Below, one piece after another: positions 1 through 64,000 of a stretch of 64,000 nt of DNA (its first letter is position 1; every line of letters begins with the position of its first letter). The stretch lies in IMG/VR virus record IMGVR_UViG_3300020213_000027, positions 1 through 64,000 of that record; one strand, written 5' to 3'. The DNA is from a virus. A program made the translations under genes and the position numbers. The notes beneath the pieces are model-generated. The model was not told the origin of the DNA, did no database searches, and saw only the letters and a program-made list of their open reading frames with translations.

Positions 1-69
1 TGGAGAAATACCCTTCTGTTTGGCAGTTAAAGTATGAAAAAATTTACGTTGGGCGTCCGATTTGTACAT
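1..69 (-). CDS. Truncated small phage protein (left edge)
   Basis: An ATG at the complement of 67-69 opens 23 codons that run off the left edge, beginning MYKSDAQRKFFHT. The start sits just after the stop of the next upstream gene, with GGA about ten bases before it. The run AQRKFF is typical of very small basic phage proteins of unknown function. Nothing more can be said without the missing sequence. Confidence 0.5.
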   Translation of the reverse strand, partial: MYKSDAQRKFFHTLTAKQKGISP

Positions 70-71
70 TT

Positions 72-248
72 TTATATTCCGTATGATTTTTTAGGTTTAA
101 CATGAGCTAAGGATTTACCCGAATGAGCTGCCTTCATCATTTTTTCTTTACCATACTTTTTCATGCCAATTTTGGCAGCAACTGCAGCAGGATTTTTAGC
201 TCCAGATTTCTCTACTTTTTCTTTTAGTTTTTTAAATCCCATGTACAT
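72..248 (-). CDS. Small basic hypothetical protein
   Basis: About 58 residues and very lysine rich (KIGMKKYGKEKMMKAA). The first possible ATG is at 260, but GGAAA lies correctly spaced before the ATG at 248, so I chose that start; it overlaps the end of the tail-fibre gene by a few bases. It follows the tail fibre in the late operon. The lysine-rich KxGMKKYGKEKM pattern recurs in small phage proteins of unknown role. Confidence 0.6.
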   Translation of the reverse strand: MYMGFKKLKEKVEKSGAKNPAAVAAKIGMKKYGKEKMMKAAHSGKSLAHVKPKKSYGI

Positions 249-249
249 A

Positions 250-2946
250 TTAATTTCCAACTCTATTTACATTAATATTTGAGAAAGAAGCTCCATTGGG
301 AGTCGCATTAAGAGATCCACCTGAATCTTGGAAGAGATAGACTTTTAACTTATCTCCTGCCAAAAGAGGTAAGCTAATTATTCCTTGAACTATTTGGTTA
401 GAAACTGGTCCACCAATACCATTAGAATTTGCAAAATTATAAAAATCAGAACCATTTTTGTTAAGTGTGAATTGTCTTCTACCAGTAGCATTTTGATCCA
501 TTTCAAGCATGGAAGAGATTGTATATATCCCACTTACAGGAATAGTGATCTCACCTGTTGACGTATTCATAGAATTATGAGTATCATGATATTTAGAAGT
601 CCATATTATATATGTAGGAGTAATATTAGAAATAGATTGAGATGCTGTTCTTGAATAAGATAAAGCTACTGTTTCTACTGAGCTAATATTAGATGGACCT
701 TGAACTTGTTCAACAGCAAATACATTAGTTCCAGTACCTGTCAATAATGTTCTTGATCCTCCAGAACTTTGCGCAACATAAACCCCTGCATATTCACCTG
801 CATTCAGTTTAATCGTTTGTGATAAAGTCTGTGACCACGATAATCCAGTAGAAGTCTGCGGATATAGCAATGTTCGAGCAACAACGGTAGAACCATTCTT
901 TTTGAACATTAAGTCTAACACAACATTCAGAAAATTGGCACTATCCCAAGTTTGGGTCGTTGTTAGTCTGTAATAACCACTGACTGGAGCTGTAAAGCTA
1001 CTTCCAGAAAAAGCCGAGTGAGTATCGTAAGTAGTAGTTGCATAAGGAACCGCTGTATCTGTACCAGTAGGAATAGAAGTTCCTGCTGTATTAGCTACGC
1101 TAGCTGCAACAACTCTAGTAGCAGCATCATTACTAAATAAAACATTAGCTCCGTTATAAAATTCTTCTACGATTAAATACCCTGAACCACCAGCATAACC
1201 AGCTACACCAGTTCCTGCTGCACCTGCTGCACCAGCAGCTCCTACACCGTAAGAATATGTTGCACTTGGAGAAGTAATAATTTGTTCAAAATAGCTACCT
1301 GAAGCTCCACCACCACCAGCAAATCTAGTTGCAGTATCGCCAATAGCTCCTCCACCTCCGCCGCCAGTATTAGTAGATCCAGTAAAAGTACCAGCAGATG
1401 CAGGTGTTCCACCAGCTCCACCACCACCAAAAACACCATTACCTCCAGATCCACCAACTGGAGTAGTAGTGCTAGCTGTAGCATAAACTGCTGTTCCTCC
1501 TGGTCCACCTAGTAATGAAACACTAGGAGAACCAGAATTAGCATTCGGTGTACCACCACCACCTGATCCAGAACTTCCTGTACCTACAGCTCCGCCGCCG
1601 CCACCACTTGCAGTATAACTACTAAAAGTTGTATCGCCGCCAGTACCACCATTACCACCGCCACTCGTTGCACTTCCACCACCACCACCGCCAGCTCCAA
1701 TTGCAATAACTCTAATTGCCAAAACATTACTTGGAGTTGTGTAAGTACCAGAACCAGATGAAAATATTTGTTTAGTATTAGCTTTAGGAATTACACCATT
1801 TGCAACAACTTGTGGACCAACAGAAAAATTATCAAATTTAACAGTAAAATTATTAGTAGTAGCTGTTGCTGTGTGAATAATTAATCTATAACTAGTTGAA
1901 TTTGGAGCAGTTTGAAAAATAGCTTTGAAGGTAGATGGAGTTGTAGAACTGTTAGAAATAAGAACTGCAGGAGATATAGGAATTAATGCTGCATTAGTTA
2001 CATCATAAAGAAATGCTTCTAAATCAGAATTACCAGCATTTGTGGAAGTTGTTCCATCATTAAGAGGAGCAGTACTTGCATTTGAAGCTGTAAATGTTCC
2101 GGTATCAATTAAATAATCAAAAGAAACTGACAATACTTTTGCTTTGTCTGCTGCATCAATTGTAAAAGCGTAACCAACACCTTCACCTTGTCTATTTGCT
2201 GCTCCTGATTTAGTCCAAAGAAATGATCCTGTTCCTCGTAATGGAGTAGTAGGAGTTCTAGTCCAAGTACTATTTGGTGCTCCACCAGTTCCATCGACTG
2301 GAATATTTTGAGCCGCATCTGCATAAGTCGACCAACCAGTTGTGTCTACTTCAGCATTTGGATTTGAACTGAGATAGTTAACTCCTCCAGCAGATTCAAC
2401 TTGCCAAGAAGGAATTCCACCTACAGTTTTTAAAACTTGATTAGCAGTACCAGCAGGAAGTTTAGAAAGAGTATTTGAAGCAGATGCATAAAGGGTATCG
2501 CCAGTTGTATAAGTAGATTGAGCAGTTCCACCATTTGTAGCTGGAAGAGTTCCAGTTACTCCAGTAGTGAGAGAAACATTTGTAACTGTATTTGTTGAAC
2601 CAGAAATTGATTTATTAGTTAAAATATCTGTAGTATCTTTACCAACTAATGTATCAGTAGCATTTGGAACAGTGGTCGTGCCAGAGGTATTAAGAGTAAG
2701 AGTTCCTGCTCCACTAACCAAAGTAGCAGCTGTTGCACCACTAAGAGTATTGTTAGAGTTTCCTAAATTTTTATTAGTAAGAGTAGAAGTTTTAGCTTCT
2801 TGAACAATAGGATCAGCAGAAGAAGTGTATCCTTCATATTTATCAGTTGCGACATTATAAGCGATTTCTCCTTTTTCAGAAACAACTGAACCTGCTTGTG
2901 GATCAACCACTACTGATTTTTTAATTTTAAAACTATTTGTACTCAT
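250..2946 (-). CDS. Tail fibre / tip adhesin with Gly-rich and C1q-like modules
   Basis: An 898-residue virion adhesin. The N-terminal part (about 1-190) has the repeats LTNKNL and SGSTNTVTNVSL common in phage fibre shafts. Residues about 415-590 are extremely glycine rich (GAGGGGGG, SGGGNGG). Two jelly-roll modules resembling C1q/TNF domains follow (about 600-750 and 755-898), each with the pattern HSAFSGSSFTAPVSGYYRLT or HDTHNSMNTSTGEITIPVSG. Gly-rich tips and C1q-like heads are known in receptor-binding ends of phage fibres, so this is the best candidate for host recognition. It sits first in the window's late block, downstream of the motif at 3461. Function is inferred from composition and module order. 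Confidence 0.8.
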   Translation of the reverse strand: MSTNSFKIKKSVVVDPQAGSVVSEKGEIAYNVATDKYEGYTSSADPIVQEAKTSTLTNKNLGNSNNTLSGATAATLVSGAGTLTLNTSGTTTVPNATDTLVGKDTTDILTNKSISGSTNTVTNVSLTTGVTGTLPATNGGTAQSTYTTGDTLYASASNTLSKLPAGTANQVLKTVGGIPSWQVESAGGVNYLSSNPNAEVDTTGWSTYADAAQNIPVDGTGGAPNSTWTRTPTTPLRGTGSFLWTKSGAANRQGEGVGYAFTIDAADKAKVLSVSFDYLIDTGTFTASNASTAPLNDGTTSTNAGNSDLEAFLYDVTNAALIPISPAVLISNSSTTPSTFKAIFQTAPNSTSYRLIIHTATATTNNFTVKFDNFSVGPQVVANGVIPKANTKQIFSSGSGTYTTPSNVLAIRVIAIGAGGGGGGSATSGGGNGGTGGDTTFSSYTASGGGGGAVGTGSSGSGGGGTPNANSGSPSVSLLGGPGGTAVYATASTTTPVGGSGGNGVFGGGGAGGTPASAGTFTGSTNTGGGGGGAIGDTATRFAGGGGASGSYFEQIITSPSATYSYGVGAAGAAGAAGTGVAGYAGGSGYLIVEEFYNGANVLFSNDAATRVVAASVANTAGTSIPTGTDTAVPYATTTYDTHSAFSGSSFTAPVSGYYRLTTTQTWDSANFLNVVLDLMFKKNGSTVVARTLLYPQTSTGLSWSQTLSQTIKLNAGEYAGVYVAQSSGGSRTLLTGTGTNVFAVEQVQGPSNISSVETVALSYSRTASQSISNITPTYIIWTSKYHDTHNSMNTSTGEITIPVSGIYTISSMLEMDQNATGRRQFTLNKNGSDFYNFANSNGIGGPVSNQIVQGIISLPLLAGDKLKVYLFQDSGGSLNATPNGASFSNINVNRVGN

Positions 2947-2973
2947 ATATTATATTCTTTCTATATTCCAGAA

Positions 2974-3447
2974 TTAAGTTTGAAGAAACGATTTTGCTGT
3001 AAATTTAAGTTTTCCAACATAACTTGCGCCGCTAAGGTTAGAAGAGGTATATTGAACTTGCCCAGCGTTTGTAATGCTAAATACAACTCCTGATAATCCA
3101 GTAAAATTTTGGGCAATAGTCCAAGTTGCAGCTGTGCTCAAATAAGTCACATAGATTTGACCGCATTCAGATAATTCTGATGATGCTGTTGATCGATATA
3201 AACTATAGGAAATTATTGCAGATCTTACTACTGTAGAATCAAAAGATAAACCAGTAATGTCAGCAACTGAAGCTTGATTATTAGCTACTGTAAAATTTGT
3301 AAGTAATATGTCCGAAAGTCCAACAGTAAAATTTAAAACATTAGTAATTGCTACTAATAAGTCAGAAAGGTCAGATCCCCAAGCTGGATTTTGACCCTGA
3401 ACAGGTATAGAATAAGTAGAACCATCTATTATTACGGATATAGCCAT
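2974..3447 (-). CDS. Putative tail-fibre-associated structural protein
   Basis: 157 residues beginning MAISVIIDGSTYSIPVQGQN with WGSDLSDLLVAITNVL after it, then a Ser/Thr-rich beta-type remainder. This N-terminal layout is familiar from small phage virion proteins encoded beside tail fibres; I know no function for the family. The start has AGGAG eight bases upstream and lies just behind the late-promoter motif at 3461-3483, so it is the first gene of a short transcript that continues into the fibre. Confidence 0.6.
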   Translation of the reverse strand: MAISVIIDGSTYSIPVQGQNPAWGSDLSDLLVAITNVLNFTVGLSDILLTNFTVANNQASVADITGLSFDSTVVRSAIISYSLYRSTASSELSECGQIYVTYLSTAATWTIAQNFTGLSGVVFSITNAGQVQYTSSNLSGASYVGKLKFTAKSFLQT

Positions 3448-3460
3448 GAAACTCCTAGGA

Positions 3461-3483
3461 TCTCTATATATACTTGTTAATTT
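3461..3483 (-). promoter_or_regulatory. Late-promoter-type motif
   Basis: On the minus strand this reads AAATTAACAAGTATATATAG followed by AGA, about 15 bases before the start of the 157-residue gene. It is one of nine copies in the window sharing the core TTAACAAGTRTATATAG, nearly all at the heads of minus-strand transcription units. No sigma70 -35 hexamer sits at the usual distance. A phage-specific late promoter is my inference. Confidence 0.7.
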
Positions 3484-3531
3484 ATTGGGGAATTTTTTAA
3501 AATAATCAGAATAAATCTAAGTTATTAGAAC

Positions 3532-3951
3532 TTAAGGTATAAAGATTCTTTTTTTAGATTTAGGAGGATTTCCTTGTAAATGGCACCAACCTTCAGTATG
3601 ATCTGGAGATTCTAGCCACAATCCTATTTTTTCTAATATATTTAAGTTATTAAGACACCACTCATCTAGTTTGCCGTCTGTATCTTCTAAATCAACAGCA
3701 AACGCATTAAGATGCTGAGAACCCATAGGCACCTTAGAAATAGCATAATTCGAACCTAATTTTTCTTTATAGATTCGAATATGATCTTCCATTTTTCTAA
3801 ATCCACTAGTTATGGATCTATATGATCCAAATTTTTCCAATAAGTCATTAACTTTAGGAATAAGGGTGTTCATATTTTGAATTTGTTTATCATTCAATTC
3901 ATCATACTTAGTTTGACCTAAGTACTCTAATACACTAATATATTTCATCAT
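3532..3951 (-). CDS. M15-family peptidase (endolysin candidate)
   Basis: 139 residues with the peptidase M15 zinc site: SQHLNAFAVDLED gives His80 and Asp87, and EGWCHLQG gives His124. Members cleave D-Ala or L-Ala-D-Glu bonds in peptidoglycan stem peptides. There is no signal peptide, so it would need a holin or other route to reach the wall. It overlaps the preceding SRSRKK gene by an ATGA junction. Two lytic transglycosylases elsewhere (32.3 and 38.0 kb) attack the glycan chain. Whether this one acts at lysis or is a virion component cannot be told from sequence. Confidence 0.8.
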   Translation of the reverse strand: MMKYISVLEYLGQTKYDELNDKQIQNMNTLIPKVNDLLEKFGSYRSITSGFRKMEDHIRIYKEKLGSNYAISKVPMGSQHLNAFAVDLEDTDGKLDEWCLNNLNILEKIGLWLESPDHTEGWCHLQGNPPKSKKRIFIP

Positions 3952-4157
3952 TTTCTATATGCTTTTTTTAATTCAGGACAATGAAAGGACCAATCCTTGA
4001 TATTCCAACTATTTGACTCTTTTCGATAAGCTTTACCATTTTGTGGAGCTTCATCTTCGGGTTTGTTTCTGACAGCTCGATTTGCTTTTCTTTTAGGAAA
4101 TTTCGTACTTCCATTTTGTTGATCAGTAAAATAGGGTTTTTTTCTACTTCTACTCAT
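3948..4157 (-). CDS. SRSRKK-type small phage protein
   Basis: 69 residues, strongly basic, starting MSRSRKKPYFTDQQ and ending SWNIKDWSFHCPELKKAYRK. I recognise the SRSRKK start and the KRxANRxVR middle as a widespread small phage protein, but no function is known to me. It overlaps its neighbours at both ends, showing tight translational coupling inside the late operon. Confidence 0.65.
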   Translation of the reverse strand: MSRSRKKPYFTDQQNGSTKFPKRKANRAVRNKPEDEAPQNGKAYRKESNSWNIKDWSFHCPELKKAYRK

Positions 4158-4329
4158 CTTCTGATCTAAAAATATTAGTAACTACTTCAAAATGTCTATA
4201 ATCTTCCCAAATCATAGAAACAAAGACCTGTATACAAATAGAATTTTCGAATACATCTAATACAAAATAATAATTAGAATCTAGATCTTTATATCTTGCT
4301 TGAACAATATCACCACGTTTAATGTACAT
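4150..4329 (-). CDS. Small GD-type (SH3-like) protein
   Basis: 59 residues from the ATG at 4329, chosen because MYIKRGDIVQARY matches the start of at least eight similar small proteins in this window; a longer reading begins at 4347. The pattern is a K-x-GD-IV strand, alternating beta residues and a C-terminal NIFRSEDE, as expected for a small SH3-like barrel. Function unknown. It is the only clear member in the late block; the rest are in the plus-strand half. Confidence 0.6.
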   Translation of the reverse strand: MYIKRGDIVQARYKDLDSNYYFVLDVFENSICIQVFVSMIWEDYRHFEVVTNIFRSEDE

Positions 4330-4681
4330 GTTTATTAAGTGGTTCAATTTTATCTAAATTAATTAGATCTATATCCCATCTATCATAGGCTTCTTCATTA
4401 AAATAGGTTCTACCATCTGAGGAAATATAAAAAACATCGCTTAATAAAACTTTATACATATTAGAAATATTAATTATGCATTGAGCTACATTTATACTAT
4501 TTGAGTAATTAATAGATAAACTTAATAAAACTTCATCTGGATAATGCTCATCTATTATTAAGTAAGCAAAAGGAAGAACAGTTTTATCTTCTGCTACTAC
4601 TAAGATATTATCATGCTTAAAATAAGTAAAATATTCAGCAGATAATATTTTTTGGATATCTAAAAGAATGGGTTGTTCCAT
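4319..4681 (-). CDS. Hypothetical protein behind a late motif
   Basis: About 120 residues (MEQPILLDIQKILSAEYF). A GTG six bases further upstream is also possible. The late-promoter motif overlaps the start, leaving almost no room for a ribosome-binding site, so the transcript could be leaderless. The sequence has no motif that I recognise. It runs into the GD-type gene with a short overlap. Confidence 0.6.
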   Translation of the reverse strand: MEQPILLDIQKILSAEYFTYFKHDNILVVAEDKTVLPFAYLIIDEHYPDEVLLSLSINYSNSINVAQCIINISNMYKVLLSDVFYISSDGRTYFNEEAYDRWDIDLINLDKIEPLNKHVH

Positions 4682-4700
4682 AATCACACTTGTTAATTAT
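4681..4700 (-). promoter_or_regulatory. Late-promoter-type motif (divergent -10 part)
   Basis: Minus-strand ATAATTAACAAGTGTGATTA, sharing the invariant AATTAACAAGTG with the other copies but lacking the TATATA part. It lies between the stop of the hypothetical gene's neighbour (Mom-like gene, ending at 4708) and the start at 4681. Confidence 0.5.
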
Positions 4701-4707
4701 AGCACAA

Positions 4708-6108
4708 CTAGATATCAAATTTCCACACATATCCTTTATAAGATCTCTTATATTTAATAGCTTGTCCAATATTACTATTTTGAAATCCGGCCTCTTTAGC
4801 TTTAATAGCTGAGTTAAATTTAATAACTTCATTAGTTTCATTATGGGTGCCAATTACGGCTTTAGAATTCATTTTGGAAGTCTGTAGGCGTCTTTCAGGA
4901 CGTTTAGAAGCTTCACCACCAGCTATTGCACCAGGAAGTCTAGAAGCGTTATATTCCGCTTCTGGAAGAAGAGGAGAGGGATTTTCTTGTTTCCATATAG
5001 TAGATATGACATATCGACATTTTTTGCAATAGCAATCAAAAACATTTCTATCCTCTAAAAAAGTATAATTTTGTAGTTCTTTATATTTGAAACACTTAGA
5101 ACACTCTCTATTTTCTATATTATCAATAAGTTTATTAATTTTTGGTATTTTCATTCCAATAGGAAGTTTTTGAGGATTTATTTTGTGGTATTGTGCTCTA
5201 ATTTGCGATAATTTTTCTTTTGTTTCTTCTGAATGGATGTAACCTTGCGTTCCTTCGCCTCCTTCTGTTTCGTTTGTTAGATCATTTCCAAGATCATTAT
5301 AGTATTTAATCCAAAATGTTTCTTTATCATTTAATAAATCATAATTAAATACGTTCTCTATCACTATAACTTTAGGTTTTAGTTGTTGATTATATAAGGA
5401 TTTAATCCAATTTTGTTTTCTATTGTGCCCTTCTAAAGAAGAAGGTTTAAAATGTTCATAAGGTCTATTTAAACCTGTTGTAGATTTGCCGACATATCTA
5501 ATCACAGATGTTAAAGGATCTTGTAATCCGTATATTATATTTAATGAAGTTTCTTTTAAATAAAAGACAAACTTATATTTTTGTAACTCTAGTATTTTAA
5601 GGAGGTTTTCTAACTTTGCTTGTTCTATTTCTTTTCTATTATTCTTTTTTGCCCTGTCCCAAACTTGTTTTTTATGTATTCTATTTTTATCTACATCTTC
5701 ATAATGATAATTTTCTGGAGTTTTTCCCAAATACTTAAAATTACTAGCTTTATAAACTGTTCCGACATGATTTTGAGTAGGATCTGCAAAAGTAACAATT
5801 GAATCATAATCTGTATTTATTTTAAGCCATCTTAGACATTTAGAAATAAAATAGGATTCAGAATTTTTTGGTGTGTCATCTATCAATACTAGTCTATTTA
5901 ATTCAATAGTTTTATATCCTTTAGGAACACGAATATTTTGTCTAGAAGGATTAGAAAAAGTACATACACCAAGTACTTGATTATTTAATTTTAATAAAAA
6001 ACCATAGCGTATAGACCCAGATTTTTTAGTATAGTGATTCTGTTTAATAAAATCTCTACAAATATTTTTGTTCGTGTCTAATTCAATTATAAAATCTTTT
6101 ATCTTCAT
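4708..6108 (-). CDS. mom: Mom-like DNA modification protein fused to GIY-YIG endonuclease
   Basis: 466 residues with two distinct parts. Residues 1 to about 170 resemble the Mom family, a GNAT-like fold that modifies adenine in phage DNA: IELNRLVLIDDTPKNSESYF, then ADPTQNHVGTVYKASNFKYL. From about 190 the sequence becomes a homing-endonuclease module: IYGLQDPLTSVIRYVGKS is the GIY-YIG core, followed by an NUMOD3-like helix (HSEETKEKLSQIRAQ), a four-cysteine zinc knuckle (ECSKCFKY, CYCKKC) and a C-terminal NUMOD-like repeat ending YKGYVWKFDI. A G+C-richer segment (about 4880-4985) separates the last two. It could be a true fusion or a homing gene caught after invading mom. The Mom assignment is by motif recognition; whether phage DNA is modified is unknown. 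Confidence 0.7.
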   Translation of the reverse strand: MKIKDFIIELDTNKNICRDFIKQNHYTKKSGSIRYGFLLKLNNQVLGVCTFSNPSRQNIRVPKGYKTIELNRLVLIDDTPKNSESYFISKCLRWLKINTDYDSIVTFADPTQNHVGTVYKASNFKYLGKTPENYHYEDVDKNRIHKKQVWDRAKKNNRKEIEQAKLENLLKILELQKYKFVFYLKETSLNIIYGLQDPLTSVIRYVGKSTTGLNRPYEHFKPSSLEGHNRKQNWIKSLYNQQLKPKVIVIENVFNYDLLNDKETFWIKYYNDLGNDLTNETEGGEGTQGYIHSEETKEKLSQIRAQYHKINPQKLPIGMKIPKINKLIDNIENRECSKCFKYKELQNYTFLEDRNVFDCYCKKCRYVISTIWKQENPSPLLPEAEYNASRLPGAIAGGEASKRPERRLQTSKMNSKAVIGTHNETNEVIKFNSAIKAKEAGFQNSNIGQAIKYKRSYKGYVWKFDI

Positions 6109-6184
6109 ATTATTTATATTAAGCTAAATTTGTTTATTTGTCAAATAGTTTTTTAAAATGGCTTTATTATGTATTATAAGAAAT

Positions 6185-6212
6185 AAAAAAGGGAGCCGAT
6201 TTCTCAGCTCCC
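6185..6212 (-). terminator. Rho-independent terminator after capsid gene
   Basis: On the minus strand GGGAGC pairs with GCTCCC (6191-6196 with 6207-6212) around a ten-base loop, followed by six T. It lies downstream of the major capsid gene and before the Mom-like gene, so capsid transcripts can end here. Confidence 0.85.
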
Positions 6213-6244
6213 CTCTTAATTTTTATTAGTTATTAACTAACTAA

Positions 6245-7471
6245 TTATGAATTTACGATTGCTGTTATAATGACATTTCTTCCAGGAGCCGCACAGAAGA
6301 GGGCCATGTCTGAGAATGCTCGGAGTTCAACCCCTGCGCTATTTTCAAGCTCACGGAAGAAGTTTCCTTCCATTCCAGGTCTCTTGAAAGTAACATCAGT
6401 GCTGCCTACTCTTGCAAATTCCTTAAGATCAAGGATATAAGCATAACCTTCTTTGACATAAATAGAAGGTTCGATAGTAACCATACCATTTTGTCCATAG
6501 AACTTGATGGATTTTCCACCGTTGTTCATTTCAGAAGGACCGTATGATTGATCATATCGTCTAAGAGCAGCTTGTTCAGAAAGAAGATCTGCCCAAGTTT
6601 TCGGGTTAACCATCACAGTTACATCACTGTCCAAGCCCTTTGCTACTGCAGAAGCAATAGCTCTTTCAATTTTAGCAAGAGAAAGAGAAGCTGAACCAGC
6701 AGAGTAAGTATTTCCAGACCAGAGCGAGAACGCACTAGCAGAAATGTTGAAAAGAGTTCCAGTGTTTGTCAAGATTTTATGAACACCAGCAAACTCATTG
6801 CCGTAAGCACCTTTATGCCAAATAACGTCAGTACCGGTAGTTCCAGCAGGAAGCAAATCAACAGTGACAGTTCTAGCAGAAAGATCTACAGAGCTAACAT
6901 TAGCATTACCACGAGAAGTGGTACCAGCAGAATCACGAATTTCGATTGGCATATTTTCAGCGCCAGCCCAAATTCCAGGAGCGAATTCTGTAGTAGTAAT
7001 AGTAATAACATTACCAGCTGTAGAAGCTACTGTGCCATAACCCATTTGACCATAAAGAAGCTCAATTTCAAGCTTTTTGGTGATCGAACGAAGCATGTTT
7101 GCAACCAAGAACTTGGTAGCATCCATAAATGCTTTAGAGCCGCCTTGAGCAGCACGTGAAGCAGCAGTATATCCAAGAACAGATCTTAGAACTACTGGGT
7201 TACCACGAACTTGAGCATCTTTAATCTGTCCAGCTACAGGAGCGTTAAGATTAAAAGCGTCATCATCGCTAGAAGCGAAGGTAACACCATGTTCATGTCC
7301 AAGAATAACTGGTTGATGGTAAAGATTACCAGGTTGTTTTTCTTTAGAAATAAACTCGATCATACGATAAAGTTTAAGTCCTTCAGGAATAAGATTTTCC
7401 AATTTGTCAGCATACGTCTCTTTGAAAAGACCGTTAAGTGTATCTGAGAAAGTATTTGCACTATTTGCCAT
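6245..7471 (-). CDS. Major capsid protein
   Basis: 408 residues starting MANSANTFSDTLNGLFKETY, with LENLIPEGLKLYRMIEFISK and a C-terminal receptor-like stretch ending AAPGRNVIITAIVNS. Length, position between scaffold-like and terminator, and overall pattern match major capsid proteins of HK97 fold in podovirus-type phages (P22-like coat group). It is the fourth gene read from the 9161 late motif side, behind its own leader, and ends at a strong terminator, consistent with very high expression. Assignment rests on context and pattern, not on a search. Confidence 0.8.
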   Translation of the reverse strand: MANSANTFSDTLNGLFKETYADKLENLIPEGLKLYRMIEFISKEKQPGNLYHQPVILGHEHGVTFASSDDDAFNLNAPVAGQIKDAQVRGNPVVLRSVLGYTAASRAAQGGSKAFMDATKFLVANMLRSITKKLEIELLYGQMGYGTVASTAGNVITITTTEFAPGIWAGAENMPIEIRDSAGTTSRGNANVSSVDLSARTVTVDLLPAGTTGTDVIWHKGAYGNEFAGVHKILTNTGTLFNISASAFSLWSGNTYSAGSASLSLAKIERAIASAVAKGLDSDVTVMVNPKTWADLLSEQAALRRYDQSYGPSEMNNGGKSIKFYGQNGMVTIEPSIYVKEGYAYILDLKEFARVGSTDVTFKRPGMEGNFFRELENSAGVELRAFSDMALFCAAPGRNVIITAIVNS

Positions 7472-7502
7472 ATAAAATATCCTCTATTTATTAAATTAGT
7501 TT

Positions 7503-7946
7503 TTAAGCTTTAGAAACGCGATAATCAACAATCAATGTAGCTGTAAGACTAGTTGAAGAAAGATCTCCAGACCAATCAACAGATACTGCAATATTTCCAC
7601 TAGCGGTAACACCAGTAGTAGAAGCACCTTTTCTGGTAACTGTAGCAGTTCCAGAAGAAAGATTGACCAACTGAACATCAAGCAACTTTTCAACAGTTCC
7701 TAGACTAGACATCAACACACCAAAAATACCATTAGCATCTACAGGAGTAGTAAAAGTAGTGCCGGTATCAATAGCTGTTGCTGCAGCAGTAAGACCTTCT
7801 GTAGCAAGAGTCATAGCAGCTGAAAGATCAGAAGCATGAGTTTTGCTAGCAGGGGTAGCGTTAAAGGTGATTGTAAAAGGGACAGCTAGGCGTTTTTCTC
7901 GAAGCTTATAATCTTCAACACCTGAATTTTTATCTCTATGAGACAT
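7503..7946 (-). CDS. Probable capsid-associated (decoration) protein
   Basis: 147 residues, Ala/Thr/Ser rich and beta-type (TGTTFTTPVDANGIFGVLMSS), placed directly upstream of the capsid gene. Size and position fit a head decoration or capsid-stabilising protein. It is preceded by a 145-base leader and a late motif at 8091, giving it and the capsid gene their own promoter. Function inferred from position only. Confidence 0.6.
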   Translation of the reverse strand: MSHRDKNSGVEDYKLREKRLAVPFTITFNATPASKTHASDLSAAMTLATEGLTAAATAIDTGTTFTTPVDANGIFGVLMSSLGTVEKLLDVQLVNLSSGTATVTRKGASTTGVTASGNIAVSVDWSGDLSSTSLTATLIVDYRVSKA

Positions 7947-7949
7947 GTT

Positions 7950-8090
7950 TATTCTCCATTCAAATTAAAGTTAGTTATTAAAATTAAAATACCATTTTTG
8001 GTTCTTTAATCTTTAATTCTCATGGCAGGTAGGGTAGACTATCGCTTTTGGTAGATAGCATCCCCTGAAGGGAAATAAAGTAGAGGACCA
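7950..8090 (-). promoter_or_regulatory. Structured leader of the capsid transcript
   Basis: Between the late motif and the start of the decoration gene is a 140-base untranslated stretch on the minus strand. It contains G+C-richer blocks that can fold (CCCTTCAGGGG near 8065-8085; GCTATC with GATAGT around an AAAAGC loop near 8035-8060). A stabilising or translation-boosting leader is plausible for a capsid mRNA; no known riboswitch was recognised. Confidence 0.4.
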
Positions 8091-8113
8091 CTTAATACTA
8101 CTTGTTAATTTTT
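8091..8113 (-). promoter_or_regulatory. Late-promoter-type motif
   Basis: Minus-strand AAAATTAACAAGTAGTATTA. It shares the AATTAACAAGT core with the other copies; the TATA part is shifted (TAGTATTAAG). It lies upstream of the decoration and capsid genes. Confidence 0.6.
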
Positions 8114-8169
8114 ACACTTCCTTGTGTAAATAATTATTGACTTTTATAAGTTATTGATTTTATTGACTA

Positions 8170-9108
8170 TTAAACTTTCAGAAAATCTCTAATAGTCTGT
8201 TTTTTAACGGGTTCTTTAGATTCAGCTTTTTTTGATTCTGAAGTTCCAGTAGATTTTACCGAACTAGAAGTTTCTACAGCTTTAGCTTTAGCAACATTCT
8301 TCTTTCTTAGTCTTCCTATGATTTCTTTACCAATGAAATCTTCTAATTGATCATCACTTAGAGCATTCATGAGCTCTTTAAATTCAGAAATATTAGTATT
8401 TTTGATAATAGGAGCAATTTCTTGAGCAGAAAGTTCAATTCCATGTTCAAGAGCAATCATCATCATTTCAGCCATACCTTTAACCGTACGCGCAGTTTTA
8501 GGTAGACCGCTCACATCAAGAGCAGATGAAATTTCACTTTCAAGATTACGTTCATGTTCTGCCTGAAGACGTTCCATCTCTTTAGCATTAAAAGATTTCT
8601 TTTCATCTTCTCGTTGTTGTTTTAGATCTTCAAGCTCTTTTACTAGTTTATCATGAGCACGTTGTTCAGGAGATTTTTCCATATCCTGAATAGTTTCGTT
8701 CATGATTTCCTCAGCAAATTTCTTAAGATCTACGCCAATATTTGGATCAGAAAGAACTTTTCTAGGATTTTTTTTAAGTTCTTCGATAAATTGAATAGCA
8801 GCTTTTCTAACTTCAGCTGCTTCTTGAAACTTGCTATCAGAAGCTTCAGCTTTTTGAAGATAACGAACTACATCCTCATCATTAGAAAGATCTAGTTTAA
8901 TAGATTTTTCACGTCCATTAACCTTAAGTTTATATTCTTTAAGGACTTTTTCTTCTTTTTTTGTGAGTTTTTCTCCATCTTCTTTCTTAGCTTCTAGAAC
9001 TTCAGCTTCAGTATCAGGAGGAGTTTCTACTAGATTGTCAGTATGGTTAGTGGAATTAAGAACTTCGGCAGCAGCTGCAGGAGCTGCATTTGACATTGCA
9101 TCAGACAT
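8170..9108 (-). CDS. Scaffold-like protein
   Basis: 312 residues, highly charged and mostly helical, with long Glu/Lys heptads (residues about 100-200, EEIMNETIQDMEKSPEQRAH then KELEDLKQQREDEKKSF). Acidic Ala-rich N-terminus and basic C-terminus (VKKQTIRDFLKV) are typical of phage scaffolding proteins, which guide capsid assembly and are then released. The position just before decoration and capsid genes supports this. It has its own late motif at 9161. Confidence 0.7.
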   Translation of the reverse strand: MSDAMSNAAPAAAAEVLNSTNHTDNLVETPPDTEAEVLEAKKEDGEKLTKKEEKVLKEYKLKVNGREKSIKLDLSNDEDVVRYLQKAEASDSKFQEAAEVRKAAIQFIEELKKNPRKVLSDPNIGVDLKKFAEEIMNETIQDMEKSPEQRAHDKLVKELEDLKQQREDEKKSFNAKEMERLQAEHERNLESEISSALDVSGLPKTARTVKGMAEMMMIALEHGIELSAQEIAPIIKNTNISEFKELMNALSDDQLEDFIGKEIIGRLRKKNVAKAKAVETSSSVKSTGTSESKKAESKEPVKKQTIRDFLKV

Positions 9109-9160
9109 AATATATCCTTTATAGGGGTAATTTCTCCCATGCTTTATTGCGTAGGGAGGT

Positions 9161-9183
9161 TTATATCTACACTTGTTAATTTT
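9161..9183 (-). promoter_or_regulatory. Late-promoter-type motif
   Basis: Minus-strand AAAATTAACAAGTGTAGATA followed by TAAACC, about 55 bases before the scaffold-like gene. Core and spacing match the window's late-motif family. Confidence 0.65.
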
Positions 9184-9222
9184 TTATAAAGTCAAGCAAA
9201 ATTTATACAAATTATTATAATT

Positions 9223-9549
9223 TTACTGATACCCTAAAGTTCCAGTAAAATCCGCGTTAGTTAAAATGGCGTTTGTTAGATTAATTCCGGTTAAAATTGC
9301 CCCAAACATCCGGCAACCAGTTAGATTTGCTCCCGATAGATTAGCTCCATCTAGCATTGCTCCAGTTAGATCTGCTTCAACTAAGCTAGCTCCAGCTAGA
9401 TTTGCATTAATGAGGATTTTTCCAGCTAGATCTGCGTACTGTAAAGAAACTGCTTGGGCCACTGCTAGCTCAACTGCCATTTTCATCGAATCTGCTGTGC
9501 ATTCAAAAATTACTGAGGAAGTCCATCTGTTCTTAATCTGTATTCTCAT
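9223..9549 (-). CDS. Pentapeptide-repeat protein
   Basis: 108 residues. After a short N-terminal part, residues about 40-105 are tandem pentapeptides of the A(D/N)LxX type (ANLAG, ADLTG, ANLSG, ANLTG, TNADF). Such repeats form a right-handed quadrilateral beta helix; in some families they mimic DNA, in phage virions they can be adhesive or structural. It sits among virion genes, so a structural role is more likely than gyrase protection, but this is inference. Confidence 0.75.
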   Translation of the reverse strand: MRIQIKNRWTSSVIFECTADSMKMAVELAVAQAVSLQYADLAGKILINANLAGASLVEADLTGAMLDGANLSGANLTGCRMFGAILTGINLTNAILTNADFTGTLGYQ

Positions 9550-9557
9550 ATAATCTC

Positions 9558-10592
9558 CTATGCTAGGATAAAGCTGCCGCCAGTTATAGCTATTGCTCCA
9601 ACTTGAGTCATCAAACTTCCTTCTACTGTACAGCCTGCTCCTACTGATATCGCTCCGGCAGAAGTGAGAGCAAGGCCTCTGTAGATGCTACCTGCTCCAA
9701 TTGAAAAAGCTCCTGAACAAGCTATAAATACATGTGATGCCAATGCTCCATTGAGCAATACTACAGATGCGACTGCCCCAATAGCAAAAGCGCCAGCAAC
9801 TTGAAAAACAAAAATAGAATCGGGATTACCCTGAGCATCAAGATAGAGAGTGCCGCCGATTGATGCTGCTCCTGCTATTGAATAAACTCCAGGCAATAGA
9901 GTTTCTCCTGTGCCAAAAGCTGGAGCGTGAATTGCGTTCGTTATAGCCATTATCATTACATTGTTAAATAAGACAGGTAGGTATGCAGCAACTGAGGAAC
10001 TAACAAAATCAGCGTTATGTATGACCACTGTCATAGGAAAACCAGAAACTACTCCCAAATTTGATCCAACTTCTATGGGATCAGTACCCAACGGCGTAAA
10101 TTTGTTTACACCGGAGGCATCAACAGCACCTGAAGATGAAAAAAGTAGGTATGGCTTTGAAGATCCTCGATTGAAAGGATCTGTAATTATTTCTACCATA
10201 TAAAGACCTTGGTATACGTTTGTAGACCCTACCTGCTCTATATATGCATTGGATAACTGTCCTTTAATTCTATATGTTTTAGAAATAGAGTTCAGAGTAG
10301 TTCCAGAAGAAATAAAGGCAACTCTTCCAGTTCCTTGTTGAATAAAATTAGTACTAAATAGATTAGGTAGGCCTGCAGGTATAGTAATGCTTATGTTCAC
10401 AGCTAAATTATTAACTAGAATAGTTGAATTGTTGTCTGAAGATAAAAGAGTATAATCGCCCGTTATTATTTTTTGTGCGTGTTTAAGATAATCAAGAATT
10501 GTTTGAACATCTGATGCTCCAGATATCGCTCCTTGTATAGAATCATCATATGGAATAGCTGCGGCTACTGGAGTTATGATTACGTGACTCAT
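9558..10592 (-). CDS. Virion protein with DUF3494 (ice-binding-like) domain
   Basis: 344 residues. The N-terminal half is an unrecognised beta-rich section. The C-terminal half (about 155-344) has the hallmarks of DUF3494, the beta-solenoid seen in bacterial and fungal ice-binding proteins: PGVYSIAGAASIGGTLYLD, then SIFVFQVAGAFAIGA, LNGALASHVF, SIYRGLALTSAGAISVGAG and TVEGSLMTQVGAIAI. In a phage structural operon the solenoid is probably an adhesin or fibre element. Actual ice binding cannot be judged from sequence. The gene lies between the pentapeptide-repeat gene and other fibre-like genes. Confidence 0.75.
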   Translation of the reverse strand: MSHVIITPVAAAIPYDDSIQGAISGASDVQTILDYLKHAQKIITGDYTLLSSDNNSTILVNNLAVNISITIPAGLPNLFSTNFIQQGTGRVAFISSGTTLNSISKTYRIKGQLSNAYIEQVGSTNVYQGLYMVEIITDPFNRGSSKPYLLFSSSGAVDASGVNKFTPLGTDPIEVGSNLGVVSGFPMTVVIHNADFVSSSVAAYLPVLFNNVMIMAITNAIHAPAFGTGETLLPGVYSIAGAASIGGTLYLDAQGNPDSIFVFQVAGAFAIGAVASVVLLNGALASHVFIACSGAFSIGAGSIYRGLALTSAGAISVGAGCTVEGSLMTQVGAIAITGGSFILA

Positions 10593-11125
10593 TATGAACT
10601 CTCTGTTATTCTAGCGGTTTTACTGTTGGCAGAAGCCACTAACCAGACTTGAAAGGTGCCATATGGATTTATTGAAAATAAAATCTGTTGATTTTTATAA
10701 AGAGGGGTTCCTGTTGAGGTAGTTACAGCATTATCATATCCCCAATATATATTATCTAGGGCAGTTATGGTAAGAAATTTTCTATTGCTAAGTTTAGAAA
10801 CTCCAACTTTTGCTTCATATGCAATGTTTGCAGTTGTTAAGGCTAGACTTCCATATACACCATTATCCCCTAATCCGATATAGACAGGGAATACAGAATT
10901 TGCGACTGCTTCAAGGTACTTTAATGCATCTCCATATATATATTCATTTATTCCATCAGACAATAAAACATTTCCATAATTACAATCTGATACTAATTGC
11001 GCATCTCTTGAAATTTGAAAAATCTGGGAAGAAGTAACTGTGTAGTTTGCACTTTGAGCAATTAAAACTGTACTGCTTAAATAACTACGTTGACCACTAC
11101 TTTTATTATATATTATTAAAATCAT
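10592..11125 (-). CDS. Hypothetical virion protein
   Basis: 177 residues, beta-type, no recognised motif (MILIIYNKSSGQRSYLSST). Its stop overlaps the start of the DUF3494 gene by one base and its own start is two bases from the preceding gene, so it is part of the same tightly packed virion operon. Confidence 0.55.
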   Translation of the reverse strand: MILIIYNKSSGQRSYLSSTVLIAQSANYTVTSSQIFQISRDAQLVSDCNYGNVLLSDGINEYIYGDALKYLEAVANSVFPVYIGLGDNGVYGSLALTTANIAYEAKVGVSKLSNRKFLTITALDNIYWGYDNAVTTSTGTPLYKNQQILFSINPYGTFQVWLVASANSKTARITESS

Positions 11126-11126
11126 T

Positions 11127-12482
11127 TTAAACCTCCACCCAAATTGCAGTAATCGCTACTAGCCTATTATTAGATGATGGATTTGCTACTATGATAATAT
11201 TATTATTAGGTTGAACTGCTATAGTAAACTCATCTCCAAATACTACAGAGTTATTATTTTGCCCATTTTCAAAAGCAGATATTTGATTGCCTAAAACAGA
11301 TAGTGTAGGCAAAGTAAAAGCTGTTATAGAACCACTAGCAGGGGAATTTCCTATATTTCTTTGTCTAGTTGTTAATGAAGTTCCATTTAGTGTGATAGTA
11401 GGGTTAGAATATATCTTACATTCTATAGATACATTAGTTACAGAAGCACCTAATGATATCTTAGAAATATACATGACTCTTCCACTACCAGATGGATTTT
11501 TTAATAACAATATAGGATTATCAGTTCCTGATAAAGCTGCATTAATAGAAGCGCTAGCAGAAAAAGTTTGATTATTCGTTAAATAACTAAAACTGGCAGG
11601 GGCAACAGTTCCCGTAATTCGTAATGATCCGGCAGTGTCTAAAGACAAAGGATTAGTTTGTGCTGTAGTATAGGTAGGTGCTGCTGTAGTGACTGCTCCT
11701 AAAGTAAGAGACCCAGTTTGACCAGAAGTAGTGCTTCCTTGAGCCAAGGTAAGAGTACTTGCAATCGTAGATAAAGAAGTATTTGCTGTTGTTTGATTAG
11801 CTGAGGTTGAAGCACCTGAAGGCAATGGTAGTGATACTGCTGATATGGGTTGTGTAACTGCGCTACCATCTACTTTCCATGCTGTAGTGTTAGCTGTATT
11901 TCCTGGTTGTACTGTCCAAGTTCCACTTTGTGTAGCAGCGACTGTACCTGAATCGATGACAGTATGTAAATTGGTGCCGGTAGCTTGAGTAACTGTTACT
12001 GTTGTTAATGGAGTAAGTGTTGTAAGTTGAGCAGCAGTAAGTACCACAGGGCTTGAAGCGGCGGCTAAGGCTTGTCCTAAAGCTGGGGTCTTTGAATCTA
12101 TACTTGATAATGAGGAATTACCTGTAGTTTGAAGAGATGAGGTAGAAGCTCCAGTTGGTAGAGAAACTGTACCCGTAATGTTTCCTAATGTAGTGACTGC
12201 AGCTAATGTGCTAGCAGGTTTTAAAAGAGTATTTATTGAGGCGTCTTGAGTAGTTTGAAGAGCTGCTGTTGCCGCACCAGTAGGTAATGGCAAAGATGTA
12301 GCATCTACAGTTATACTATTACCACCATCCTGAATATTAACAGCCAAAGCTCCAGTTGAATTAGTTACATTAGCTTTAATAGAATCAGATACATTACCAA
12401 TAGGAGTATTATCTAAAGCTCTAAGTTCAACTAATTCATTATCAAATGCTGATGTTGAATTACTGTCAGTTAAATCAGCCAT
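11127..12482 (-). CDS. Fibre-like virion protein with internal repeats
   Basis: 451 residues, low complexity, rich in Thr/Ser/Ala/Leu. At least three degenerate repeats follow the pattern SLPLPTGAATAALQTTQDAS (residues about 62, 108 and 210), a form common in phage structural proteins that build elongated trimeric fibres. The C-terminal third (about 300-451) is a compact beta domain ending LVAITAIWVEV. N-terminus overlaps the preceding 97-residue gene. Confidence 0.6.
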   Translation of the reverse strand: MADLTDSNSTSAFDNELVELRALDNTPIGNVSDSIKANVTNSTGALAVNIQDGGNSITVDATSLPLPTGAATAALQTTQDASINTLLKPASTLAAVTTLGNITGTVSLPTGASTSSLQTTGNSSLSSIDSKTPALGQALAAASSPVVLTAAQLTTLTPLTTVTVTQATGTNLHTVIDSGTVAATQSGTWTVQPGNTANTTAWKVDGSAVTQPISAVSLPLPSGASTSANQTTANTSLSTIASTLTLAQGSTTSGQTGSLTLGAVTTAAPTYTTAQTNPLSLDTAGSLRITGTVAPASFSYLTNNQTFSASASINAALSGTDNPILLLKNPSGSGRVMYISKISLGASVTNVSIECKIYSNPTITLNGTSLTTRQRNIGNSPASGSITAFTLPTLSVLGNQISAFENGQNNNSVVFGDEFTIAVQPNNNIIIVANPSSNNRLVAITAIWVEV

Positions 12483-12768
12483 TTTTCTTCCTAGATTTTT
12501 TAGGTTTTGGTTCTTCTTTAGAAACTTCAGGAGCTGAAGTAATAGTATTTTTCTCTTCTACAGGCTGTAAAGGCATAGGAGCTTTTGATGGAATTTGTTG
12601 AACAATTGATTGAATAGGTTCAATAGACTCTTTTAAAATAAACTCTAACCAATGATAAGCACGAGCTAAAGCAAGAGCTTCAAGACCTTCCATTTCACTA
12701 AATTTGGAACGTCGAATTAACTTTAACAAATTTTGAACTTCTAGTTTTTCTTTATTATCTAACTTCAT
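12475..12768 (-). CDS. Small charged hypothetical protein
   Basis: 97 residues; helical N-terminal half (KLEVQNLLKLIRRSKFSEME) and a Pro/Lys-rich tail (EEPKPKKSRKKNG). No known motif. It starts just after the terminator at 12776-12803 and overlaps the fibre-like gene, so it begins a new translational group. Confidence 0.55.
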   Translation of the reverse strand: MKLDNKEKLEVQNLLKLIRRSKFSEMEGLEALALARAYHWLEFILKESIEPIQSIVQQIPSKAPMPLQPVEEKNTITSAPEVSKEEPKPKKSRKKNG

Positions 12769-12775
12769 AACATTT

Positions 12776-12803
12776 AAAAAAGGGGAGGAATTACTCCCTC
12801 CCC
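12776..12803 (-). terminator. Rho-independent terminator
   Basis: Minus-strand stem GGGGAG/CTCCCC (12782-12787 with 12798-12803) followed by six T. It closes the transcript carrying the 380-residue structural gene. Confidence 0.8.
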
Positions 12804-12814
12804 CTCCTATTTAA

Positions 12815-13957
12815 TTAAGCTAATTCAAAAATCCGAACGGCATTACCAGCACTACCAGCAATAGCAAAGAAATTGATAGCTTGTCCAGCTTCAAGAGAGA
12901 GAGTAGCTCCCTTTTCAATTTTAAGGCCAGTAGTAGATAAAACTCCAGTTGGACCAACATAGATCGGATTAGAAGAAGAATTTTGAACCATAATTCTTCG
13001 TCTTCCTGCAAGAGCTGCTGGAAATGCAATTTCAGTTGCTCCAACAGTTAGTACTTGAGAATTAAGATCAATATTTGGACTATCATTGATAAAAATTCGT
13101 CGATACATATCTGATAATAGATCAGCTCTATTGCCAGTAGCAGAAACAGCAGCAAGTGCACCACTAACAGCCCTAGATCCAATTTTAGCTGGATTTTCAG
13201 TATCAGCGATGTTATCAGCAACAGTGCCTACTGGCGCTGTCCACAATGCTCCACGTGCATTTTGTTTCAAGTTACCATAGTCACCATCTGCAGAAGTGCT
13301 AGAAGCAAGAGTGTCTTGTCTTACACCACCAACAGATGCTAATTGATCTGCATCAGCTGAAGCGCTATCTTCAGCATAAACAAAATCAGAAGTGACATTA
13401 AAATCAGCTGCGACTATAACACGACCTTTATTATCAACTGCAATAGGACTATAATCCCCATTGGCAGAAGTTAAAGTTGTAGCAGCAGAATCATTTCTAA
13501 CGGCCAACATAAATTGACCATTATCACCTGATGTATGTGCAGCATCTTCAGCAAAGATTCCACTAGTTGCACTTAATACAACATTAGCTTCACCAGCCGC
13601 TGAAATAAGCATAAAATCAGCGCCATCACCAATTTTAATACTATCTTGTGTATGAGAAAGATCTCTAATATCTAGATCTGTAGCAGAAACAGTTGCAGTG
13701 CCGCTAATAACCCAAGGACTAGTTCCTTGATACGCAGTTACTGAATCTGTAGCAAATGCTAAATCTCTAATATCAAGATTAGTTGCTGTTACATTAACAT
13801 CATTAATGACATTAACGTCTAATCCCTCTTTACCACTAACAAGAGTAGATGAAAGTAAATCACCATCACTACCAGCTCTTAAATAAGCACCAATATTATC
13901 TGAATCAGCAGCATCTGCTGGATCAAAAATTAGCTTATCTTTTGTTAAACTACCCAT
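12815..13957 (-). CDS. Structural protein with DSIKIGDG repeats
   Basis: 380 residues. It has repeated ATNLDIRDLAF / ATDLDIRDLSH segments and the motif SHTQDSIKIGDG, which recurs as SHTDDSIRIGDG in the gene ending at 14286. The C-terminal part resembles a beta-sandwich (RRRIMVQNSSSNPIYVGPTG). Pattern and neighbourhood indicate a virion protein (decoration or fibre base). It precedes a strong terminator, suggesting high expression. Confidence 0.55.
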   Translation of the reverse strand: MGSLTKDKLIFDPADAADSDNIGAYLRAGSDGDLLSSTLVSGKEGLDVNVINDVNVTATNLDIRDLAFATDSVTAYQGTSPWVISGTATVSATDLDIRDLSHTQDSIKIGDGADFMLISAAGEANVVLSATSGIFAEDAAHTSGDNGQFMLAVRNDSAATTLTSANGDYSPIAVDNKGRVIVAADFNVTSDFVYAEDSASADADQLASVGGVRQDTLASSTSADGDYGNLKQNARGALWTAPVGTVADNIADTENPAKIGSRAVSGALAAVSATGNRADLLSDMYRRIFINDSPNIDLNSQVLTVGATEIAFPAALAGRRRIMVQNSSSNPIYVGPTGVLSTTGLKIEKGATLSLEAGQAINFFAIAGSAGNAVRIFELA

Positions 13958-13971
13958 TTTTTATTCCTATT

Positions 13972-14289
13972 CTAAACCCACTCTAGTATTTCTACTATTT
14001 GAGCAGGTTTATTTGTTTGAAAATATAACGTTCCTGTAAAATTAACGCCTTCAACTGTATAACTAGAACCAGCGGAGATTGTTATGTAATTAGTACTACT
14101 TTGAGTAGCTATAAAGGCTAGTTTTAAACTAGCAGTTCCTCTAACTTTAATAGTCAACATTTTAGTGCTATCTGTTAAAATCTGAGATACTTCTGTATTA
14201 GCTAAAGTAACAACAACATTATATATTGTAGGAAATTGTGATTGCTCAACTGTTGCCCTACCACGTATAGTGCCTGATACATTACTCAA
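13972..14289 (-). CDS. Small beta-rich virion protein
   Basis: 105 residues, entirely beta-type (STNYITISAGSSYTVEGVNF), starting four bases inside the previous gene. Likely a small virion component because of its operon; no motif recognised. Confidence 0.5.
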   Translation of the reverse strand: MSNVSGTIRGRATVEQSQFPTIYNVVVTLANTEVSQILTDSTKMLTIKVRGTASLKLAFIATQSSTNYITISAGSSYTVEGVNFTGTLYFQTNKPAQIVEILEWV

Positions 14290-14846
14290 GCTAACTCCAT
14301 TATTTTAACTCTAACAGTTTTACCAACTTCGGTAATACCATATATAACAATATTATCTTTAATATCTAAGTTAAAACCTTCATTGGGACCAACTTCCCAT
14401 CCTGCATTTGACCCAAGTGCTCTATCTGCAGTAACGCTCGCTGTAAAACCGACATATAATATATCTACAAGTGATAAATTAGTTAAAGATAGACTATTTC
14501 TCATACTTAGAGCAGTAGCAGGAATAGCTATTGCTGTGCTTGAAATATCTAAAGTTTTAACAGATCCAGCAACCGTTAATCCGCTAGGAGTAAATGTGCC
14601 TGTTATAGAACCTGCTATAATATTTACATCTAACCCAACATCAGGACCTATTACAGTGGCTGTTACTAAATTAGTCCCATCTCCAATTCGAATGCTATCG
14701 TCTGTATGAGAAATAGCTACTTCAACAGGACCTGGAATTACGGCAGTAACTGCAGCATCGACGCGTATTCTATCATTTAAAGGATCAAATACTCTATTGG
14801 GTATCTGACCTGGATCTAAATGTGATAAATTTGGATTTTGGGCCAC
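14286..14846 (-). CDS. Structural protein related to the 12815-13957 product
   Basis: 186 residues with SHTDDSIRIGDG and GLDVNIIAG, both matching parts of the 380-residue neighbour, and a similar C-terminal ending (KTVRVKIMELA versus NAVRIFELA). The two genes look like duplicated virion modules of different length. Confidence 0.55.
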   Translation of the reverse strand: MAQNPNLSHLDPGQIPNRVFDPLNDRIRVDAAVTAVIPGPVEVAISHTDDSIRIGDGTNLVTATVIGPDVGLDVNIIAGSITGTFTPSGLTVAGSVKTLDISSTAIAIPATALSMRNSLSLTNLSLVDILYVGFTASVTADRALGSNAGWEVGPNEGFNLDIKDNIVIYGITEVGKTVRVKIMELA

Positions 14847-14870
14847 AACTATTTTTTAACGTTCTAACGG

Positions 14871-15080
14871 TTAATAAAGCAAATCTTTTAGTTGTTCTAT
14901 AAGAGTTTTATATTTTATCAAACCACTATTATTAAATTCTAATTTATATTTAGTCCACTCATCATCAGTAATATCAAAAAAATATCTACCTTTTCCTCTA
15001 GATATCACTTCATACTTTGCAATTTTAATATCTTTCGACATTAAAAAAGCACTGAACCATAAATCGGTGCCGCTCTTCAT
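14871..15080 (-). CDS. Hypothetical protein
   Basis: 69 residues (MKSGTDLWFSAFLMSKDIKI), with YFDITDDEWTKYKLEF in the middle, a pattern seen in small phage proteins of unknown function. Start overlaps the stop of the short membrane-type gene before it (ATGA). Confidence 0.5.
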   Translation of the reverse strand: MKSGTDLWFSAFLMSKDIKIAKYEVISRGKGRYFFDITDDEWTKYKLEFNNSGLIKYKTLIEQLKDLLY

Positions 15081-15223
15081 AATCTCTCAACTATCAAAAT
15101 ACTTAATAGGACTGTTTTAATAACTAAACCTACAATAAACAATCTTTTATATTTATGAGCTTTGGATTTAACGTCTGCTCTTTTAATTTCTTGTCCAGGT
15201 TGCCTAAAAATCATCTTTGCCAT
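15077..15223 (-). CDS. Small membrane protein
   Basis: 48 residues: a basic N-terminal half (MAKMIFRQPGQEIKRADVK) and one hydrophobic helix (RLFIVGLVIKTVLLSILIV). Coupled on both sides by overlapping stop/start codons. A small late membrane protein, possibly involved in virion assembly or lysis; role unknown. Confidence 0.5.
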   Translation of the reverse strand: MAKMIFRQPGQEIKRADVKSKAHKYKRLFIVGLVIKTVLLSILIVERL

Positions 15224-15373
15224 TTAAGTTCTCTTTAATTTCTTTTTTAAAAACTTAAATTTTTCTTCTTTTCCTGGCTTCTTATGAGTTTTCATAGCTT
15301 TTGAAGTAGCATCTGAATAACTTTCTTTATATAAAGGTAAAAGTGATAGAAAAGTATTTGCAGATTCAGCCAT
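15224..15373 (-). CDS. Small hypothetical protein
   Basis: 49 residues, MAESANTFLSLLPLYKESY then a lysine-rich tail. The start MAESANTF is oddly similar to the capsid N-terminus MANSANTF. It is packed between the 183-residue gene and the small membrane gene. Function unknown. Confidence 0.5.
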   Translation of the reverse strand: MAESANTFLSLLPLYKESYSDATSKAMKTHKKPGKEEKFKFLKKKLKRT

Positions 15374-15374
15374 A

Positions 15375-15926
15375 CTATTTCATTCGTCCTTTTGTAATCT
15401 CTTCTAAAAGTTTTCTTTTTTCTTCATCTCTCATTGCAGTTTGAGCTACTGATTCTGCTGCCTTAGATGTGGATCTTCCAGCTGCTTGAGTTGCCATTCC
15501 TAAGTCATGTCCTGTCATTTGTCCAGTTTCAGCACCACGTTGAGTTATATTCATAAGTTCATTATTAATAACTGACTCATCTGCAAATTTACCAGCACCT
15601 TGTCCAATAGCCTTTTTTTCTTGAAGCATAGGAATAAGTTTTTCTTTTAAAGCTGCAAATCTAGCTGCTGTAGGAGTAAGATTTTCAATAGGTTGTGCAG
15701 TCTTTGCCATAATATTACTACCAACAGCTCCAAGCTCATTACCAATAATACCAGCAGCATCTCTTGCCATTGCGCCGCCTAATTTAGCTCCAGCAGCTCC
15801 AGCTACATAATCAATAGGTGAATCTGTAGGTTCAATAGAATCTTGAGTTTCTTTATCGCCCGCTATTTTATCTAAAAAATTTCTTATAGTTAACTCATTA
15901 GTCGATTTTAAATCATATTTAGGCAT
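15375..15926 (-). CDS. Hypothetical structural protein
   Basis: 183 residues, Ala/Gly rich and helical (DYVAGAAGAKLGGAMARDAAG). The partial gene at the right edge has similar composition and an equivalent DYMAGIGAAALHGTPTG segment, so the two may be related virion proteins. It lies one base downstream of the portal gene's stop. Confidence 0.5.
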   Translation of the reverse strand: MPKYDLKSTNELTIRNFLDKIAGDKETQDSIEPTDSPIDYVAGAAGAKLGGAMARDAAGIIGNELGAVGSNIMAKTAQPIENLTPTAARFAALKEKLIPMLQEKKAIGQGAGKFADESVINNELMNITQRGAETGQMTGHDLGMATQAAGRSTSKAAESVAQTAMRDEEKRKLLEEITKGRMK

Positions 15927-15927
15927 A

Positions 15928-17979
15928 TTATCCTTTTACGTTGCCTAGAGCCTGCTGTTGCAGTTCTGGATTTGGGAGTAAACCCGCATTAACTTTAGCT
16001 GGTTGTGGAATTCTAATTGGTCCTTGTAATCCAGGACCTTCAATATGTCCACCTTGTACTCCTGGTCCCATAAGTCCTTGTTCTGGAGGCATCATTTGAC
16101 CAGAAGGAGAAGCTCCAGGAGGACCTTGTGGAGAAGGAGCAGCACCTTGTGGAGGAGCTAAAGGAGGTAATGGAGCTTGTTTTAGCATTTGAAGTGTGCC
16201 AGGATCAGTAGTTCGTAATAATTCAATGTGTTCTTGAATATGGTGTTGAACTCTTAAAACTAAATCTGCATCTTTTTTAAGTTCTGGATCAAATAATACT
16301 GATCTATGTCCATCAATATGTTTTTGGTGATCTTCAGTAAAAATAGCTTGCTGAGGTTCACCATCAATTAGAGCTTCATTTTCTGCTCTAATAAGTAAAC
16401 TCTCATGTACAATATTTTCAGTAATTGCGTTTAAGTTACCAGTATTAATAAGATTTACATACTGAGCAGCATCAATTTGTTGATATTGAAGAAGTTGTTC
16501 TGCCATTTGAACACGGCCTGCGGTCGTTCTAGCGAGCGGATTACCTATATCAACTACAACTCTAGAGATATTAGAAATATCTTGAGATGTAAATTCTTTC
16601 ATATAAGCACGATTAGTTTTACCAGCAATAGCAACAATACGAGGAGTGTGCGCAAAATCTTGAAGCATCTTAATAATAGCAGTTCCAATAGATTCAACTA
16701 ATTCTACATAGGATTGTTGAAGTCCAGACATGAATTGTAATGCCATTGATTGAACTAGAGCCAAAGCAGTACCAGATTTAAGACTTGCTTCTGGTTGACC
16801 TCTAGCTACACTATTAACTCCTGAAAGAGTTTCCATAGATTGTTCGATCATTTGAATAAATTTAAAAACTTCAGCTGGAGTACTAGTAAGATTTAAAGGT
16901 TCTGGTTTTCCTGCAGCAGCATTGTAATCAATAATATTTAATCCGCCTGCTAATTGATTAACTGCGATGTCAGTTCCTCTAGGATTTAATACGTTTTGAA
17001 CACCAAAAGCATTTTGATTTGTAGCCACTGTACTATATAAACTATTAAGAATTTCTTGAAGAGGAAGTAGATCAAACATTGGAGTATAGCCATGAGGGGT
17101 GCCATGAATATTTGAAGGAGCAATTCTAAATACTGGAAGAGTTCTATAAGGCATTGCAACATCTTGTAGAACAATGTCAGATGATACAAACATCATATAT
17201 CGACCATCGGGCATACAATCTGTTCTATTATGATAGAATTCCATAATAGCGACATCATCAGTAGTATCTAAAAGTGTAGAAATTCCTAAACGAAATCTTT
17301 GCAATTCAGATTTAGTTTGTAAAGACTTAATTTCATCTGCAAATTCAGGATATTTTGCTGCTAGGTCATATTTATTTTTCCAACGTCTAATAAGAACCCA
17401 ATCATGATTTCCTGTTTCTTTGGTTCCATCAAACATAACATCAAAAGGAGATAAATTTTCAAATATAATATCTCCTTCAAAGATTTTGGTTTTAGTTTCT
17501 TCAATATAATCTACTATTTCACCTTTTGTTGCATCCCATTCCATGACAACAAAACCACTACCATAAACAATAGCATATTCAACTGCTTGTTTAAGGTAGC
17601 CTTCTACTTTTTTCTCTCTAAGATAGTAATCTAAAATACTATTAGCTAAATAGGTTTGAACTAAAGACTTATAATCTGTATTTGTTGCTCTACAATCAAG
17701 CGCAGGACGATTTGAAACCGTCATTACGAGCATATGTGTTGCAATATTACGCCATTGATTTACTGGGAGATTTACTAATTCACCTTGTTCACCAGCAAAA
17801 GTTACTTGGTGTCCTGATCCCGTATCACTATAATAAGCACCATGGTACGCCATGAAACAACTTCTTAGTTTTTCTAAAAAGCCATTAGATTCAATAGAAT
17901 TGGACCAGTTTTGTACTTTAGAATCTAAAATTGAAGCAACAGCGTTGCTATCTTTGGCAGCAAAATATTGGTTATCCAT
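15928..17979 (-). CDS. Portal protein
   Basis: 683 residues. The N-terminal two thirds show the portal pattern of podovirus-type phages (YHGAYYSDTGSGHQVTF; VNQWRNIATHMLVM; WVLIRRWKNKYDLAAKYPEF; SVARGQPEASLKSGTALAL). The C-terminal tail (about 600-683) is Pro/Gly/Gln rich. Portals form the dodecameric DNA channel at one capsid vertex. The gene follows terminase in the usual packaging order and begins right behind the late motif at 17991. Confidence 0.85.
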   Translation of the reverse strand: MDNQYFAAKDSNAVASILDSKVQNWSNSIESNGFLEKLRSCFMAYHGAYYSDTGSGHQVTFAGEQGELVNLPVNQWRNIATHMLVMTVSNRPALDCRATNTDYKSLVQTYLANSILDYYLREKKVEGYLKQAVEYAIVYGSGFVVMEWDATKGEIVDYIEETKTKIFEGDIIFENLSPFDVMFDGTKETGNHDWVLIRRWKNKYDLAAKYPEFADEIKSLQTKSELQRFRLGISTLLDTTDDVAIMEFYHNRTDCMPDGRYMMFVSSDIVLQDVAMPYRTLPVFRIAPSNIHGTPHGYTPMFDLLPLQEILNSLYSTVATNQNAFGVQNVLNPRGTDIAVNQLAGGLNIIDYNAAAGKPEPLNLTSTPAEVFKFIQMIEQSMETLSGVNSVARGQPEASLKSGTALALVQSMALQFMSGLQQSYVELVESIGTAIIKMLQDFAHTPRIVAIAGKTNRAYMKEFTSQDISNISRVVVDIGNPLARTTAGRVQMAEQLLQYQQIDAAQYVNLINTGNLNAITENIVHESLLIRAENEALIDGEPQQAIFTEDHQKHIDGHRSVLFDPELKKDADLVLRVQHHIQEHIELLRTTDPGTLQMLKQAPLPPLAPPQGAAPSPQGPPGASPSGQMMPPEQGLMGPGVQGGHIEGPGLQGPIRIPQPAKVNAGLLPNPELQQQALGNVKG

Positions 17980-17990
17980 CGTAAACTTCC

Positions 17991-18010
17991 TATATATACT
18001 TGTTAATTTT
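17991..18010 (-). promoter_or_regulatory. Late-promoter-type motif
   Basis: Minus-strand AAAATTAACAAGTATATATA followed by GGAAG, ending about a dozen bases before the portal start. This copy and that at 3461 are the closest to the consensus. The same GGAAG probably serves as part of the portal ribosome-binding site. Confidence 0.7.
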
Positions 18011-18027
18011 TAAAGATAAGAGTATAA

Positions 18028-19176
18028 TTATCTTTTTTTAGGAGTTAGTAGGTCTACAAGTTGCTTATTTGATTCAGATGAAGATTTTCGTGTGTTAAAA
18101 ATCTTACTAAATTCATGGTGTTGTGAGTTTTTATAGCCGGGCCTCTCAAAATGACTTTCATTATATTTATCTAAATAGCCTTTTGGATAAGGATTTTTAC
18201 TAATCTGAACATTTCTTATTAAATATTTTAAACTATCGATAGCATCAAAGTGGCCATTATCTGCAGATCGATCAAAACTTGTTTTAGCTTTATTCCAAAT
18301 ACCAGCTTCTAAATGAGTTATTAAAGTTTTACATCTAGGATTAATAAGTATTTGTTCATTTTCAAGCATCACTCTTACTTTATTAAGTGCTGCGTCAGCA
18401 TCATCTTTTCTAGTAGGTAAAAATCTTAAACCATGCAAATCCCACAAATCTTTAATAACAATTAAATTATTATCGCTAATTCTAAGAAATGGAATACGCT
18501 GTTCTCCAGTTATTTTGTCTGTAAATACTTCAGCCTCTTTTTGTTTAATTCCATCGGCTAAAGTACTAGTATTAAATTTTTGTCCGTGAATAACAAATTC
18601 ATCCTCAACAATAAGTTTTGCTTTAAGAAAATCATACCAGCCAAATAACACAACAGTTAAATCTTTCATACCTATGTCCATACCAACATAAGCATCATAA
18701 AAAGGAGCTCTATCAGTTTCTTTCACAATTATTTTTTTAAGTTCTTCATTAAACTCAGGTATGATCGCGTAATTACTATCTTTAATTATGTGACAATTAT
18801 GATTAACTATATCATTACCTAAAAATACATTTCCATTTTTAACATCTAATATGTCATATACGTGTCTTTTTCCTGGAAATTTATTAATTTGTATTATTTT
18901 TTCTATACCATCTATAGTTAATAAGACATCACCAATTTTGTATTCTTTTGCTAGTTTCTCTTCATTAAATTTATGTTTTGTACTTACAAGAATTTTTTTA
19001 TTATTTTCCGTAATAAATTCTAGGCATTGGACTAAACCATTATAACTAACACCATCAAAATCTTGAAATCCTGTTGGAGTTAATATCTGATAACCTTGTT
19101 TATTAAAAGCAGTTTTATTACCTTTTTTTCTGCTTTCAGAAAAACGTTTATTCTTATGTATTTTTAGATAATTCAT
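18028..19176 (-). CDS. terL: Large terminase, C-terminal piece with C-intein
   Basis: 382 residues. The first 127 are the C-terminal part of a split intein: block B-like LVSTKHKF and the closing blocks KRHVYDILDVKNGNVFLGND and IVNHN, ending at Asn before Cys. The rest, from CHIIKDSNYAIIPEF on, is the terminase nuclease region with the acidic VGMDIGMKD strand. Protein splicing in trans with the 19154-19969 product would join DFRREYL to CHIIK and restore TerL. The ATG lies 23 bases inside the upstream gene in another frame, so the halves are translationally coupled. No endonuclease domain is present. A simple frameshift in a once contiguous intein is the alternative, but the separate start and complete intein ends favour a functional split. 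Confidence 0.85.
   Translation of the reverse strand: MNYLKIHKNKRFSESRKKGNKTAFNKQGYQILTPTGFQDFDGVSYNGLVQCLEFITENNKKILVSTKHKFNEEKLAKEYKIGDVLLTIDGIEKIIQINKFPGKRHVYDILDVKNGNVFLGNDIVNHNCHIIKDSNYAIIPEFNEELKKIIVKETDRAPFYDAYVGMDIGMKDLTVVLFGWYDFLKAKLIVEDEFVIHGQKFNTSTLADGIKQKEAEVFTDKITGEQRIPFLRISDNNLIVIKDLWDLHGLRFLPTRKDDADAALNKVRVMLENEQILINPRCKTLITHLEAGIWNKAKTSFDRSADNGHFDAIDSLKYLIRNVQISKNPYPKGYLDKYNESHFERPGYKNSQHHEFSKIFNTRKSSSESNKQLVDLLTPKKR
18796..19176 (-). other. C-intein (127 residues)
   Basis: Runs from the ATG at 19176 to the Asn codon at 18796-18798. It has the penultimate His and terminal Asn required for splicing and is followed by Cys as the first C-extein residue. Confidence 0.85.
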
Positions 19177-19969
19177 ATTTTAATTCTTTTATTGTTAATT
19201 GTCTAATTTTACCTTCAGGATCTTTTATAGTTAAGAGAGTATTAGCTTCAACACACAAATATTCTCTTCGAAAATCGACGCTATCAAGACCACCAGATTC
19301 TTCTACTAATTTGTCAAATTCCTCTTTATCAATATTTGGATTATCGTAAATTGTTTTGGTTACTAAATTACCTTCAATCCTAGCTTTATTAAGATATTTA
19401 GTAATAAAAGGATGAATTGGGGATTTAGGAGGAGTGCTTGCTAAAATAATCTTACCTTTGGTAGTTGCAGTAGTTGGCAAAATAATACTTGTAACAATAT
19501 AAGGAAGATCCCCAACTAAGCCAGCCTCGTCAATAATAGCGAGATTTGAGCTACCACCTCGATTACTTTCAGCTCTTCCACCATCTAAGCCAATAAGTTC
19601 AATACGAGAACCATTAGGAAATACCCAAGCACCTTCTTGGGTCTTATACTCAGGCTTAAGTTCTATTGGACAGGTCTCAATGATCTCTCTAATAAGAGGT
19701 CTAATTATGTTTCTAGCATCTTTTTGCTTAGCGCAACAATACTTAACTAAAGAATTTGACTTTTTTAAACAAGTTTCTAGCGCTATTATACATAACGTAT
19801 AGGACTTTCCTAAACGTCTCGCACAATTCCAGACAACTATTTTCTCTTTACAATCAATATAGCTATTATAAAGTTCTTTTTGGACAGGCTTTAGTTGCCA
19901 ATGCAAAATGCCTTGATTCCACAACATGGCTCTAGCAGATTCTGGAGATATTTTATTTTGGTTTTCCAT
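19154..19969 (-). CDS. terL: Large terminase, N-terminal ATPase piece with N-intein
   Basis: 271 residues. The packaging ATPase is complete: Walker A CARRLGKSY at 49-57, Walker B AIIDEAG at 144-150, and STPPKSP as the coupling motif. The extein stops at DFRREYL; the last 33 residues start with Cys and read CVEANTLLTIKDPEGKIRQL, an intein block A, ending at a stop. The partner carrying the rest follows in another frame. Inteins split close after block A inside TerL are known from environmental phage sequences (the AceL-TerL type), so the insertion site and break position fit that family. Confidence 0.85.
   Translation of the reverse strand: MENQNKISPESARAMLWNQGILHWQLKPVQKELYNSYIDCKEKIVVWNCARRLGKSYTLCIIALETCLKKSNSLVKYCCAKQKDARNIIRPLIREIIETCPIELKPEYKTQEGAWVFPNGSRIELIGLDGGRAESNRGGSSNLAIIDEAGLVGDLPYIVTSIILPTTATTKGKIILASTPPKSPIHPFITKYLNKARIEGNLVTKTIYDNPNIDKEEFDKLVEESGGLDSVDFRREYLCVEANTLLTIKDPEGKIRQLTIKELKYELSKNT
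19157..19255 (-). other. N-intein (33 residues)
   Basis: Starts at the Cys codon 19253-19255 directly after EYL and ends at the stop of the N-terminal terminase gene. It contains only splicing block A, an atypically short N-fragment. Confidence 0.85.
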
Positions 19970-20135
19970 TTATAATCCGATGTAAAGGATTTATCTCTTT
20001 TTTAATTTCTCTAGTAAATCCACAAAAATAGCACTTAAATAAGATATTTGAATCACTATACTTTTCTAAAAATCCTATATGACAATGTGGACATAAATGA
20101 TTTTTAAGAAATTCCTCGTAATTTTTATAAGACAT
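19953..20135 (-). CDS. Small zinc-ribbon protein
   Basis: 60 residues with two Cys pairs, CPHCHIGF and CYFCGF, forming a zinc ribbon. It overlaps the terminase start and follows the putative small terminase. A DNA- or nucleoprotein-binding accessory role in packaging is possible but unproven. Confidence 0.6.
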   Translation of the reverse strand: MSYKNYEEFLKNHLCPHCHIGFLEKYSDSNILFKCYFCGFTREIKKEINPLHRIINGKPK

Positions 20136-20555
20136 TTATTTTTTTGCTAACTCTAAAAGCTGTGAATTTGAATAGGGTAATTGCTTAGATCTACCTTCTA
20201 AGGTATTCCCAGCATTATCTTTTTTAATGAGTATTTTATTTTTTAAGAGTAGGTCTAATTTTTTAACTTCTTCAAGAGATAGTTCTTGTCCTAAACTCCT
20301 AGATTGCAAAATTTCAATTTGACCATCAATTAAAGCTTCTTCTGGGGTTTTTATAATTCTTTCTATTCTATTTTCCCCAATAATTTGTGTGGTATTGGTT
20401 AATAATAGTTGAAGATGCTTTATTTCTTCTTCTTGCTTGGATATTTTATTATTAAGTTCGATTATAGTTTTATTTTGAACTTCTAAGAATTTATTTTTTT
20501 CAGCTTCTTCTTTGAATTCTTTATGTAAATTCTTTATGTCGATAATATTGCTCAT
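20136..20555 (-). CDS. Putative small terminase subunit
   Basis: 139 residues; a long coiled coil (about 5-55, KFLEVQNKTIIELNNKISKQ) followed by a helical segment and the tail RSKQLPYSNSQLLELAKK. Position just upstream of the large terminase is the usual place for the DNA-recognising small subunit, but no helix-turn-helix is obvious, so the name rests mainly on context. Confidence 0.45.
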   Translation of the reverse strand: MSNIIDIKNLHKEFKEEAEKNKFLEVQNKTIIELNNKISKQEEEIKHLQLLLTNTTQIIGENRIERIIKTPEEALIDGQIEILQSRSLGQELSLEEVKKLDLLLKNKILIKKDNAGNTLEGRSKQLPYSNSQLLELAKK

Positions 20556-20558
20556 AAT

Positions 20559-20819
20559 TTATTTTTTTAAATTAAATCCAAAATTTAATGAACTTACTTT
20601 ATCTTTCAATAGTTTATGTTGTTCTTCCATTTCGACTAGCCTATTTTTTAGATCTTTATTTACTTCAGGCTCTTTTTTATTGTGTAAAAAATGAAAGAAG
20701 CCATAAAGACAAGAAAGTGCAATGATTACAATAGCTTCACCTATGTTTGCACCTGTAAATAGTAGACGAACAAGAAAAGAAAGGAGTAAAAAGAAGGGAA
20801 GAGGCAAATATTTATCCAT
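20559..20819 (-). CDS. Membrane protein with cytoplasmic coiled coil
   Basis: 86 residues with two hydrophobic helices (LPFFLLLSFLVRLLF; AIVIIALSCLYGFFHF) and a charged C-terminal coiled coil. First gene of the packaging operon, with AAAGGA before the start. Holin-like size and topology; a lysis role is possible but not shown. Confidence 0.55.
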   Translation of the reverse strand: MDKYLPLPFFLLLSFLVRLLFTGANIGEAIVIIALSCLYGFFHFLHNKKEPEVNKDLKNRLVEMEEQHKLLKDKVSSLNFGFNLKK

Positions 20820-20950
20820 TAAATTAATCCTTTAAAGGGTATAATTATCAATAAAATCAACAAGTTAAAAAAAAATAAGTAGAGTGTGTGAACAGCTAGT
20901 TTTATTATATTTCCTTATTTAAGGATGTCTGCCTTACGACTCAAATATTC

Positions 20951-20972
20951 TCTATATACACTTGTTAATTTT
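20951..20972 (-). promoter_or_regulatory. Late-promoter-type motif for the packaging operon
   Basis: Minus-strand AAATTAACAAGTGTATATAG followed by AGA. A 130-base leader with a CCTTAAATAAGG hairpin separates it from the membrane-protein gene at 20819. This copy overlaps a divergent plus-strand promoter. Confidence 0.7.
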
Positions 20973-20990
20973 ATAAATGTCTGGTATAAT
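20962..20990 (+). promoter_or_regulatory. Sigma70-like promoter of the early operon
   Basis: TTGTTA, 17 bases, TATAAT. The predicted start point near 20997 coincides with the ATG at 20998, so the first early mRNA would be leaderless. The -35 box is made from the same bases as the late motif read on the other strand. Confidence 0.6.
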
Positions 20991-20997
20991 ATATATT

Positions 20998-21360
20998 ATG
21001 AGCGCAAAAATATCTAAAAATGATAAGAGTTGGCTTTTAAACGTCATTAAGACTACAAGACCTCTAAATGATCTTGAATCAGCCCTTGTATTTACCACAT
21101 TTGATTCTGAAACAAATCAAGATATTACTATAATTGAGAAAGAGATTGAAAATGAGAAATTCTTAAAAAAAGTTTGTCTATACAAGCTATTAACTTTCAT
21201 CCCTGAAATTGGTTTTATAACTTTACTTTTTGATAAAAAGGTAAAAAAATCAAAAATGGAAGTGACTTCTTTATATTATAAATACTATCGTAATAAAATA
21301 AATTTAACAGACTTTCAAAATAAGTTGAAAATCTTACTAAAAGAAGGTAATATAGTATAA
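20998..21360 (+). CDS. First early gene, hypothetical
   Basis: About 120 residues from MSAKISKNDKSW. An ATG at 20977 is in frame but lies upstream of the expected transcription start, so I prefer 20998. Contains one hydrophobic stretch (LLTFIPEIGFITLLF) flanked by charged helices. No known family. The stop overlaps the next ATG. Confidence 0.55.
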   Translation: MSAKISKNDKSWLLNVIKTTRPLNDLESALVFTTFDSETNQDITIIEKEIENEKFLKKVCLYKLLTFIPEIGFITLLFDKKVKKSKMEVTSLYYKYYRNKINLTDFQNKLKILLKEGNIV

Positions 21361-21575
21361 TGAAAGCAATTTTAGAGTTTACACTTCCCGAAGAGAATGA
21401 AGAATTTAAAACAGCACAAAATGGAGCCAACTATTCCATTGCATTGTGGGATTTAGACCAATACTTGCGTTCTAAATTGAAATATGAAGAGCTTTCAGAA
21501 GAACAACACCAAGCATATCAGGATATTCGCGGCAAATTGTACGAATTAATGCAAGAAAGAGATATAGATTTTTAA
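21360..21575 (+). CDS. Widespread small phage protein (LPEE/ALWD type)
   Basis: 71 residues, MKAILEFTLPEENEEFKTAQ then YSIALWDLDQYLRSKLKY. I recognise this as a common small phage protein with conserved LPEExEEF and ALWDxDQxLR; its function is unknown. The start overlaps the preceding stop by one base. Confidence 0.7.
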   Translation: MKAILEFTLPEENEEFKTAQNGANYSIALWDLDQYLRSKLKYEELSEEQHQAYQDIRGKLYELMQERDIDF

Positions 21576-21578
21576 AAG

Positions 21579-21654
21579 TTTTGGATCGTCTACGTCGGTT
21601 AGGATAGCTAGGTCGACAGAACCAGCAGAAAAAGGTTCGACTCCTTTTCCAAAA
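21579..21654 (+). tRNA. tRNA-like gene with abnormal anticodon arm
   Basis: A 7-bp acceptor stem (TTTTGGA with TCCAAAA), a D-arm (GTCT...GGAT with GGTTAG loop) and a canonical T-arm (AAAGG TTCGACT CCTTT) are all present, 76 bases in total. The anticodon arm is odd: GCT-A-GGT pairs with ACCAGC with one bulged A, leaving a seven-base loop CGACAGA that lacks U33, or a nine-base loop if the last pair opens. No anticodon can be assigned safely. CCA is not encoded. It may be a degenerate tRNA, an expanded-loop tRNA or another tRNA-shaped RNA. Confidence 0.6.
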
Positions 21655-21672
21655 TCCCTTTATGAGGCCCAT

Positions 21673-21882
21673 ATGAAAAAAGAAGAAGCATTAAAAAGAA
21701 TTGAAACGGTGATTACCCAACTTGAGGGTATTTGTACTAATAAACTCATCGCTCAAATGATTATGACAGAGCTTGAATTTCTAGGTATGCTGCCTCCAAA
21801 AATCTCTAAAGTCAAAAAATATACAACTAATGGAAACATGTTTGAATCTATTGAGTATACAAATGAGTGGGAAAATACATGA
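21673..21882 (+). CDS. Hypothetical protein
   Basis: 69 residues, helical N-terminal half (EEALKRIETVITQLEGICTN) with a polar tail. Follows the tRNA-like gene by 18 bases and is coupled by ATGA to the next gene. Unknown function. Confidence 0.55.
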   Translation: MKKEEALKRIETVITQLEGICTNKLIAQMIMTELEFLGMLPPKISKVKKYTTNGNMFESIEYTNEWENT

Positions 21883-22259
21883 TTCAATTTTTTCACTTAA
21901 ATAAAGATTCTATTTTCTATTCTGGAATTGAATGTACTCTAGCTATTAATACTCCCACAAAATCAGAACTTGAGAAATTTCTCGAAAATCACTTAGAAAG
22001 TTTATATCTTCCAGTTGGAATTACTGTCAAATCTCCAAAAGATGTGTTTATTAAAAAAATTGGAAGAGAAGAGTCATTAAAAAATATACAATCTAGAGAG
22101 TGTTTTTTTGATAATCTTTCCCAAGATGGAACAAAACATGTCTATAGATTTAGAGCCTCTATTGCCCATGCAAGACATCATTTTATAGCCCATCTAATAT
22201 TTACCACAGTATTGGAAAGTGACAATGTTCAAATGATTACTGCAGAAATTTATCTATGA
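21879..22259 (+). CDS. Hypothetical protein
   Basis: 126 residues from the ATG that overlaps the previous stop (ATGA). Mixed alpha/beta sequence ending HARHHFIAHLIFTTVLESDN. No recognised family. Confidence 0.55.
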   Translation: MIQFFHLNKDSIFYSGIECTLAINTPTKSELEKFLENHLESLYLPVGITVKSPKDVFIKKIGREESLKNIQSRECFFDNLSQDGTKHVYRFRASIAHARHHFIAHLIFTTVLESDNVQMITAEIYL

Positions 22260-22513
22260 TTATTAATGATATGCCAGTTCTTGAAACTTTTAAAGATTTG
22301 ATGAATGAAATAGCTTATAATTGGAATTATCCAATTAATGCTATTATTAAAACAGAAGATGGTTGCTATGTAGTAGATAAACTATATATTCAAAAAGATG
22401 TGGTGTCCTATAAAACAAACCATTGGTATTTAGCTCCAGGAGTTTATGAACAATTTGAGATCTTCTATGGTCTTTTACATCCTATTAACTATCACGAAAT
22501 ACGAGAATTTTAA
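22256..22513 (+). CDS. Hypothetical protein
   Basis: 85 residues (MIINDMPVLETFKDLMNEIA) with no recognised motif; coupled by ATGA to its upstream neighbour and followed at once by the phosphoesterase. Confidence 0.55.
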   Translation: MIINDMPVLETFKDLMNEIAYNWNYPINAIIKTEDGCYVVDKLYIQKDVVSYKTNHWYLAPGVYEQFEIFYGLLHPINYHEIREF

Positions 22514-22514
22514 C

Positions 22515-23147
22515 TTGAAAATAGTAGCAATTTCCGATACACATTCAATGCTAAATAAAGTATCCTTACCTGATGGAGATCTATTAATCCATTCTGGAGA
22601 TGCGACTTCTGTTGGTCAAATTATAGATATTGTAAAATTTAATCAGGAACTAGGCGGCATCAAAACCAAATATAAGCATGGTATTATCTTTATTCCTGGA
22701 AATCATGACTTTCTTTTTGAAAGAAATCAACAATTAGCTAGAGATATAATGACCAATGCTAAAGTTCTTATAGATGAGTCAGTTGAAATTGAAGGAATTA
22801 AGATCTATGGATCTCCTTGGCAACCAGAATTCAATAATTGGGCATTTAATCTGCCTAGAGGAGAAGCTTTGAAACAAAGATGGTCTACCATTCCTGATGA
22901 TACAAACATATTAGTGACGCATGGCCCTCCTTATGGTATATTAGATAAATGTCCTGATGGTTCTTTAGTTGGATGTGAAGAACTTTATAAAAGAGTTTTT
23001 GAATTGAAACAACTTAAGCTGCATCAGTTTGGCCATATTCACCATGCATGGGGAACTAAACAAATAGATAATATTACATTTATAAATGCATCCATTTGTA
23101 CTGAAAACTATAAACCGACGAATAAACCCTGGATAATTAATATATGA
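22515..23147 (+). CDS. Calcineurin-like metallophosphoesterase
   Basis: 210 residues from a TTG at 22515, chosen because LKIVAISDTHS begins exactly at the first conserved strand and directly after the previous stop. The metallophosphoesterase signature is complete: D-x-H (SDTHS), GD (HSGDAT), GNHD (PGNHDF), H (VTHGPP) and the C-terminal GHIHHAWG. These enzymes hydrolyse phosphoesters with two metal ions; the substrate is not predictable. Small phage members are sometimes nucleotide or nucleic-acid phosphoesterases. Confidence 0.85.
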   Translation: MKIVAISDTHSMLNKVSLPDGDLLIHSGDATSVGQIIDIVKFNQELGGIKTKYKHGIIFIPGNHDFLFERNQQLARDIMTNAKVLIDESVEIEGIKIYGSPWQPEFNNWAFNLPRGEALKQRWSTIPDDTNILVTHGPPYGILDKCPDGSLVGCEELYKRVFELKQLKLHQFGHIHHAWGTKQIDNITFINASICTENYKPTNKPWIINI

Positions 23148-23347
23148 CAAGAACAATGCTTATTTTAGAAGATGCTTATGGTGATAAAGTTAGAGTTTCT
23201 CTTGATTCTATTCAAGGCTATAGAGCTTATCAAGCAGATATGACAGAAGTATATTTTCCAAATGTTTCAACAATTTTTAAGATTTCTGTTGAACAACTTG
23301 ATGCTATTTTGATTGAATGTTTATTTATGGTTAAAAAGGTACATTAA
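23144..23347 (+). CDS. Hypothetical protein
   Basis: 67 residues, beta-type (AYGDKVRVSLDSIQGYRAYQ), coupled by ATGA to the phosphoesterase. No recognised motif. Confidence 0.55.
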   Translation: MTRTMLILEDAYGDKVRVSLDSIQGYRAYQADMTEVYFPNVSTIFKISVEQLDAILIECLFMVKKVH

Positions 23348-23348
23348 T

Positions 23349-23549
23349 ATGTTTACTCGTGGAGCCTTCTATAGGCATAAAAGCACTCTTGATACTGATA
23401 TATATGTAGTTAAAGTACAATATAGAGGAACAAATTATATTAAAATGAAAGTAAATTTTGTTGATAGAAAACATACAGGGATTTTTCAATTAAATTATCA
23501 TGCTAAAGTATTAAGAAAAGATTTTCATCTTTGGCAAAGAGTTCTATGA
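23349..23549 (+). CDS. Hypothetical protein
   Basis: 66 residues from the ATG at 23349, immediately after the previous stop; a longer TTG-started version would overlap. Basic and beta-type (DIYVVKVQYRGTNYIKMKVN). Unknown. Confidence 0.55.
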   Translation: MFTRGAFYRHKSTLDTDIYVVKVQYRGTNYIKMKVNFVDRKHTGIFQLNYHAKVLRKDFHLWQRVL

Positions 23550-24097
23550 TATTTACAAGTCTAGATTTAGAGCTTAATAAAGAAGGAAATCAAACTACAG
23601 ACATAATCCAAATTGGAGCTGTCATTGGAAATATTTATACTGGGGAAATTCTAAAAAAACTTAGGCTTTATGTTAAGCCTTCAAAGCCTCTAGATCCTTT
23701 TATTATTACCCTTACTGGTATAAAGCAATCAGATATTGATGAAAAAGGAATAACTCTTCTAGAAGCTTACAATGAATTAAAGAAGTGCCATATTGATTTA
23801 AAGTCTCATCATAGCATTATTCAATGGGGTGGAGGAGATGAGAAGGAACTTAAAGAACAGCTGTTAAAACAAGGAATGCCTTTTTATGACTGGTGTTTTG
23901 GACGAACTTATTTTAATGTCAAATCTTTATGTCAATCTATCTCCAAAGCTAAGAAGCAAAAATTTCAAGGCGGATTAAAGAAATACTGCCAACGACATAA
24001 AGTAATTTTTGAAGGTCCAGCTCATGATGCGCTTCAGGATTCCCTTAATACCTTTAAACTATATGTAGATTTACTAAAGAAATTAGAAAAAATATGA
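23546..24097 (+). CDS. DnaQ-like 3'-5' exonuclease
   Basis: 183 residues of the DEDDh exonuclease superfamily: DLELN near the N-terminus (Asp7, Glu9), LTGIKQSDID in the family's usual place, an Asp near GGGDEKEL, and HDALQDS at the C-terminal end. Acts on single-stranded DNA or RNA ends; may recycle host nucleic acid or proofread. The ATG overlaps the previous stop (ATGA). A second exonuclease lies at 56780. Confidence 0.8.
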   Translation: MIFTSLDLELNKEGNQTTDIIQIGAVIGNIYTGEILKKLRLYVKPSKPLDPFIITLTGIKQSDIDEKGITLLEAYNELKKCHIDLKSHHSIIQWGGGDEKELKEQLLKQGMPFYDWCFGRTYFNVKSLCQSISKAKKQKFQGGLKKYCQRHKVIFEGPAHDALQDSLNTFKLYVDLLKKLEKI

Positions 24098-24246
24098 GTA
24101 AATTAGATACTAAAAAGATTTATAAACGAGGAGTTCAAGCTCATGAATGGGCAGCAGACGTAAATCCCTCTAAAAAACAAAAAAAGCAAAAAGTAAAAGA
24201 GCGCCAAGACGGGAAGAAACAAATTAAGAAAGAGCAGTATGAGTGA
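24094..24246 (+). CDS. Small basic protein
   Basis: 50 residues, very lysine/glutamine rich (PSKKQKKQKVKERQDGKKQI). Coupled by ATGA on both sides. Possibly nucleic-acid binding by charge alone; unknown. Confidence 0.55.
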   Translation: MSKLDTKKIYKRGVQAHEWAADVNPSKKQKKQKVKERQDGKKQIKKEQYE

Positions 24247-24558
24247 AGGAACAAAGCATGATCAAGGTAAGGAGCCAATTAGTTTGATTAGTTCAAAAGC
24301 TTTATTAGAATTGACCCGAGTTTTAGAGTTTGGTCAAAAAAATATGGAAGAGATAACTGGAGACAAGGCTTCAAATGGAGCCGTTGTTTTGATGCTACTA
24401 TGAGGCATCTTCTAGCCTATAATGATGGTCAGAGAGTTGATTCTGAAAGTGGGAGATCTCATCTAGGGCATGCTATGGCCAACATTATGTTCCTTATTGA
24501 AATGGAACAATCTCAAACTGGTGAAGATGATCTATGGAAAGGTTATAAAAAAGAATGA
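24239..24558 (+). pseudogene. DUF5664 (dATP/dGTP diphosphohydrolase-like) gene with -1 frameshift
   Basis: The first frame reads MSEGTKHDQGKEPISLISSK then ALLELTRVLEFGQK and soon stops. The -1 frame continues exactly where the family should: YGRDNWRQGFKWSRCFDATM, RHLLAYNDGQRVDSESG and SHLGHAMANIMFLIE, ending at 24558. The switch lies in seven A after GGTC near 24335. This is a widespread phage family I know as DUF5664, thought to act on deoxynucleotides. The break may be a homopolymer error, a real mutation, or programmed slippage at A-AAA-AAT. Stop overlaps the deformylase start. Confidence 0.75.
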
Positions 24559-25028
24559 CTTTAATTCATTATCCCAATCCTATATTAGAAACTCCTTGTA
24601 TTCCAATTAATAAAGAAGATAATATAGAACAACTTATTAAAGATATGACTGAAGTTATGATTAAACATAATGGTGTTGGACTTGCTGCTCCACAAGTAGG
24701 TCTTTCAAAACAACTCTTTATTATAAAAGATATTAAAGGTAATATTGTGCCTTTTATCAATCCTAAAATTATTGAAACTGATGGACAAACTATATTAAAT
24801 GAAGGGTGTTTATCTTTTCCAAATATATTTCTTCCTGTGGTAAGAGCTTCTTCTGTATTTATAGAAATAGATAGTATAGACTTATTAGAAAGAAGACGAA
24901 TAATGGCAGAAGGAATAGAAGCCAGAATCATTCTTCATGAGTTTCAACACCTAAAAGGTGAGACCTTTCTTAATAGTGTTAATAGACAATTAAGAAAATC
25001 TACTATAGCTAAAATGAGAAAGACATAA
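24555..25028 (+). CDS. def: Peptide deformylase
   Basis: 157 residues with all three deformylase motifs: GVGLAAPQVG (40-49), EGCLS (83-87) and HEFQHLKG (128-135), where Gln replaces the usual Asp between the metal-binding His residues' motif. Removes the N-terminal formyl group from new proteins. Phage-encoded deformylases are known in cyanophages and others and may sustain translation late in infection. Coupled to the DUF5664 gene by ATGA. Confidence 0.9.
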   Translation: MTLIHYPNPILETPCIPINKEDNIEQLIKDMTEVMIKHNGVGLAAPQVGLSKQLFIIKDIKGNIVPFINPKIIETDGQTILNEGCLSFPNIFLPVVRASSVFIEIDSIDLLERRRIMAEGIEARIILHEFQHLKGETFLNSVNRQLRKSTIAKMRKT

Positions 25029-25029
25029 A

Positions 25030-25500
25030 ATGATTAAATACCTTGTATTGTTACTAGCTTCAGTTAATTGTAATGCTTATGAAGGCACTTTCTTCAAATA
25101 CGGCGTAGGATTAAATGAGGATATTAAGACAGTAAAGACATTTACTTTAGGATATCAAGCTCCTCTATTTGCTATTTTTGATTATCAACTAGAAGGTGGT
25201 ATGTTTAATGATAGTAGACAAACTCAAGGAATCATTGCATTTAGTAATATTTCTATAGGTGTGTCATCTTTTACTACATCTGGTATATACGCTAAAATAT
25301 TCTTTGGTCCGGCTTTAATAAGCCAAACAGATACAAGACTTAGCAGCATATTCGAATTCAATCATGACTTAGAATTTGGTTTTGTAGATAAAAAAGGTCT
25401 GTCAATTGGCGTTAACTATAAACATATGAGTAATGCTGGCATAGTTCTTCCTAATTATGGAAGAGACTTACTATTACTCAAAATTCAATTCCCTTGGTGA
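25030..25500 (+). CDS. PagL-like lipid A deacylase (outer-membrane beta barrel)
   Basis: 156 residues. A signal peptide (MIKYLVLLLASVNCNA) precedes an alternating beta-barrel sequence ending in the aromatic residue of outer-membrane proteins (QFPW). NYKHMSNAGIVLPNYG carries the PagL-type His132/Ser134 pair followed by N-x-G. PagL removes the 3-O acyl chain of lipid A in the outer membrane. A phage copy could alter the surface of infected cells to exclude other phages or ease lysis. Directly follows deformylase. Confidence 0.7.
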   Translation: MIKYLVLLLASVNCNAYEGTFFKYGVGLNEDIKTVKTFTLGYQAPLFAIFDYQLEGGMFNDSRQTQGIIAFSNISIGVSSFTTSGIYAKIFFGPALISQTDTRLSSIFEFNHDLEFGFVDKKGLSIGVNYKHMSNAGIVLPNYGRDLLLLKIQFPW

Positions 25501-25503
25501 TTT

Positions 25504-25782
25504 ATGAAAGTAAAAATGAAGAAATATGAACAACTAGCAATAGAAAACTCTAATAAATATAAAGATTGGGCTCATGTTTGCATAGCAAAAGATGCATATT
25601 TAGAAGGATATAAACGAGCTCTTAAAAATGCTCAAGAATTTATAAATGAAAAGCGAATTGATTGTCAGTATTATTTGATGGAATTTGATGTTGGTACAGA
25701 AGAAGTTGAAATAGAATTTGAAGATGGGGATCATCAATTATCACAAAGAGCTTTAAATAAAATTGTTATTGACTCAAATTAA
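25504..25782 (+). CDS. Hypothetical protein
   Basis: 92 residues; helical first half (DAYLEGYKRALKNAQEFINE) and acidic second half (GTEEVEIEFEDGDHQL). Start placed at the ATG after the PagL-like stop. Unknown function. Confidence 0.5.
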   Translation: MKVKMKKYEQLAIENSNKYKDWAHVCIAKDAYLEGYKRALKNAQEFINEKRIDCQYYLMEFDVGTEEVEIEFEDGDHQLSQRALNKIVIDSN

Positions 25783-25788
25783 ATAGTA

Positions 25789-25804
25789 TGAGATTATTAT
25801 CTCA
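25789..25804. repeat. Inverted repeat before the MoxR/VWA operon
   Basis: TGAGATTATTATCTCA: two perfect 6-base arms around four bases, 27 bases before the ATPase start. It may be an operator or a small hairpin. Confidence 0.45.
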
Positions 25805-25830
25805 GATGCTTATTAAACAAGGAGAAATTA

Positions 25831-26886
25831 ATGACGCCTTCTAAGATATTTGATGTTCTTGATCTAGCCAAACGTGCTCGCAAACTTGGGGAAGTGTTTA
25901 ATCCTTTATTTGTAGGTCCTCCAGGCGTAGGAAAATCTCATATCGTTCAAGCTTGGGCTAAGAAGAATAATCTACCCTTTATTGATCTTCGAATCGCTTA
26001 TATGGAGGCACCAGATTTGATTGGCTTTCCTTCTATCGAAGTTAAGAATGGCCGACAAATTACAGTTCACAATCTTCCAGAATTTCTTCCATATGAAGGT
26101 GAAGGAGTTCTTCTTCTTGAAGAACCTAATAGAGGCACTTCAAGCGTTATGAATTGTCTCATGCAGCTTCTTACTGATCGCAAGCTTCATAAATATGAAC
26201 TTCCTGAAGGATGGATTATTGTTGGTTGTATTAATCCTGAAGGCGAGCATTACGATGTAAATACAATGGATGCTGCTCTTCGTGATCGATTTGAGATGTT
26301 TCAAGTAACGTATGATAAGCATACTTTTCTAGATTATATGAAATCTGCTAATTGGAATAAAGATATTATTAACTTTGTTGAAGCCGGACTTTGGACTTTT
26401 AAAACTCCCGAAGAACTTGGGAATTTGCCAGGAGCTAAGTACATTTCTCCTAGAACTAAATCTAAACTTAATGCAGCACTCAGAGCTGGATTTGCTCAAG
26501 AAGATGAACTTTTGATTTTTGAGACTGTTCTTGGAACAAATGTTGCAAAAGATTTTTATAACTTCAGACATAATGAATCTCCAGTAATGATGACAGATCT
26601 TAAAAAGAATCTAAAACAAGCTCTTGGACGTCTTAAAGTATTTTCAGATCCAAATAATTATAAAAATGGAATGATTTCTCTTACTGTTAAAGATATTCTT
26701 GAGGATAATACAATTACTGATGATATGCTTGCTGACGTAGTTAGAACAATTCCTGTAGAACAAGGAACAGTTCTTATTAGAGATCTAGAGCATAAACGAA
26801 ATGATGATAATATTCTCTCAAGAGTTTGTAAACAACATAAAGATGTAAAAGATCTCTTTAGATCTATTATGAAATATGGAAAATAG
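25831..26886 (+). CDS. MoxR-type AAA+ ATPase
   Basis: 351 residues. Walker A GPPGVGKS at 29-36, Walker B GVLLLEEPNR, sensor-1 region IIVGCINPEG and the arginine-finger stretch AALRDRFEMF identify a MoxR-like AAA+ protein. These ATPases act as remodelling partners of VWA-domain proteins. The VWA/metallopeptidase-like partner follows at 26932. AAGGAG precedes the start. The target of the pair in the phage cycle is unknown. Confidence 0.85.
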   Translation: MTPSKIFDVLDLAKRARKLGEVFNPLFVGPPGVGKSHIVQAWAKKNNLPFIDLRIAYMEAPDLIGFPSIEVKNGRQITVHNLPEFLPYEGEGVLLLEEPNRGTSSVMNCLMQLLTDRKLHKYELPEGWIIVGCINPEGEHYDVNTMDAALRDRFEMFQVTYDKHTFLDYMKSANWNKDIINFVEAGLWTFKTPEELGNLPGAKYISPRTKSKLNAALRAGFAQEDELLIFETVLGTNVAKDFYNFRHNESPVMMTDLKKNLKQALGRLKVFSDPNNYKNGMISLTVKDILEDNTITDDMLADVVRTIPVEQGTVLIRDLEHKRNDDNILSRVCKQHKDVKDLFRSIMKYGK

Positions 26887-26931
26887 ATTATAAAAATTAT
26901 CTTTTTAAAAAGAAATTAGAGGGTATGGTCA

Positions 26932-28221
26932 ATGAGTGAACAAGAAGTTCCAATTTCAGATGATGAGAAAAAGAAAGCTTTACAATCAGCTATATTTCAT
27001 CTTAGTAATCAACAACCATTCTATGGAAGTTTAGTTCAAGAAATAACTGTAAAATATACTACTTTTATTCCAACTGCTGGCATAACTTATAATGTAAAAC
27101 AGCATCAATATGAAATTTATATCAATCCTTATTTTTTTCATAGTCTAACTACTGAGGAAAGAGTTGCTGTTTTTCACCATGAGATCCTCCATTTCACTAA
27201 TAAACACCTATTTCGATTACCTTTTACTGATGGGACAATTAGTAATGAAGATAAAAAGCTATATAACATAGCTGGTGATATGGCTATTAACCAATATATT
27301 ACAGGACTTCCAAAAGGTGGTGTTGAGGTAAAAGATTGGAAAATGAGTAATGGTTCCCCATTTGAACAGTACCAAAATATGGAATATTATTATGACTTGA
27401 TCAAAGAAGAATCAAAGAAGCAGCAGAAGAATAAAGATGGTGATGAACCTGGTGAGCAATCAAAAGACGGTAATGAAGAATCTAAAGGAACTAAAGGCAA
27501 CGTTCATGAGCAGTTAGATAAATATAAAGAATTTGATAGACATTTCTGGGATAGTTTGGATGAAGAAACTAAAAAGAAGATGTTAGAAGAAGCTAAGAAG
27601 ATTATTAAGCGTACTATAGAAAAGACTTCTTTTAGTCATAGTGTAGTTCCTGATAGTATTAAAGATCTATTATCTGAAATTGATTCTCTATCAGCCTCTA
27701 TTAACTATAAACAAATTCTTAAAAATACTATTAAACGAACTATATCTTGTGTTGATAGAGAAAGAACATGGAAGAAACCTAATAAGCGATATGGAGCTTA
27801 TAGTCCTGGAACCAAGGTAGGATCTCTTCCTAAATGCGCATTCTTTAATGATAGCAGTGGAAGTATTTCTATTAAAGAACAAAATGAATATCTTAGAATG
27901 ATGGATGAATTCCTAAAAGTAGGAACTAGAAGTTGTACTCTAGGATTTTGGCATACTTCTCTTTATTATAAAAAACCATATAAACGTGGAATAGAGCTTG
28001 ATCAAGAGGCTTTACAATCAGGTGGAACTGATGTAAGATGTGTATTGGAAGACATTAAAAAGAATAATTATAATCTTTCAATTATTTTTACAGACGGTTA
28101 TTATGATAATGTTGATATTAAATTAACTAATGAAATTATATGGATCATATCAAAAGATGGAAATTTAGATCATCCTTTAAAACATTTAGGTAAAACTATA
28201 GAATTGGATAAAATTAAATGA
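26932..28221 (+). CDS. VWA-domain protein with HExxH metallopeptidase-like region
   Basis: 429 residues resembling the DUF2201 group. The N-terminal domain has FHHEILHF (His83, Glu84, His87), a zinc HExxH site. A charged linker (about 165-205) follows. The C-terminal VWA-like domain has the metal-ion-dependent adhesion site FNDSSGSI and later SGGTDV and IIFTDGYYD. Paired with the MoxR ATPase, it forms a known ATPase/VWA cassette. Its stop overlaps the next start. Confidence 0.8.
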   Translation: MSEQEVPISDDEKKKALQSAIFHLSNQQPFYGSLVQEITVKYTTFIPTAGITYNVKQHQYEIYINPYFFHSLTTEERVAVFHHEILHFTNKHLFRLPFTDGTISNEDKKLYNIAGDMAINQYITGLPKGGVEVKDWKMSNGSPFEQYQNMEYYYDLIKEESKKQQKNKDGDEPGEQSKDGNEESKGTKGNVHEQLDKYKEFDRHFWDSLDEETKKKMLEEAKKIIKRTIEKTSFSHSVVPDSIKDLLSEIDSLSASINYKQILKNTIKRTISCVDRERTWKKPNKRYGAYSPGTKVGSLPKCAFFNDSSGSISIKEQNEYLRMMDEFLKVGTRSCTLGFWHTSLYYKKPYKRGIELDQEALQSGGTDVRCVLEDIKKNNYNLSIIFTDGYYDNVDIKLTNEIIWIISKDGNLDHPLKHLGKTIELDKIK

Positions 28222-28508
28222 GTGACACACATACGTTTCAAGATTCAAGAAAGAAATTCACATTAACTGTTAAGATTGAATTTCTTAAAAAATGTGAGAA
28301 ACCTATTGAATATGATGCATACGATTTAAATAATAAGTTCTATATGTTTAAGTTTCTTCATAATCCAGCTGGACCCGCACTTATTCGACATGAAGATAAC
28401 TATGAAGAGTATTGGATTGACGGTAAAAATCTAGCCCATGCGAACCCTGAACTTAATAAAAAAATGAAACATACCAATAAATTTAATAAAAAATTAGAAG
28501 ATCTATGA
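28218..28508 (+). CDS. Hypothetical protein with KFNKKLEDL tail
   Basis: 96 residues; NPAGPALIRHEDNYEEYWID in the middle is a pattern seen in small phage proteins. The last residues NKFNKKLEDL are a module shared with about ten unrelated small proteins here; its codons also provide GAAGA and the overlapping ATG for the next gene. Confidence 0.6.
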   Translation: MSDTHTFQDSRKKFTLTVKIEFLKKCEKPIEYDAYDLNNKFYMFKFLHNPAGPALIRHEDNYEEYWIDGKNLAHANPELNKKMKHTNKFNKKLEDL

Positions 28509-28690
28509 ATGACAAATTTACGGGAATCATCCCACTAGATAGCCATTCTTCTGATATAAGATTTTGGGTTTATTATATTAATGGTATAGAAGTTACAAAA
28601 GAAGTATATACGATTCATATGGATGAACTTATTAAAAGATATAAGTTCAATAAAAAACTAAAGGAGATAGTCAATGAGGACGATAAATAA
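28505..28690 (+). CDS. Hypothetical protein with FNKKLKEIVNE tail
   Basis: 61 residues, WVYYINGIEVTKEVYTIHMD then RYKFNKKLKEIVNEDDK. The tail codons contain AAGGAG and the next gene's ATG, as in the other module carriers. Unknown function. Confidence 0.55.
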   Translation: MNDKFTGIIPLDSHSSDIRFWVYYINGIEVTKEVYTIHMDELIKRYKFNKKLKEIVNEDDK

Positions 28691-28820
28691 GGTAACTACT
28701 AGAGAATTTTGGGAAAATGAGACTGTCGTGCTTAGCGCACTCCGAAAGCTTGACCCAAATTGGGAATACATTGGCCAAATAGGGCGACTAAAATACTTTA
28801 AGCTTTATAGAGAAGAATAA
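28674..28820 (+). CDS. Small hypothetical protein
   Basis: 48 residues, MRTINKVTTREFWENETVVL ending YFKLYREE. AAGGAG lies seven bases before the ATG inside the previous gene's tail. It is the last plus-strand gene before the first structured RNA. Confidence 0.5.
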   Translation: MRTINKVTTREFWENETVVLSALRKLDPNWEYIGQIGRLKYFKLYREE

Positions 28821-28827
28821 AAAATTT

Positions 28828-29033
28828 GAGCAGCAGCGTGGAAAGCTGTGGATAATCAGGCAAGGAAACCTTTCAAGGAAACCTTTCAATGAGTTGCCGT
28901 GAGACTCGGCCAACCTGAAATCCCACTGGAGACACGCACCTTGCCTCCGAACGGTATTCGGAAGGTTTGCACCGGGATTATATAGTTCGACTCCTATACG
29001 TGTGCATCAGTAGGATTAGCACCCTACCTGCTC
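28828..29033 (+). ncRNA. Structured RNA 1 (homologous to the one at 29440)
   Basis: A 206-base gene-free, G+C-richer block. Ends pair as GAGCAG/CTGCTC (28828-28833 with 29028-29033). Inside are GCGTG/CACGC (28836 with 28933), GTGG/CCAC, TCAGG/CCTGA and a terminal hairpin GTAGG/CCTAC (29010-29027). The same order of helices and the shared strings GCGTGGAAA, CCCACTGGAGACACGC and GTAGGA-TAGC-CCCTACC occur in the second copy although the loops differ, which supports conserved structure. One loop carries a 13-base tandem duplication. No known RNA family was recognised. Confidence 0.65.
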
Positions 29034-29043
29034 AATACTTTCT

Positions 29044-29316
29044 CTAAGTACTCAATTTCTCATAACAACTAGGACTACACACACGTTGTCTATGTGCCTT
29101 CTTTGGAACCTCAAGATCACAAACCTCACACCTAGTGTTACCCAAAGGCTTCTTCCCTGACTTCTTCTTAACATATGCGGAGAAGCAACTATAGCAGCAC
29201 CTTCCATGCCATATGTTGCCAGCATCATCTTTATAAATAGATCTACTTTGAGTATTCAAAGTGAAATATTCAAATATCTTCTCTTCTTTACAAACTTTAC
29301 AAATTCTTTTATCCAT
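29044..29316 (-). CDS. Minus-strand zinc-finger protein
   Basis: 90 residues with ICKVCKEEK, HGRCCYSC, RCEVCDLEVP and VCSPSCYEK, at least two zinc sites. The arrangement resembles the zinc fingers attached to phage homing endonucleases, but no nuclease domain is present. It is the only minus-strand gene in the middle of the plus-strand half, has its own late-type motif, and lies between the two structured RNAs, suggesting an acquired unit. Confidence 0.65.
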   Translation of the reverse strand: MDKRICKVCKEEKIFEYFTLNTQSRSIYKDDAGNIWHGRCCYSCFSAYVKKKSGKKPLGNTRCEVCDLEVPKKAHRQRVCSPSCYEKLST

Positions 29317-29360
29317 AAGTGTCGCTTTCGTAAACTCAAGCTTCTCAGTCGCTGAGCTCC

Positions 29361-29380
29361 TTCTATTACCCTTGTTAATT
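29361..29380 (-). promoter_or_regulatory. Late-promoter-type motif
   Basis: Minus-strand AATTAACAAGGGTAATAGAA, about 45 bases before the zinc-finger gene. Core matches the family, with G in place of T after AACAAG. Confidence 0.55.
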
Positions 29381-29403
29381 CCTACAATGCCCTACGATTA
29401 CGA

Positions 29404-29432
29404 TTTACAACGCAAGGCAATCATAGTATAAT
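29404..29432 (+). promoter_or_regulatory. Sigma70-like promoter of structured RNA 2
   Basis: TTTACA, 17 bases, TATAAT. The predicted start at about 29439 coincides with the first base of the outer helix of structured RNA 2. Confidence 0.7.
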
Positions 29433-29439
29433 AGAAGAC

Positions 29440-29600
29440 AGAAGAGAGGCGTGGAAATGCTGTGGGGTGGATAGGAAAGGCCTAGAGAGTGCGACTACCG
29501 GCACAGAAACCCACTGGAGACACGCAAAGGGTTGTTGAGCCCTTGATTACATTCAACACCGTAATCTAGTAGGAGTAGCGCCCTACCTCTTCTATTTTTT
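29440..29600 (+). ncRNA. Structured RNA 2 with own promoter and U-tract
   Basis: Outer helix AGAAGAG/CTCTTCT (29440-29446 with 29587-29593), inner GCGTG/CACGC (29449 with 29521), GTGGG/CCCAC, hairpins GGGTT/AGCCC and GATTAC/GTAATC, and the terminal GTAGG/CCTAC hairpin. Compared with the copy at 28828, the outer helix has changed on both strands, i.e. compensatory change. It is followed by ATTTTTT. Promoter, stem-closed body and U-run make a discrete, about 155-base transcript. Family unknown. Confidence 0.7.
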
Positions 29601-29665
29601 AGGAATGTATACTATAGTGATCATTAGAGGATCTTATGGTAAGCAGAGTTAACAAAAGGATACCT

Positions 29666-29776
29666 ATGAAGTTAATAAAGATATTCTATAATACATACTT
29701 AGCCAAACCTCAGTTTGAATCTTCTCGCATGCAAGCTATCAGAAAAATCTATAAAATCCTAATGAGTAATAAATGA
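29666..29776 (+). CDS. Small basic protein
   Basis: 36 residues (MKLIKIFYNTYLAKPQFESS), coupled by ATGA to the next gene, with AGGATACC before the ATG. Possibly a leader to the following small-gene series; unknown. Confidence 0.4.
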   Translation: MKLIKIFYNTYLAKPQFESSRMQAIRKIYKILMSNK

Positions 29777-29958
29777 AGTTTGCTGTAGGAGATATAATCT
29801 GTGCTGAGCATGCAAATGTTTGTTTTTATGTCTTTATAATATCTCCACCTTATTATGGACTTAATAACAATTATGGAACTATCTATGAAGAAATAACTCT
29901 TGTAGATGATCAGTCAATCTTATATAGTAAGATATTTAGAAGATCTAATGAAAGCTAA
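29773..29958 (+). CDS. Small GD-type (SH3-like) protein
   Basis: 61 residues: KFAVGDIICAEHANVCFYVF at the start and SILYSKIFRRSNES at the end. It is plainly paralogous to the next gene (KFKVGDIIYHARTNAILYVY ... HSEAFRNENK). A five-strand barrel is likely. Function unknown. Confidence 0.6.
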   Translation: MKFAVGDIICAEHANVCFYVFIISPPYYGLNNNYGTIYEEITLVDDQSILYSKIFRRSNES

Positions 29959-30136
29959 ATTCAAAGTGGGAGACATAATTTATCATGCAAGGACCAACGC
30001 TATTTTATATGTTTATCTCACAGATTATAATCATTATGGACTTTGCAACGGTTGGGGTCCATTTTTTGAGTGGATGATTATTGTGGATAAAGAATCAACT
30101 CTGCATAGTGAGGCCTTTAGGAATGAAAACAAGTAA
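29948..30136 (+). CDS. Small GD-type (SH3-like) protein, paralogue
   Basis: 62 residues from MKAKFKVGDII, chosen to match the other family members; the longer reading is unsupported. Shares NHYGLCNGWGP with the YYGLNNNYGT of the previous gene. Adjacent tandem paralogues suggest duplication. Confidence 0.6.
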   Translation: MKAKFKVGDIIYHARTNAILYVYLTDYNHYGLCNGWGPFFEWMIIVDKESTLHSEAFRNENK

Positions 30137-30320
30137 GTTAATAAAGCTAATTATGGACATCCTTAAAACAACACAGATTACAACGCATTCAAAGAAGAGA
30201 CTATTATCTAGACTTCAGGATCTTGCTCCCCTGCCCCCAGAACTATCTAGGAAGGCCAGAGAAGTGCTTGAGAAGAGAAAACAAAAGGTAGAGCAGACTC
30301 CTAAAAGGAAAATGAAATGA
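30123..30320 (+). CDS. Small basic helical protein
   Basis: 65 residues from the ATG at 30123 that overlaps the previous gene; LSRKAREVLEKRKQKVEQTP is a basic helix. Ends in AAAAGGAAAATG that positions the next start. Unknown. Confidence 0.5.
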   Translation: MKTSKLIKLIMDILKTTQITTHSKKRLLSRLQDLAPLPPELSRKAREVLEKRKQKVEQTPKRKMK

Positions 30321-30592
30321 GTGACATATTAAAACAAGTTGACGAAAGAATTGTCATACATAAGAAAACAATGGTAGAATGTGAACAAAAGATTGAAAGA
30401 CTCCTAGAGATTAGAACTCTATTATTAAATGTGTCTCCAACTACCTATGTGATATTTGATAAAATTAGCAACTTCGCTGCTTCAAAGCAATATGTTAGTG
30501 TGGAAGAACTTACCAATGCTCTAATTAGTATAGATAAGGATATTAAGTCAGTACAATTTACAACAAAGCTAGAGAAAGAAATAGAGTCATAG
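30317..30592 (+). CDS. Coiled-coil hypothetical protein
   Basis: 91 residues with an N-terminal coiled coil (DERIVIHKKTMVECEQKIER). Coupled by ATGA to the gene before. No known family. Confidence 0.5.
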   Translation: MSDILKQVDERIVIHKKTMVECEQKIERLLEIRTLLLNVSPTTYVIFDKISNFAASKQYVSVEELTNALISIDKDIKSVQFTTKLEKEIES

Positions 30593-30593
30593 A

Positions 30594-30818
30594 ATGAAGC
30601 CTATGTTATTAGAAATCTACAAAGGTTACCACATATATTGGGACATCTGCGTTATATATTGGGACATCTGCGTTGAAAGGAATAAGGCCTATTTTATGGA
30701 GAAGAAAATAGTTCATATACCATCTACTGATACTAGCAATATTAAACTAATCATAAATGCTTGGGAGAAACCTAAGGAATTCCAAGATAAACTAGAGAAG
30801 TTAATAAATGAAACCTAA
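30594..30818 (+). CDS. Hypothetical protein with KLEKLINET tail and tandem duplication
   Basis: 74 residues. YWDICVIYWDICVE reflects an in-frame 21-base tandem duplication at 30633-30674, so the ancestral protein was seven residues shorter. The tail EFQDKLEKLINET belongs to the recurrent C-terminal module and contains the ATG of the next gene. Confidence 0.55.
   Translation: MKPMLLEIYKGYHIYWDICVIYWDICVERNKAYFMEKKIVHIPSTDTSNIKLIINAWEKPKEFQDKLEKLINET
30633..30674 (+). repeat. 21-base perfect tandem duplication
   Basis: Two identical 21-base units (30633-30653 and 30654-30674) inside the preceding gene. Length is a multiple of three, so the frame is kept. Identity indicates a recent event. Confidence 0.9.
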
Positions 30819-31005
30819 ATTTGAAGTGGGAGAAATAGTATTGAATAACTTAACTCAACAACTATGGTTTATAGAGTTTGTGAGTAGCTCTTTTTATACA
30901 ATAAGAGGATTAGCTCATTCCAGAGGTTTCCTAGAAGTTAATTACTCATCCCATTCTAAAGCTTTTAATAAGGTTCGTTTCCTAGCTGATGCATATGAAG
31001 TTTAA
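30808..31005 (+). CDS. Small GD-type (SH3-like) protein
   Basis: 65 residues: KFEVGEIVLNNLTQQLWFIE and SSHSKAFNKVRFLADAYEV. Same family as those at 29773 and 29948. Starts inside the tail module of the previous gene. Confidence 0.6.
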   Translation: MKPKFEVGEIVLNNLTQQLWFIEFVSSSFYTIRGLAHSRGFLEVNYSSHSKAFNKVRFLADAYEV

Positions 31006-31201
31006 AATAGGAGACTTAATAATATTCAAAAGTCTACCTTATCCTAATACTATTAGATTCGTTGCTTCCATATTCATATCAGAAACCGAGACTGAATACG
31101 GCTTAGTTGCACCATACACAAGTACTAATGACTTAGTTGCAATGGTTGATTGTATTTTTGTAGATAATAACTATGAATTGTATTCTTCTGCTTTTAGTTA
31201 G
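30995..31201 (+). CDS. Small GD-type (SH3-like) protein
   Basis: 68 residues from MKFKIGDLIIFKSL; the C-terminal ELYSSAFS matches the LYSxAFR ending of the family. It closes the small-gene series before a 940-base region without convincing long genes. Confidence 0.6.
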   Translation: MKFKIGDLIIFKSLPYPNTIRFVASIFISETETEYGLVAPYTSTNDLVAMVDCIFVDNNYELYSSAFS

Positions 31202-31353
31202 GAAATCACTGTTTACAACGCTAATAAGACTTGTGTGTGTGCAGATGTATATAAAGAGTGCAGTCAGCTCTGAGTCATCATACCCCCCTACCTTAGGCCT
31301 GCCTTTCTCTAATGAATTCAATAGGATGCACTAGCTACCCTTAGGATACATTC

Positions 31354-31380
31354 ATGAAACAAAATGCTATTATGTTTCAT
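31354..31380. repeat. 8-bp inverted repeat
   Basis: ATGAAACA and TGTTTCAT flank eleven bases. A stable hairpin on either strand in the gene-poor region; possibly part of a long RNA. Confidence 0.5.
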
Positions 31381-31465
31381 CTTGGTTAGCTTGTGAATGA
31401 ATAGAAGTGCAATAAGTATGTGATGTTATTCAGGATTATGTGCATCAGTGAATGATAAATTGTAT

Positions 31466-31496
31466 GGTCCTCTCAAGGTGGACTTAATAATTTTTT
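31466..31496 (+). terminator. Possible plus-strand terminator
   Basis: GGTCC and GGAC arms followed by ATAATTTTTT. The stem is short, so this is weak; it would end the plus-strand small-gene transcript. Confidence 0.35.
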
Positions 31497-31591
31497 ACTA
31501 ATCCAGATTGAACTTTATAAGTTATACTCTCTACATCAATCTTGAACTTATTAACTTGTATTAAGTTCAGCTTGTGTTATACCTTATAAGT

Positions 31592-31717
31592 ATGATCACT
31601 TTATATATCGTTATCTGTTTCTTAGTAGGATTAGTTGTGAATGAAGGAGATCTTCTTCTAGCAGCATTATCACCATTGACTCTTCCAATGGCTATCCTTT
31701 ATAAGATATTCAACTAA
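31592..31717 (+). CDS. Possible small membrane protein
   Basis: 41 residues almost wholly hydrophobic with two potential helices (MITLYIVICFLVGLVV; LLLAALSPLTLPMAILY). No strong ribosome-binding site. It may be a real micro-protein or chance within a structured RNA region. Confidence 0.35.
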   Translation: MITLYIVICFLVGLVVNEGDLLLAALSPLTLPMAILYKIFN

Positions 31718-31719
31718 CA

Positions 31720-32042
31720 AGACGCAAGTATAGCTTATCTGTATAAAATGAGATACAGATGACTTCCTAGGTAAGTTACTTTAAGATTCACTTAGATAGT
31801 TGTGTTCATTTAAGAACCTATTGTCCCTGGAGACTAGTAATGCTCTACCCATTACTAATCATTAACTGGCCTTCCGCTTAACCCTTAAGAGTTAAGTGCT
31901 ATTTTCGCAGCTCTGTCCCATCTATTCTTAATTAAGCTTTAGAACCTGCTTAATAAGGTGTTTGCCCAACACTGTGTCACCTTAGTGGTTTGACACTTTT
32001 CATTAGATGATGGATTTTTTAACGATCCAGTTAATTCCAATG
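31720..32042 (-). ncRNA. Candidate late structured RNA
   Basis: The minus-strand late motif at 32043-32064 points left into a region with no minus-strand gene for 2.7 kb. Directly downstream are closely spaced hairpins: GTGTCA/TGACAC (31974-31996), CTTAAC/GTTAAG (31877-31896), AGTAATG/CATTACT (31836-31856) and TCTGTAT/ATACAGA (31738-31759). Codon structure is absent on both strands. I infer a late non-coding RNA of at least 300 bases; the 3' end is unknown and could extend to about 31200. Large ornate RNAs (GOLLD, ROOL) occur in phages, but no family signature was recognised. Confidence 0.4.
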
Positions 32043-32064
32043 CTCTATACATACTTGTTAATTT
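32043..32064 (-). promoter_or_regulatory. Late-promoter-type motif with no gene behind it
   Basis: Minus-strand AAATTAACAAGTATGTATAG followed by AG: one base away from the best copies. There is no downstream minus-strand reading frame of credible length, the basis for the ncRNA proposal. Confidence 0.65.
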
Positions 32065-32141
32065 ATCGTCTTTTCTATTCAAAAATAGTTGAACATGTAT
32101 ATCCTATAGTCAAAGCATAGTTCTTATACAGTTTGTTGTAG

Positions 32142-32330
32142 TTGACACACTTAATAACTACTACTCAATTACCATTCATTCCTTGGCACGTGCTATGCAT
32201 TTATATAGCAACAGACGGAGTGAAACGACATATGAGACTACTTATTAAACTAGGAATACATGGCAAGAGACACAAGATTAGAATCCAAAGGCTACTCAAT
32301 TGGATGCATGACAACGGATTAGGAGCATAG
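32142..32330 (+). CDS. Hypothetical protein
   Basis: Up to 62 residues from a TTG; a shorter version from the ATG at 32232 (MRLLIKLGIHGKRHKIRIQR) is equally possible. Basic C-terminal half. It ends just before the transglycosylase, whose ribosome-binding site lies in its last codons. Confidence 0.35.
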   Translation: MTHLITTTQLPFIPWHVLCIYIATDGVKRHMRLLIKLGIHGKRHKIRIQRLLNWMHDNGLGA

Positions 32331-32331
32331 T

Positions 32332-32826
32332 ATGTTTAAACTAGCTATCTTAATATCCTTAATTATAATCAAGCCAACCATGGCCGAAGTAAAGATTACC
32401 CCTAAACATGTAGCAGTCATTCAAGCTATAGTGAATGCTGCAGACGTAGCAGAAGTGCCACGTGAGCTCATGCTAGCCATATGTTGGAATGAGTCAAGCT
32501 TTAGGACTAGTAAACGCATCTCTAGAATGGATGGCAGTAGTGTTTCTTATGGTATTTGTCAAGTAAAGTTGATCACTGCACTCTATATGGACAAGGTCTA
32601 TAAGCATAAACATGTTGCCACATCGTCCAGATTGAACCAGGTTGATATAAATGCCTTCTATGCGGCCAAGGTCCTTAAGTTTCAATTGAAGCGCTACAAA
32701 GGCAACTGGAAGAGAGCTATTGATGCTTATAACAAAGGCCATGCCGTATCAAGTAAGAGTGTGTATGTGAATAGAGTGATGGACCATTATAAGAGTTTTA
32801 AAGTCTTGACTAAAGTACATAACTAA
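32332..32826 (+). CDS. Secreted lytic transglycosylase (SLT domain)
   Basis: 164 residues. Signal peptide (MFKLAILISLIIIKPTMA), then a lysozyme-like SLT fold: AICWNESSF with catalytic Glu54, SVSYGICQVKLITA, and the late RAIDAYNKGHAV helix. Cleaves the glycan strands of peptidoglycan in the periplasm. With the M15 peptidase and a second transglycosylase it completes the wall-degrading set. AGGAG lies before the start. Confidence 0.85.
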   Translation: MFKLAILISLIIIKPTMAEVKITPKHVAVIQAIVNAADVAEVPRELMLAICWNESSFRTSKRISRMDGSSVSYGICQVKLITALYMDKVYKHKHVATSSRLNQVDINAFYAAKVLKFQLKRYKGNWKRAIDAYNKGHAVSSKSVYVNRVMDHYKSFKVLTKVHN

Positions 32827-32891
32827 GTAATTATTAAGTAGAGGAGAACATATGAGAACGAATAAATTGAATAATTCAGATGAGGCTAATC

Positions 32892-32993
32892 ATGAATAAA
32901 AAAGAACGAGAGGAAGTTAAAACAATGCTTATAGTTTATAGTCTACTTCTCATGAGTATTATAACTAACTTTTTATTTAAAATCTACGGATAG
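32892..32993 (+). CDS. Small single-pass membrane protein
   Basis: 33 residues: a charged start (MNKKEREEVK) then one hydrophobic helix (MLIVYSLLLMSIITNFLF). Location beside the transglycosylase is compatible with a lysis accessory, but nothing more specific can be seen. Confidence 0.4.
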   Translation: MNKKEREEVKTMLIVYSLLLMSIITNFLFKIYG

Positions 32994-33001
32994 GAGTGCA
33001 C

Positions 33002-33199
33002 ATGAAACGAACTGAATTAGAATCCTTTTTAAAAGAACATGGCTACTACTTCTCTAGAGATAGTAAACACTGTTTATATACGAATGGTATAATCACTGTA
33101 GCGGTACCGCATCATAGAGAAGTTAATAAGTTTCTAGCCAAGAAGATAATGAAGACCGTGCTAGAAAATAATAACTATCACATGAGGATAGCAGCATGA
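33002..33199 (+). CDS. hicA: HicA-like RNA-binding toxin, orphan
   Basis: 65 residues from the ATG at 33002 (AGGAG upstream). MKRTELESFLKEHGYYFSRD, then SKHCLYTNG with catalytic-type His23 and VAVPHHREVNKFLAKKIMK match the small double-stranded-RNA-binding-like HicA fold. HicA toxins cleave mRNA. The following gene does not look like the HicB antitoxin, so it may be a domesticated or regulatory copy. Confidence 0.65.
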   Translation: MKRTELESFLKEHGYYFSRDSKHCLYTNGIITVAVPHHREVNKFLAKKIMKTVLENNNYHMRIAA

Positions 33200-33411
33200 T
33201 GATTTATAAAGTATGGACAGTATATGAGAATGAAAGTAAACAAGGCGTAAAGTATATTACTTTCAAATACTATGTGATCAATACAACTACTAGTTCATTT
33301 CAATCTAGTTGGCCTACATTGAATGAAGCGGGAATAGTATGTAGAGATCTCAATGCGCTTATACGTAAACAAGCTTTTATCGAACGATCTCATAAAAGGA
33401 TAGAAATATGA
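33196..33411 (+). CDS. Hypothetical protein
   Basis: 71 residues, beta-rich (IYKVWTVYENESKQGVKYIT) then helical. Coupled by ATGA to the HicA-like gene. Not a recognisable HicB. Confidence 0.5.
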   Translation: MMIYKVWTVYENESKQGVKYITFKYYVINTTTSSFQSSWPTLNEAGIVCRDLNALIRKQAFIERSHKRIEI

Positions 33412-33620
33412 AAGTTGAATCGATTGGGTCTAGTTCTGGAATTGAATTAGATAATACTAAAACCATTGAATATATAAAGAATCAATTACAAGGACTAGCC
33501 GATAAACAAAACATTAGTGTTGATCAGTTGCTCGAGGACGTCTCTAGTTTAAATAGTTCTAATCCATCTAAAGAACGCATACTAAATTTAAAACGAAGAT
33601 TGGAGGTTCTATCTAAATGA
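33408..33620 (+). CDS. Hypothetical helical protein
   Basis: 70 residues, helices after residue 18 (TIEYIKNQLQGLADKQNISV) and a tail LKRRLEVLSK that resembles the recurrent C-terminal module and overlaps the next start (TTGGAGG just upstream). Confidence 0.5.
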   Translation: MKVESIGSSSGIELDNTKTIEYIKNQLQGLADKQNISVDQLLEDVSSLNSSNPSKERILNLKRRLEVLSK

Positions 33621-33976
33621 ATATACTTAAATGGCCATCTAAAATCATACTACTTAGTATTATACTAGTTAATTGTGGTGAGTCTGTAGATAGTAGAGAT
33701 ATTAATTGTATAGGTACTTCAGGAAACACTTTACGTTGTAGTACTGGAAGTTGTTCTAAAGTTGGAGGAGTGGGTTGTAGTGCAAAAGTTGATGGTGTAG
33801 CTTGCTGCAATACTACCATAACAAACGATGGTACTAATAAGTGTTCTCTTGGATATTGTTGGACCCGTGAAAATATATGTTGTGCTCGAAGTACTCCCTA
33901 TCCTTGCAAGGGATATTGTTATGCAACTAATGTATGTAACTACACAAGTCTAACTACAGCTTGTCATGATTGGTAA
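33617..33976 (+). CDS. Cysteine-rich lipoprotein
   Basis: 119 residues. Signal peptide with lipobox ILVNC, then about fifteen Cys in 95 residues, including CC pairs (VACCNTTI, NICCARST). In the periplasm these would form many disulphides, giving a small rigid, knottin-like protein. Phage lipoproteins can block superinfection or act at the surface; this one's role is unknown. Followed by a small gene and a gene-poor stretch. Confidence 0.65.
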   Translation: MNILKWPSKIILLSIILVNCGESVDSRDINCIGTSGNTLRCSTGSCSKVGGVGCSAKVDGVACCNTTITNDGTNKCSLGYCWTRENICCARSTPYPCKGYCYATNVCNYTSLTTACHDW

Positions 33977-33990
33977 TATATAAAGGATTG

Positions 33991-34089
33991 ATGAATATGC
34001 TAAATACTCTATGTGAAATGTGTGGAATTCAACTGAAACGATTACTAGAGAATCTTATGACTTACTATGCTCATCTTTCTTTCTTTTAA
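33991..34089 (+). CDS. Possible small protein
   Basis: 32 residues with CEMC near the start (MNMLNTLCEMCGIQLKRLLE). AAAGGA lies before the ATG. Low confidence because of length. Confidence 0.3.
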   Translation: MNMLNTLCEMCGIQLKRLLENLMTYYAHLSFF

Positions 34090-34393
34090 CGCAATTTTTC
34101 TTTCTTTCTCAGGAATATGAATGCAATATTCGTACCAATCTATCAATATCTTATTGCTTGTATTTTTTTGTTATTTAAACCAAGCCAAAAGTATTATTTG
34201 GCAAAAATACACTTGTAACCATTTATTTTACAAAACGCTTTCTCGTATTTGACTCGAACGCTTTACAGTATGTAAATCTTAGTGTTCACTAAAGTGAATC
34301 AAAGTATATTCTATATTTATCATATTTTGATCCAGAAGTAAATAGAAAAGAATAAGGCTTGCTTTTTATTTAATAAGGAGTTAATATTTATAT
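34090..34393. other. Non-coding gap with inverted repeat
   Basis: No credible gene. It has TTCACT-AA-AGTGAA (34285-34298), a perfect 6-base inverted repeat that could be an operator, and a weak late-like minus-strand sequence (GGTTACAAGTGTATTTTT near 34200). A TTGACT near 34250 has no well-spaced -10. It probably carries the promoter of the lipoprotein genes that follow. Confidence 0.4.
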
Positions 34394-34828
34394 ATGAGCA
34401 TTAAATTACTATCAAGTCTAATATTTCTTTTAGCAGGATGTGGACAAAGCATTAATACTTCATATCAAGATCCTAATGTTATGCTTCAAGTTCTTAAATT
34501 TGAAGGCTACTATAAAGTTAGCACTAAAGAAATTGAGATTGTATTCACAAATAGTTTAGATCACATACACGTAAAGAATTCAATAGGTGTATGTTTTTAT
34601 GGACCAAGAAGAATAGAACTATTGAAACCTTTTTGGGACATAGCTAGTGAAAAAGTTAGAGAGGCTTTAGTGTTTCATGAATTAGGACATTGTCTATTAA
34701 ATCTTGAGCATAGGAATGAAAACTATGCAGATGGGTGTGCTAAATCATTCATGAGATCTGAAACTTCAAATAGAGAAGAATGTTATGACAAGCATTATGA
34801 GGAGATGGTGAAAGAATTATGGACTTAA
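34394..34828 (+). CDS. Lipoprotein with HExxH metalloprotease motif
   Basis: 144 residues. Lipobox LLAGC16, then VFHELGHCLLNLEH with His95, Glu96, His99 and a third His at 106, the layout of metzincin-like putative metallopeptidases. AAGGAG precedes the start. A lipid-anchored periplasmic or surface peptidase in a phage is unusual; the target is unknown. Overlaps the next gene by ten bases. Confidence 0.75.
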   Translation: MSIKLLSSLIFLLAGCGQSINTSYQDPNVMLQVLKFEGYYKVSTKEIEIVFTNSLDHIHVKNSIGVCFYGPRRIELLKPFWDIASEKVREALVFHELGHCLLNLEHRNENYADGCAKSFMRSETSNREECYDKHYEEMVKELWT

Positions 34829-35061
34829 AGAAAAAATTTGCTTTGCTAATATTAATTTTGCTACCCTATTTAATGATTGCTGTTTTTATCAATGACTTCA
34901 TTAAGCATCTTGAAGGATTACAGATTAACTTTGACAATACAATGGAACATGTCTATTATTTAGGATGCATTGATACAAAATCAATAGATAAGATTCAATG
35001 CAAGATACGTGCTAAACTTGTTACATTTGAAATTAAGAGAGGATTTAATGAAAAAAATTAA
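34819..35061 (+). CDS. Single-pass membrane protein
   Basis: 80 residues; helix FALLILILLPYLMIAVFI near the N-terminus followed by a periplasmic-type domain with two Cys (YLGCIDTKSIDKIQCKI). Coupled to the metalloprotease lipoprotein, so it may act with it. Spanin-like topology is possible but not demonstrated. Confidence 0.5.
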   Translation: MDLKKKFALLILILLPYLMIAVFINDFIKHLEGLQINFDNTMEHVYYLGCIDTKSIDKIQCKIRAKLVTFEIKRGFNEKN

Positions 35062-35182
35062 TTGTGAGAAGCATGGAGAAGTGATTGCAGTTTGTACTGA
35101 TTCTATTCTTTTAAGATATAATTGTGTTGACTGTGAACAAGAGAAGAATGATAATAAAGATAAGGATGGAAACATTATATGA
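35048..35182 (+). CDS. Small zinc-ribbon protein
   Basis: 44 residues with C-x-KHG (NCEKHGEV) and CVDC, a compact zinc site. Start overlaps the previous gene; ATGA couples it to the next. Confidence 0.5.
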   Translation: MKKINCEKHGEVIAVCTDSILLRYNCVDCEQEKNDNKDKDGNII

Positions 35183-35373
35183 ACTATAAGCACGATGAAG
35201 TTATTTATTTTTTTACAGAAGATTTTTCTCATAAAAATGAACACAAAATGAAAAAGTGTCCTTGTGATGATCCTGATTGTAAATTAGTAATCTTTGATAA
35301 TGGATTTAATAAAGATATTAATTTACCAGCAAATGTTCTTCAAGTAGATTTTATAAACAAAAGGAAAATTTAA
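35179..35373 (+). CDS. Hypothetical protein with Cys/Asp cluster
   Basis: 64 residues with KKCPCDDPDCKLVIF, a three-Cys cluster that could bind metal. Coupled to both neighbours. Unknown. Confidence 0.5.
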   Translation: MNYKHDEVIYFFTEDFSHKNEHKMKKCPCDDPDCKLVIFDNGFNKDINLPANVLQVDFINKRKI

Positions 35374-35663
35374 TGATTACTTCTAAAAAACAATTATCAA
35401 TTTTACATTTAAAAAATAAAAAAGCAAAAGATTTTAGGCTTATAGCCAACAATTATAAAGAGCTAAGAACTTTTGAACAAATTTTAGAAGGAATAACTGT
35501 ATTTTCTATAATAGGTTTCAATAACATGGGAGTCACATTTCCAAAAACTTCTGATGGAATTAAAAAAGCAAATCGAATGGCTAAAAAACTACAAACATTA
35601 GATTTCTATGCTGAAGTAGATGTTAAAACTTTGTCAAAAGCTCTTTTAGAGATTCAATGGTAA
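35373..35663 (+). CDS. Hypothetical protein
   Basis: 96 residues, alpha/beta (FEQILEGITVFSIIGFNNMG), start overlapping the previous stop by one base. No known motif. Confidence 0.5.
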   Translation: MITSKKQLSILHLKNKKAKDFRLIANNYKELRTFEQILEGITVFSIIGFNNMGVTFPKTSDGIKKANRMAKKLQTLDFYAEVDVKTLSKALLEIQW

Positions 35664-35665
35664 AT

Positions 35666-36040
35666 ATGAAATTTAAATGTAGAACTTGTTTCAAATTTAG
35701 AGATAGAATACGTAATGGAAACATGTTTGTTAATAAAAAGAATAAAAAATGGAAGAGTTTACAATGTCCAGATTGTATAGCATCAAATAATTCTAAAATA
35801 GCTAAAGAGGCGAGACTTAAAGCGAAACTAGAAGAAGAACTGGAAGAGGCTATGTATGGATCTTTAAATATGTTTCATGATCACAGGACTTGTAGGAATT
35901 GTAAAAATAAGCTAGAGACAAGCAGATGGTGGTATTGTTCTCTTTGTAAACCCTTCACTGTTAGTGATGCTTGGGATGATTATATTTATACAAATTCTAT
36001 TGATAATCTATCTGAAATGAACTATTTTACGAGCATATGA
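35666..36040 (+). CDS. Double zinc-ribbon protein
   Basis: About 124 residues; ATG at 35666 preferred over one at 35657. Two separate four-Cys sites, CRTCFKF...CPDC and CRNCKNK...CSLC, linked by an acidic/basic helix. Likely nucleic-acid or protein binding. Confidence 0.55.
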   Translation: MKFKCRTCFKFRDRIRNGNMFVNKKNKKWKSLQCPDCIASNNSKIAKEARLKAKLEEELEEAMYGSLNMFHDHRTCRNCKNKLETSRWWYCSLCKPFTVSDAWDDYIYTNSIDNLSEMNYFTSI

Positions 36041-36052
36041 AAAGGATTAAAA

Positions 36053-36769
36053 ATGCTTAAAGAAGAAATAAAACTTTATAAAGATAATCAAGGATACGTA
36101 AATCCCTATTTAGTTAATACAAGTCAAGGACGTCAATCTGATAATGGAACAATGTTTTCTTCTGAATATTATATCATGCTATCTAAAAGACAAGAAGACA
36201 CTGAAAGGGATGCTGATGAGTGGGAGGTTTTAATTGCTAAGTGTATGCCTATTCCTGGTCTTACTGTACGTTATCCTGGTGATATTGCTATAGATGCTCC
36301 AGATAACATTTATGCCATACTAGCAGCTTCTAAAGTATTAAATAGGCCTCATGTTGCAAAATCTATGCTAGATTATGGATTTAAACATAGAGGATATTAT
36401 AATATTGAAACTCCAACTTGGAATTGGGCTGGACTTCAATGGAGACAGCTCCAAATGATATTTGCAATGCTTTGTGCTTCAAATACTTATAAATGGTGGA
36501 AGTTTTGGTATTGGCCTTTGGAACTATATTCAGCATTAGCTATTGCTATTTCTTGTATGAACACTCCTACTTATGAAACTGACCCAAGACGATTGAATTG
36601 GCTATTTATTCAATCCGTAAAAGAAGATTCTTTGCTTTGTCGATTAGCTGCTAAAGTATGGTTTAAACGACTAAAAAAAGATTATGATGTAACAGAAAAT
36701 GCAATGAGAGTAGTTGCAAAAACTTATTACCAAGACGATCACCCATTTGCTAAATTTTGGATGGATTAA
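36053..36769 (+). CDS. Conserved phage hypothetical protein
   Basis: 238 residues, rich in Trp/Tyr (TWNWAGLQWRQLQMIF; YKWWKFWYWPLELYSALAIA). I recall similar phage proteins with the DNGTMFSSEYYIM start, but no function. The helical-repeat look with many aromatics suggests a carbohydrate-active or membrane-near fold; this is a guess. AAAAGGA precedes the start. Confidence 0.6.
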   Translation: MLKEEIKLYKDNQGYVNPYLVNTSQGRQSDNGTMFSSEYYIMLSKRQEDTERDADEWEVLIAKCMPIPGLTVRYPGDIAIDAPDNIYAILAASKVLNRPHVAKSMLDYGFKHRGYYNIETPTWNWAGLQWRQLQMIFAMLCASNTYKWWKFWYWPLELYSALAIAISCMNTPTYETDPRRLNWLFIQSVKEDSLLCRLAAKVWFKRLKKDYDVTENAMRVVAKTYYQDDHPFAKFWMD

Positions 36770-36770
36770 T

Positions 36771-36908
36771 ATGATTGACAAACTATTAAAAGGCTTATTT
36801 ATTTTAGTTATTTGCTTTCTAATCTATTTTACTGGTTGGTGTCAAGGATTTAATCGAGGCTACGATGTTGGAGAACAGATTACTAAGCAGACTTATAGGA
36901 TACAATAA
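36771..36908 (+). CDS. Small membrane protein
   Basis: 45 residues from the ATG two bases after the previous stop; helix LLKGLFILVICFLIYFTGWC then QGFNRGYDVG. Coupled by one-base overlap to the next gene. Confidence 0.5.
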   Translation: MIDKLLKGLFILVICFLIYFTGWCQGFNRGYDVGEQITKQTYRIQ

Positions 36909-37141
36909 TGTTTAAAAATAATTTCATACAAATATTAGATGTTAATGATAGATCAGTTTGGATAGATTATACAAAGATTATATGTTTACATAAAGATGAA
37001 GGCAACCCAAATCAAATTAGAATCTTCCTGGAAGGTAAACAAATCTGGCTTGATATAAGTATAGATAGCTTTTTTGATATAATAAACAAGCATGAGCATA
37101 ACTTAAAATTTAATAAGTCTTTAGAAGAGATTATTAGTTGA
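36908..37141 (+). CDS. Hypothetical protein with KFNKSLEEII tail
   Basis: 77 residues. VNDRSVWIDYTKIICLHKDE and a beta-type body resemble a small barrel; the end LKFNKSLEEIIS belongs to the recurrent C-terminal module. The -35 box of the next promoter begins inside its stop. Confidence 0.55.
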   Translation: MFKNNFIQILDVNDRSVWIDYTKIICLHKDEGNPNQIRIFLEGKQIWLDISIDSFFDIINKHEHNLKFNKSLEEIIS

Positions 37142-37165
37142 CTTTTAATAAAATATAGGTAATAT
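37138..37165 (+). promoter_or_regulatory. Sigma70-like promoter, leaderless arrangement
   Basis: TTGACT, 16 bases, TAATAT, then six bases to the ATG at 37172. One of six promoters in the window whose start point falls at the start codon. Confidence 0.5.
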
Positions 37166-37171
37166 GAATAT

Positions 37172-37414
37172 ATGAGAATTGAAGAATACATTGAGAATCT
37201 AAAACGTGGTGTAGGAATTGCAAAGGCTTTGAGAATTGCAGAAACTAGGATGAAAGAAACCAATCCTAAAAATTGGGAAGGAATTCCTAGAAGTGTAGTT
37301 TACTTTGTAAAAGATAAGAGACAAAAAGACCAACTAGATGTAAAACATCTTACTTATCTACATAACTGGTGGACAGCGGTTTATTTTAATATGAAAAAGA
37401 AATATGGTAACTAA
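37172..37414 (+). CDS. Hypothetical protein
   Basis: 80 residues (MRIEEYIENLKRGVGIAKAL), helical with WWTAVYFNMKKKYGN at the end. Probably first gene of a transcript. No recognised family. Confidence 0.5.
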   Translation: MRIEEYIENLKRGVGIAKALRIAETRMKETNPKNWEGIPRSVVYFVKDKRQKDQLDVKHLTYLHNWWTAVYFNMKKKYGN

Positions 37415-37556
37415 TTTAATATTGACTCTAATTTGGTCTGTGATTATAAGTATTCTTGGTAATATTTATGGTCTATCTTTCTCTACAAGATTACTAATGG
37501 TTGTTGTTGGTGGTTCAATTGTAGGAATTCTATTACCTATTAAACCTAAGAAATAA
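37404..37556 (+). CDS. Two-helix membrane protein
   Basis: 50 residues: LILTLIWSVIISILGNIYGL and LLMVVVGGSIVGILLPI. Overlaps the previous gene by eleven bases. Size and two-helix form suit a small holin or antiholin, without proof. Confidence 0.5.
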   Translation: MVTNLILTLIWSVIISILGNIYGLSFSTRLLMVVVGGSIVGILLPIKPKK

Positions 37557-37567
37557 AGGAAAAACTT

Positions 37568-37828
37568 GTGAATTTTAATGATGAATTCGAATATGAAGCT
37601 AATGACGATCAACTTTTTTATGTAGAAGTTCAAGGTGAAGTTTCAGATGGTGAAACTCATATCCAAGAAGTTACTATTTCTGATGGAGTAAATAAGATCG
37701 AATCTGATCATCCTTTGTTTGAAGAAATTTATGCAGAGGCTTTGAATAGGGAATATGAACCAGAAGTTCATGGACGAGATTTTGATTATTATGATTCTGA
37801 TTTTAATAATTTTCTAAAAGAGACGTGA
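37568..37828 (+). CDS. Acidic hypothetical protein
   Basis: 86 residues from a GTG with AAAGGA before it; strongly acidic (DEFEYEANDDQLFYVEVQGE), ending DYYDSDFNNFLKET. It might mimic DNA by charge; unknown. Confidence 0.5.
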   Translation: MNFNDEFEYEANDDQLFYVEVQGEVSDGETHIQEVTISDGVNKIESDHPLFEEIYAEALNREYEPEVHGRDFDYYDSDFNNFLKET

Positions 37829-38005
37829 TTGGAAATTAAAAAAGAGGATATAGTAAAAACACATTTAAGACCTGGAGATTATTTCTTTGTCTTAAAAAGA
37901 AAAAAAGACATGATCTTAATTTCTACATATAATTTAGGAAATCATTGGATTAGAGATATATTTTTTGAGCTTGTGACTTCCATTTTCCGAAGGAGAAAAT
38001 CTTGA
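37829..38005 (+). CDS. Small GD-type (SH3-like) protein
   Basis: 58 residues from a TTG immediately after the previous stop: KKEDIVKTHLRPGDYFFVLK, ending ELVTSIFRRRKS. It fits the family with the IFR ending. TTGA overlap couples it to the transglycosylase. Confidence 0.45.
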   Translation: MEIKKEDIVKTHLRPGDYFFVLKRKKDMILISTYNLGNHWIRDIFFELVTSIFRRRKS

Positions 38006-38472
38006 CTTTATTATCTTTTGTATTAATGACTTATGCCATGGCTTATGATAAACCTTCAATTTCAAACATGCTTAAAGCTGCAGAGATCAAATATGAGATA
38101 CCTGAAGGACTATTGGTAGCTATAGCTGAAGTTGAGTCGGGAGGTAATCCTAGGGCATTTGTGGCAGAGGATGGCAACTCAGGATTAGCTTCTCATGGAT
38201 TGTTACAAGTTCAATTAGCATCAGCCAAAACAGTTGGATTTAAAGGTAAATCAAAAGAGTTGATGAGACCTGATGTTAATATTGAATATGGAGCTGCTTA
38301 TTTTAAATGGTTATTAGAAACTCATAATAAAGACTTGTCATGGGCATTAACTTGTTATAATGTAGGTGTAGGACATAGAATGTGCAAGAATAAGAAATAT
38401 TCAAATTATCCTGCAAAAGTTCTAAATGCCTATGTTAAGTATAACCTAAGGAGTTTAAATGTATCTAATTAA
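38002..38472 (+). CDS. Second lytic transglycosylase (SLT domain)
   Basis: 156 residues from a TTG. Short signal peptide (MTLLSFVLMTYAMA), then AIAEVESGGNP with catalytic Glu45, SHGLLQVQLASA, VNIEYGAAYFKWLL and TCYNVGVG, the SLT family order. AAGGAG precedes the start. It is distinct from the copy at 32332, so this phage encodes two exported transglycosylases. Confidence 0.85.
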   Translation: MTLLSFVLMTYAMAYDKPSISNMLKAAEIKYEIPEGLLVAIAEVESGGNPRAFVAEDGNSGLASHGLLQVQLASAKTVGFKGKSKELMRPDVNIEYGAAYFKWLLETHNKDLSWALTCYNVGVGHRMCKNKKYSNYPAKVLNAYVKYNLRSLNVSN

Positions 38473-38626
38473 TAAAGATTTTAGTGACCAACCAATTTCA
38501 GTTATTAAACTACCAAATGGTGGATATAGATTTTATCCAATGAATATTGAAGCAATTACAGTCTTTCTTGAATTTGAAAGAGAAAAAAAGACTAAAAAAG
38601 AACTTAATCATTGTGGTGCGGTTTAA
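38459..38626 (+). CDS. Hypothetical protein
   Basis: 55 residues (MYLINKDFSDQPISVIKLPN), with AAGGAG before the ATG inside the transglycosylase end. The following 70 bases could encode a 17-residue hydrophobic peptide from a GTG at about 38632, too short to call. Confidence 0.5.
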   Translation: MYLINKDFSDQPISVIKLPNGGYRFYPMNIEAITVFLEFEREKKTKKELNHCGAV

Positions 38627-38694
38627 AATTTGTGATATTAGCAATATTCGTAGTTGTAGTTATTTTACTTCTATTATGGTTTTAAAAGGATTAT

Positions 38695-39108
38695 ATGACA
38701 CCTGAATATGAAAAAGAGATTCGAGATTTATTGTCAGAAGACTGGTTTATTGATAATCCAAATAGTGAGGTAAATGAATTCATTCAAGAGCTTTTTGTTG
38801 AAATCGATAGATTGAGAGAAGAGTTATTAGAAAATAAATCACTAGATGATGCCGTTAAATATCTACAAAAATCTACAGCTCAAGCAAATTATAGTCAAAA
38901 ATTAGAAACTAAACTTGATATCCTTTCTACAGACTTAGTCAACAGAGAAGCTATTATAGGTACGCTTAAGTATAAGCTCGATTTGGCCGTGGCGGCCGCA
39001 GAAACCATTATATCATGGTGTGAAGATCCTGATCGCTGTAAAATTGCTGAATGTCAAATAGCAAGAGATGCCCTATTAAAGATTCGAGATGTTCATGGAA
39101 AAGATTAA
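38695..39108 (+). CDS. Coiled-coil hypothetical protein
   Basis: 137 residues: acidic N-terminal half, a long coiled coil (about 30-85, VEIDRLREELLENKSLDDAV) and a Cys-containing tail (WCEDPDRCKIAECQIA). AAAAGGA before the start. Unknown role. Confidence 0.55.
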   Translation: MTPEYEKEIRDLLSEDWFIDNPNSEVNEFIQELFVEIDRLREELLENKSLDDAVKYLQKSTAQANYSQKLETKLDILSTDLVNREAIIGTLKYKLDLAVAAAETIISWCEDPDRCKIAECQIARDALLKIRDVHGKD

Positions 39109-39331
39109 ATATAAGGAAGGAGATAGAGTTATCATTGATGGAATAGAAGCCGAAGTTTGCGCGATTTCTAGGAGTGGGTATGCTTATCTAGTTCCTTTAA
39201 ATGATGGAGATCTTTATCATTCTGAGTACACTTTAAAAGGTGTAGTATTTGCAATTTTAAATACTAAGGGTAAAGATAGATATGGAAAAAGGGCTCAATC
39301 AATGATTAAAACTAATTGTGGAGCAGTATGA
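39095..39331 (+). CDS. Hypothetical protein with GDRV barrel start
   Basis: 78 residues from the ATG at 39095. KYKEGDRVIIDGIEAEVCAI is an SH3-like strand pattern similar to the GD family but with a different C-terminal end. Overlaps both neighbours. Confidence 0.5.
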   Translation: MEKIKYKEGDRVIIDGIEAEVCAISRSGYAYLVPLNDGDLYHSEYTLKGVVFAILNTKGKDRYGKRAQSMIKTNCGAV

Positions 39332-39912
39332 ATAAACTTTATTATTTTCTTCCAGCTTTCTTTTTATTAACTTGTGCACCCCAAATATTGAATAGTTGTT
39401 TAGTAACAAAGATCAATGGTGTTTATATGGTAAAATGTCCAGATGGATCTTCTACTGAATTTAAGGATGGACAGAATGGCCACTCAGTAGTATTTAATAT
39501 TGCTTCTGCTGCAAAAACTCAATGTGTTAATGGTGGATCTATTCTTCTTATTGCAACAGATAAGAATGATAATGCTATATATGATAATGAAGATACCAAT
39601 GTACAATCTGCAGTTATTTGTAATGGTGCTAATGGATCAGATGGCACTAATGGAACAAATGGTACTAATGCTCCCCCAACCCCCTTCACTCCTGTAGGAC
39701 TTATAGATCCTTGTGGTAATGCTCCAAATATCTATGATGAGGTGTTTCTTAAATTGGCAGATGGAACTTTACTAGCCAGTTTTTCAGATAACGCAAATGG
39801 GAAAAATACTAGATTTAGTATTATTACTTCTGGAAACTATATGACAACAGATGGATCAAACTGTTATTTTTCTGTAGACAATAATGGAAATATTTATAAT
39901 GAACATTACTAA
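39328..39912 (+). CDS. Lipoprotein with collagen-like segment
   Basis: 194 residues. Signal peptide and lipobox (LTCAPQ), then a CPDGSSTEFKDGQNGHSVVF segment, the acidic DKNDNAIYDNEDTNVQSAVI, a short collagen-like run (GANGSDGTNGTNGTNAPP) and a C-terminal beta domain ending SVDNNGNIYNEHY. I associate this layout with surface lipoproteins of aquatic Gram-negatives, so it may come from the host. Probable exposure on the infected cell; role unknown. Confidence 0.65.
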   Translation: MNKLYYFLPAFFLLTCAPQILNSCLVTKINGVYMVKCPDGSSTEFKDGQNGHSVVFNIASAAKTQCVNGGSILLIATDKNDNAIYDNEDTNVQSAVICNGANGSDGTNGTNGTNAPPTPFTPVGLIDPCGNAPNIYDEVFLKLADGTLLASFSDNANGKNTRFSIITSGNYMTTDGSNCYFSVDNNGNIYNEHY

Positions 39913-40285
39913 AAAATCCTTTCAAGAAATAGCTGATGATGTATTAGAAACACACAAAGAACTATTTGAAAACTTAGCCTCTATAGAAAGACTTGAAAAA
40001 ACTAACCCCTCTCAAAAGGAATTAGAAATAGCTCGATGGCTTCTTGATAACAAAAAAGAGTTATCAGAGAAAGTACAAGAGCACCATAATAAGGCCTATC
40101 ACTTACTTCCTGATTCATTAATTGATATTTATATGGATAATTTTAGTAATAAAGGCGTTGATATTATTAAAAATGAAATACAAGATATTTTTAACTTGAC
40201 TCCAGAAGAGATGTGTAGTATTTTAACTAAAGAGTTCATAAAAACTGTTCTGGGTAAAGAATTTCTAGAACCAACAAAAGGATAA
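39899..40285 (+). CDS. Hypothetical helical protein
   Basis: 128 residues from the ATG overlapping the lipoprotein end. Mainly helical and charged (EIADDVLETHKELFENLASI). No known motif. Confidence 0.5.
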   Translation: MNITKKSFQEIADDVLETHKELFENLASIERLEKTNPSQKELEIARWLLDNKKELSEKVQEHHNKAYHLLPDSLIDIYMDNFSNKGVDIIKNEIQDIFNLTPEEMCSILTKEFIKTVLGKEFLEPTKG

Positions 40286-40289
40286 TAAA

Positions 40290-40577
40290 ATGGCTGAACG
40301 AGTAAGATATAAAAAGATGAGTGATAGTTTGCTAGAATCTGTGAGAGTATTTTCGCATCCAACTAATGGTGCACAATATAAAGTATTGATCAATAAAGCA
40401 GAAGATCAATGGCTAGTAGTTGATGCTGAAACTGAAATAGTTGCAGCAAGCGGAAGAAACACTAATGTTAATAAGCTTCAGCTAGCAGCTAGAGAAGCTC
40501 TTGTAAATTTGGGAGTTACTCTTCATACAGAGAAGAGACGAGAAAGAACTAAAAAGACTGCTACCGCTTCAGTATAA
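40290..40577 (+). CDS. Hypothetical basic protein
   Basis: 95 residues (MAERVRYKKMSDSLLESVRV) with a central beta region and a basic tail (EKRRERTKKTATASV). AAAGGA before the start. Directly precedes the reductase; unknown. Confidence 0.5.
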   Translation: MAERVRYKKMSDSLLESVRVFSHPTNGAQYKVLINKAEDQWLVVDAETEIVAASGRNTNVNKLQLAAREALVNLGVTLHTEKRRERTKKTATASV

Positions 40578-40585
40578 GGTCGCGT

Positions 40586-43309
40586 ATGTTTCAACCAACA
40601 GGATTTGCTCAAGAGATATTTCGAGATCGTTATGCATTCACTCCAACGGAAACATGGGAACAATGTGCCCTTCGTGTTGCGGAACAAATGGCAAGAGCAG
40701 AAGTTCCAGAGAAACAAAAGATTTACTTAGATAAGTTTTATAATATTTTAGTAAATAACTTCTTTGTTCCTGGAGGAAGAATATTATATAACTCTGGAAG
40801 AAATAATCCTCAACTTTTAAATTGCTTTGTATTAGGTGATAAACTTGATAGTAAAGAAGGTTGGGGAAATGTAGCCAAAGAAATGGTTATCACAAGTATG
40901 ACGGGCGGCGGATGTGGCATTGATTATTCAGATGTGCGTCCTAAAGGTGCTTCTATAACTGGACAGAAAGGCGAATGTCCTGGTCCAGTTGAGCTTATGA
41001 AGCTTGTAGATGGTTGTGCAAAGCCTGTACGTGCAGGAGGCCAAAGGCGAGTCGCCTTAATGTTTAGTCTAGATTTAGACCATCCTGATGTGTTAGAATT
41101 CCTAGATGCCAAATTAGAAAAAGGTATGCTAACTCATGCCAACGTATCTGTACGATCTAAAAAAACTTCCAAATTTATTAAAGCAATTAAGGAAGATGGA
41201 GATTGGGAATTGTCATGGAAAGGCAAATACAAAAAAACTATTAAAGCTAAAGAACTTTGGAATAAAATTGTCCAAAATGCTTATGATTCTGCTGAACCAG
41301 GATTTCTTAATTGGGAATTAGTTTCTAATGAATCAAATATTGGATATGTTGAAGATTTGGTTACTACTAATCCATGTGTTATAGGGGAAACAGAAATATT
41401 AACTAAAGATGGATATACTAGAATTGATAGTCTAGTTAATCAAGAAGTTGAAATTTGGAATGGATTTGAATGGAGTAAAGTTACACCCAAAATTACAGGA
41501 AAAAATCAATCGGTAGTAACTGTTTTATTAAGTAATGGTTTGAGCTTAACTTGCACAGATTACCATAGATTTGAGATAGCTACTAATTATACAGGAAATC
41601 AAAAATCTATCTTAGCAAAAGATTTAGAGCCTGGAATGAAACTTATTAAACATAATTTTCCTATTATAGAACATGGGGCTAATTTACGAGATGCTTATAC
41701 TCAAGGATTTGTGGCAGCAGAAGGAATGGAACTAAATAAAACCTTGTATGTTTATAAACCTAAAGAGATCTGTATAAGTAGATTAGAAGGTATTAAAAAA
41801 TCTAGTTGGGAAGAAAATAATAAAAGATTCAGAATTATATTAAAAGAAATTCCCTATTCTAAAAATTTTGTACCAATTGAATATAATCTAAAATCAAAAT
41901 TAGATTGGCTTGCCGGATTGTTTGATGGTGATGGGTGTGAGCTAAAAGAAGGAGGACTACAATTAGTATCAGTTAATAGATCTTTTTTACTAAATTTACA
42001 AAAATTACTTACTACAGTTGGAATTTCTTCAAAAATATTACTATTTCATTCTGAAGGTATGCGAATGATGCCTAATCATAAGGGAGGCAATCAAGAATAC
42101 TTTTGTAAAGAATCATATAGAATATGTATAGGAGCATTTCAAATACAAGAACTTAAAAAATTAGGATTTAAATGTGAGAGACTAAAATTTGAAAAATCTC
42201 CTAATAGAGACGCTTCTCAATTTGTTACTGTAGTAGATGTTACTGATTCTGGTATAGCCGACACAGTTTATTGTTTCAATGAGCCCTTAAAACATTTAGG
42301 CATTTTTAATGGGATTATAACTGGTCAATGTGGAGAAATTGCTTTATCTTCTTATGATTGTTGTTGTCTTGGCCATCTTGTTTTACCTCGTTTTATTACC
42401 AATTCTAGTATTGATTATGCTTTGCTTGCTGATGTTATTCGTGCTTCAGTTAGATTCTTAGACAATGTCTTAACCGTTAATTCTTATCCTCTTCAAGAAA
42501 TGAGAGATAAATCTCATAAACTTAGAAGAATCGGGCTTGGAACAACAGGACTAGCTGATACGTTAACAATGTTAGGACTTCAATATGGAAGTGAAGAAGG
42601 TAATAAGTTTTTAGATAAACTTTATAGATTCATTTCCAAAATTGCTTATGAGACTTCTGTAATGCTCGCAGTTGAAAAAGGTATGTTTCCGGCATGTGAT
42701 CCCGATAAGCATGTAGAATCTGATTTTATGAGAAGAATGCCTAATAAGATTAGATCTTTAGTTCGTGAACATGGGATTAGAAATTGTGCTATATTAACTC
42801 AAGCTCCAACAGGAACAGTTAGCATTCTTTCAGGAAACTGTAGCTCAGGAATTGAGCCTATGTTTGCTCCAGTATATGAACGTAGATTTTGGAAAGATAA
42901 TGAAAGAAAAATTGAACTTGTATTTCATCCTTTATTTGAACAATATATGAAGCAAGGAAAAGATGTCAGGCATTTTATTGGTTCACACAATCTTTCTGTG
43001 AAGGATCACCTAGAAGTACAGCGTATTGTACAAAACCATGTTGATAATGCAGTTTCAAAAACGATAAATATTCCTAACACTTATTTAATAGAAGATATGG
43101 AAAGACTTTGGTTAAAATATTTGCCATATTTAAAGGGCACCACTTTTTATAGAGAAGGAACTAGAGGATATATTGATGAGAAAGGGGTAGAACACCTACC
43201 TCCATTAACCCCACTTTCTTTAGAAGAAGGTGTTGCCAGATTTAAAGAGTCGCATAAAATCAATTCTGAAACTGTTGATGATTGTATTTCTGGAATTTGT
43301 GAAATATGA
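40586..43309 (+). CDS. nrdJ: Class II (cobalamin) ribonucleotide reductase with intein
   Basis: 907 residues, of which 318 (264-581) are an intein. The extein is an NrdJ-type reductase: MTGGGCGIDYSDVRPKGASI, RAGGQRRVALMFSLDLDHPD, the radical site NPCGE (interrupted by the intein), QAPTGTVSILSG and a C-terminal redox pair CISGIC. It converts ribonucleotides to deoxyribonucleotides using adenosylcobalamin, so needs no oxygen and no small subunit. The intein must splice for activity, since the +1 Cys is the catalytic thiyl Cys of NPCGE. It leads the plus-strand nucleotide and DNA metabolism block. Confidence 0.9.
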   Translation: MFQPTGFAQEIFRDRYAFTPTETWEQCALRVAEQMARAEVPEKQKIYLDKFYNILVNNFFVPGGRILYNSGRNNPQLLNCFVLGDKLDSKEGWGNVAKEMVITSMTGGGCGIDYSDVRPKGASITGQKGECPGPVELMKLVDGCAKPVRAGGQRRVALMFSLDLDHPDVLEFLDAKLEKGMLTHANVSVRSKKTSKFIKAIKEDGDWELSWKGKYKKTIKAKELWNKIVQNAYDSAEPGFLNWELVSNESNIGYVEDLVTTNPCVIGETEILTKDGYTRIDSLVNQEVEIWNGFEWSKVTPKITGKNQSVVTVLLSNGLSLTCTDYHRFEIATNYTGNQKSILAKDLEPGMKLIKHNFPIIEHGANLRDAYTQGFVAAEGMELNKTLYVYKPKEICISRLEGIKKSSWEENNKRFRIILKEIPYSKNFVPIEYNLKSKLDWLAGLFDGDGCELKEGGLQLVSVNRSFLLNLQKLLTTVGISSKILLFHSEGMRMMPNHKGGNQEYFCKESYRICIGAFQIQELKKLGFKCERLKFEKSPNRDASQFVTVVDVTDSGIADTVYCFNEPLKHLGIFNGIITGQCGEIALSSYDCCCLGHLVLPRFITNSSIDYALLADVIRASVRFLDNVLTVNSYPLQEMRDKSHKLRRIGLGTTGLADTLTMLGLQYGSEEGNKFLDKLYRFISKIAYETSVMLAVEKGMFPACDPDKHVESDFMRRMPNKIRSLVREHGIRNCAILTQAPTGTVSILSGNCSSGIEPMFAPVYERRFWKDNERKIELVFHPLFEQYMKQGKDVRHFIGSHNLSVKDHLEVQRIVQNHVDNAVSKTINIPNTYLIEDMERLWLKYLPYLKGTTFYREGTRGYIDEKGVEHLPPLTPLSLEEGVARFKESHKINSETVDDCISGICEI
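41375..42328 (+). other. LAGLIDADG-bearing intein in NrdJ
   Basis: 318 residues from Cys1 (CVIGETEILTKDGYTRI) to a C-terminal Gln (FNGIITGQ) before Cys. Block B LTCTDYHRF is present. The endonuclease has two dodecapeptide-like motifs, AYTQGFVAAEG and LDWLAGLFDGDG, so homing activity may be intact. A final Gln instead of Asn and Gly instead of the penultimate His are unusual but recur in inteins at this site. Confidence 0.9.
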
Positions 43310-43578
43310 TTTACAAAGGCTTACAGCTCAAAGTAAAAGATAATCATGGATATTTTAGATCCGCAACAGTTCTAGATCCTGTAGATCTATCTCATTCTGA
43401 AGAATGTTTATGGTGGGTTCAATACAGTGTAGATGATAATACAGAAGTCACTGTAGTAAGTGAAAATGACTTAATAAATTGGAATAGAGTATTTCACTGT
43501 GTTTGTGGCTCTGAAAAAGTAGGAATTTCAAATAGACATTCCTATTGGTGTGCCAAATATGAAAAATTTAGAGTATAA
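43306..43578 (+). CDS. Hypothetical protein
   Basis: 90 residues, starting with an SH3-like MIYKGLQLKVKDNHGYFRSA and ending in a CxC-x-C zinc-like pattern (HCVCGSEKV ... YWCAKYE). ATGA coupling to nrdJ. Function unknown. Confidence 0.5.
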   Translation: MIYKGLQLKVKDNHGYFRSATVLDPVDLSHSEECLWWVQYSVDDNTEVTVVSENDLINWNRVFHCVCGSEKVGISNRHSYWCAKYEKFRV

Positions 43579-43711
43579 ATCTAAGGATAATGTTCTATAT
43601 CCTGAATTTAAAAAGAAAAAAGTCTCTAATTTTATTATAAATGTCTATATGGCATTTGTATTCATTTTTACTTTCATATTACCATTTATTATTATCTATT
43701 TGACATTGTAG
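43559..43711 (+). CDS. Small membrane protein
   Basis: 50 residues: charged first half (KSKDNVLYPEFKKKKVSN) and one helix (VYMAFVFIFTFILPFIIIYL). The last codons overlap the next promoter's -35. Confidence 0.5.
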   Translation: MKNLEYKSKDNVLYPEFKKKKVSNFIINVYMAFVFIFTFILPFIIIYLTL

Positions 43712-43729
43712 TTATTAAAGTGCTATAAT
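43700..43729 (+). promoter_or_regulatory. Consensus sigma70 promoter, leaderless arrangement
   Basis: TTGACA, 18 bases, TATAAT: both hexamers perfect. The ATG at 43738 is eight bases after the -10, so transcription should start at or within two bases of the start codon. Confidence 0.75.
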
Positions 43730-43737
43730 CATATTTT

Positions 43738-43902
43738 ATGAAAGAATTTAGTTTTATTTGTTTATATTGTAATCATAAATGGAAAGAGTACTTATATATA
43801 CTTCTTTCCAGTAGAAAATGTCCAATTTGTACAGATAAGAATTTAATCATAAAAGAAGTAAATGATGATAAAACAGTGGACTATTATGGAAAGAAAAAAT
43901 GA
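43738..43902 (+). CDS. Small zinc-ribbon protein
   Basis: 54 residues with CLYCNHKW and CPICTDKN, a classic zinc ribbon. First gene behind the perfect promoter, coupled by ATGA to the RecB-like nuclease. A small transcription-factor-like role is possible. Confidence 0.6.
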   Translation: MKEFSFICLYCNHKWKEYLYILLSSRKCPICTDKNLIIKEVNDDKTVDYYGKKK

Positions 43903-45002
43903 CACAAAAACTATCATTTAGTGCAATAAATACATATACACAATGCGGTAGAAAATATGAGCTTCGTTATAAGAAGAATCTAAGAGGTAAGTATTTTCAT
44001 GCAGCTTTAGCATTTGGATCTGCAATTGATTCTTCTCTCAATGAGCTTCTATTAACTAAGGATTTATCTAAAGCAAAATTAGTATTTGACAAACAATGGA
44101 ATTTTCAATTTATTAATAAGAAATATACGTCTTTACCAAGTTATACGGACATAGTTTATGCTGAAGCTGATTTTGATGAAGAATTATTAACTGATGCTGA
44201 TAAGAATGATTTGCATGTAACTCTTTTAAATTTAAATGTTGATGGAACTTATTTAGAAATATATAATAATGTTCTAGAAGAGAAAAAAAGCAAAGGCTGG
44301 GATAATTTAACTCTAGAAAAAAGAAAATTCTTTAATTATACTAATTGGCTATCCTTAAGACAAAAAGGATATATAATGCTAGAAAGCTATAATAAAAAAG
44401 TTATGCACCAAATAGAAGAGGTCCTTGCTGTTCAAAAGGAAAATTATCTTCAAAACTCAGATGGTGATAAGGTAGTTCAATATTTAGATTTAATTGTAAG
44501 GTGGAAAGATGGACAAAGCATATTATTTGACAATAAAACTAGCGCTAGGGACTATGACATGGATAGCGCTGCACGCAGCCCGCAGCTCATCAGCTATTAT
44601 CATGGCGCTAAAGAAGAATATGGATTAAATGCCATAGGCTTCATAGTTTTAAAGAAAAATATACTTAAAAATAGACAAAAGATATGCAGCATTTGTATCA
44701 ATGATGGAAGTGGAGGTCGTCATAAGACTTGTGATGCTACTATCAATGGAAAACGTTGTAATGGTAAATGGAATGAAAGAATCGACCCAGAAGCTAGCAT
44801 CCAAATTGTTATTAATAAAGTAACAGACGTAGCTGAAAATTTAGTACTTGAAACCTTTAATGAAGCTAATGATGGAATTAAAAAAGGTAATTTTTATAGG
44901 AATTTATCAGCATGTCAAAATGGACCTATAATTTGTGAGTATAAGAATCTTTGTTGGAAGAATGATTCTAGTGAAATTGTAGATATGAGTAATGAAAAAT
45001 GA
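43899..45002 (+). CDS. PD-(D/E)XK nuclease, RecB/Cas4-like
   Basis: 367 residues. LSFSAINTYTQCGRKYELRY is the N-terminal signature of the PDDEXK_1 family, with its first Cys; VVQYLDLIVRWKDGQSILFD then NKTS forms the catalytic D-x(n)-D-x-K core; the C-terminal part has further Cys (CSICIND, CDATINGKRC, CEYKNLC), probably binding a metal cluster as in Cas4/AddB types. It likely processes DNA ends in replication or recombination with the ERF protein downstream. Confidence 0.8.
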   Translation: MTQKLSFSAINTYTQCGRKYELRYKKNLRGKYFHAALAFGSAIDSSLNELLLTKDLSKAKLVFDKQWNFQFINKKYTSLPSYTDIVYAEADFDEELLTDADKNDLHVTLLNLNVDGTYLEIYNNVLEEKKSKGWDNLTLEKRKFFNYTNWLSLRQKGYIMLESYNKKVMHQIEEVLAVQKENYLQNSDGDKVVQYLDLIVRWKDGQSILFDNKTSARDYDMDSAARSPQLISYYHGAKEEYGLNAIGFIVLKKNILKNRQKICSICINDGSGGRHKTCDATINGKRCNGKWNERIDPEASIQIVINKVTDVAENLVLETFNEANDGIKKGNFYRNLSACQNGPIICEYKNLCWKNDSSEIVDMSNEK

Positions 45003-45325
45003 ATAAACTAATTTGGTATCCAATTACTAAAAAAACATACACTCATAAAAAAGCTTTAAATTATGCTAAAGCTAGAGGATTAAGATTACCAACTGTTGAA
45101 GAAATTAAAGAAGCTATTAAAAATAAAGAAGATTTAGGTAAAGTTTCATTCTGGTCATCGGAGGTTCATCCAGATGGTCCCGAATTCGCCTTCGTCTTCT
45201 TGGACGATGGCTATATTCTCAGCGACAATCGTGACTTTGGCTTATCGGTGCGCTGCGTGGAGACTGAGAAAGAAAAGTATAATAAAGAATTTAAAAATAA
45301 GCTTGATAATTTAATAAATGAATAG
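44999..45325 (+). CDS. DUF1566-like C-type-lectin domain protein
   Basis: 108 residues: KTYTHKKALNYAKARGLRLP and SFWSSEVHPDGPEFAFVFLD then LSVRCVE are the DUF1566/FGE-like lectin-fold pattern. About 45155-45275 is clearly richer in G+C than its surroundings, hinting at recent transfer of this segment. The tail EFKNKLDNLINE is the recurrent C-terminal module and contains the next ATG. No signal peptide; role unknown. Confidence 0.65.
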   Translation: MNKLIWYPITKKTYTHKKALNYAKARGLRLPTVEEIKEAIKNKEDLGKVSFWSSEVHPDGPEFAFVFLDDGYILSDNRDFGLSVRCVETEKEKYNKEFKNKLDNLINE

Positions 45326-45374
45326 TATAATAAACATATTAGAACGACTGATAGGATTTTTAAGGAGAATATCG

Positions 45375-45746
45375 ATGGCCAGACCTAAAACAATAACACT
45401 TGAGCATGGAACAGTTTCACTTCAAGGATTTCCAAAAGAAGTATCCGAAGCTCTTGCTGAACATATTAAGAACTATGGAAAACCTGCTTCAACAGAAGCA
45501 ACTACATCTACAGTTTCTATTCCCACTTCTTCTGTAACAACACCAATCCCTGTCAATCAAGTTAGTTCTGAACTAACTGACACAGCTGTGGGAGTTAGAC
45601 AGATTGGTAATAAATATGAACTAGTTCTAGTAAAATATAATGCACAGACTAAAGATGCCAGTGTGCTAACTGTAGAGCCCTATGAATTTAGAAGAGAGGC
45701 TATTATGAAGTTTAAGATGAAAGCTTCTGAATTGAATTTTGTTTAA
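45375..45746 (+). CDS. Hypothetical protein
   Basis: 123 residues from the ATG at 45375, chosen for the AAGGAG 10 bases upstream; an in-frame ATG at 45318 overlaps the previous gene. MARPKTITLEHGTVSLQGFP, a Ser/Thr linker, then a beta-type domain. No known family. Confidence 0.55.
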   Translation: MARPKTITLEHGTVSLQGFPKEVSEALAEHIKNYGKPASTEATTSTVSIPTSSVTTPIPVNQVSSELTDTAVGVRQIGNKYELVLVKYNAQTKDASVLTVEPYEFRREAIMKFKMKASELNFV

Positions 45747-45750
45747 TTTC

Positions 45751-45882
45751 GTGAATATTATTAAAGATATAATAGAATTAAGAAAAATAGGATGCAAATT
45801 AATTGATATAGCCAATAGCTATAAAATTAATAGGTCTTATTTAAGTAGAATTATTAAAAGACAAGTTAGAAGGGATATATAA
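45751..45882 (+). CDS. Small helix-turn-helix protein
   Basis: 43 residues from a GTG: ELRKIGCKLIDIANSYKINR then SYLSRIIKRQVRRDI is a resolvase-type or homeodomain-like HTH with a basic end. The stop overlaps the ERF start. Possibly a regulator of this operon. Confidence 0.5.
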   Translation: MNIIKDIIELRKIGCKLIDIANSYKINRSYLSRIIKRQVRRDI

Positions 45883-46538
45883 TGAGCGGTTTAATTTATA
45901 AAAAAATGGCAAGTGTTATGCAAGAAATTGGTCCTGTGACAAAGGATCAAAAAAATGTAGCTCAAGGATTTAAATTTCGAGGAATTGATCAATTTGTTAA
46001 TGCTCTTCATCCAGCTTTAGTTAAACATGGAGTTTTTATGGCACCAAGAGCAACTTCATATACACAAGAACTTAAAGAAGTACAAAGAAGTAGCGGAAAA
46101 AATGGCATTGATAAACATGTTAGTATTATGATGGAATATGATTTTTTTGCTGAAGATGGAAGTAAAGTTACTATTGGGCCTATTCCAGCAGAGGGTCTCG
46201 ATAGTGGAGATAAAGCAACAAACAAAGCTCTTTCTGCAGCTTTGAAATATGCGCTTATTCAAACATTTGCTGTACCTACAGAAGATATGGAAGAAGCTGA
46301 TAAAACTAGTCCAGAAATAAATTCATTCACTAAGACTAAACCAACAGCAAAACAAGAAGAACCAACTTCAATTACAGTAATTAATGGAATAGGGACAGTA
46401 GGAAAAGTTACTCTTGATACTACACTTTCTGGACCAAATACACCAGCTACCCCAGTCTCTTCTCCTAAATCAGGATTTGCTAGCTTTAAAGCAAATGGAT
46501 CAGCTGGACCAGCTAAAACTTCTAACGGAATATTTTAA
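45882..46538 (+). CDS. erf: ERF-family single-strand annealing protein
   Basis: 218 residues. The first 140 are the ERF core: KMASVMQEIGPVTKDQKN, GFKFRGIDQFVNALHPALVK and GDKATNKALSAALKYALIQT. ERF proteins anneal complementary single strands in phage recombination and genome circularisation. The remaining 75 residues are a disordered Pro/Thr-rich tail ending GPAKTSNGIF, perhaps a single-strand-binding-protein contact. Placed between nuclease and replication genes. Confidence 0.85.
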   Translation: MSGLIYKKMASVMQEIGPVTKDQKNVAQGFKFRGIDQFVNALHPALVKHGVFMAPRATSYTQELKEVQRSSGKNGIDKHVSIMMEYDFFAEDGSKVTIGPIPAEGLDSGDKATNKALSAALKYALIQTFAVPTEDMEEADKTSPEINSFTKTKPTAKQEEPTSITVINGIGTVGKVTLDTTLSGPNTPATPVSSPKSGFASFKANGSAGPAKTSNGIF

Positions 46539-46547
46539 GGAATTTTT

Positions 46548-46856
46548 ATGAATGCAGCAGATGCCAAAAAAGCAGCTTTAACAAATAAGAAACAAATGGA
46601 AGATAATCTTAAGCTTAAACAACAAAAAGCTAAAAATGCTGATGTTATTCTTTTATTGAACCATTTCAATACTAAAATTGAAGAAGCAGTTAATAAAGGA
46701 AGACTTAGCATTGATGTTGTTGAATTTCCTATAGATAGATTTTCAGATGATATTGTTAGGGAAGTAGCCGAGCATCTTCAGATTGAAGGCTACCGTCTTA
46801 GTATGGAGAAGCATAATGCATATCATACAATTAAATTCAATATTGGATGGGCATAA
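46548..46856 (+). CDS. Hypothetical protein
   Basis: 102 residues; basic N-terminal helix (DAKKAALTNKKQMEDNLKLK) and an alpha/beta second half (DIVREVAEHLQIEGYRLSME). One-base overlap with the next gene. No known motif. Confidence 0.5.
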   Translation: MNAADAKKAALTNKKQMEDNLKLKQQKAKNADVILLLNHFNTKIEEAVNKGRLSIDVVEFPIDRFSDDIVREVAEHLQIEGYRLSMEKHNAYHTIKFNIGWA

Positions 46857-47293
46857 TGGAAGAAATTAAGATAGAAACACAAACTGAAGAAAATAAGCCG
46901 CTCACTGAAGAGCAGCATGCAATGCTCGCTTTTGAGCATTTCACTGGTCTATTTCTTCAAAAGCTTAATAATTACTCTGGATCAAGAAAACAGATCATGC
47001 GAGCTATGTCTCATGGTATGGTTGCACCTCTTTCTAAAGAAGAGCCTAGATTTAGTTATGTTGAAGAAAAAGAACTTTTTGATTTGTATACTGAAGCAAA
47101 CAGTGCTAAGCTTATTTTGATGGTTCATGGTCTTATTAAGTCAGGAGCTTTGCAGCAATTGAAGCCTTTGATGTCTGTTGGAGGTTTGACAGAATCAGAG
47201 CAGCAGTTAGCAAATATGACTTATGGTGATCAAAAACTTGAAGGTGAAGTAACTGTAGATGAGCTTAAAGAAGCTAATGTTGTTAGTGAATAA
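46856..47293 (+). CDS. Hypothetical acidic helical protein
   Basis: 145 residues from the ATG at 46856. Acidic and helical (HFTGLFLQKLNNYSGSRKQI). No motif recognised. Part of the recombination/replication operon. Confidence 0.5.
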   Translation: MEEIKIETQTEENKPLTEEQHAMLAFEHFTGLFLQKLNNYSGSRKQIMRAMSHGMVAPLSKEEPRFSYVEEKELFDLYTEANSAKLILMVHGLIKSGALQQLKPLMSVGGLTESEQQLANMTYGDQKLEGEVTVDELKEANVVSE

Positions 47294-47304
47294 AGGAAAA
47301 TAAA

Positions 47305-47628
47305 ATGGCAAAGAATGTACAAATTGGTAGTGTGATGGTTTCTGATGATAAGAATGGTAATAAACGAATTTCTATTGGACTAGGTAGAAAGAATAAACCG
47401 CCTTATCAAAATAATGATGTGACTGTTGAAGTTCTTGTAAAAGATTCTACAGGAAAAGTTTTAGCTAGACAAACTGATGGATTTCTTAATCTAGTTGATC
47501 CACGTACTCAACCTGACGAACTCCTAAAACTAGGTCTTGTATCTGAAGAAACAGCAGGGAAGATGCGTGCATCAGCTGCTAAACTTCCAGAAAAAATTAA
47601 ATATCAGGTAGTTTTGCCGAGAAGCTAA
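47305..47628 (+). CDS. Hypothetical protein, possible single-strand DNA binder
   Basis: 107 residues, beta-type (RISIGLGRKNKPPYQNNDVT), with AAAGGA before the start and a strong terminator after it. Last gene of the ERF transcript. A small OB-like fold is possible from the strand pattern, but no motif proves it. Confidence 0.5.
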   Translation: MAKNVQIGSVMVSDDKNGNKRISIGLGRKNKPPYQNNDVTVEVLVKDSTGKVLARQTDGFLNLVDPRTQPDELLKLGLVSEETAGKMRASAAKLPEKIKYQVVLPRS

Positions 47629-47664
47629 GTTTACCCCCTTATAACTTAGTTGTGTTCCTGAATG

Positions 47665-47707
47665 CCCGAGATAACATATTCCCCTATGCTTGTCTCGGGT
47701 TTTTTTA
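47665..47707 (+). terminator. Rho-independent terminator
   Basis: CCCGAGA and TCTCGGG arms (47665-47671 with 47693-47699) followed by seven T. The loop is long (21 bases). It separates the ERF transcript from the replication genes. Confidence 0.85.
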
Positions 47708-47710
47708 TTT

Positions 47711-47920
47711 ATGAAGATCAAAAAAACTATTAAAGCAACAGTTGGAAATATAATAAAACATAAATCTGAATACTTTTATAAAAGGTTTGGATATGGGTTT
47801 ATTATTGAAATCGTTAAAGATGAAATATCAGTAATTTGGGGAATACTCGAATCTAGATCTCTTTATACTAAAACATATTTAAACAATATGGAATTAATAA
47901 CAGATGTATTCAAAGTTTAA
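47711..47920 (+). CDS. Small GD-type (SH3-like) protein, divergent
   Basis: 69 residues from the ATG four bases after the terminator T-run: TIKATVGNIIKHKSEYFYKR, then a beta body. It resembles the GD family although GD has become GN. Overlaps the next member. Confidence 0.5.
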   Translation: MKIKKTIKATVGNIIKHKSEYFYKRFGYGFIIEIVKDEISVIWGILESRSLYTKTYLNNMELITDVFKV

Positions 47921-48098
47921 AAAAGGTGATATAGTAATTACAATGAATGATCAATATGAATTTCTTATGGATAAACCAATCTACGATAAAGATTATTATG
48001 GGAAATATAAAATTCAAGTTGGACCAACAGCTCATATTTCAGCAAAAATTGCTAAGTTAGTAACAAAAGTTTTTAGAGAGGAAGATAATGGAATATAG
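47904..48098 (+). CDS. Small GD-type (SH3-like) protein
   Basis: 64 residues: MYSKFKKGDIVITMNDQYEF and a C-terminal LVTKVFREEDNGI matching the family's AFR/VFR ending. Adjacent to the divergent copy, as in the 29.8 kb pair. Confidence 0.6.
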   Translation: MYSKFKKGDIVITMNDQYEFLMDKPIYDKDYYGKYKIQVGPTAHISAKIAKLVTKVFREEDNGI

Positions 48099-50016
48099 AC
48101 GATTAACTGAAGGACTAAATGATAAAGGAAAACTTATACCGGCTCATTCTGATATATTTAGTTATATTTCAGATAGAAATAAGGATTACTATTTAAGCAC
48201 GTATAAATATACCGAAAAACATAGAGAGCAGTTCTTAGAACATGGAACAATCGCAGGAATTACAGACGTAGTTACGGAGAAAATTTGGTGGGATTTTGAT
48301 AGTGAGTTTGATCCAGACACCGCAAAAGCGGATACCATAAAACTAGTTAATAAACTTATCCTAAAGGGCATTGAAAAAGAAGATATTTTTATTGCTTTTT
48401 CAGGAAATAAAGGTTTTGGAGTAGAAGTAAATCTATTGGAAACCTACACACCAAAACAGATTAAAAGCATAGCATTCGAGCTAGCTGAAAATCTATCTAC
48501 ATTTGATACAAAGATGTATAATGCTTCTAGAGTATTTAGAGTATATGGAACAAGACACAATAAAACAGGACTGTTTAAAACTCCTTTAACTTTTAATCAG
48601 TTAAATGAGCTATCTTCAGATAACATTATGAAATTGGCTAGTTCATTTCCTAAATGGGACAATGAATTTAGATGGGATGCTGTGACATCTCCTTTTATTG
48701 TAAATAAAGAACATGAATCAATAATTGAAGAAAGAGTTGAAAATTTAATTCCAACTTTAGATTATTCAATGAAACCCAAATTTCTAAGTAATTGTAGATG
48801 GGCTATCCAAAATGGATATTTTAAACAAGGAGATAGAAATATTGCTTTACTTTGTTTAGGATCTACATATAAAAATATGGGATTTACAATTGAGCATGTA
48901 TATCGACTTTTAAAGGGAGTTGCAGAACTGCAATCTAAATACAGCCAAACAGAAAGATTTTCAGATAGTGAACTATTTAATAATATTATTAAAGTAGTAT
49001 TTGCTGCAACTTGGAATAATGGACAATACACATGCCGAGAAGATAAAAACTGGCTTCATACTTTTTGTTCAAAGCTAGAACATCCTTGTAATCATAAAAC
49101 TGAAGATGAACTAAAGCCTAGAACATTTATGGATCTTAAGGATGATTTTAAACATTATGTTAAGAATATTCATAAGAACACAATCCTAACTGGATTGCCT
49201 AGCATTGATAAGAATGTATTTCTTTCAACTGGAGCTAACGTCGGAATTATTGGAGCAGCTGGATCGGGAAAAACTACAGTAGCTCTTGAAATCCTAAATC
49301 ATACTTCTAAAGCCGGAGTAAGGTCTGTATGTGCAAGTTTGGATATGGCAAAGAATCGTATTTTTGAAAAGATTCTTTATCGTCTAACTGGTCATGATAG
49401 AACAGAACTTTATAGGATATTTCAAGATAATGAAGAAGAACCAATACTAAATCAACTTAAAGAAGAATTTGGTAATGTACAATTCTTTAAGAAGAGTTCT
49501 CCCACTGTTCAAGATATTAAAGATTATATTATTAAATGTAATGAAGTGAGTGATGAAAAGATCAAACTAGTTGTGATTGATTATTTTGAACGAGTATCAT
49601 CTGATTTTAGTGATGATACCCAAGCTAGTAAGAAAGTAGCTGGCGAACTTCAGGATTTAGTAGATGATCTAGATGTGTGTCTTATAACTCTTGTTCAACC
49701 TAATAAATTTGCACTAGTTGGTGGACCAGATCAACCTATTTATGATTACACTAAAATTAAGGGTAGTAGTTTTGTTTACCAAGCTTTTCGAATCATTATT
49801 TCTTGTTGGAGACCTTTCTTTAATCCTAAAACATTTATGAATGATAAATATATGCAAATGGCAGTGCTAAAGAATGATCTAGGAGAACTTGCCGAATTTG
49901 AATTTAATTGGGAAGGTAAACGTGGCATAATCAGTGAAATGGAAGATTTTCAACATGCCGAATTTGAAGAACTTTTAAGACAAAAAGTAGAAACTAAGAA
50001 AGACACTCTTTTTTAA
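48088..50016 (+). CDS. Bifunctional primase-helicase (AEP-like primase plus DnaB-type helicase)
   Basis: 642 residues. The N-terminal part has archaeo-eukaryotic primase features: IWWDFDSEFD (Asp69, Asp71) and AFSGNKGFGVEV at 103-114, where the usual His of the second motif seems replaced. The C-terminal part from about 345 is a RecA-fold replicative helicase: TGLPSIDKNVF, Walker A GAAGSGKTT near 390, Walker B KLVVIDYFERVSS, and AGELQDLVDDLDVCLITLVQ. It would unwind the fork and prime synthesis for the adjacent DNA polymerase. Confidence 0.8.
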   Translation: MEYRRLTEGLNDKGKLIPAHSDIFSYISDRNKDYYLSTYKYTEKHREQFLEHGTIAGITDVVTEKIWWDFDSEFDPDTAKADTIKLVNKLILKGIEKEDIFIAFSGNKGFGVEVNLLETYTPKQIKSIAFELAENLSTFDTKMYNASRVFRVYGTRHNKTGLFKTPLTFNQLNELSSDNIMKLASSFPKWDNEFRWDAVTSPFIVNKEHESIIEERVENLIPTLDYSMKPKFLSNCRWAIQNGYFKQGDRNIALLCLGSTYKNMGFTIEHVYRLLKGVAELQSKYSQTERFSDSELFNNIIKVVFAATWNNGQYTCREDKNWLHTFCSKLEHPCNHKTEDELKPRTFMDLKDDFKHYVKNIHKNTILTGLPSIDKNVFLSTGANVGIIGAAGSGKTTVALEILNHTSKAGVRSVCASLDMAKNRIFEKILYRLTGHDRTELYRIFQDNEEEPILNQLKEEFGNVQFFKKSSPTVQDIKDYIIKCNEVSDEKIKLVVIDYFERVSSDFSDDTQASKKVAGELQDLVDDLDVCLITLVQPNKFALVGGPDQPIYDYTKIKGSSFVYQAFRIIISCWRPFFNPKTFMNDKYMQMAVLKNDLGELAEFEFNWEGKRGIISEMEDFQHAEFEELLRQKVETKKDTLF

Positions 50017-50186
50017 TGAGATTAGGAGATATTGTACAACATAATATATTAAGAGAGTATGGATTTGTTTATAAAGTCCAATCTGAGAAATATTTTGTAC
50101 GATTTCCTGGTAGATCTTTTGCTTATGTTTATACATATCAAAGTCCTCAAATGTTAAAAATTATAAGTAAGGCATTTAGAGAATGA
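50016..50186 (+). CDS. Small GD-type (SH3-like) protein
   Basis: 56 residues: MRLGDIVQHNILREYGFVYK, ending KIISKAFRE. A typical family member wedged between helicase and polymerase, with one-base and four-base overlaps. Confidence 0.6.
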   Translation: MRLGDIVQHNILREYGFVYKVQSEKYFVRFPGRSFAYVYTYQSPQMLKIISKAFRE

Positions 50187-52399
50187 ATTCTCATTTAATA
50201 ACTACATTTGAAGATTTTGAGAAACTTAAAGAGTATGTTTCTATTCAATCTTATGAATATGTAGTTCTCGATACTGAAACTGATGGTGTGATTGAAAGAA
50301 AAGCTAAACTGTACGGCATTGGAATATGTTTCACAAATGAAGAAGCCTTTTACATTCCCATTCGTAATTCGCGAACTGAAAAATGGTGGACAGTTGAGCA
50401 AGAAGAAGCTATTAAACAATTCATCTATGATTTAGCTATTAAATATAAACTCATAGGCCACAATATAATATACGATATTCTTGTTCTTCAAAATAATTGG
50501 GGATATGATCTTACAAGTAGTATCTTCAGTGATACTATCTTATTAAAGCATACTTTAGATGAAGAACGGCCTCATGGACTAAAAGAAACATCAGTAAAGT
50601 ATTTAGGAGCATGGGCGGATAAAGCTCAGGAGGCTCTACATACAAATATCATAAAGAATGGTGGCAAAGCTACAAAGAATCATATGGAGATGTGGCGCGC
50701 TGATTCAGAGGTATTAGGAGTGTATTGCTGCTGGGATGTATTATTGACTCGCAAATTATTTGATCTATTCAATCCTAAACTTATAGCAGAAGGACTTCAT
50801 GATCTATTTTATATAGACGAAATCATGCCTCTTTATAAAGAAGTGACTATTCCAATGAAGCAACATGGATTTCCAATAGATGTTCCTTATTTTAGTACCC
50901 TAAATGAAAATATCACTAAAGAGATTGAAAATTTAGAAAAGAAAATACTTATTGAGATTAGACCTTTAATTCTAAATTATGAACAAGAACTACTAAATGA
51001 AATGTATCCTGTAAAGAAAACTGGCCTATTTCCAAAACATTGTGCACAAGTTATTAACTTTGACTTACCTAAGAATAAAAATGGAGATATTACTTTATCC
51101 AAAAAAGAACTATTAAAGATTAATCAAGAAAATAGAACGCCAGCACAAATGCAGTATTTAGATTGGATTTTAGGAGATGGGGAATTAGATAAAGATTTGA
51201 TTCTAGAAACTAGACTACTTTGGCACAATGCCCCAATTTTTAATCTAAAATCTAATGATGACTTGAAATATCTATTTTTTAATAAATTGGGATATGAACC
51301 TATCGGTCATACTGAAAAAGGCGAACCTCAAATTGATGATGAATTCTTAGAAAGTATTAAATCTCAACAAAGTTGGATTCAACTATTAGTTGATATTAAA
51401 AAACTTAACAAACTAAAAGCAACATATATAGAAGGAATTTTAGAAAGACAAATTGATGGAGTGATTTATACGAGCATGTTACAGTTTGGAACAACTTCTG
51501 GAAGATATAGTAGTAAAGATCCTAATCTTCAAAATCTACCTAGGGTAAAAGAAGATGATAGTGGTTTATCTGAATTAGTACTAATATATGTAAATAGCAT
51601 CAAAAAAGGATTTATAGCTGGTCCTGGTAAAAAAATTATAAATGCAGACTATAGCCAACTTGAACCTAGAGCATTTGCTGAAGCTTCTAATGATAAACTT
51701 CTACAGCAATCATTTATCAATGGAGAAGATCTATATGGATCTATTGCAGTTAATGTTTGGCATCTAGATTGCAAACCAAATGAAGTTAAAAAGAAATACC
51801 CAGAATATCGACAGCAAGCCAAAATAATCGCTTTAGCAGTTGTTTATGGAGCCGAAGCCGGGCGCATATCGAAATTAATGGGGATTGATTATAAAGAAGC
51901 TCAACAAGTTATAGACGACTATTTAAATGCTTATCCTGGACTTAGAACTTATATGTCAGAGTGTAATAAGGAAGTTTGCACTAAAGGCGAAATTAGAACT
52001 AAATATGGACGCATCAGACATCTTCCTGAAGCAAAACGACTATTCAATGCTTATGGTTTAAAATTATTAGATAAACAATGGGCTAAAAAGCAAGGACTAG
52101 ATGAAACTCGTTGGAAATTTAAAAATATGCTCAATTTAGCCAAAAATCATAAGATTCAAGGTTTAGCAGCTAGAATCGTTAATAGTGCTTCTATCGCTGT
52201 AAATAGGGAATTTAAAAGACAAAATATTAATGCACTAATGATAATGAATCTTCATGATGAGATAACTGTAATAGCAGATGAAAATCAATCAGAAAAAGTT
52301 AAAACTATTTTAAAAGATTGTATGGAAAATACTATAAAACTATCGGTACCACTTAAAGCAGATCCTATTATAGCAAATAATTGGTCAGAGGCTAAATAG
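50183..52399 (+). CDS. polA: Family A DNA polymerase with 3'-5' exonuclease
   Basis: 738 residues. Exonuclease domain: VVLDTETDGV, HNIIYDILVL and GVYCCWDVLLT. Polymerase domain: TSGRYSSKDPNLQNLPR, motif A IINADYSQLEPRAFAEAS, motif B RQQAKIIALAVVYGAEAGRI and motif C MNLHDEITVI. No 5'-3' exonuclease domain. It is the replicative polymerase of this phage, working with the primase-helicase just upstream. Confidence 0.95.
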   Translation: MNSHLITTFEDFEKLKEYVSIQSYEYVVLDTETDGVIERKAKLYGIGICFTNEEAFYIPIRNSRTEKWWTVEQEEAIKQFIYDLAIKYKLIGHNIIYDILVLQNNWGYDLTSSIFSDTILLKHTLDEERPHGLKETSVKYLGAWADKAQEALHTNIIKNGGKATKNHMEMWRADSEVLGVYCCWDVLLTRKLFDLFNPKLIAEGLHDLFYIDEIMPLYKEVTIPMKQHGFPIDVPYFSTLNENITKEIENLEKKILIEIRPLILNYEQELLNEMYPVKKTGLFPKHCAQVINFDLPKNKNGDITLSKKELLKINQENRTPAQMQYLDWILGDGELDKDLILETRLLWHNAPIFNLKSNDDLKYLFFNKLGYEPIGHTEKGEPQIDDEFLESIKSQQSWIQLLVDIKKLNKLKATYIEGILERQIDGVIYTSMLQFGTTSGRYSSKDPNLQNLPRVKEDDSGLSELVLIYVNSIKKGFIAGPGKKIINADYSQLEPRAFAEASNDKLLQQSFINGEDLYGSIAVNVWHLDCKPNEVKKKYPEYRQQAKIIALAVVYGAEAGRISKLMGIDYKEAQQVIDDYLNAYPGLRTYMSECNKEVCTKGEIRTKYGRIRHLPEAKRLFNAYGLKLLDKQWAKKQGLDETRWKFKNMLNLAKNHKIQGLAARIVNSASIAVNREFKRQNINALMIMNLHDEITVIADENQSEKVKTILKDCMENTIKLSVPLKADPIIANNWSEAK

Positions 52400-52409
52400 A
52401 GGATTGATT

Positions 52410-52646
52410 ATGATTACTACAGGTAGTATTATTTCAGGTACTTTATTTGTAAATTGCGATTCAGGAGCTCTTGCTATAGACAAACTTGAAAATCTATTAA
52501 AACTCCGTGGCGCCAATACATTTTGTGATAGCAATAATTCAGATAAATATTATATCTTAATTGAAAAGATTGAACTTGACGCTCTAAAAGCAGAATTACA
52601 TAGACTGCAGTTCCAATTAAAACTTGATAATCTTATAAAAGAGTGA
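52410..52646 (+). CDS. Hypothetical protein with KLDNLIKE tail
   Basis: 78 residues from the ATG at 52410 (GAGGA upstream). Small alpha/beta fold (SGALAIDKLENLLKLRGANT), ending FQLKLDNLIKE, the recurrent C-terminal module. Here the module's codons overlap the -35 box of the next promoter. Confidence 0.5.
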   Translation: MITTGSIISGTLFVNCDSGALAIDKLENLLKLRGANTFCDSNNSDKYYILIEKIELDALKAELHRLQFQLKLDNLIKE

Positions 52647-52652
52647 GATAAT
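52624..52652 (+). promoter_or_regulatory. Sigma70-like promoter, leaderless arrangement
   Basis: TTGATA, 17 bases, GATAAT, then six bases to the pyrophosphatase ATG. Confidence 0.5.
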
Positions 52653-52658
52653 AATTGT

Positions 52659-53081
52659 ATGAAAGCAATAGTCGAAATTCCTAAAGGTTCTATATATAAA
52701 TATGAACTTAAGCATGGTGTGCTTATTTTAGATAGGGTATTATCTATTCCTTATCCAGCAAATTATGGATTCATTCCTAACACTCTAAGTGAAGATGGGG
52801 ATGAGCTGGATATCTTTGTATATAGTGAAACGCCAATTCACCCTTTATCTCAAGTAAAGCTCGAAGTGCTAGGAGTAATTGAAATGCTTGATGGAGGAGT
52901 GAATGATGACAAACTTATCTGTAGGTTGGAAAACAGCTTTCACCCTGTTGATAATAGCTTTAGTCAAATTATTTATTTTTTACGTAATTACAAGGTCGGC
53001 ACGGTAATGGGCGATATTGGAAATAAAGACAAAGCTTTACAAATTTTAGAACAAGCTAAAGTTAGGTTTAATACTAAATGA
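52659..53081 (+). CDS. ppa: Inorganic pyrophosphatase
   Basis: 140 residues of the soluble family I type: EIPKGSIYKYELKHGVLILD, YPANYGFIPNTL and the metal-binding DGDELDIFV (46-54). Shorter than the cellular enzyme (about 170). Removing pyrophosphate pulls DNA synthesis and SAM-dependent or nucleotide-synthesis steps forward. Coupled by ATGA to speD. Confidence 0.85.
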   Translation: MKAIVEIPKGSIYKYELKHGVLILDRVLSIPYPANYGFIPNTLSEDGDELDIFVYSETPIHPLSQVKLEVLGVIEMLDGGVNDDKLICRLENSFHPVDNSFSQIIYFLRNYKVGTVMGDIGNKDKALQILEQAKVRFNTK

Positions 53082-53446
53082 ACCACACCCACCTATTGAT
53101 TCGAGCCAAAGTTAATAAACCTCCAACGGATGCCATACAGCTAAATGATTGGTTAGCAAATTTAGTAAGTTTGATAGATATGAAAATTCTTATGGGTCCT
53201 TACTCTAAATATTTAGACGTTGAAGGGAATAGAGGCATTACTGGAATCGTTGTTATTGAAACATCACATATCAGTTGTCATTTTTGGGATGAAGAAAAGC
53301 CTGGTCTTTTGCAGATGGATGTTTATTCTTGCAAAGAGTTTGATAGTTCTATAGTAGAAAAAGCTTTACAAGCATTTGAACCTATTTTAATTAAAACTAT
53401 TTTAATAGATAGAAATGATGGATTGACAATATGCAAGTCAAATTAA
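53078..53446 (+). CDS. speD: S-adenosylmethionine decarboxylase-like proenzyme
   Basis: 122 residues. GITGIVVIETSHISCHFWDE and DVYSCKEFD correspond to the SpeD core; Ser63 before His64 is the expected self-cleavage site that forms the pyruvoyl cofactor, and ETSH replaces the usual ESH context. SpeD makes decarboxylated SAM for spermidine synthesis. Similar genes occur in marine phages beside thyX. Overlaps thyX by 16 bases. Confidence 0.75.
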   Translation: MNHTHLLIRAKVNKPPTDAIQLNDWLANLVSLIDMKILMGPYSKYLDVEGNRGITGIVVIETSHISCHFWDEEKPGLLQMDVYSCKEFDSSIVEKALQAFEPILIKTILIDRNDGLTICKSN

Positions 53447-54075
53447 TATCTACAACTCAAGGTATGAATGAAATGTCAGCTGAAGAGCTTATCGCTTATA
53501 CAGCTCGTGTTTCTAATCTTATTAACCAAAACAATACAGAAACTGCCCCTAAGCTTATTAAATATCTTATTAAAAATAAACATTGGTCACCCTTTGAAAT
53601 GGCTCATATGACTCTAGAAATTTCTACTTCTAGAGCTATTGCCCAACAAATTTTAAGACACAGATCATTCTCATTTCAAGAATTTAGTCAACGTTATGCA
53701 GAATCATCTTCATTTATTGTTTACCCTGCAAGACGTCAAGATAACAAAAATAGACAAAATAGTATAGATGATTTATCCGAAGAAGATAAGTTGTGGTTTA
53801 TAAATAGACAAATGGAAATTCACCAACATTCAAATGATTTATATAGGCAAGCTTTAAATAAAGGAATTGCTAAAGAGCAAGCTCGATTTCTTTTACCTCT
53901 TAGTACTGAAACTAAACTTTATATGTGTGGATCAATAAGAAGTTGGGTACATTATCTAGAATTGAGATGTGATAAAGGAACTCAATTAGAACATCAAGAT
54001 ATTGCTAATCAATGTAAAAAAATATTTATAGAACAATTTCCTAATATAGGAAAAGCTTTAGAATGGGAGATATAA
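53431..54075 (+). CDS. thyX: Flavin-dependent thymidylate synthase
   Basis: 214 residues with the ThyX signature RHRSFSFQEFSQRYAE (76-91). Makes dTMP from dUMP using FAD and methylene-tetrahydrofolate. Works with dUTPase (57911) and ribonucleotide reductase (40586) to supply dTTP for this A+T-rich genome. Starts inside speD. Confidence 0.95.
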   Translation: MQVKLISTTQGMNEMSAEELIAYTARVSNLINQNNTETAPKLIKYLIKNKHWSPFEMAHMTLEISTSRAIAQQILRHRSFSFQEFSQRYAESSSFIVYPARRQDNKNRQNSIDDLSEEDKLWFINRQMEIHQHSNDLYRQALNKGIAKEQARFLLPLSTETKLYMCGSIRSWVHYLELRCDKGTQLEHQDIANQCKKIFIEQFPNIGKALEWEI

Positions 54076-54372
54076 ATGGAAAAACAAGAAAAGAAATCAG
54101 AAGATAAAGTAGAACCCCCAAATTTGGGGCCTTTAATAATTTTATTATCAATTTTAATGTGCATTTTAGTAATTTCTACATCTCCTACATTCAAAGTAGG
54201 ATCTTGTGTGCGTCTAAAAGATTCAAAATCAGATCCAAGACCTACTTGTAAGATTTTAGCTTTAGAAGATAATGTTTATACTTATGATTGTCATTCTAAT
54301 AAACTAACAGAAGATAGAGTTGTATTAGAAGCAGAATTTGAACTTACTCCTTGTTTGGAAGGAAAACTATGA
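54076..54372 (+). CDS. Membrane-anchored small barrel protein
   Basis: 98 residues; cytoplasmic basic start, one helix (PLIILLSILMCILVISTSP) and an external domain TFKVGSCVRLKDSKSDPRPT with four Cys. Paralogous to the next gene (KFKPGDCITLKNLEEWDNFK). These look like exported versions of the GD barrel. Confidence 0.55.
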   Translation: MEKQEKKSEDKVEPPNLGPLIILLSILMCILVISTSPTFKVGSCVRLKDSKSDPRPTCKILALEDNVYTYDCHSNKLTEDRVVLEAEFELTPCLEGKL

Positions 54373-54635
54373 ATAAAGGAAATATTATTCTTATATTGGG
54401 ATGTTTAATATCTATTGTAGGATTGTCTATTTTAGCTCTTTATGGTTTTACTCCCAAATTTAAACCCGGAGATTGTATTACATTGAAAAATCTTGAAGAA
54501 TGGGATAACTTTAAATGTAAAGTATTAAAAGTAGGAAAATATAAATATCTTCTAGATTGTCCTGGTTTTTCAAATAAAAAAGATCCTTACATAAATGATA
54601 CAGATTCTGAATATGGAAAAGTAGCTTGTGAATAG
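54369..54635 (+). CDS. Membrane-anchored small barrel protein, paralogue
   Basis: 88 residues from the ATG overlapping the previous stop. Helix IILILGCLISIVGLSILALY, then KPGDCITLKNLE and a Cys-containing domain. Tandem with its paralogue. Function unknown. Confidence 0.55.
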   Translation: MNKGNIILILGCLISIVGLSILALYGFTPKFKPGDCITLKNLEEWDNFKCKVLKVGKYKYLLDCPGFSNKKDPYINDTDSEYGKVACE

Positions 54636-54894
54636 GATATCTGCTTTGTATTTTGCATTTAAATTATATCTACAAGTTAGATATATGCTTTATAAGCATA
54701 ACATTCCTTGGAAATATGTTCATGAGGAGTTAATTTTATATCTTATGGAATTAGATACTTTTTATCTACCTAAAAATATGATACCCTCATTTATATTATT
54801 TCATATTGAAAACACATTTATAATAGAAGTCATTAAAACAAATCTAGTTTATAGAAAAAGATTTGAAGAAAAGTTAAATAGGATTATTAAATGA
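54628..54894 (+). CDS. Hypothetical protein with KLNRIIK tail
   Basis: 88 residues from a GTG. Tyr/Leu rich helices (LYFAFKLYLQVRYMLYKHNI); ends [13 protein letters not shown], the recurrent module, overlapping the next ATG. Confidence 0.5.
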   Translation: MNRISALYFAFKLYLQVRYMLYKHNIPWKYVHEELILYLMELDTFYLPKNMIPSFILFHIENTFIIEVIKTNLVYRKRFEEKLNRIIK

Positions 54895-55994
54895 AAATTG
54901 CTTTATCATTCAATGATGTTCTTCTAATTCCCAAATTTAGTACAATCAAAACTCGAAAAGATGTGCTAACTAAAGTTTTATTTCTAGGAGAAGAAATCCT
55001 TCCAATTATTAGTAGTAATATGGACGCTGTTACAGGACCAGAAATGATTAAAGCTATGACTGATCTAGGAGCTAGGGCTTGCCTTCATAGATTTCAATCT
55101 ATTGAAGATAATGTTAAACAGTTTGTTGAATCAGGTAAAACAGCCTATGTATCTATTGGATTAGGTGAAAATGAACTAGAAAGAGCTAAAGCTCTTGTTA
55201 TAGCTGGTGCTAAGCGACTAGTTATAGATGTAGCTCATGGCGCATCCTTAGCTGTTATAGAACAAGTTGCAGCTCTTAGAGATGCTTATGGATCTTCTAT
55301 TTATCTCATTGTAGGTAATTTTGCTGATATAAAAAGTATAGACAGGTTTAAGTATCATTTAAATCCTTATAAAGTAGACGCTTGGAAGGTAGGAATTGGA
55401 GGAGGATCGGCTTGTACAACTCGCATAGTAACTGGAGTAGGACTTCCAACTTTTCAAAGTATATTAGATTGTTCTAAAGTAGAAGAGCCTATTATTGCAG
55501 ATGGTGGTATTAAAAATAGTGGAGATTTTGTTAAAGCTTTAGCAGCTGGAGCTACTGCAGTAATGATTGGTGGGATGCTCGCTGGAACAGATGAGAGTTC
55601 GGGAAATAGTATTATGAGAAATCTATCAATGTATCCAGGAACTGAAATACTTCCCGGTGACAAAGTGTTTGTGCCTACTGGTCAAGAACCTTTTACTCAG
55701 GGATGCCTAATTCAGCGTCCAACTCATAAACGATATAGAGGATCAGCTTCTCAAGAATCTTATGAAGCTCAAGGTAAAACTTCTGAGTGGAGAACCGCTG
55801 AGGGTGAATCATTTCTAGTTCCTTATACAGGACCTGTCGCAAATATTATTCAACAACTAGAAGCAGGGTTACGAAGCAGCATGTCTTATTTAGGAGCTAA
55901 TAATCTTTTAGATTTTAAAAGAAATGCAGAATTTGTTCAAATTACAAATAATGGAGTAAGAGAAAATGAAGCCCATGGAAAAAATCATAGCTAG
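54891..55994 (+). CDS. IMP dehydrogenase / GMP reductase family enzyme
   Basis: 367 residues, a TIM barrel without CBS domains: [41 protein letters not shown] with the catalytic Cys, [20 protein letters not shown] and [13 protein letters not shown]. It balances IMP, XMP and GMP pools; GMP reductase versus IMP dehydrogenase cannot be settled here. C-terminal flap region [17 protein letters not shown] is present. A purine enzyme in a phage suggests control of guanine nucleotide supply. Confidence 0.85.
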
Positions 55995-56256
55995 TCTATT
56001 TCTAATACTCACAAGTTGTGCAACTATTCCTAAACATAGATTTGAATTAGGAGATTGTATTATTTATTATAAGAGAACGCCACACCCTTTGATGCATTTT
56101 CCTGAAGAAGTTATTGATATCAATAAAGAAGGATATGTTACTAGAATAGTTCCAATGTGGCATTTTACTAGGCCAAGACTAAATAATATTCCTTTTAATA
56201 ATGAAGAAGACTATCTTAAAGTTGGTTGTCCAGTTCTAATGAAAGAATACGATTAA
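55975..56256 (+). CDS. Small lipoprotein with GD-type barrel
   Basis: 93 residues from [20 protein letters not shown]; lipobox LTSC. The mature part begins RFELGDCIIYYKRTPHPLMH, so it is an exported relative of the GD-type barrel family, as at 54076 and 54369. Confidence 0.6.
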   Translation: MEKIIASLFLILTSCATIPKHRFELGDCIIYYKRTPHPLMHFPEEVIDINKEGYVTRIVPMWHFTRPRLNNIPFNNEEDYLKVGCPVLMKEYD

Positions 56257-56339
56257 TGAAGTTTCATTATTTAAGAAGTTTGGGCTATCCTAATAAGGTA
56301 TTTAATGCTAAACTAGAAAAGTTAGCAGATGATGAGTAA
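56256..56339 (+). CDS. Micro-protein with KLEKLADDE tail
   Basis: 27 residues (MKFHYLRSLGYPNKVFNAKL), ending KLEKLADDE with the next ATG inside. It is almost nothing but the recurrent C-terminal module, a useful sign that the module can exist alone. Confidence 0.45.
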   Translation: MKFHYLRSLGYPNKVFNAKLEKLADDE

Positions 56340-56559
56340 TATACATGATCTTAAAAGATACAAAGAGGCACTAGCAATTTATCCGCATTTAGAGAAGATT
56401 CTTAAAATACTTAGTTTTACAGAAAAATCTTTATCCTATTTTGGAACGTATATTCCTGTAGCAAAAATCCTTATGGTTATTAAGTCAGAAAGGTACGTAC
56501 TTGAATCTTATAAGAAAACTTATGAAGATATAAAGAATACTAAAGGATTAAAGAAATGA
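56329..56559 (+). CDS. Hypothetical protein
   Basis: 76 residues, helical and basic (DLKRYKEALAIYPHLEKILK). Last gene before the plus-strand late-type motif. Unknown. Confidence 0.5.
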   Translation: MMSNIHDLKRYKEALAIYPHLEKILKILSFTEKSLSYFGTYIPVAKILMVIKSERYVLESYKKTYEDIKNTKGLKK

Positions 56560-56562
56560 CGA

Positions 56563-56586
56563 CTATTTAACAAGTGTATAAAAGGG
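56563..56586 (+). promoter_or_regulatory. Late-promoter-type motif on the plus strand
   Basis: CTATTTAACAAGTGTATAAA followed by AGGG: the same core as the minus-strand copies. It is about ten bases before the start at 56596 and is the only clear plus-strand copy, suggesting that the genes from 56.6 kb on are also transcribed late. Confidence 0.6.
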
Positions 56587-56595
56587 ACAAAATTA

Positions 56596-56790
56596 ATGAA
56601 AAAACTAACCGAAGAAGATTTTATTCAAGGTCTTGACTATAGCAATGTGATGCTAGTTGCTTTTACAAATACAATGGAATCCTGTGAAATTTTAAAGAAC
56701 AAAAAGATTAAAAAAGCTTATGAAAAAGTAGTAGAAGCAATGGCTGAATTTTATCAAGTAATTGGTAAAGAAAGTGATAATGATGAGTAA
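56596..56790 (+). CDS. Hypothetical protein behind the plus-strand late motif
   Basis: 64 residues (MKKLTEEDFIQGLDYSNVML), helical. GGGACA lies about 10 bases upstream. It heads the transcript containing exonuclease, dUTPase and proteases. Confidence 0.55.
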   Translation: MKKLTEEDFIQGLDYSNVMLVAFTNTMESCEILKNKKIKKAYEKVVEAMAEFYQVIGKESDNDE

Positions 56791-57580
56791 GAAACCTGCT
56801 GGACCAAAAGTACTTATATTCGACGTTGAGACAGCTCCAATTTTAGCTTATGTTTGGAAATTATGGGATAATGACGTTGCTTTAAATCAAATTCATTCTG
56901 ATTGGCATATCCTTTCCTGGAGTGCAAAATGGTTAGGTTCTTCAGAAGTTATGTACGCTGATCAAAGAAAAGCAAGAAATATCGAAGATGATAAAGTACT
57001 TCTAAAAGGAATTTGGAAACTCTTAAATGAAGCTGATGTAGTGATTACTCAAAACGGAAAAAAGTTCGATGTTAAAAAATTAAATGCAAGATTTATTCTT
57101 AATGGATTTCAACCACCTAGTTCCTTTAAGCATATTGACACTCTTGTGATTGCAAAGAAACATTTTGCATTTACTAGCAACAAATTAGCTTATATGACTG
57201 ACAAGTTAAATACTAAATATAAAAAATTAGATCATAAGAAATTTGCAGGGTTTGAACTTTGGAAAGAATGCTTAGCTGGAAATATAGATGCTTGGAAAGA
57301 AATGGAAACTTATAATAAGCATGATGTGCTATCTTTAGAAGAACTTTACTACAAACTTATTCCTTGGGACACAAGTATTAACTTTAATCTTTATACGCAT
57401 AGTTTACAAAATACTTGTACTTGTGGAGAAACAGAAGTTATTAGAAATGGATATTGTTACACTCCTACAGGAAGATATCAAAGATACAGATGTAAGAAAT
57501 GTGGAGCAGAAACTAAGGATAGAAAGAATCTTCTATCTAAAGAAAAACTTGAATTTTTACGAGTTGGTACAAAACGGTGA
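56780..57580 (+). CDS. RNase H-fold 3'-5' exonuclease with zinc ribbon
   Basis: 266 residues from the ATG at 56780. The exonuclease core has VLIFDVETAPILAYVWKLWD (Asp, Glu), VITQNGKKFDVKKLNAR and KHDVLSLEELY, the pattern of the PolB-exonuclease-related RNase H-like family. A C-terminal zinc ribbon (CTCGETEV ... RYRCKKCGAETKDR) likely binds DNA. Common in phages near nucleotide genes. Coupled to the peptidase-like gene by GTGA. Confidence 0.8.
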   Translation: MMSKKPAGPKVLIFDVETAPILAYVWKLWDNDVALNQIHSDWHILSWSAKWLGSSEVMYADQRKARNIEDDKVLLKGIWKLLNEADVVITQNGKKFDVKKLNARFILNGFQPPSSFKHIDTLVIAKKHFAFTSNKLAYMTDKLNTKYKKLDHKKFAGFELWKECLAGNIDAWKEMETYNKHDVLSLEELYYKLIPWDTSINFNLYTHSLQNTCTCGETEVIRNGYCYTPTGRYQRYRCKKCGAETKDRKNLLSKEKLEFLRVGTKR

Positions 57581-57897
57581 AGGCAAAAGATTTTAATAAA
57601 ATTATTCCTTCTCATGTAAGGATTACTAAAGACATTACCTATGAAGTCGTCTGGCTTGATGATTTTATTGATAAAAAACAATTAGGTGAATGTCGATATA
57701 ATGAGAAGCAAATAGTTATCAAGAAAAATCAATCCAATTCAGAGAGTATGTCGACCTTCATTCATGAGGCTCTACACGCCGTTTCCTTTGAAACTAAAGG
57801 TTTGAATCTTACAGAAGGACAAGTGTATAAATTAGAAAGATCTTTATTTAGAATGCTAAAATTAAATAATATATTTGATTTGTTTGATAGAAAGTAG
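57577..57897 (+). CDS. Small HExxH metallopeptidase-like protein
   Basis: 106 residues from a GTG. MSTFIHEALHAVSFETKGLN has the zinc HExxH helix of the ImmA/SprT-like group of small phage proteins. No other domain. Could cleave a repressor or host protein; unknown. The next promoter overlaps its end. Confidence 0.65.
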   Translation: MKAKDFNKIIPSHVRITKDITYEVVWLDDFIDKKQLGECRYNEKQIVIKKNQSNSESMSTFIHEALHAVSFETKGLNLTEGQVYKLERSLFRMLKLNNIFDLFDRK

Positions 57898-57903
57898 TAA
57901 AAT
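57875..57903 (+). promoter_or_regulatory. Sigma70-like promoter, leaderless arrangement
   Basis: TTGATT, 17 bases, TAAAAT, then seven bases to the ATG at 57911. Confidence 0.45.
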
Positions 57904-57910
57904 ATTTAAT

Positions 57911-58849
57911 ATGAATTCAGAATGTCCTATTTGTAAAACTTTAATCATTAATAAACCTTCAATATGGAAAAAACTTAAAGGTTTATCAACGTGCTCAAGA
58001 AAATGTCGAGGAGAATACCTTAGAAGTTACTATAGAGGAAATAAAAATCCCAATAGTAAATATCAAACTAATATTGCTAAGTTTTTTGGTTATAAAACTC
58101 TTGAAATACGATCTTCAGCAAAAAAAAGAAAATTAGAATGTAATATAACAGACAATTTCTTAGAATTGCTGTTTAATAAGCAAAATGGTTTATGTTATTA
58201 TACTAGTGTCCCATTAAAATTGGTATCTAATAAAGAAACTTTTAAAGGACTTAATCAGCCAGATTTGGATGTACTTTCTGTAGATAGAATTAATAGTAGT
58301 TTAGGATATTTAGAAAATAATGTAGTATTAGCTTGTAATGCTGTTAATAAAATGAAAGGTAGTTCTTCAGAAATTGATTTTAAAAATTTTCTTAATTTTA
58401 CAAATTTACAAAAAAGTGGGTGTCTTTTACAAGTTAAAAAATTAACAAGTGATGCTCTATTACCCCAAAAAAATAAATTGGGGGATGTAGGTTATGATTT
58501 ATTTGTACATAAAGTTGAAGATTGTGGAACTTATATTAAAGTTTATTCGGGGATATCAATTCAGCCTACCATAGGATTTTATTTGCAGATGTACCCTAGA
58601 TCTTCAATTTACAAAAGAAATTTATTTTTGGCTAATAGTGTTGGGATATGTGATAATTTATATACTGGAGAATATATGGGTATTTTTTATAAAACAAAAG
58701 ATTATGATCCAGAAAAAGATATTTTTATTAAAGGTGAAAGATTTGCCCAAGTTGTAGTAGCTAAATATGAATTAGTAGAAATTGAAGAAGTCAATAGTCT
58801 TTGGGAAGGTGGAAGAGGCTCTTTAGGTTTCGGTTCTTCGGGAGCTTAA
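57911..58849 (+). CDS. dut: HNH endonuclease fused to dUTPase
   Basis: 312 residues from MNSECPICKT; longer readings start upstream of the promoter. Residues 1-170 are an HNH homing-type nuclease: two zinc Cys pairs (ECPIC, CSRKC) and LSVDRINSSLGYLENNVVLA then CNAVNKMKG. Residues 171-312 are a full dUTPase with all five motifs: GDVGYDLFV, PRSSIYKRN, GICDNLYTGEYMG, GERFAQVVV and GGRGSLGFGSSG. The junction SGCLLQVKKLTSDALLP has no Met, so dUTPase can only be made as the fusion unless a non-standard start or processing is used. It removes dUTP and supplies dUMP to ThyX. Confidence 0.85.
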   Translation: MNSECPICKTLIINKPSIWKKLKGLSTCSRKCRGEYLRSYYRGNKNPNSKYQTNIAKFFGYKTLEIRSSAKKRKLECNITDNFLELLFNKQNGLCYYTSVPLKLVSNKETFKGLNQPDLDVLSVDRINSSLGYLENNVVLACNAVNKMKGSSSEIDFKNFLNFTNLQKSGCLLQVKKLTSDALLPQKNKLGDVGYDLFVHKVEDCGTYIKVYSGISIQPTIGFYLQMYPRSSIYKRNLFLANSVGICDNLYTGEYMGIFYKTKDYDPEKDIFIKGERFAQVVVAKYELVEIEEVNSLWEGGRGSLGFGSSGA

Positions 58850-58850
58850 T

Positions 58851-59129
58851 GTGGCTAAATCTAAAGGTAAAAGTGAAGTTGAAGAACTAAAAGGATTAGT
58901 TAGGTCTTTGCAAAAAGAGGTCAAACGCACTAAAAAGAGACAACATCTTTATGAAGATCTAGAAATTAAACAAGCTGAAGAAATGATTAAAGAAGAGATC
59001 GAAGAAAAACAAACACTTAAAGATGAGCGATGCCCAAAATGTCAGGGAAATCTTGAAATAATTGATGGAGCTCGGATTAAAGTATTTTTCTGCTCAGATT
59101 GTGATTATCGAAAAAGTAAACGTGTATAA
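58851..59129 (+). CDS. Coiled-coil zinc-ribbon protein
   Basis: 92 residues from a GTG right after dUTPase. Charged coiled coil (VEELKGLVRSLQKEVKRTKK) followed by CPKCQGNLEI ... FFCSDCDYRK. May be a phage transcription factor; the late motif suggests one must exist, but there is no direct link. Confidence 0.6.
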   Translation: MAKSKGKSEVEELKGLVRSLQKEVKRTKKRQHLYEDLEIKQAEEMIKEEIEEKQTLKDERCPKCQGNLEIIDGARIKVFFCSDCDYRKSKRV

Positions 59130-59516
59130 ATGGCTAAAAAATTTAATAGAGATGCATGGCTTATGCACCAACTTCGTAGGCTATCCTTAAAATACCCGCC
59201 ACGTATTAGAGCCCTTAATAAGACAAAGACTACTTATTATATCACCTCTAAAAAAGGTACACAAGTTAAACGTGTTTCCTTTACTTGTGAATCTTGTGGA
59301 AAGTCTGGACTAAAGAGTACAGAAAAACAGATGGATCATCACCATCCCGTTTCTGATGAAAGAGGGTTTGTTGATTGGAATTTGTTTCTCATAAATCTTT
59401 TCTGTGAAGAAGATAACTGGTGTACCCTTTGCATACCTTGCCATGAAAAGAAAACTTTAGAAGAAAATACTGAAAGATTTCTTTTCAATAAAAAAACAGT
59501 TGACAAAACTAAATAG
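59130..59516 (+). CDS. HNH-family nuclease-like protein
   Basis: 128 residues. FTCESCGKSGLKSTEKQMDH, HHPVSDERGFVDWNLFLINL and CTLCIPCHEKKTLEENTERF give the CxxC...DHxxP...CxxCHxxK form of HNH proteins (phage type). Such proteins near packaging genes aid terminase; here it lies among nucleotide genes and may be a free-standing endonuclease. Immediately follows the zinc-ribbon gene. Confidence 0.7.
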   Translation: MAKKFNRDAWLMHQLRRLSLKYPPRIRALNKTKTTYYITSKKGTQVKRVSFTCESCGKSGLKSTEKQMDHHHPVSDERGFVDWNLFLINLFCEEDNWCTLCIPCHEKKTLEENTERFLFNKKTVDKTK

Positions 59517-59528
59517 ATCTTATATACT
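59500..59528 (+). promoter_or_regulatory. Sigma70-like promoter, leaderless arrangement
   Basis: TTGACA, 17 bases, TATACT, then six bases to the ATG at 59535. Very close to consensus. Confidence 0.65.
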
Positions 59529-59534
59529 ATTTAC

Positions 59535-59819
59535 ATGATCGAAAAGCTTAAATTACTTTTTCAAAAATTAAATGAAAAAGGCATACCAATCCCATTATTG
59601 ACAGATCCACGAACTAAAATAGGAAGTGTTTCTCTAACTATGTTAGTGATATCATTCAATATTGTTTTAATAGGATTAGTTGGTAAATGGTCAAAATATT
59701 TAGATATTGATTTACAGCAAGCTATTTATTGGTTTATGGTTTGTTCTGGTCTTTACTTTGGAAGAGCTGTTTCTAAGAATGGCAATAATACTCAATTAGA
59801 TAATAAGGAAATTAAATGA
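59535..59819 (+). CDS. Membrane protein, holin-like
   Basis: 94 residues with two helices (VSLTMLVISFNIVLIGLVG; QAIYWFMVCSGLYFGRAV) and a polar C-terminus. The two-helix form and amphipathic N-terminus fit small holins. Coupled by ATGA to the ClpP-like protease. Confidence 0.55.
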   Translation: MIEKLKLLFQKLNEKGIPIPLLTDPRTKIGSVSLTMLVISFNIVLIGLVGKWSKYLDIDLQQAIYWFMVCSGLYFGRAVSKNGNNTQLDNKEIK

Positions 59820-60574
59820 ATTTTAAGATATTAAGTTTTGTTGGTGTAAGTGTGTTGGCAATGGTAACTAGTGTGGGTTGGATGTTTAATAATGTAGCAA
59901 CTAGTAAAGAAGTGCTTATTCCTTCTACAAACCTTGAAAACAAAGTTATAAAACTCCAACCAGTTCCTTCTAACAACAGTTCTGTGTTACGTCTAAATCT
60001 TCTTTCAGAACAAGTTGTCCAACTTAAAGGACCTATTTTTGAAAATGCAGAATTTGTAGTTGAAGAGCTAAAACAAAAAGCCAAGACCCAAAAGGAACTA
60101 TTTCTTTTGATTGATAGTCCTGGAGGTAGTGTGATGGCTGGAGCAATGATCCTATCAGCAATGGAGGCATCACCTGCATTAGTCCATACTGTTTGTATGG
60201 GACTTTGTGCAAGTATGGCTTTTGTTATTCATCAATATGGACACTCAAGACTAGCTCTTAATAGAGCTATTCTTATGGCACATCCAGCTGCTGGAGGAGT
60301 AGAAGGAACACTTGGGCAAATGAGTGCTAGACTATCTACTATTACTAGATATGTAGATAAAATGGATGCACATATTGCTAAACGAGCTAAGATTAGTTTT
60401 GAAGACTTTAAAGCTCTTACTGTATCTGAATTTTGGATTGATTCAGAAGATGCCCTTGAAAAACATTTTCTTGATAAAATTGTAGATATTAATGTTGATG
60501 CCTCTGGTACGGTATTTATTATGAAACAACAATCAGATGACAATCTTTATAAACATATGGATTTGGTTTGGTAA
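59816..60574 (+). CDS. Membrane-anchored ClpP/SppA-like serine protease
   Basis: 252 residues. An N-terminal anchor or signal (VGVSVLAMVTSVGWMF) and a ClpP/crotonase fold: LLIDSPGGSVMAGAMILSAM, catalytic Ser133 in GLCASMAF and His156 in LMAHPAAGG. Likely periplasmic or membrane-bound. In phages similar proteases process capsids, but this one is exported and far from head genes, so host-envelope protein degradation is more likely. Confidence 0.75.
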   Translation: MNFKILSFVGVSVLAMVTSVGWMFNNVATSKEVLIPSTNLENKVIKLQPVPSNNSSVLRLNLLSEQVVQLKGPIFENAEFVVEELKQKAKTQKELFLLIDSPGGSVMAGAMILSAMEASPALVHTVCMGLCASMAFVIHQYGHSRLALNRAILMAHPAAGGVEGTLGQMSARLSTITRYVDKMDAHIAKRAKISFEDFKALTVSEFWIDSEDALEKHFLDKIVDINVDASGTVFIMKQQSDDNLYKHMDLVW

Positions 60575-61228
60575 ATGATAAAGAGAATTTTGTTCTACAC
60601 ACTCCTAATAACCATTGGCTTTATTTCTTTTGCTCCTCATAAAAAGCAGGTGGTATCTCCAGATCTAAATATTGCATTTGGGCTAAAGTTTAATAATAGG
60701 GGTTTTTATCCCATAGTTAGATTAGTAGATCCTATATTAAAATATAGTTGTACAGCTTTTATTATCGATACAAATTATGCAATAACAGCTGCTCATTGTT
60801 TAAATTCTCAAGGATCATTACCTACCCATGATTTACAAGTATTTTTGAATCAAACTAATCAATATGTTCCAGTAAGAGCTATGGGATATGATGAAGATTT
60901 AGATACTGGTCTTGTTATGGGAGACTTTCATTTATTTAGATCGCTAAATACAGACTTTAAAAATGAGATGGATGATTCTTCTGATTTTTTAGCTTGTGGC
61001 TATCCAAGAAATCAAAAAAGAATGATTTGTAATAAATTTACACCAGAAACTAGATCTTTTGATATAGTTAAAGGTAGAGGACAATTTTATCATGGTATGT
61101 CTGGTGGTCCAGTTATTAACACTTACACAAATAAGGTAATAGGAATAGTCGATGCAATGGATGGAGAAGGCTATGCTTATGTAGTTCCTCTTCAAGCATT
61201 CTTTGGTATATTTCCTCAAATTGAATGA
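60575..61228 (+). CDS. Exported trypsin-like serine protease
   Basis: 217 residues with a signal peptide (ILFYTLLITIGFISFAP). The chymotrypsin-fold triad is visible: ITAAHC (His74), YDEDLDTGLV (Asp108 or 110) and HGMSGGPVI (Ser176). It follows the ClpP-like protease directly, so two exported serine proteases are made together. S1 proteases are rare in phages; substrate unknown. Confidence 0.8.
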   Translation: MIKRILFYTLLITIGFISFAPHKKQVVSPDLNIAFGLKFNNRGFYPIVRLVDPILKYSCTAFIIDTNYAITAAHCLNSQGSLPTHDLQVFLNQTNQYVPVRAMGYDEDLDTGLVMGDFHLFRSLNTDFKNEMDDSSDFLACGYPRNQKRMICNKFTPETRSFDIVKGRGQFYHGMSGGPVINTYTNKVIGIVDAMDGEGYAYVVPLQAFFGIFPQIE

Positions 61229-61650
61229 ATATTGAACAAAATACAATTGAAGTTAATAAGATTATAAAAAATTTAAATGATCATCTGATTAAAGATAGTT
61301 TTAATAAATCCGGTCATGCGGTGCGGTATAATTTTTGGATTAGTGATATTTTTTATACCATAGAGCCTAACGTGAGGTATCTATTAATAAATATACCTTA
61401 TACAGTCTTTCTTAGACAAACTTGGCAATCTACATTATTAGCTCAATTTGAAATGGGTATAAATAAACTAAAGAAAAAATTGAAATTAGAATCTAATAAA
61501 TATATAGGTAATATTTATATTACTCAGATTTTTATCTCACCAAATTATAATGGGATAGAATGTAGCATTATTGCTAGAGCTGAAGATATATCTAAATTAT
61601 TAGATAACGAAAAATTTAAAAACAAATTAGAGGATCTTATAAATGAATGA
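61225..61650 (+). CDS. Hypothetical protein with KLEDLINE tail
   Basis: 141 residues, alpha/beta, with SGHAVRYNFWISDIFYTIEP. The last residues KFKNKLEDLINE are the clearest copy of the recurrent C-terminal module; GAGGATCTTATAAATGA supplies the ribosome-binding site and ATG of the next gene. Confidence 0.55.
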   Translation: MNIEQNTIEVNKIIKNLNDHLIKDSFNKSGHAVRYNFWISDIFYTIEPNVRYLLINIPYTVFLRQTWQSTLLAQFEMGINKLKKKLKLESNKYIGNIYITQIFISPNYNGIECSIIARAEDISKLLDNEKFKNKLEDLINE

Positions 61651-62137
61651 AGTATTGAAAAAAGGACTAATTATTATTAGTTTGGTAGGAATTGGTGTTG
61701 CAGCTGGCAGGTTTGCAGCACCAACCAAAACTATTGAAAAAGAAGTTATTAAAGAAGTAGAGAAGATTGTAGAAAAAAGAATAATCGTAAAAGATACTTC
61801 TGAGAAAAAGAACAAAGTTACAGTAAGGTTAGTAACTATCCATCCTGATGGTACTAAAACTATTGAAACACGAATTACTGATAAAAGTGAGATTGAAGTC
61901 ACACAAAACGAGAATTCTACTAAAACAGATGATAAATCTCTTGACAAGTCAATTGAAAAAGTGGTAGAGTATAGTAAAGATGATTACTATCTTGGTTTAG
62001 GAATTAAGACTAATTTGACTACTGGTGGACTTGCCTATGGACTTCATGCCCAACGTAGAATTTTAGGACCTATTCACCTAGGCATCTTTGGATATAGTGA
62101 TCTATCTCTTGGAGCAAATGCTGGCATAAGTTTTTAA
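61643..62137 (+). CDS. Membrane-anchored periplasmic protein
   Basis: 164 residues: N-terminal helix (IIISLVGIGVAAGRFAAP), a Glu/Lys coiled-coil stalk (EKEVIKEVEKIVEKRIIVKD) and a C-terminal beta part with YYLGLGIKTNLTTGGLAYGL. I have seen similar phage proteins annotated only as hypothetical. Anchor plus periplasmic coiled coil resembles an inner-membrane spanin, but the beta end is unlike one. Confidence 0.55.
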   Translation: MNEVLKKGLIIISLVGIGVAAGRFAAPTKTIEKEVIKEVEKIVEKRIIVKDTSEKKNKVTVRLVTIHPDGTKTIETRITDKSEIEVTQNENSTKTDDKSLDKSIEKVVEYSKDDYYLGLGIKTNLTTGGLAYGLHAQRRILGPIHLGIFGYSDLSLGANAGISF

Positions 62138-62466
62138 TGAAAATATCTATATCTGACTTAATAAAAATAGCTAACGAAGACAAGGATGAATTATCCTATA
62201 ATAGAATCACTACAAGTAATGATGTATTTAGATTTGTATTAGCTATGGATATTAGAGAAGGTAAGCACAAAGTAAGAACTACATTTATTTATAAAGCTTA
62301 TAAATCTTGGAGTTTAAAACCTTACCCTAAGATTTCTTTTTTTACGTATTTTTCAAGTATATTTCGTAATAATAGAATATCTGATGATAAAAGATATTAT
62401 GAGCTAAATTATACTGCAGTAAAACTTTTAAATAAAATTGATAATTTAAAGATAAGGATAAAATGA
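62137..62466 (+). CDS. Hypothetical protein
   Basis: 109 residues, mostly charged (DLIKIANEDKDELSYNRITT). No known family. Coupled on both sides. Confidence 0.5.
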   Translation: MKISISDLIKIANEDKDELSYNRITTSNDVFRFVLAMDIREGKHKVRTTFIYKAYKSWSLKPYPKISFFTYFSSIFRNNRISDDKRYYELNYTAVKLLNKIDNLKIRIK

Positions 62467-62654
62467 GCACACTAGCTGAAATATTTAGAGAAATCTATTA
62501 TGATCCAATTGATAAGCTTATTGGCTATAATTGGATTGATTTAGAAGGAAACGATTTTAAATTTGAGTCGGAAATGGAAAGAGATAATTATATAAAATTA
62601 TATTATCACAATAAGAAATTTAATAAAAAACTAGAGGATATTATAAATGAGTAA
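62463..62654 (+). CDS. Hypothetical protein with KKLEDIINE tail
   Basis: 63 residues; small alpha/beta body (YNWIDLEGNDFKFESEMERD) and KKFNKKLEDIINE at the end, with GAGGA and the next ATG inside. Confidence 0.55.
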   Translation: MSTLAEIFREIYYDPIDKLIGYNWIDLEGNDFKFESEMERDNYIKLYYHNKKFNKKLEDIINE

Positions 62655-63082
62655 AAAGAAATATATGGGATTTTCAAAGAGAAGTGATTTAAAGATTAGA
62701 CAAGAACTTTATGATCAAGATTATATTGATAAGCTAACAGATACTGAAAAGCTGTTGGCTTAGTAATTTTAATCTAGAATATATTAGCGGTAATTTCGAC
62801 CATCCTGGTAAACGCTTACATAAAAAGAAACTTAAAGTTAAAAAGATAGTTTCTACAGGAAAAAAGAAAACAATTGATATTGGTAAAAAAGATGTCAATG
62901 ATAGAAATAATGCTAGAAATAGAGATGCATTTTCAATTTCTAAAGCTAGAAGAACTTTAGATGGCGAGAAAGAAATTAATAAAGGTTCGAATAATCTTAA
63001 GCATAGCAAGCCAGACGATATGGAAAATTATTTAATAACTTTGATTGATTTAAAAGCTAACGGAAAAATTCAATTGTCTTAA
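62647..63082 (+). pseudogene. Conserved phage protein split by a +1 frameshift
   Basis: The first frame, MSKKKYMGFSKRSDLKIRQE then LYDQDYIDKLTDTEKLLA, stops at 62763. The next frame continues without an ATG: WLSNFNLEYISGNFDHPGKR, then NDRNNARNRDAFSISKARRT, to 63082. I recognise both halves as one phage family (EEKxWLxxFNxEY, NNARNRD). Removing one T in CTGTTGG at about 62753 restores a continuous protein of about 144 residues. Ends convergently with the minus-strand block. Confidence 0.65.
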
Positions 63083-63353
63083 TAACAGCTTCAACAAATC
63101 CAGCTAACATTGCTAAAAAACCCACTAGTTTTAAAGCTCCGTTAATCATTTTAACATGAGTTTCTATAGGTTTGATTTGTTCTCTAAGAAGAGCTATATT
63201 TTCCTCTGCTAATTCTGTTCGATAAATATGATGAAAAATATCAGAAGCTTGTTTGGTTAACGTAGTACTTTGTTGATCCATCTTTAAATCTAAAGAGTCA
63301 ACTTTTTGTTCAATTTTATCAATTGAGTTTTTTAACCAATCTGAATTGTCCAT
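63057..63353 (-). CDS. Coiled-coil membrane protein (XhlA-like)
   Basis: 98 residues: long coiled coil (SLDLKMDQQSTTLTKQASDI) followed by one C-terminal helix (LKLVGFLAMLAGFVEAVIKT). The layout resembles phage XhlA/haemolysin-type lysis accessories. First gene of the resumed minus-strand late block; its end overlaps the plus-strand gene. Confidence 0.55.
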   Translation of the reverse strand: MDNSDWLKNSIDKIEQKVDSLDLKMDQQSTTLTKQASDIFHHIYRTELAEENIALLREQIKPIETHVKMINGALKLVGFLAMLAGFVEAVIKTIEFFR

Positions 63354-63356
63354 ATA

Positions 63357-64000
63357 TTATTCTTTTTTAGATGATATATCTTTCATTAATTCGCGGTATT
63401 TGCTATTTTGCATTAAACTAAAAATAATAGCGTTTCTGCCAATTTCATCTTTTTCAGATGCTTCTACTAACATTCGCCCTAGTTGAGTTTTAAGTGCGTC
63501 ATCACTTTGGACAAGACTTTCACCAACTGATTTAAGAGCTTCAGGAGCTGAAGTAAATGCTTTATTTACACTTCTAAGCACATCAGCAGTTTTCTTATAT
63601 CCTGTTGCTGCAATTGAATTTCCATAAGTCTTTGCTAACTTATTAATTCCAGCTGCCGCCATTCCTGTAGGAGTACCATGTAATGCAGCCGCGCCTATGC
63701 CAGCCATATAATCAGTAATACCAAAATCTCTATTGGTAACTTCAGAAGCGGTTTTACCAACTAGAGCATTTTTAGCATCTTTGGCAGTTCTATACATATC
63801 TTTAGCTTGAACATATTTATTTAATAAATCAGAACTGTTTGTGGCTTTTGTAACTGCATCTGCTGACTGTTCAATTTCATTATTAACAACACTACGAACT
63901 TGTCCCATTAGTTGGTCTTCTAATTTGCCAGTTTCTCCATAAGAACTTTGACTTATTAATTGTTTAAGACGAGCAGCTTTAGTAAAATCTATAGGCTCAT
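63357..64000 (-). CDS. Structural-type protein, truncated at right edge
   Basis: At least 214 residues; the reading frame is open to the window edge (EPIDFTKAARLKQLISQSSY before the internal Met at 63908), so the true start lies outside. Helical and Ala rich, with DYMAGIGAAALHGTPTGMAA similar in style to DYVAGAAGAKLGG in the gene at 15375. Probably a virion or ejection protein. Confidence 0.55.
   Translation of the reverse strand, partial: EPIDFTKAARLKQLISQSSYGETGKLEDQLMGQVRSVVNNEIEQSADAVTKATNSSDLLNKYVQAKDMYRTAKDAKNALVGKTASEVTNRDFGITDYMAGIGAAALHGTPTGMAAAGINKLAKTYGNSIAATGYKKTADVLRSVNKAFTSAPEALKSVGESLVQSDDALKTQLGRMLVEASEKDEIGRNAIIFSLMQNSKYRELMKDISSKKE

Follow-up and report, generated by a model that had tools for sequence, protein, structure and literature searches.

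An in-frame fusion of a PacI-like HNH nuclease gene to a phage dUTPase gene, probably from a homing-type lineage that settles before dut

Here, we report a phage gene in which an HNH nuclease, a DNA-cutting enzyme of a kind able to spread as a selfish gene, and a dUTPase, a DNA-protecting enzyme, share one uninterrupted reading frame. The gene lies within positions 1 to 64,000 (hereafter the window, 64,000 nt) of IMGVR_UViG_3300020213_000027, a 79.8 kb record of an uncultured phage. We consider it probable that a free-standing PacI-type HNH gene of homing type, belonging to a lineage that inserts directly upstream of phage dUTPase genes, became translationally fused to the dUTPase by loss of the nuclease stop codon together with loss of the dUTPase start codon. 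The product would most likely be a single bifunctional polypeptide that escapes processing and forms a dUTPase-driven trimer bearing three N-terminal HNH domains; it would remove dUTP and would still be able to nick or cut DNA. We propose that the nuclease is retained because its deletion would take away the only good start codon of the dUTPase.

The gene and its parts are located as follows, in positions of the window.
57911..58849, + strand: HNH-dUTPase fusion gene, 312 aa plus stop, ATG start, single frame without internal stop
57923..58006, + strand: zinc module C5-x2-C8 ... C28-x3-C32, from alignments
58181..58357, + strand: HNH core, residues 91-149 (Q91, C95, S123-D125-R126, Y133, N137, N146, K149), from alignments and the PacI match
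58352..58354, + strand: ATG at residue 148, the sole ATG, GTG or TTG codon close to the seam from which a free dUTPase could start with its first strand intact
58415..58426, + strand: seam, residues 169-172, from the last HNH helix (ends at 168) to the first dUTPase strand (starts at 173), from models
58427..58846, + strand: dUTPase domain, residues 173-312, from Pfam, solved dUTPases, alignment and model
58481..58510, + strand: dUTPase motif I (GDVGYDL...), from the alignment, borders by eye
58595..58606, + strand: dUTPase motif II (PRSS), from the alignment, borders by eye
58643..58672, + strand: dUTPase motif III (GICDNLYTGE), from the alignment, borders by eye; divergent, with Asp and Tyr kept
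58733..58750, + strand: dUTPase motif IV (GERFAQ), from the alignment, borders by eye
58814..58843, + strand: dUTPase motif V (RGSLGFGSSG), from the alignment, borders by eye

The original prediction, made from the letters of this DNA, described an HNH domain in frame with a complete dUTPase, and this description holds: the frame is 312 codons long and free of stops, both domains are matched, and the dUTPase half keeps all 12 columns that are invariant in a 43-row dUTPase alignment. Were translation to begin at a TTG at 57875, the protein would be 12 aa longer and its gene would overlap the SprT-like gene ending at 57897. The dUTPase of the fusion is the only one found in the 79.8-kb record, which is classed as linear and may be a fragment; neither another PF00692 match nor any PF08761 match was found there. 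A group I intron around the fusion gene was sought within the window with Rfam, and none matched at the gathering threshold. An intein-type insertion inside a host protein is ruled against, the HNH domain being N-terminal and the dUTPase uninterrupted. The GC content is 25.4% in the HNH DNA, 30.2% in the dUTPase DNA and 32.4% in the window, and the gap between the two halves is a weak hint of separate origins. A further HNH gene (59130-59516, + strand; PF01844, 7.2e-6) is the second gene downstream of the fusion.

The second half of the protein is recognized as a dUTPase by several routes. Residues 184-311 match PF00692 over profile positions 5-129 of 129 (3.4e-12, 46.7 bits against a cut-off of 22), PHROG 135 is also matched, and solved dUTPases align from residue 173. 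All five dUTPase motifs are present as had been claimed, motif III being partly divergent, and the QVKKL N-terminus said to be preserved right after the junction is found at residues 174-178. The dUTPase piece was modelled apart, since its ten-residue means of 32-56 within the full-length model are unreliable; modelled alone, it reached a pLDDT of 88 and a TM score of 0.78 to 8hrv. For NCBIfam TIGR00576 (cut-off 102.55 bits), the window protein stays below the cut-off at 73.7 bits, whereas two fusions from other contigs, L097 and L114, score above it at 133.3 and 137.6. This low score, together with a tree branch of 2.2, marks the window dUTPase as divergent, so its function could be weakened.

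The first half (residues 1-168) is best described as a PacI-like HNH nuclease with an N-terminal zinc module. It matches PHROG 1035 'endonuclease VII' (2.8e-19), PHROG 3322 (6e-19) and PHROG 3118 (4.9e-14), and no Pfam family was found for the first 173 residues alone at E up to 1. Residues C5, C32, Q91, C95, S123, D125, Y133, N137 and N146 are identical in 36 of 36 rows, namely the window and 35 other HNH-bearing rows. The HNH model has a pLDDT of 89-98 over residues 1-40, 61-100 and 121-160, with lower values at 41-60 and 101-120. Among VIA structural matches, PacI scores highest (Z 8.6, 114 residues, rmsd 4.4), a Z near 8 being close to the level that unrelated models reach. Some axonemal, threonylcarbamoyladenosine dehydratase and Cas9 chains in the VIA list, which at 5 to 7.6 come fairly close to PacI, were set aside. 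A comparison of the HNH profile with PacI aligned the DR...GY...N...N..K stretch (E 0.0046, domain 0.016). With the full-length model, Foldseek gave no PDB match at E of 0.001 or less; its top two rows are HNH nucleases (1.6e-2, and PacI at 2.5e-2).

According to the models, two complete domains are linked by about four residues. The first dUTPase strand begins at residue 11 of the modelled piece that starts at 58397, that is, at residue 173. On the HNH side, the final helix stops at residue 168, and aligned stand-alone relatives terminate near this column, so the seam is end to end on both sides. The claim that no Met stands at the junction also holds, as no in-frame ATG, GTG or TTG occurs between residues 148 and 190; those closest to the seam are the ATG of residue 148, which still belongs to the HNH domain, and a TTG at residue 190, downstream of the first dUTPase strand.

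These start codons bear on whether a free dUTPase is made beside the full-length protein, either by initiation at the ATG of residue 148 or through proteolysis, in which case the dUTPase would not be truly tied to the nuclease. The ATG is suitably placed, 25 codons ahead of the dUTPase domain. Nevertheless, no Shine-Dalgarno (SD)-like sequence was seen by eye before it, whereas one precedes 25 of the 60 mechanically called ORFs in the window that begin with ATG and are 100 aa or longer (against 9% of random positions), and the other two fusions offer few or no start codons at their seams: L097 has no in-frame ATG, GTG or TTG between residues 171 and 253, and L114 has only TTG 201 and GTG 235 in frame near its seam. 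The SD argument is weakened by the start at 57911, before which no clear SD was seen by eye either. On balance, we regard two products as unlikely and a single bifunctional polypeptide as the better reading.

As far as the sequences tell, the HNH-dUTPase fusion is recurrent rather than unique. IMG/VR was searched with an HNH alignment, of which the best 80 loci of at least 600 stretches were taken, and a second alignment gave 52 loci, with at least five contigs common to both. In-frame fusions are present in L097 (366 aa) and L114 (367 aa), which were re-found as L177, L178, L229 and L230, and their seams lie at the position equivalent to that of the window. Among the HNH frames of the 80 loci L097-L176, only L097, L114 and L165 extend beyond the HNH domain by more than 60 aa, and in two of these three the extension is a dUTPase. 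Other arrangements were also met: the HNH gene overlaps the dUTPase start by 20 nt in L160, one ORF separates the two genes in L104, L105 and L106, and a same-family HNH gene lies directly downstream of the dUTPase gene in L185 (306-1567). Most of the relatives found for the window HNH sit away from any dUTPase. A third search (best 80 loci of at least 600 stretches, mostly matches to an N-terminal ribbon) brought no new dUTPase-linked case, and no HNH of the window's type lay in the stretches of up to 3 kb on each side of the best 80 dUTPase loci of at least 600 stretches; the arrangement therefore appears to be rare. The window fusion, used as a single-protein query, found no relative in IMG/VR or in the genome collection; DNA polymerase as bait gave no relative of its contig, the fusion alignment nothing in the genome collection, and a DNA pattern spanning the HNH and dUTPase motif I no match. 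A DNA pattern for the clade found only the L097 and L114 contigs plus L311, whose 4.1 kb contain no dUTPase.

Two further observations came from these loci. The dUTPase gene of L104 (3610-4374), like that of L105, is split inside motif III by a group I intron (RF00028, 71.2 bits, 4117-4327) with an ORF that is HNH-like by eye; in the closely related L106 the gene is uninterrupted. A same-family nuclease lies between similar neighbours in each of the contigs L098, L099, L101 and L113 and may represent a fixed insertion.

The additional fusions help to judge whether the window gene is a decaying passenger, or two neighbour genes read as one through an assembly or sequencing error. The window comes from a single metagenomic contig and its dUTPase is divergent, as such an account would have it; against this, two other contigs carry fusions with an equivalent seam, and the alignment-invariant columns are kept in both halves. 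We therefore hold decay or error to be very improbable and a genuine fusion to be the reading to pursue.

Comparison of L097 with L114 indicates that both enzyme halves are kept under constraint. Their identity is 46% in the N-terminal ribbon, about 62% in the HNH and about 58% in the dUTPase; the corresponding nonsynonymous proportions are 0.37, 0.28 and 0.31, and the synonymous proportions, which are saturated, are 0.75, 0.82 and 0.76. Owing to this saturation, dN/dS is not given. Preservation of both halves would also suit a domesticated bifunctional enzyme, whose HNH domain no longer homes and instead serves the phage by competitor exclusion, host DNA cutting or dUTP-gated cutting, the fusion itself being selected. 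All three fusions share D125, R126, N137 and N146 in the HNH as well as the principal dUTPase motif residues, and in HK97 co-option of a nuclease beside the terminase has been suggested (PMC10448857). The same constraint, however, is expected of an active homing element, and the PADLOC defence models returned no match. We judge domestication to be rather unlikely, and continue with a homing-type gene captured in a fusion.

Cultured phages display the unfused states. A tblastn search of the fusion against 50,697 phage records matched 256, and only Acinetobacter phage XC1 (OQ547903) was covered over more than 80% in one place. In XC1, the HNH gene is separate (annotated 'hypothetical protein'), and its TAA is followed at once by the dUTPase ATG in the same frame. 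In LZ35, an Obolenskvirus like XC1, two bases separate the upstream gene from the dUTPase ATG, and the 4.5 kb around the dUTPase contain no HNH of the window's type. With the HNH alone as query, 98 phage records were matched; of the 60 matches listed, XC1 comes top and has the lowest E (3e-14). H81 (MT837372), considered as a second fusion, turned out to be a plain dUTPase.

Before the insertion, XC1 and LZ35 are 97% identical in two 60-column windows and 86% identical over the last 44 compared columns, with three windows at 47-61% farther upstream; after it, the first two dUTPase windows are at 70% and 67%, followed by 83%, 97% and a mosaic of 57-91%. The two dUTPases are 82% identical. Co-conversion was considered from these identities and set aside, since the mosaic extends over a wider region and is by itself no demonstration. 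Comparing related phages for the separate gene had been proposed with the original prediction, and XC1, with its nuclease abutting the dUTPase ATG, and LZ35, without a nuclease there, provide that comparison. The prediction had further stated that the HNH gene landed exactly in front of the dUTPase, which thereby lost its start. By analogy with XC1 and LZ35, and with L097 and L114, such an origin is supported; the empty and filled site pair is observed in XC1 and LZ35 only, and no close relative was found that shows the pre-insertion site of the window's own lineage, for which insertion is thus probable by analogy.

A first 83-row alignment, in which dUTPases had been placed on the HNH domain, was discarded. 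The HNH tree comprises 115 rows trimmed to their last 150 residues (135 columns). ORFs whose E exceeded 1e-8 or whose match stopped short of profile position 150 were excluded, as were duplicates, L105, and L177 and L178 as copies; the AU test on this tree used 47 of the 115 rows, those nearest to the window and the labelled ones. The dUTPase trees (96 and 50 rows) left out matches with E above 1e-8 or of less than about 100 residues, the interrupted L104, L105 and copies, and the smaller one also every second unlabelled row. In the HNH tree, XC1, L097 and L114 group together with an SH-aLRT of 97, the window groups with L146 at 86, these five rows at 78 and ten rows at 80. No dUTPase was seen beside the HNH gene in the stretches read for L146 and the other five rows of the ten; the L146 record has a distant dUTPase. 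The placement of the window HNH beside XC1, L097 and L114 at a support of only 78, with the dUTPase-unlinked L146 inside, counts against our preferred explanation, as does its lack of the N-terminal ribbon carried by the other three. A clade of the window, L097, L114 and XC1 is not rejected (p-AU 0.749) and lies 12.4 log units above the quick free tree, and a clade of the window, L097 and L114 alone has a p of 0.571. The seven dut-linked rows require 5 changes on the HNH tree, a number equally low in 4 of 500 shuffles.

In the dUTPase trees, L097 and L114 group at 99 and 97, and the window branch (2.2) is the longest in both, its placement being unsure. A single clade of the three fused dUTPases is not rejected (p 0.396), and both one and two fusion events are possible from these trees. 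A dUTPase clade of XC1, L097 and L114 is 40.5 log units lower and is likewise not rejected (p 0.112), so that separate landings are unproven. We nevertheless consider it likely from the sequence comparisons that a single nuclease lineage has landed more than once, each time in front of a different dut gene.

Other putative mobile or nuclease genes occur in the window. The ribonucleotide reductase large subunit (40586-43309, + strand; 907 aa) contains an apparent intein at about residues 265-580 (borders by eye), which holds a LAGLIDADG match (PF14528, residues 440-484). A second in-frame enzyme-nuclease fusion (4708-6108, - strand) joins a Mom-like domain (PF25680, residues 13-187) to a part that is GIY-YIG-like by eye, with a NUMOD3 match below the Pfam cut-off and PHROG 20162 'HNH endonuclease' at residues 405-464. 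A gene of 429 aa (26932-28221, + strand) matches PHROG 1314 'HNH endonuclease'.

States that are rarely visible together can thus be set side by side: no nuclease (LZ35), a nuclease touching dut (XC1), overlapping it (L160) and fused to it (the window, L097 and L114). They suggest that appropriating the start codon of its neighbour is one way in which a homing-type gene can make itself secure. That nuclease expression has been tied to an essential enzyme, as originally put, is plausible, although a host dUTPase may cover for that of the phage. A bolder reading is that HNH-dUTPases form a distinct, long-lived bifunctional class, in which the trimer would sense or set the uracil-nucleotide state, three HNH domains would cut competitor or host DNA, and dut would serve as both target and anchor, so that a selfish nuclease turned into a phage enzyme without intron or intein; we rate this as quite unlikely. 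With XC1 as a cultured phage, retention, homing and domestication become testable.

The fusion can be compared with several known systems. No earlier report of an HNH-dUTPase fusion was found in titles and abstract beginnings, nor were the terms 'HNH-dUTPase' or 'dUTPase-HNH' found in the literature covered, subscription journals being largely outside this coverage. Phage homing endonuclease genes are reported near terminase, ribonucleotide reductase, polymerase and capsid genes in PMC10448857, which also warns that homing is often not inferable from sequence alone, a warning that applies here. The window HNH resembles R.PacI in fold, as its top structural match, and in the aligned VDR...GY...N...AC..CN..K stretch; the two are only 18% identical, and PacI is an unfused restriction enzyme. 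XC1 has the closest gene order, with the nuclease directly before the dUTPase in the same frame and at the top of the listed phage HNH matches. It differs in the TAA and ATG between the genes and in the extra N-terminal ribbon domain of its nuclease, a domain also present in L097 and L114 and absent from the window HNH.

N-terminal partners on trimeric dUTPases are known from betaretroviruses and baculoviruses. The betaretroviral nucleocapsid-dUTPase is such a fusion, that of Mason-Pfizer virus being a homotrimer of low catalytic efficiency (PMC4531489), and the N-terminus of baculovirus TMK-dUTPase is modelled by its authors as projecting outward (PMC4895240). As such fusions occur, a bifunctional HNH-bearing trimer seems feasible, although their partners are neither nucleases nor homing-type genes. 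The T4 mob genes and Aeh1 mobE are likewise nuclease genes adjoining a nucleotide-metabolism gene: in a T4 review, T4 mobE is described as overlapping the stop codon of nrdA, its upstream neighbour, Aeh1 mobE lies in nrdA, and promoters of downstream genes embedded in endonuclease genes are described as favouring endonuclease retention (PMC2988022). The window HNH differs from the T4 and Aeh1 HNH genes in being PacI-like with an N-terminal zinc module, its homing being putative. Moreover, the T4 and Aeh1 proteins are separate polypeptides, whereas in the window the start codon of dut lies inside the nuclease gene, and the fusion would thereby take the retention logic of the embedded promoter one step further.
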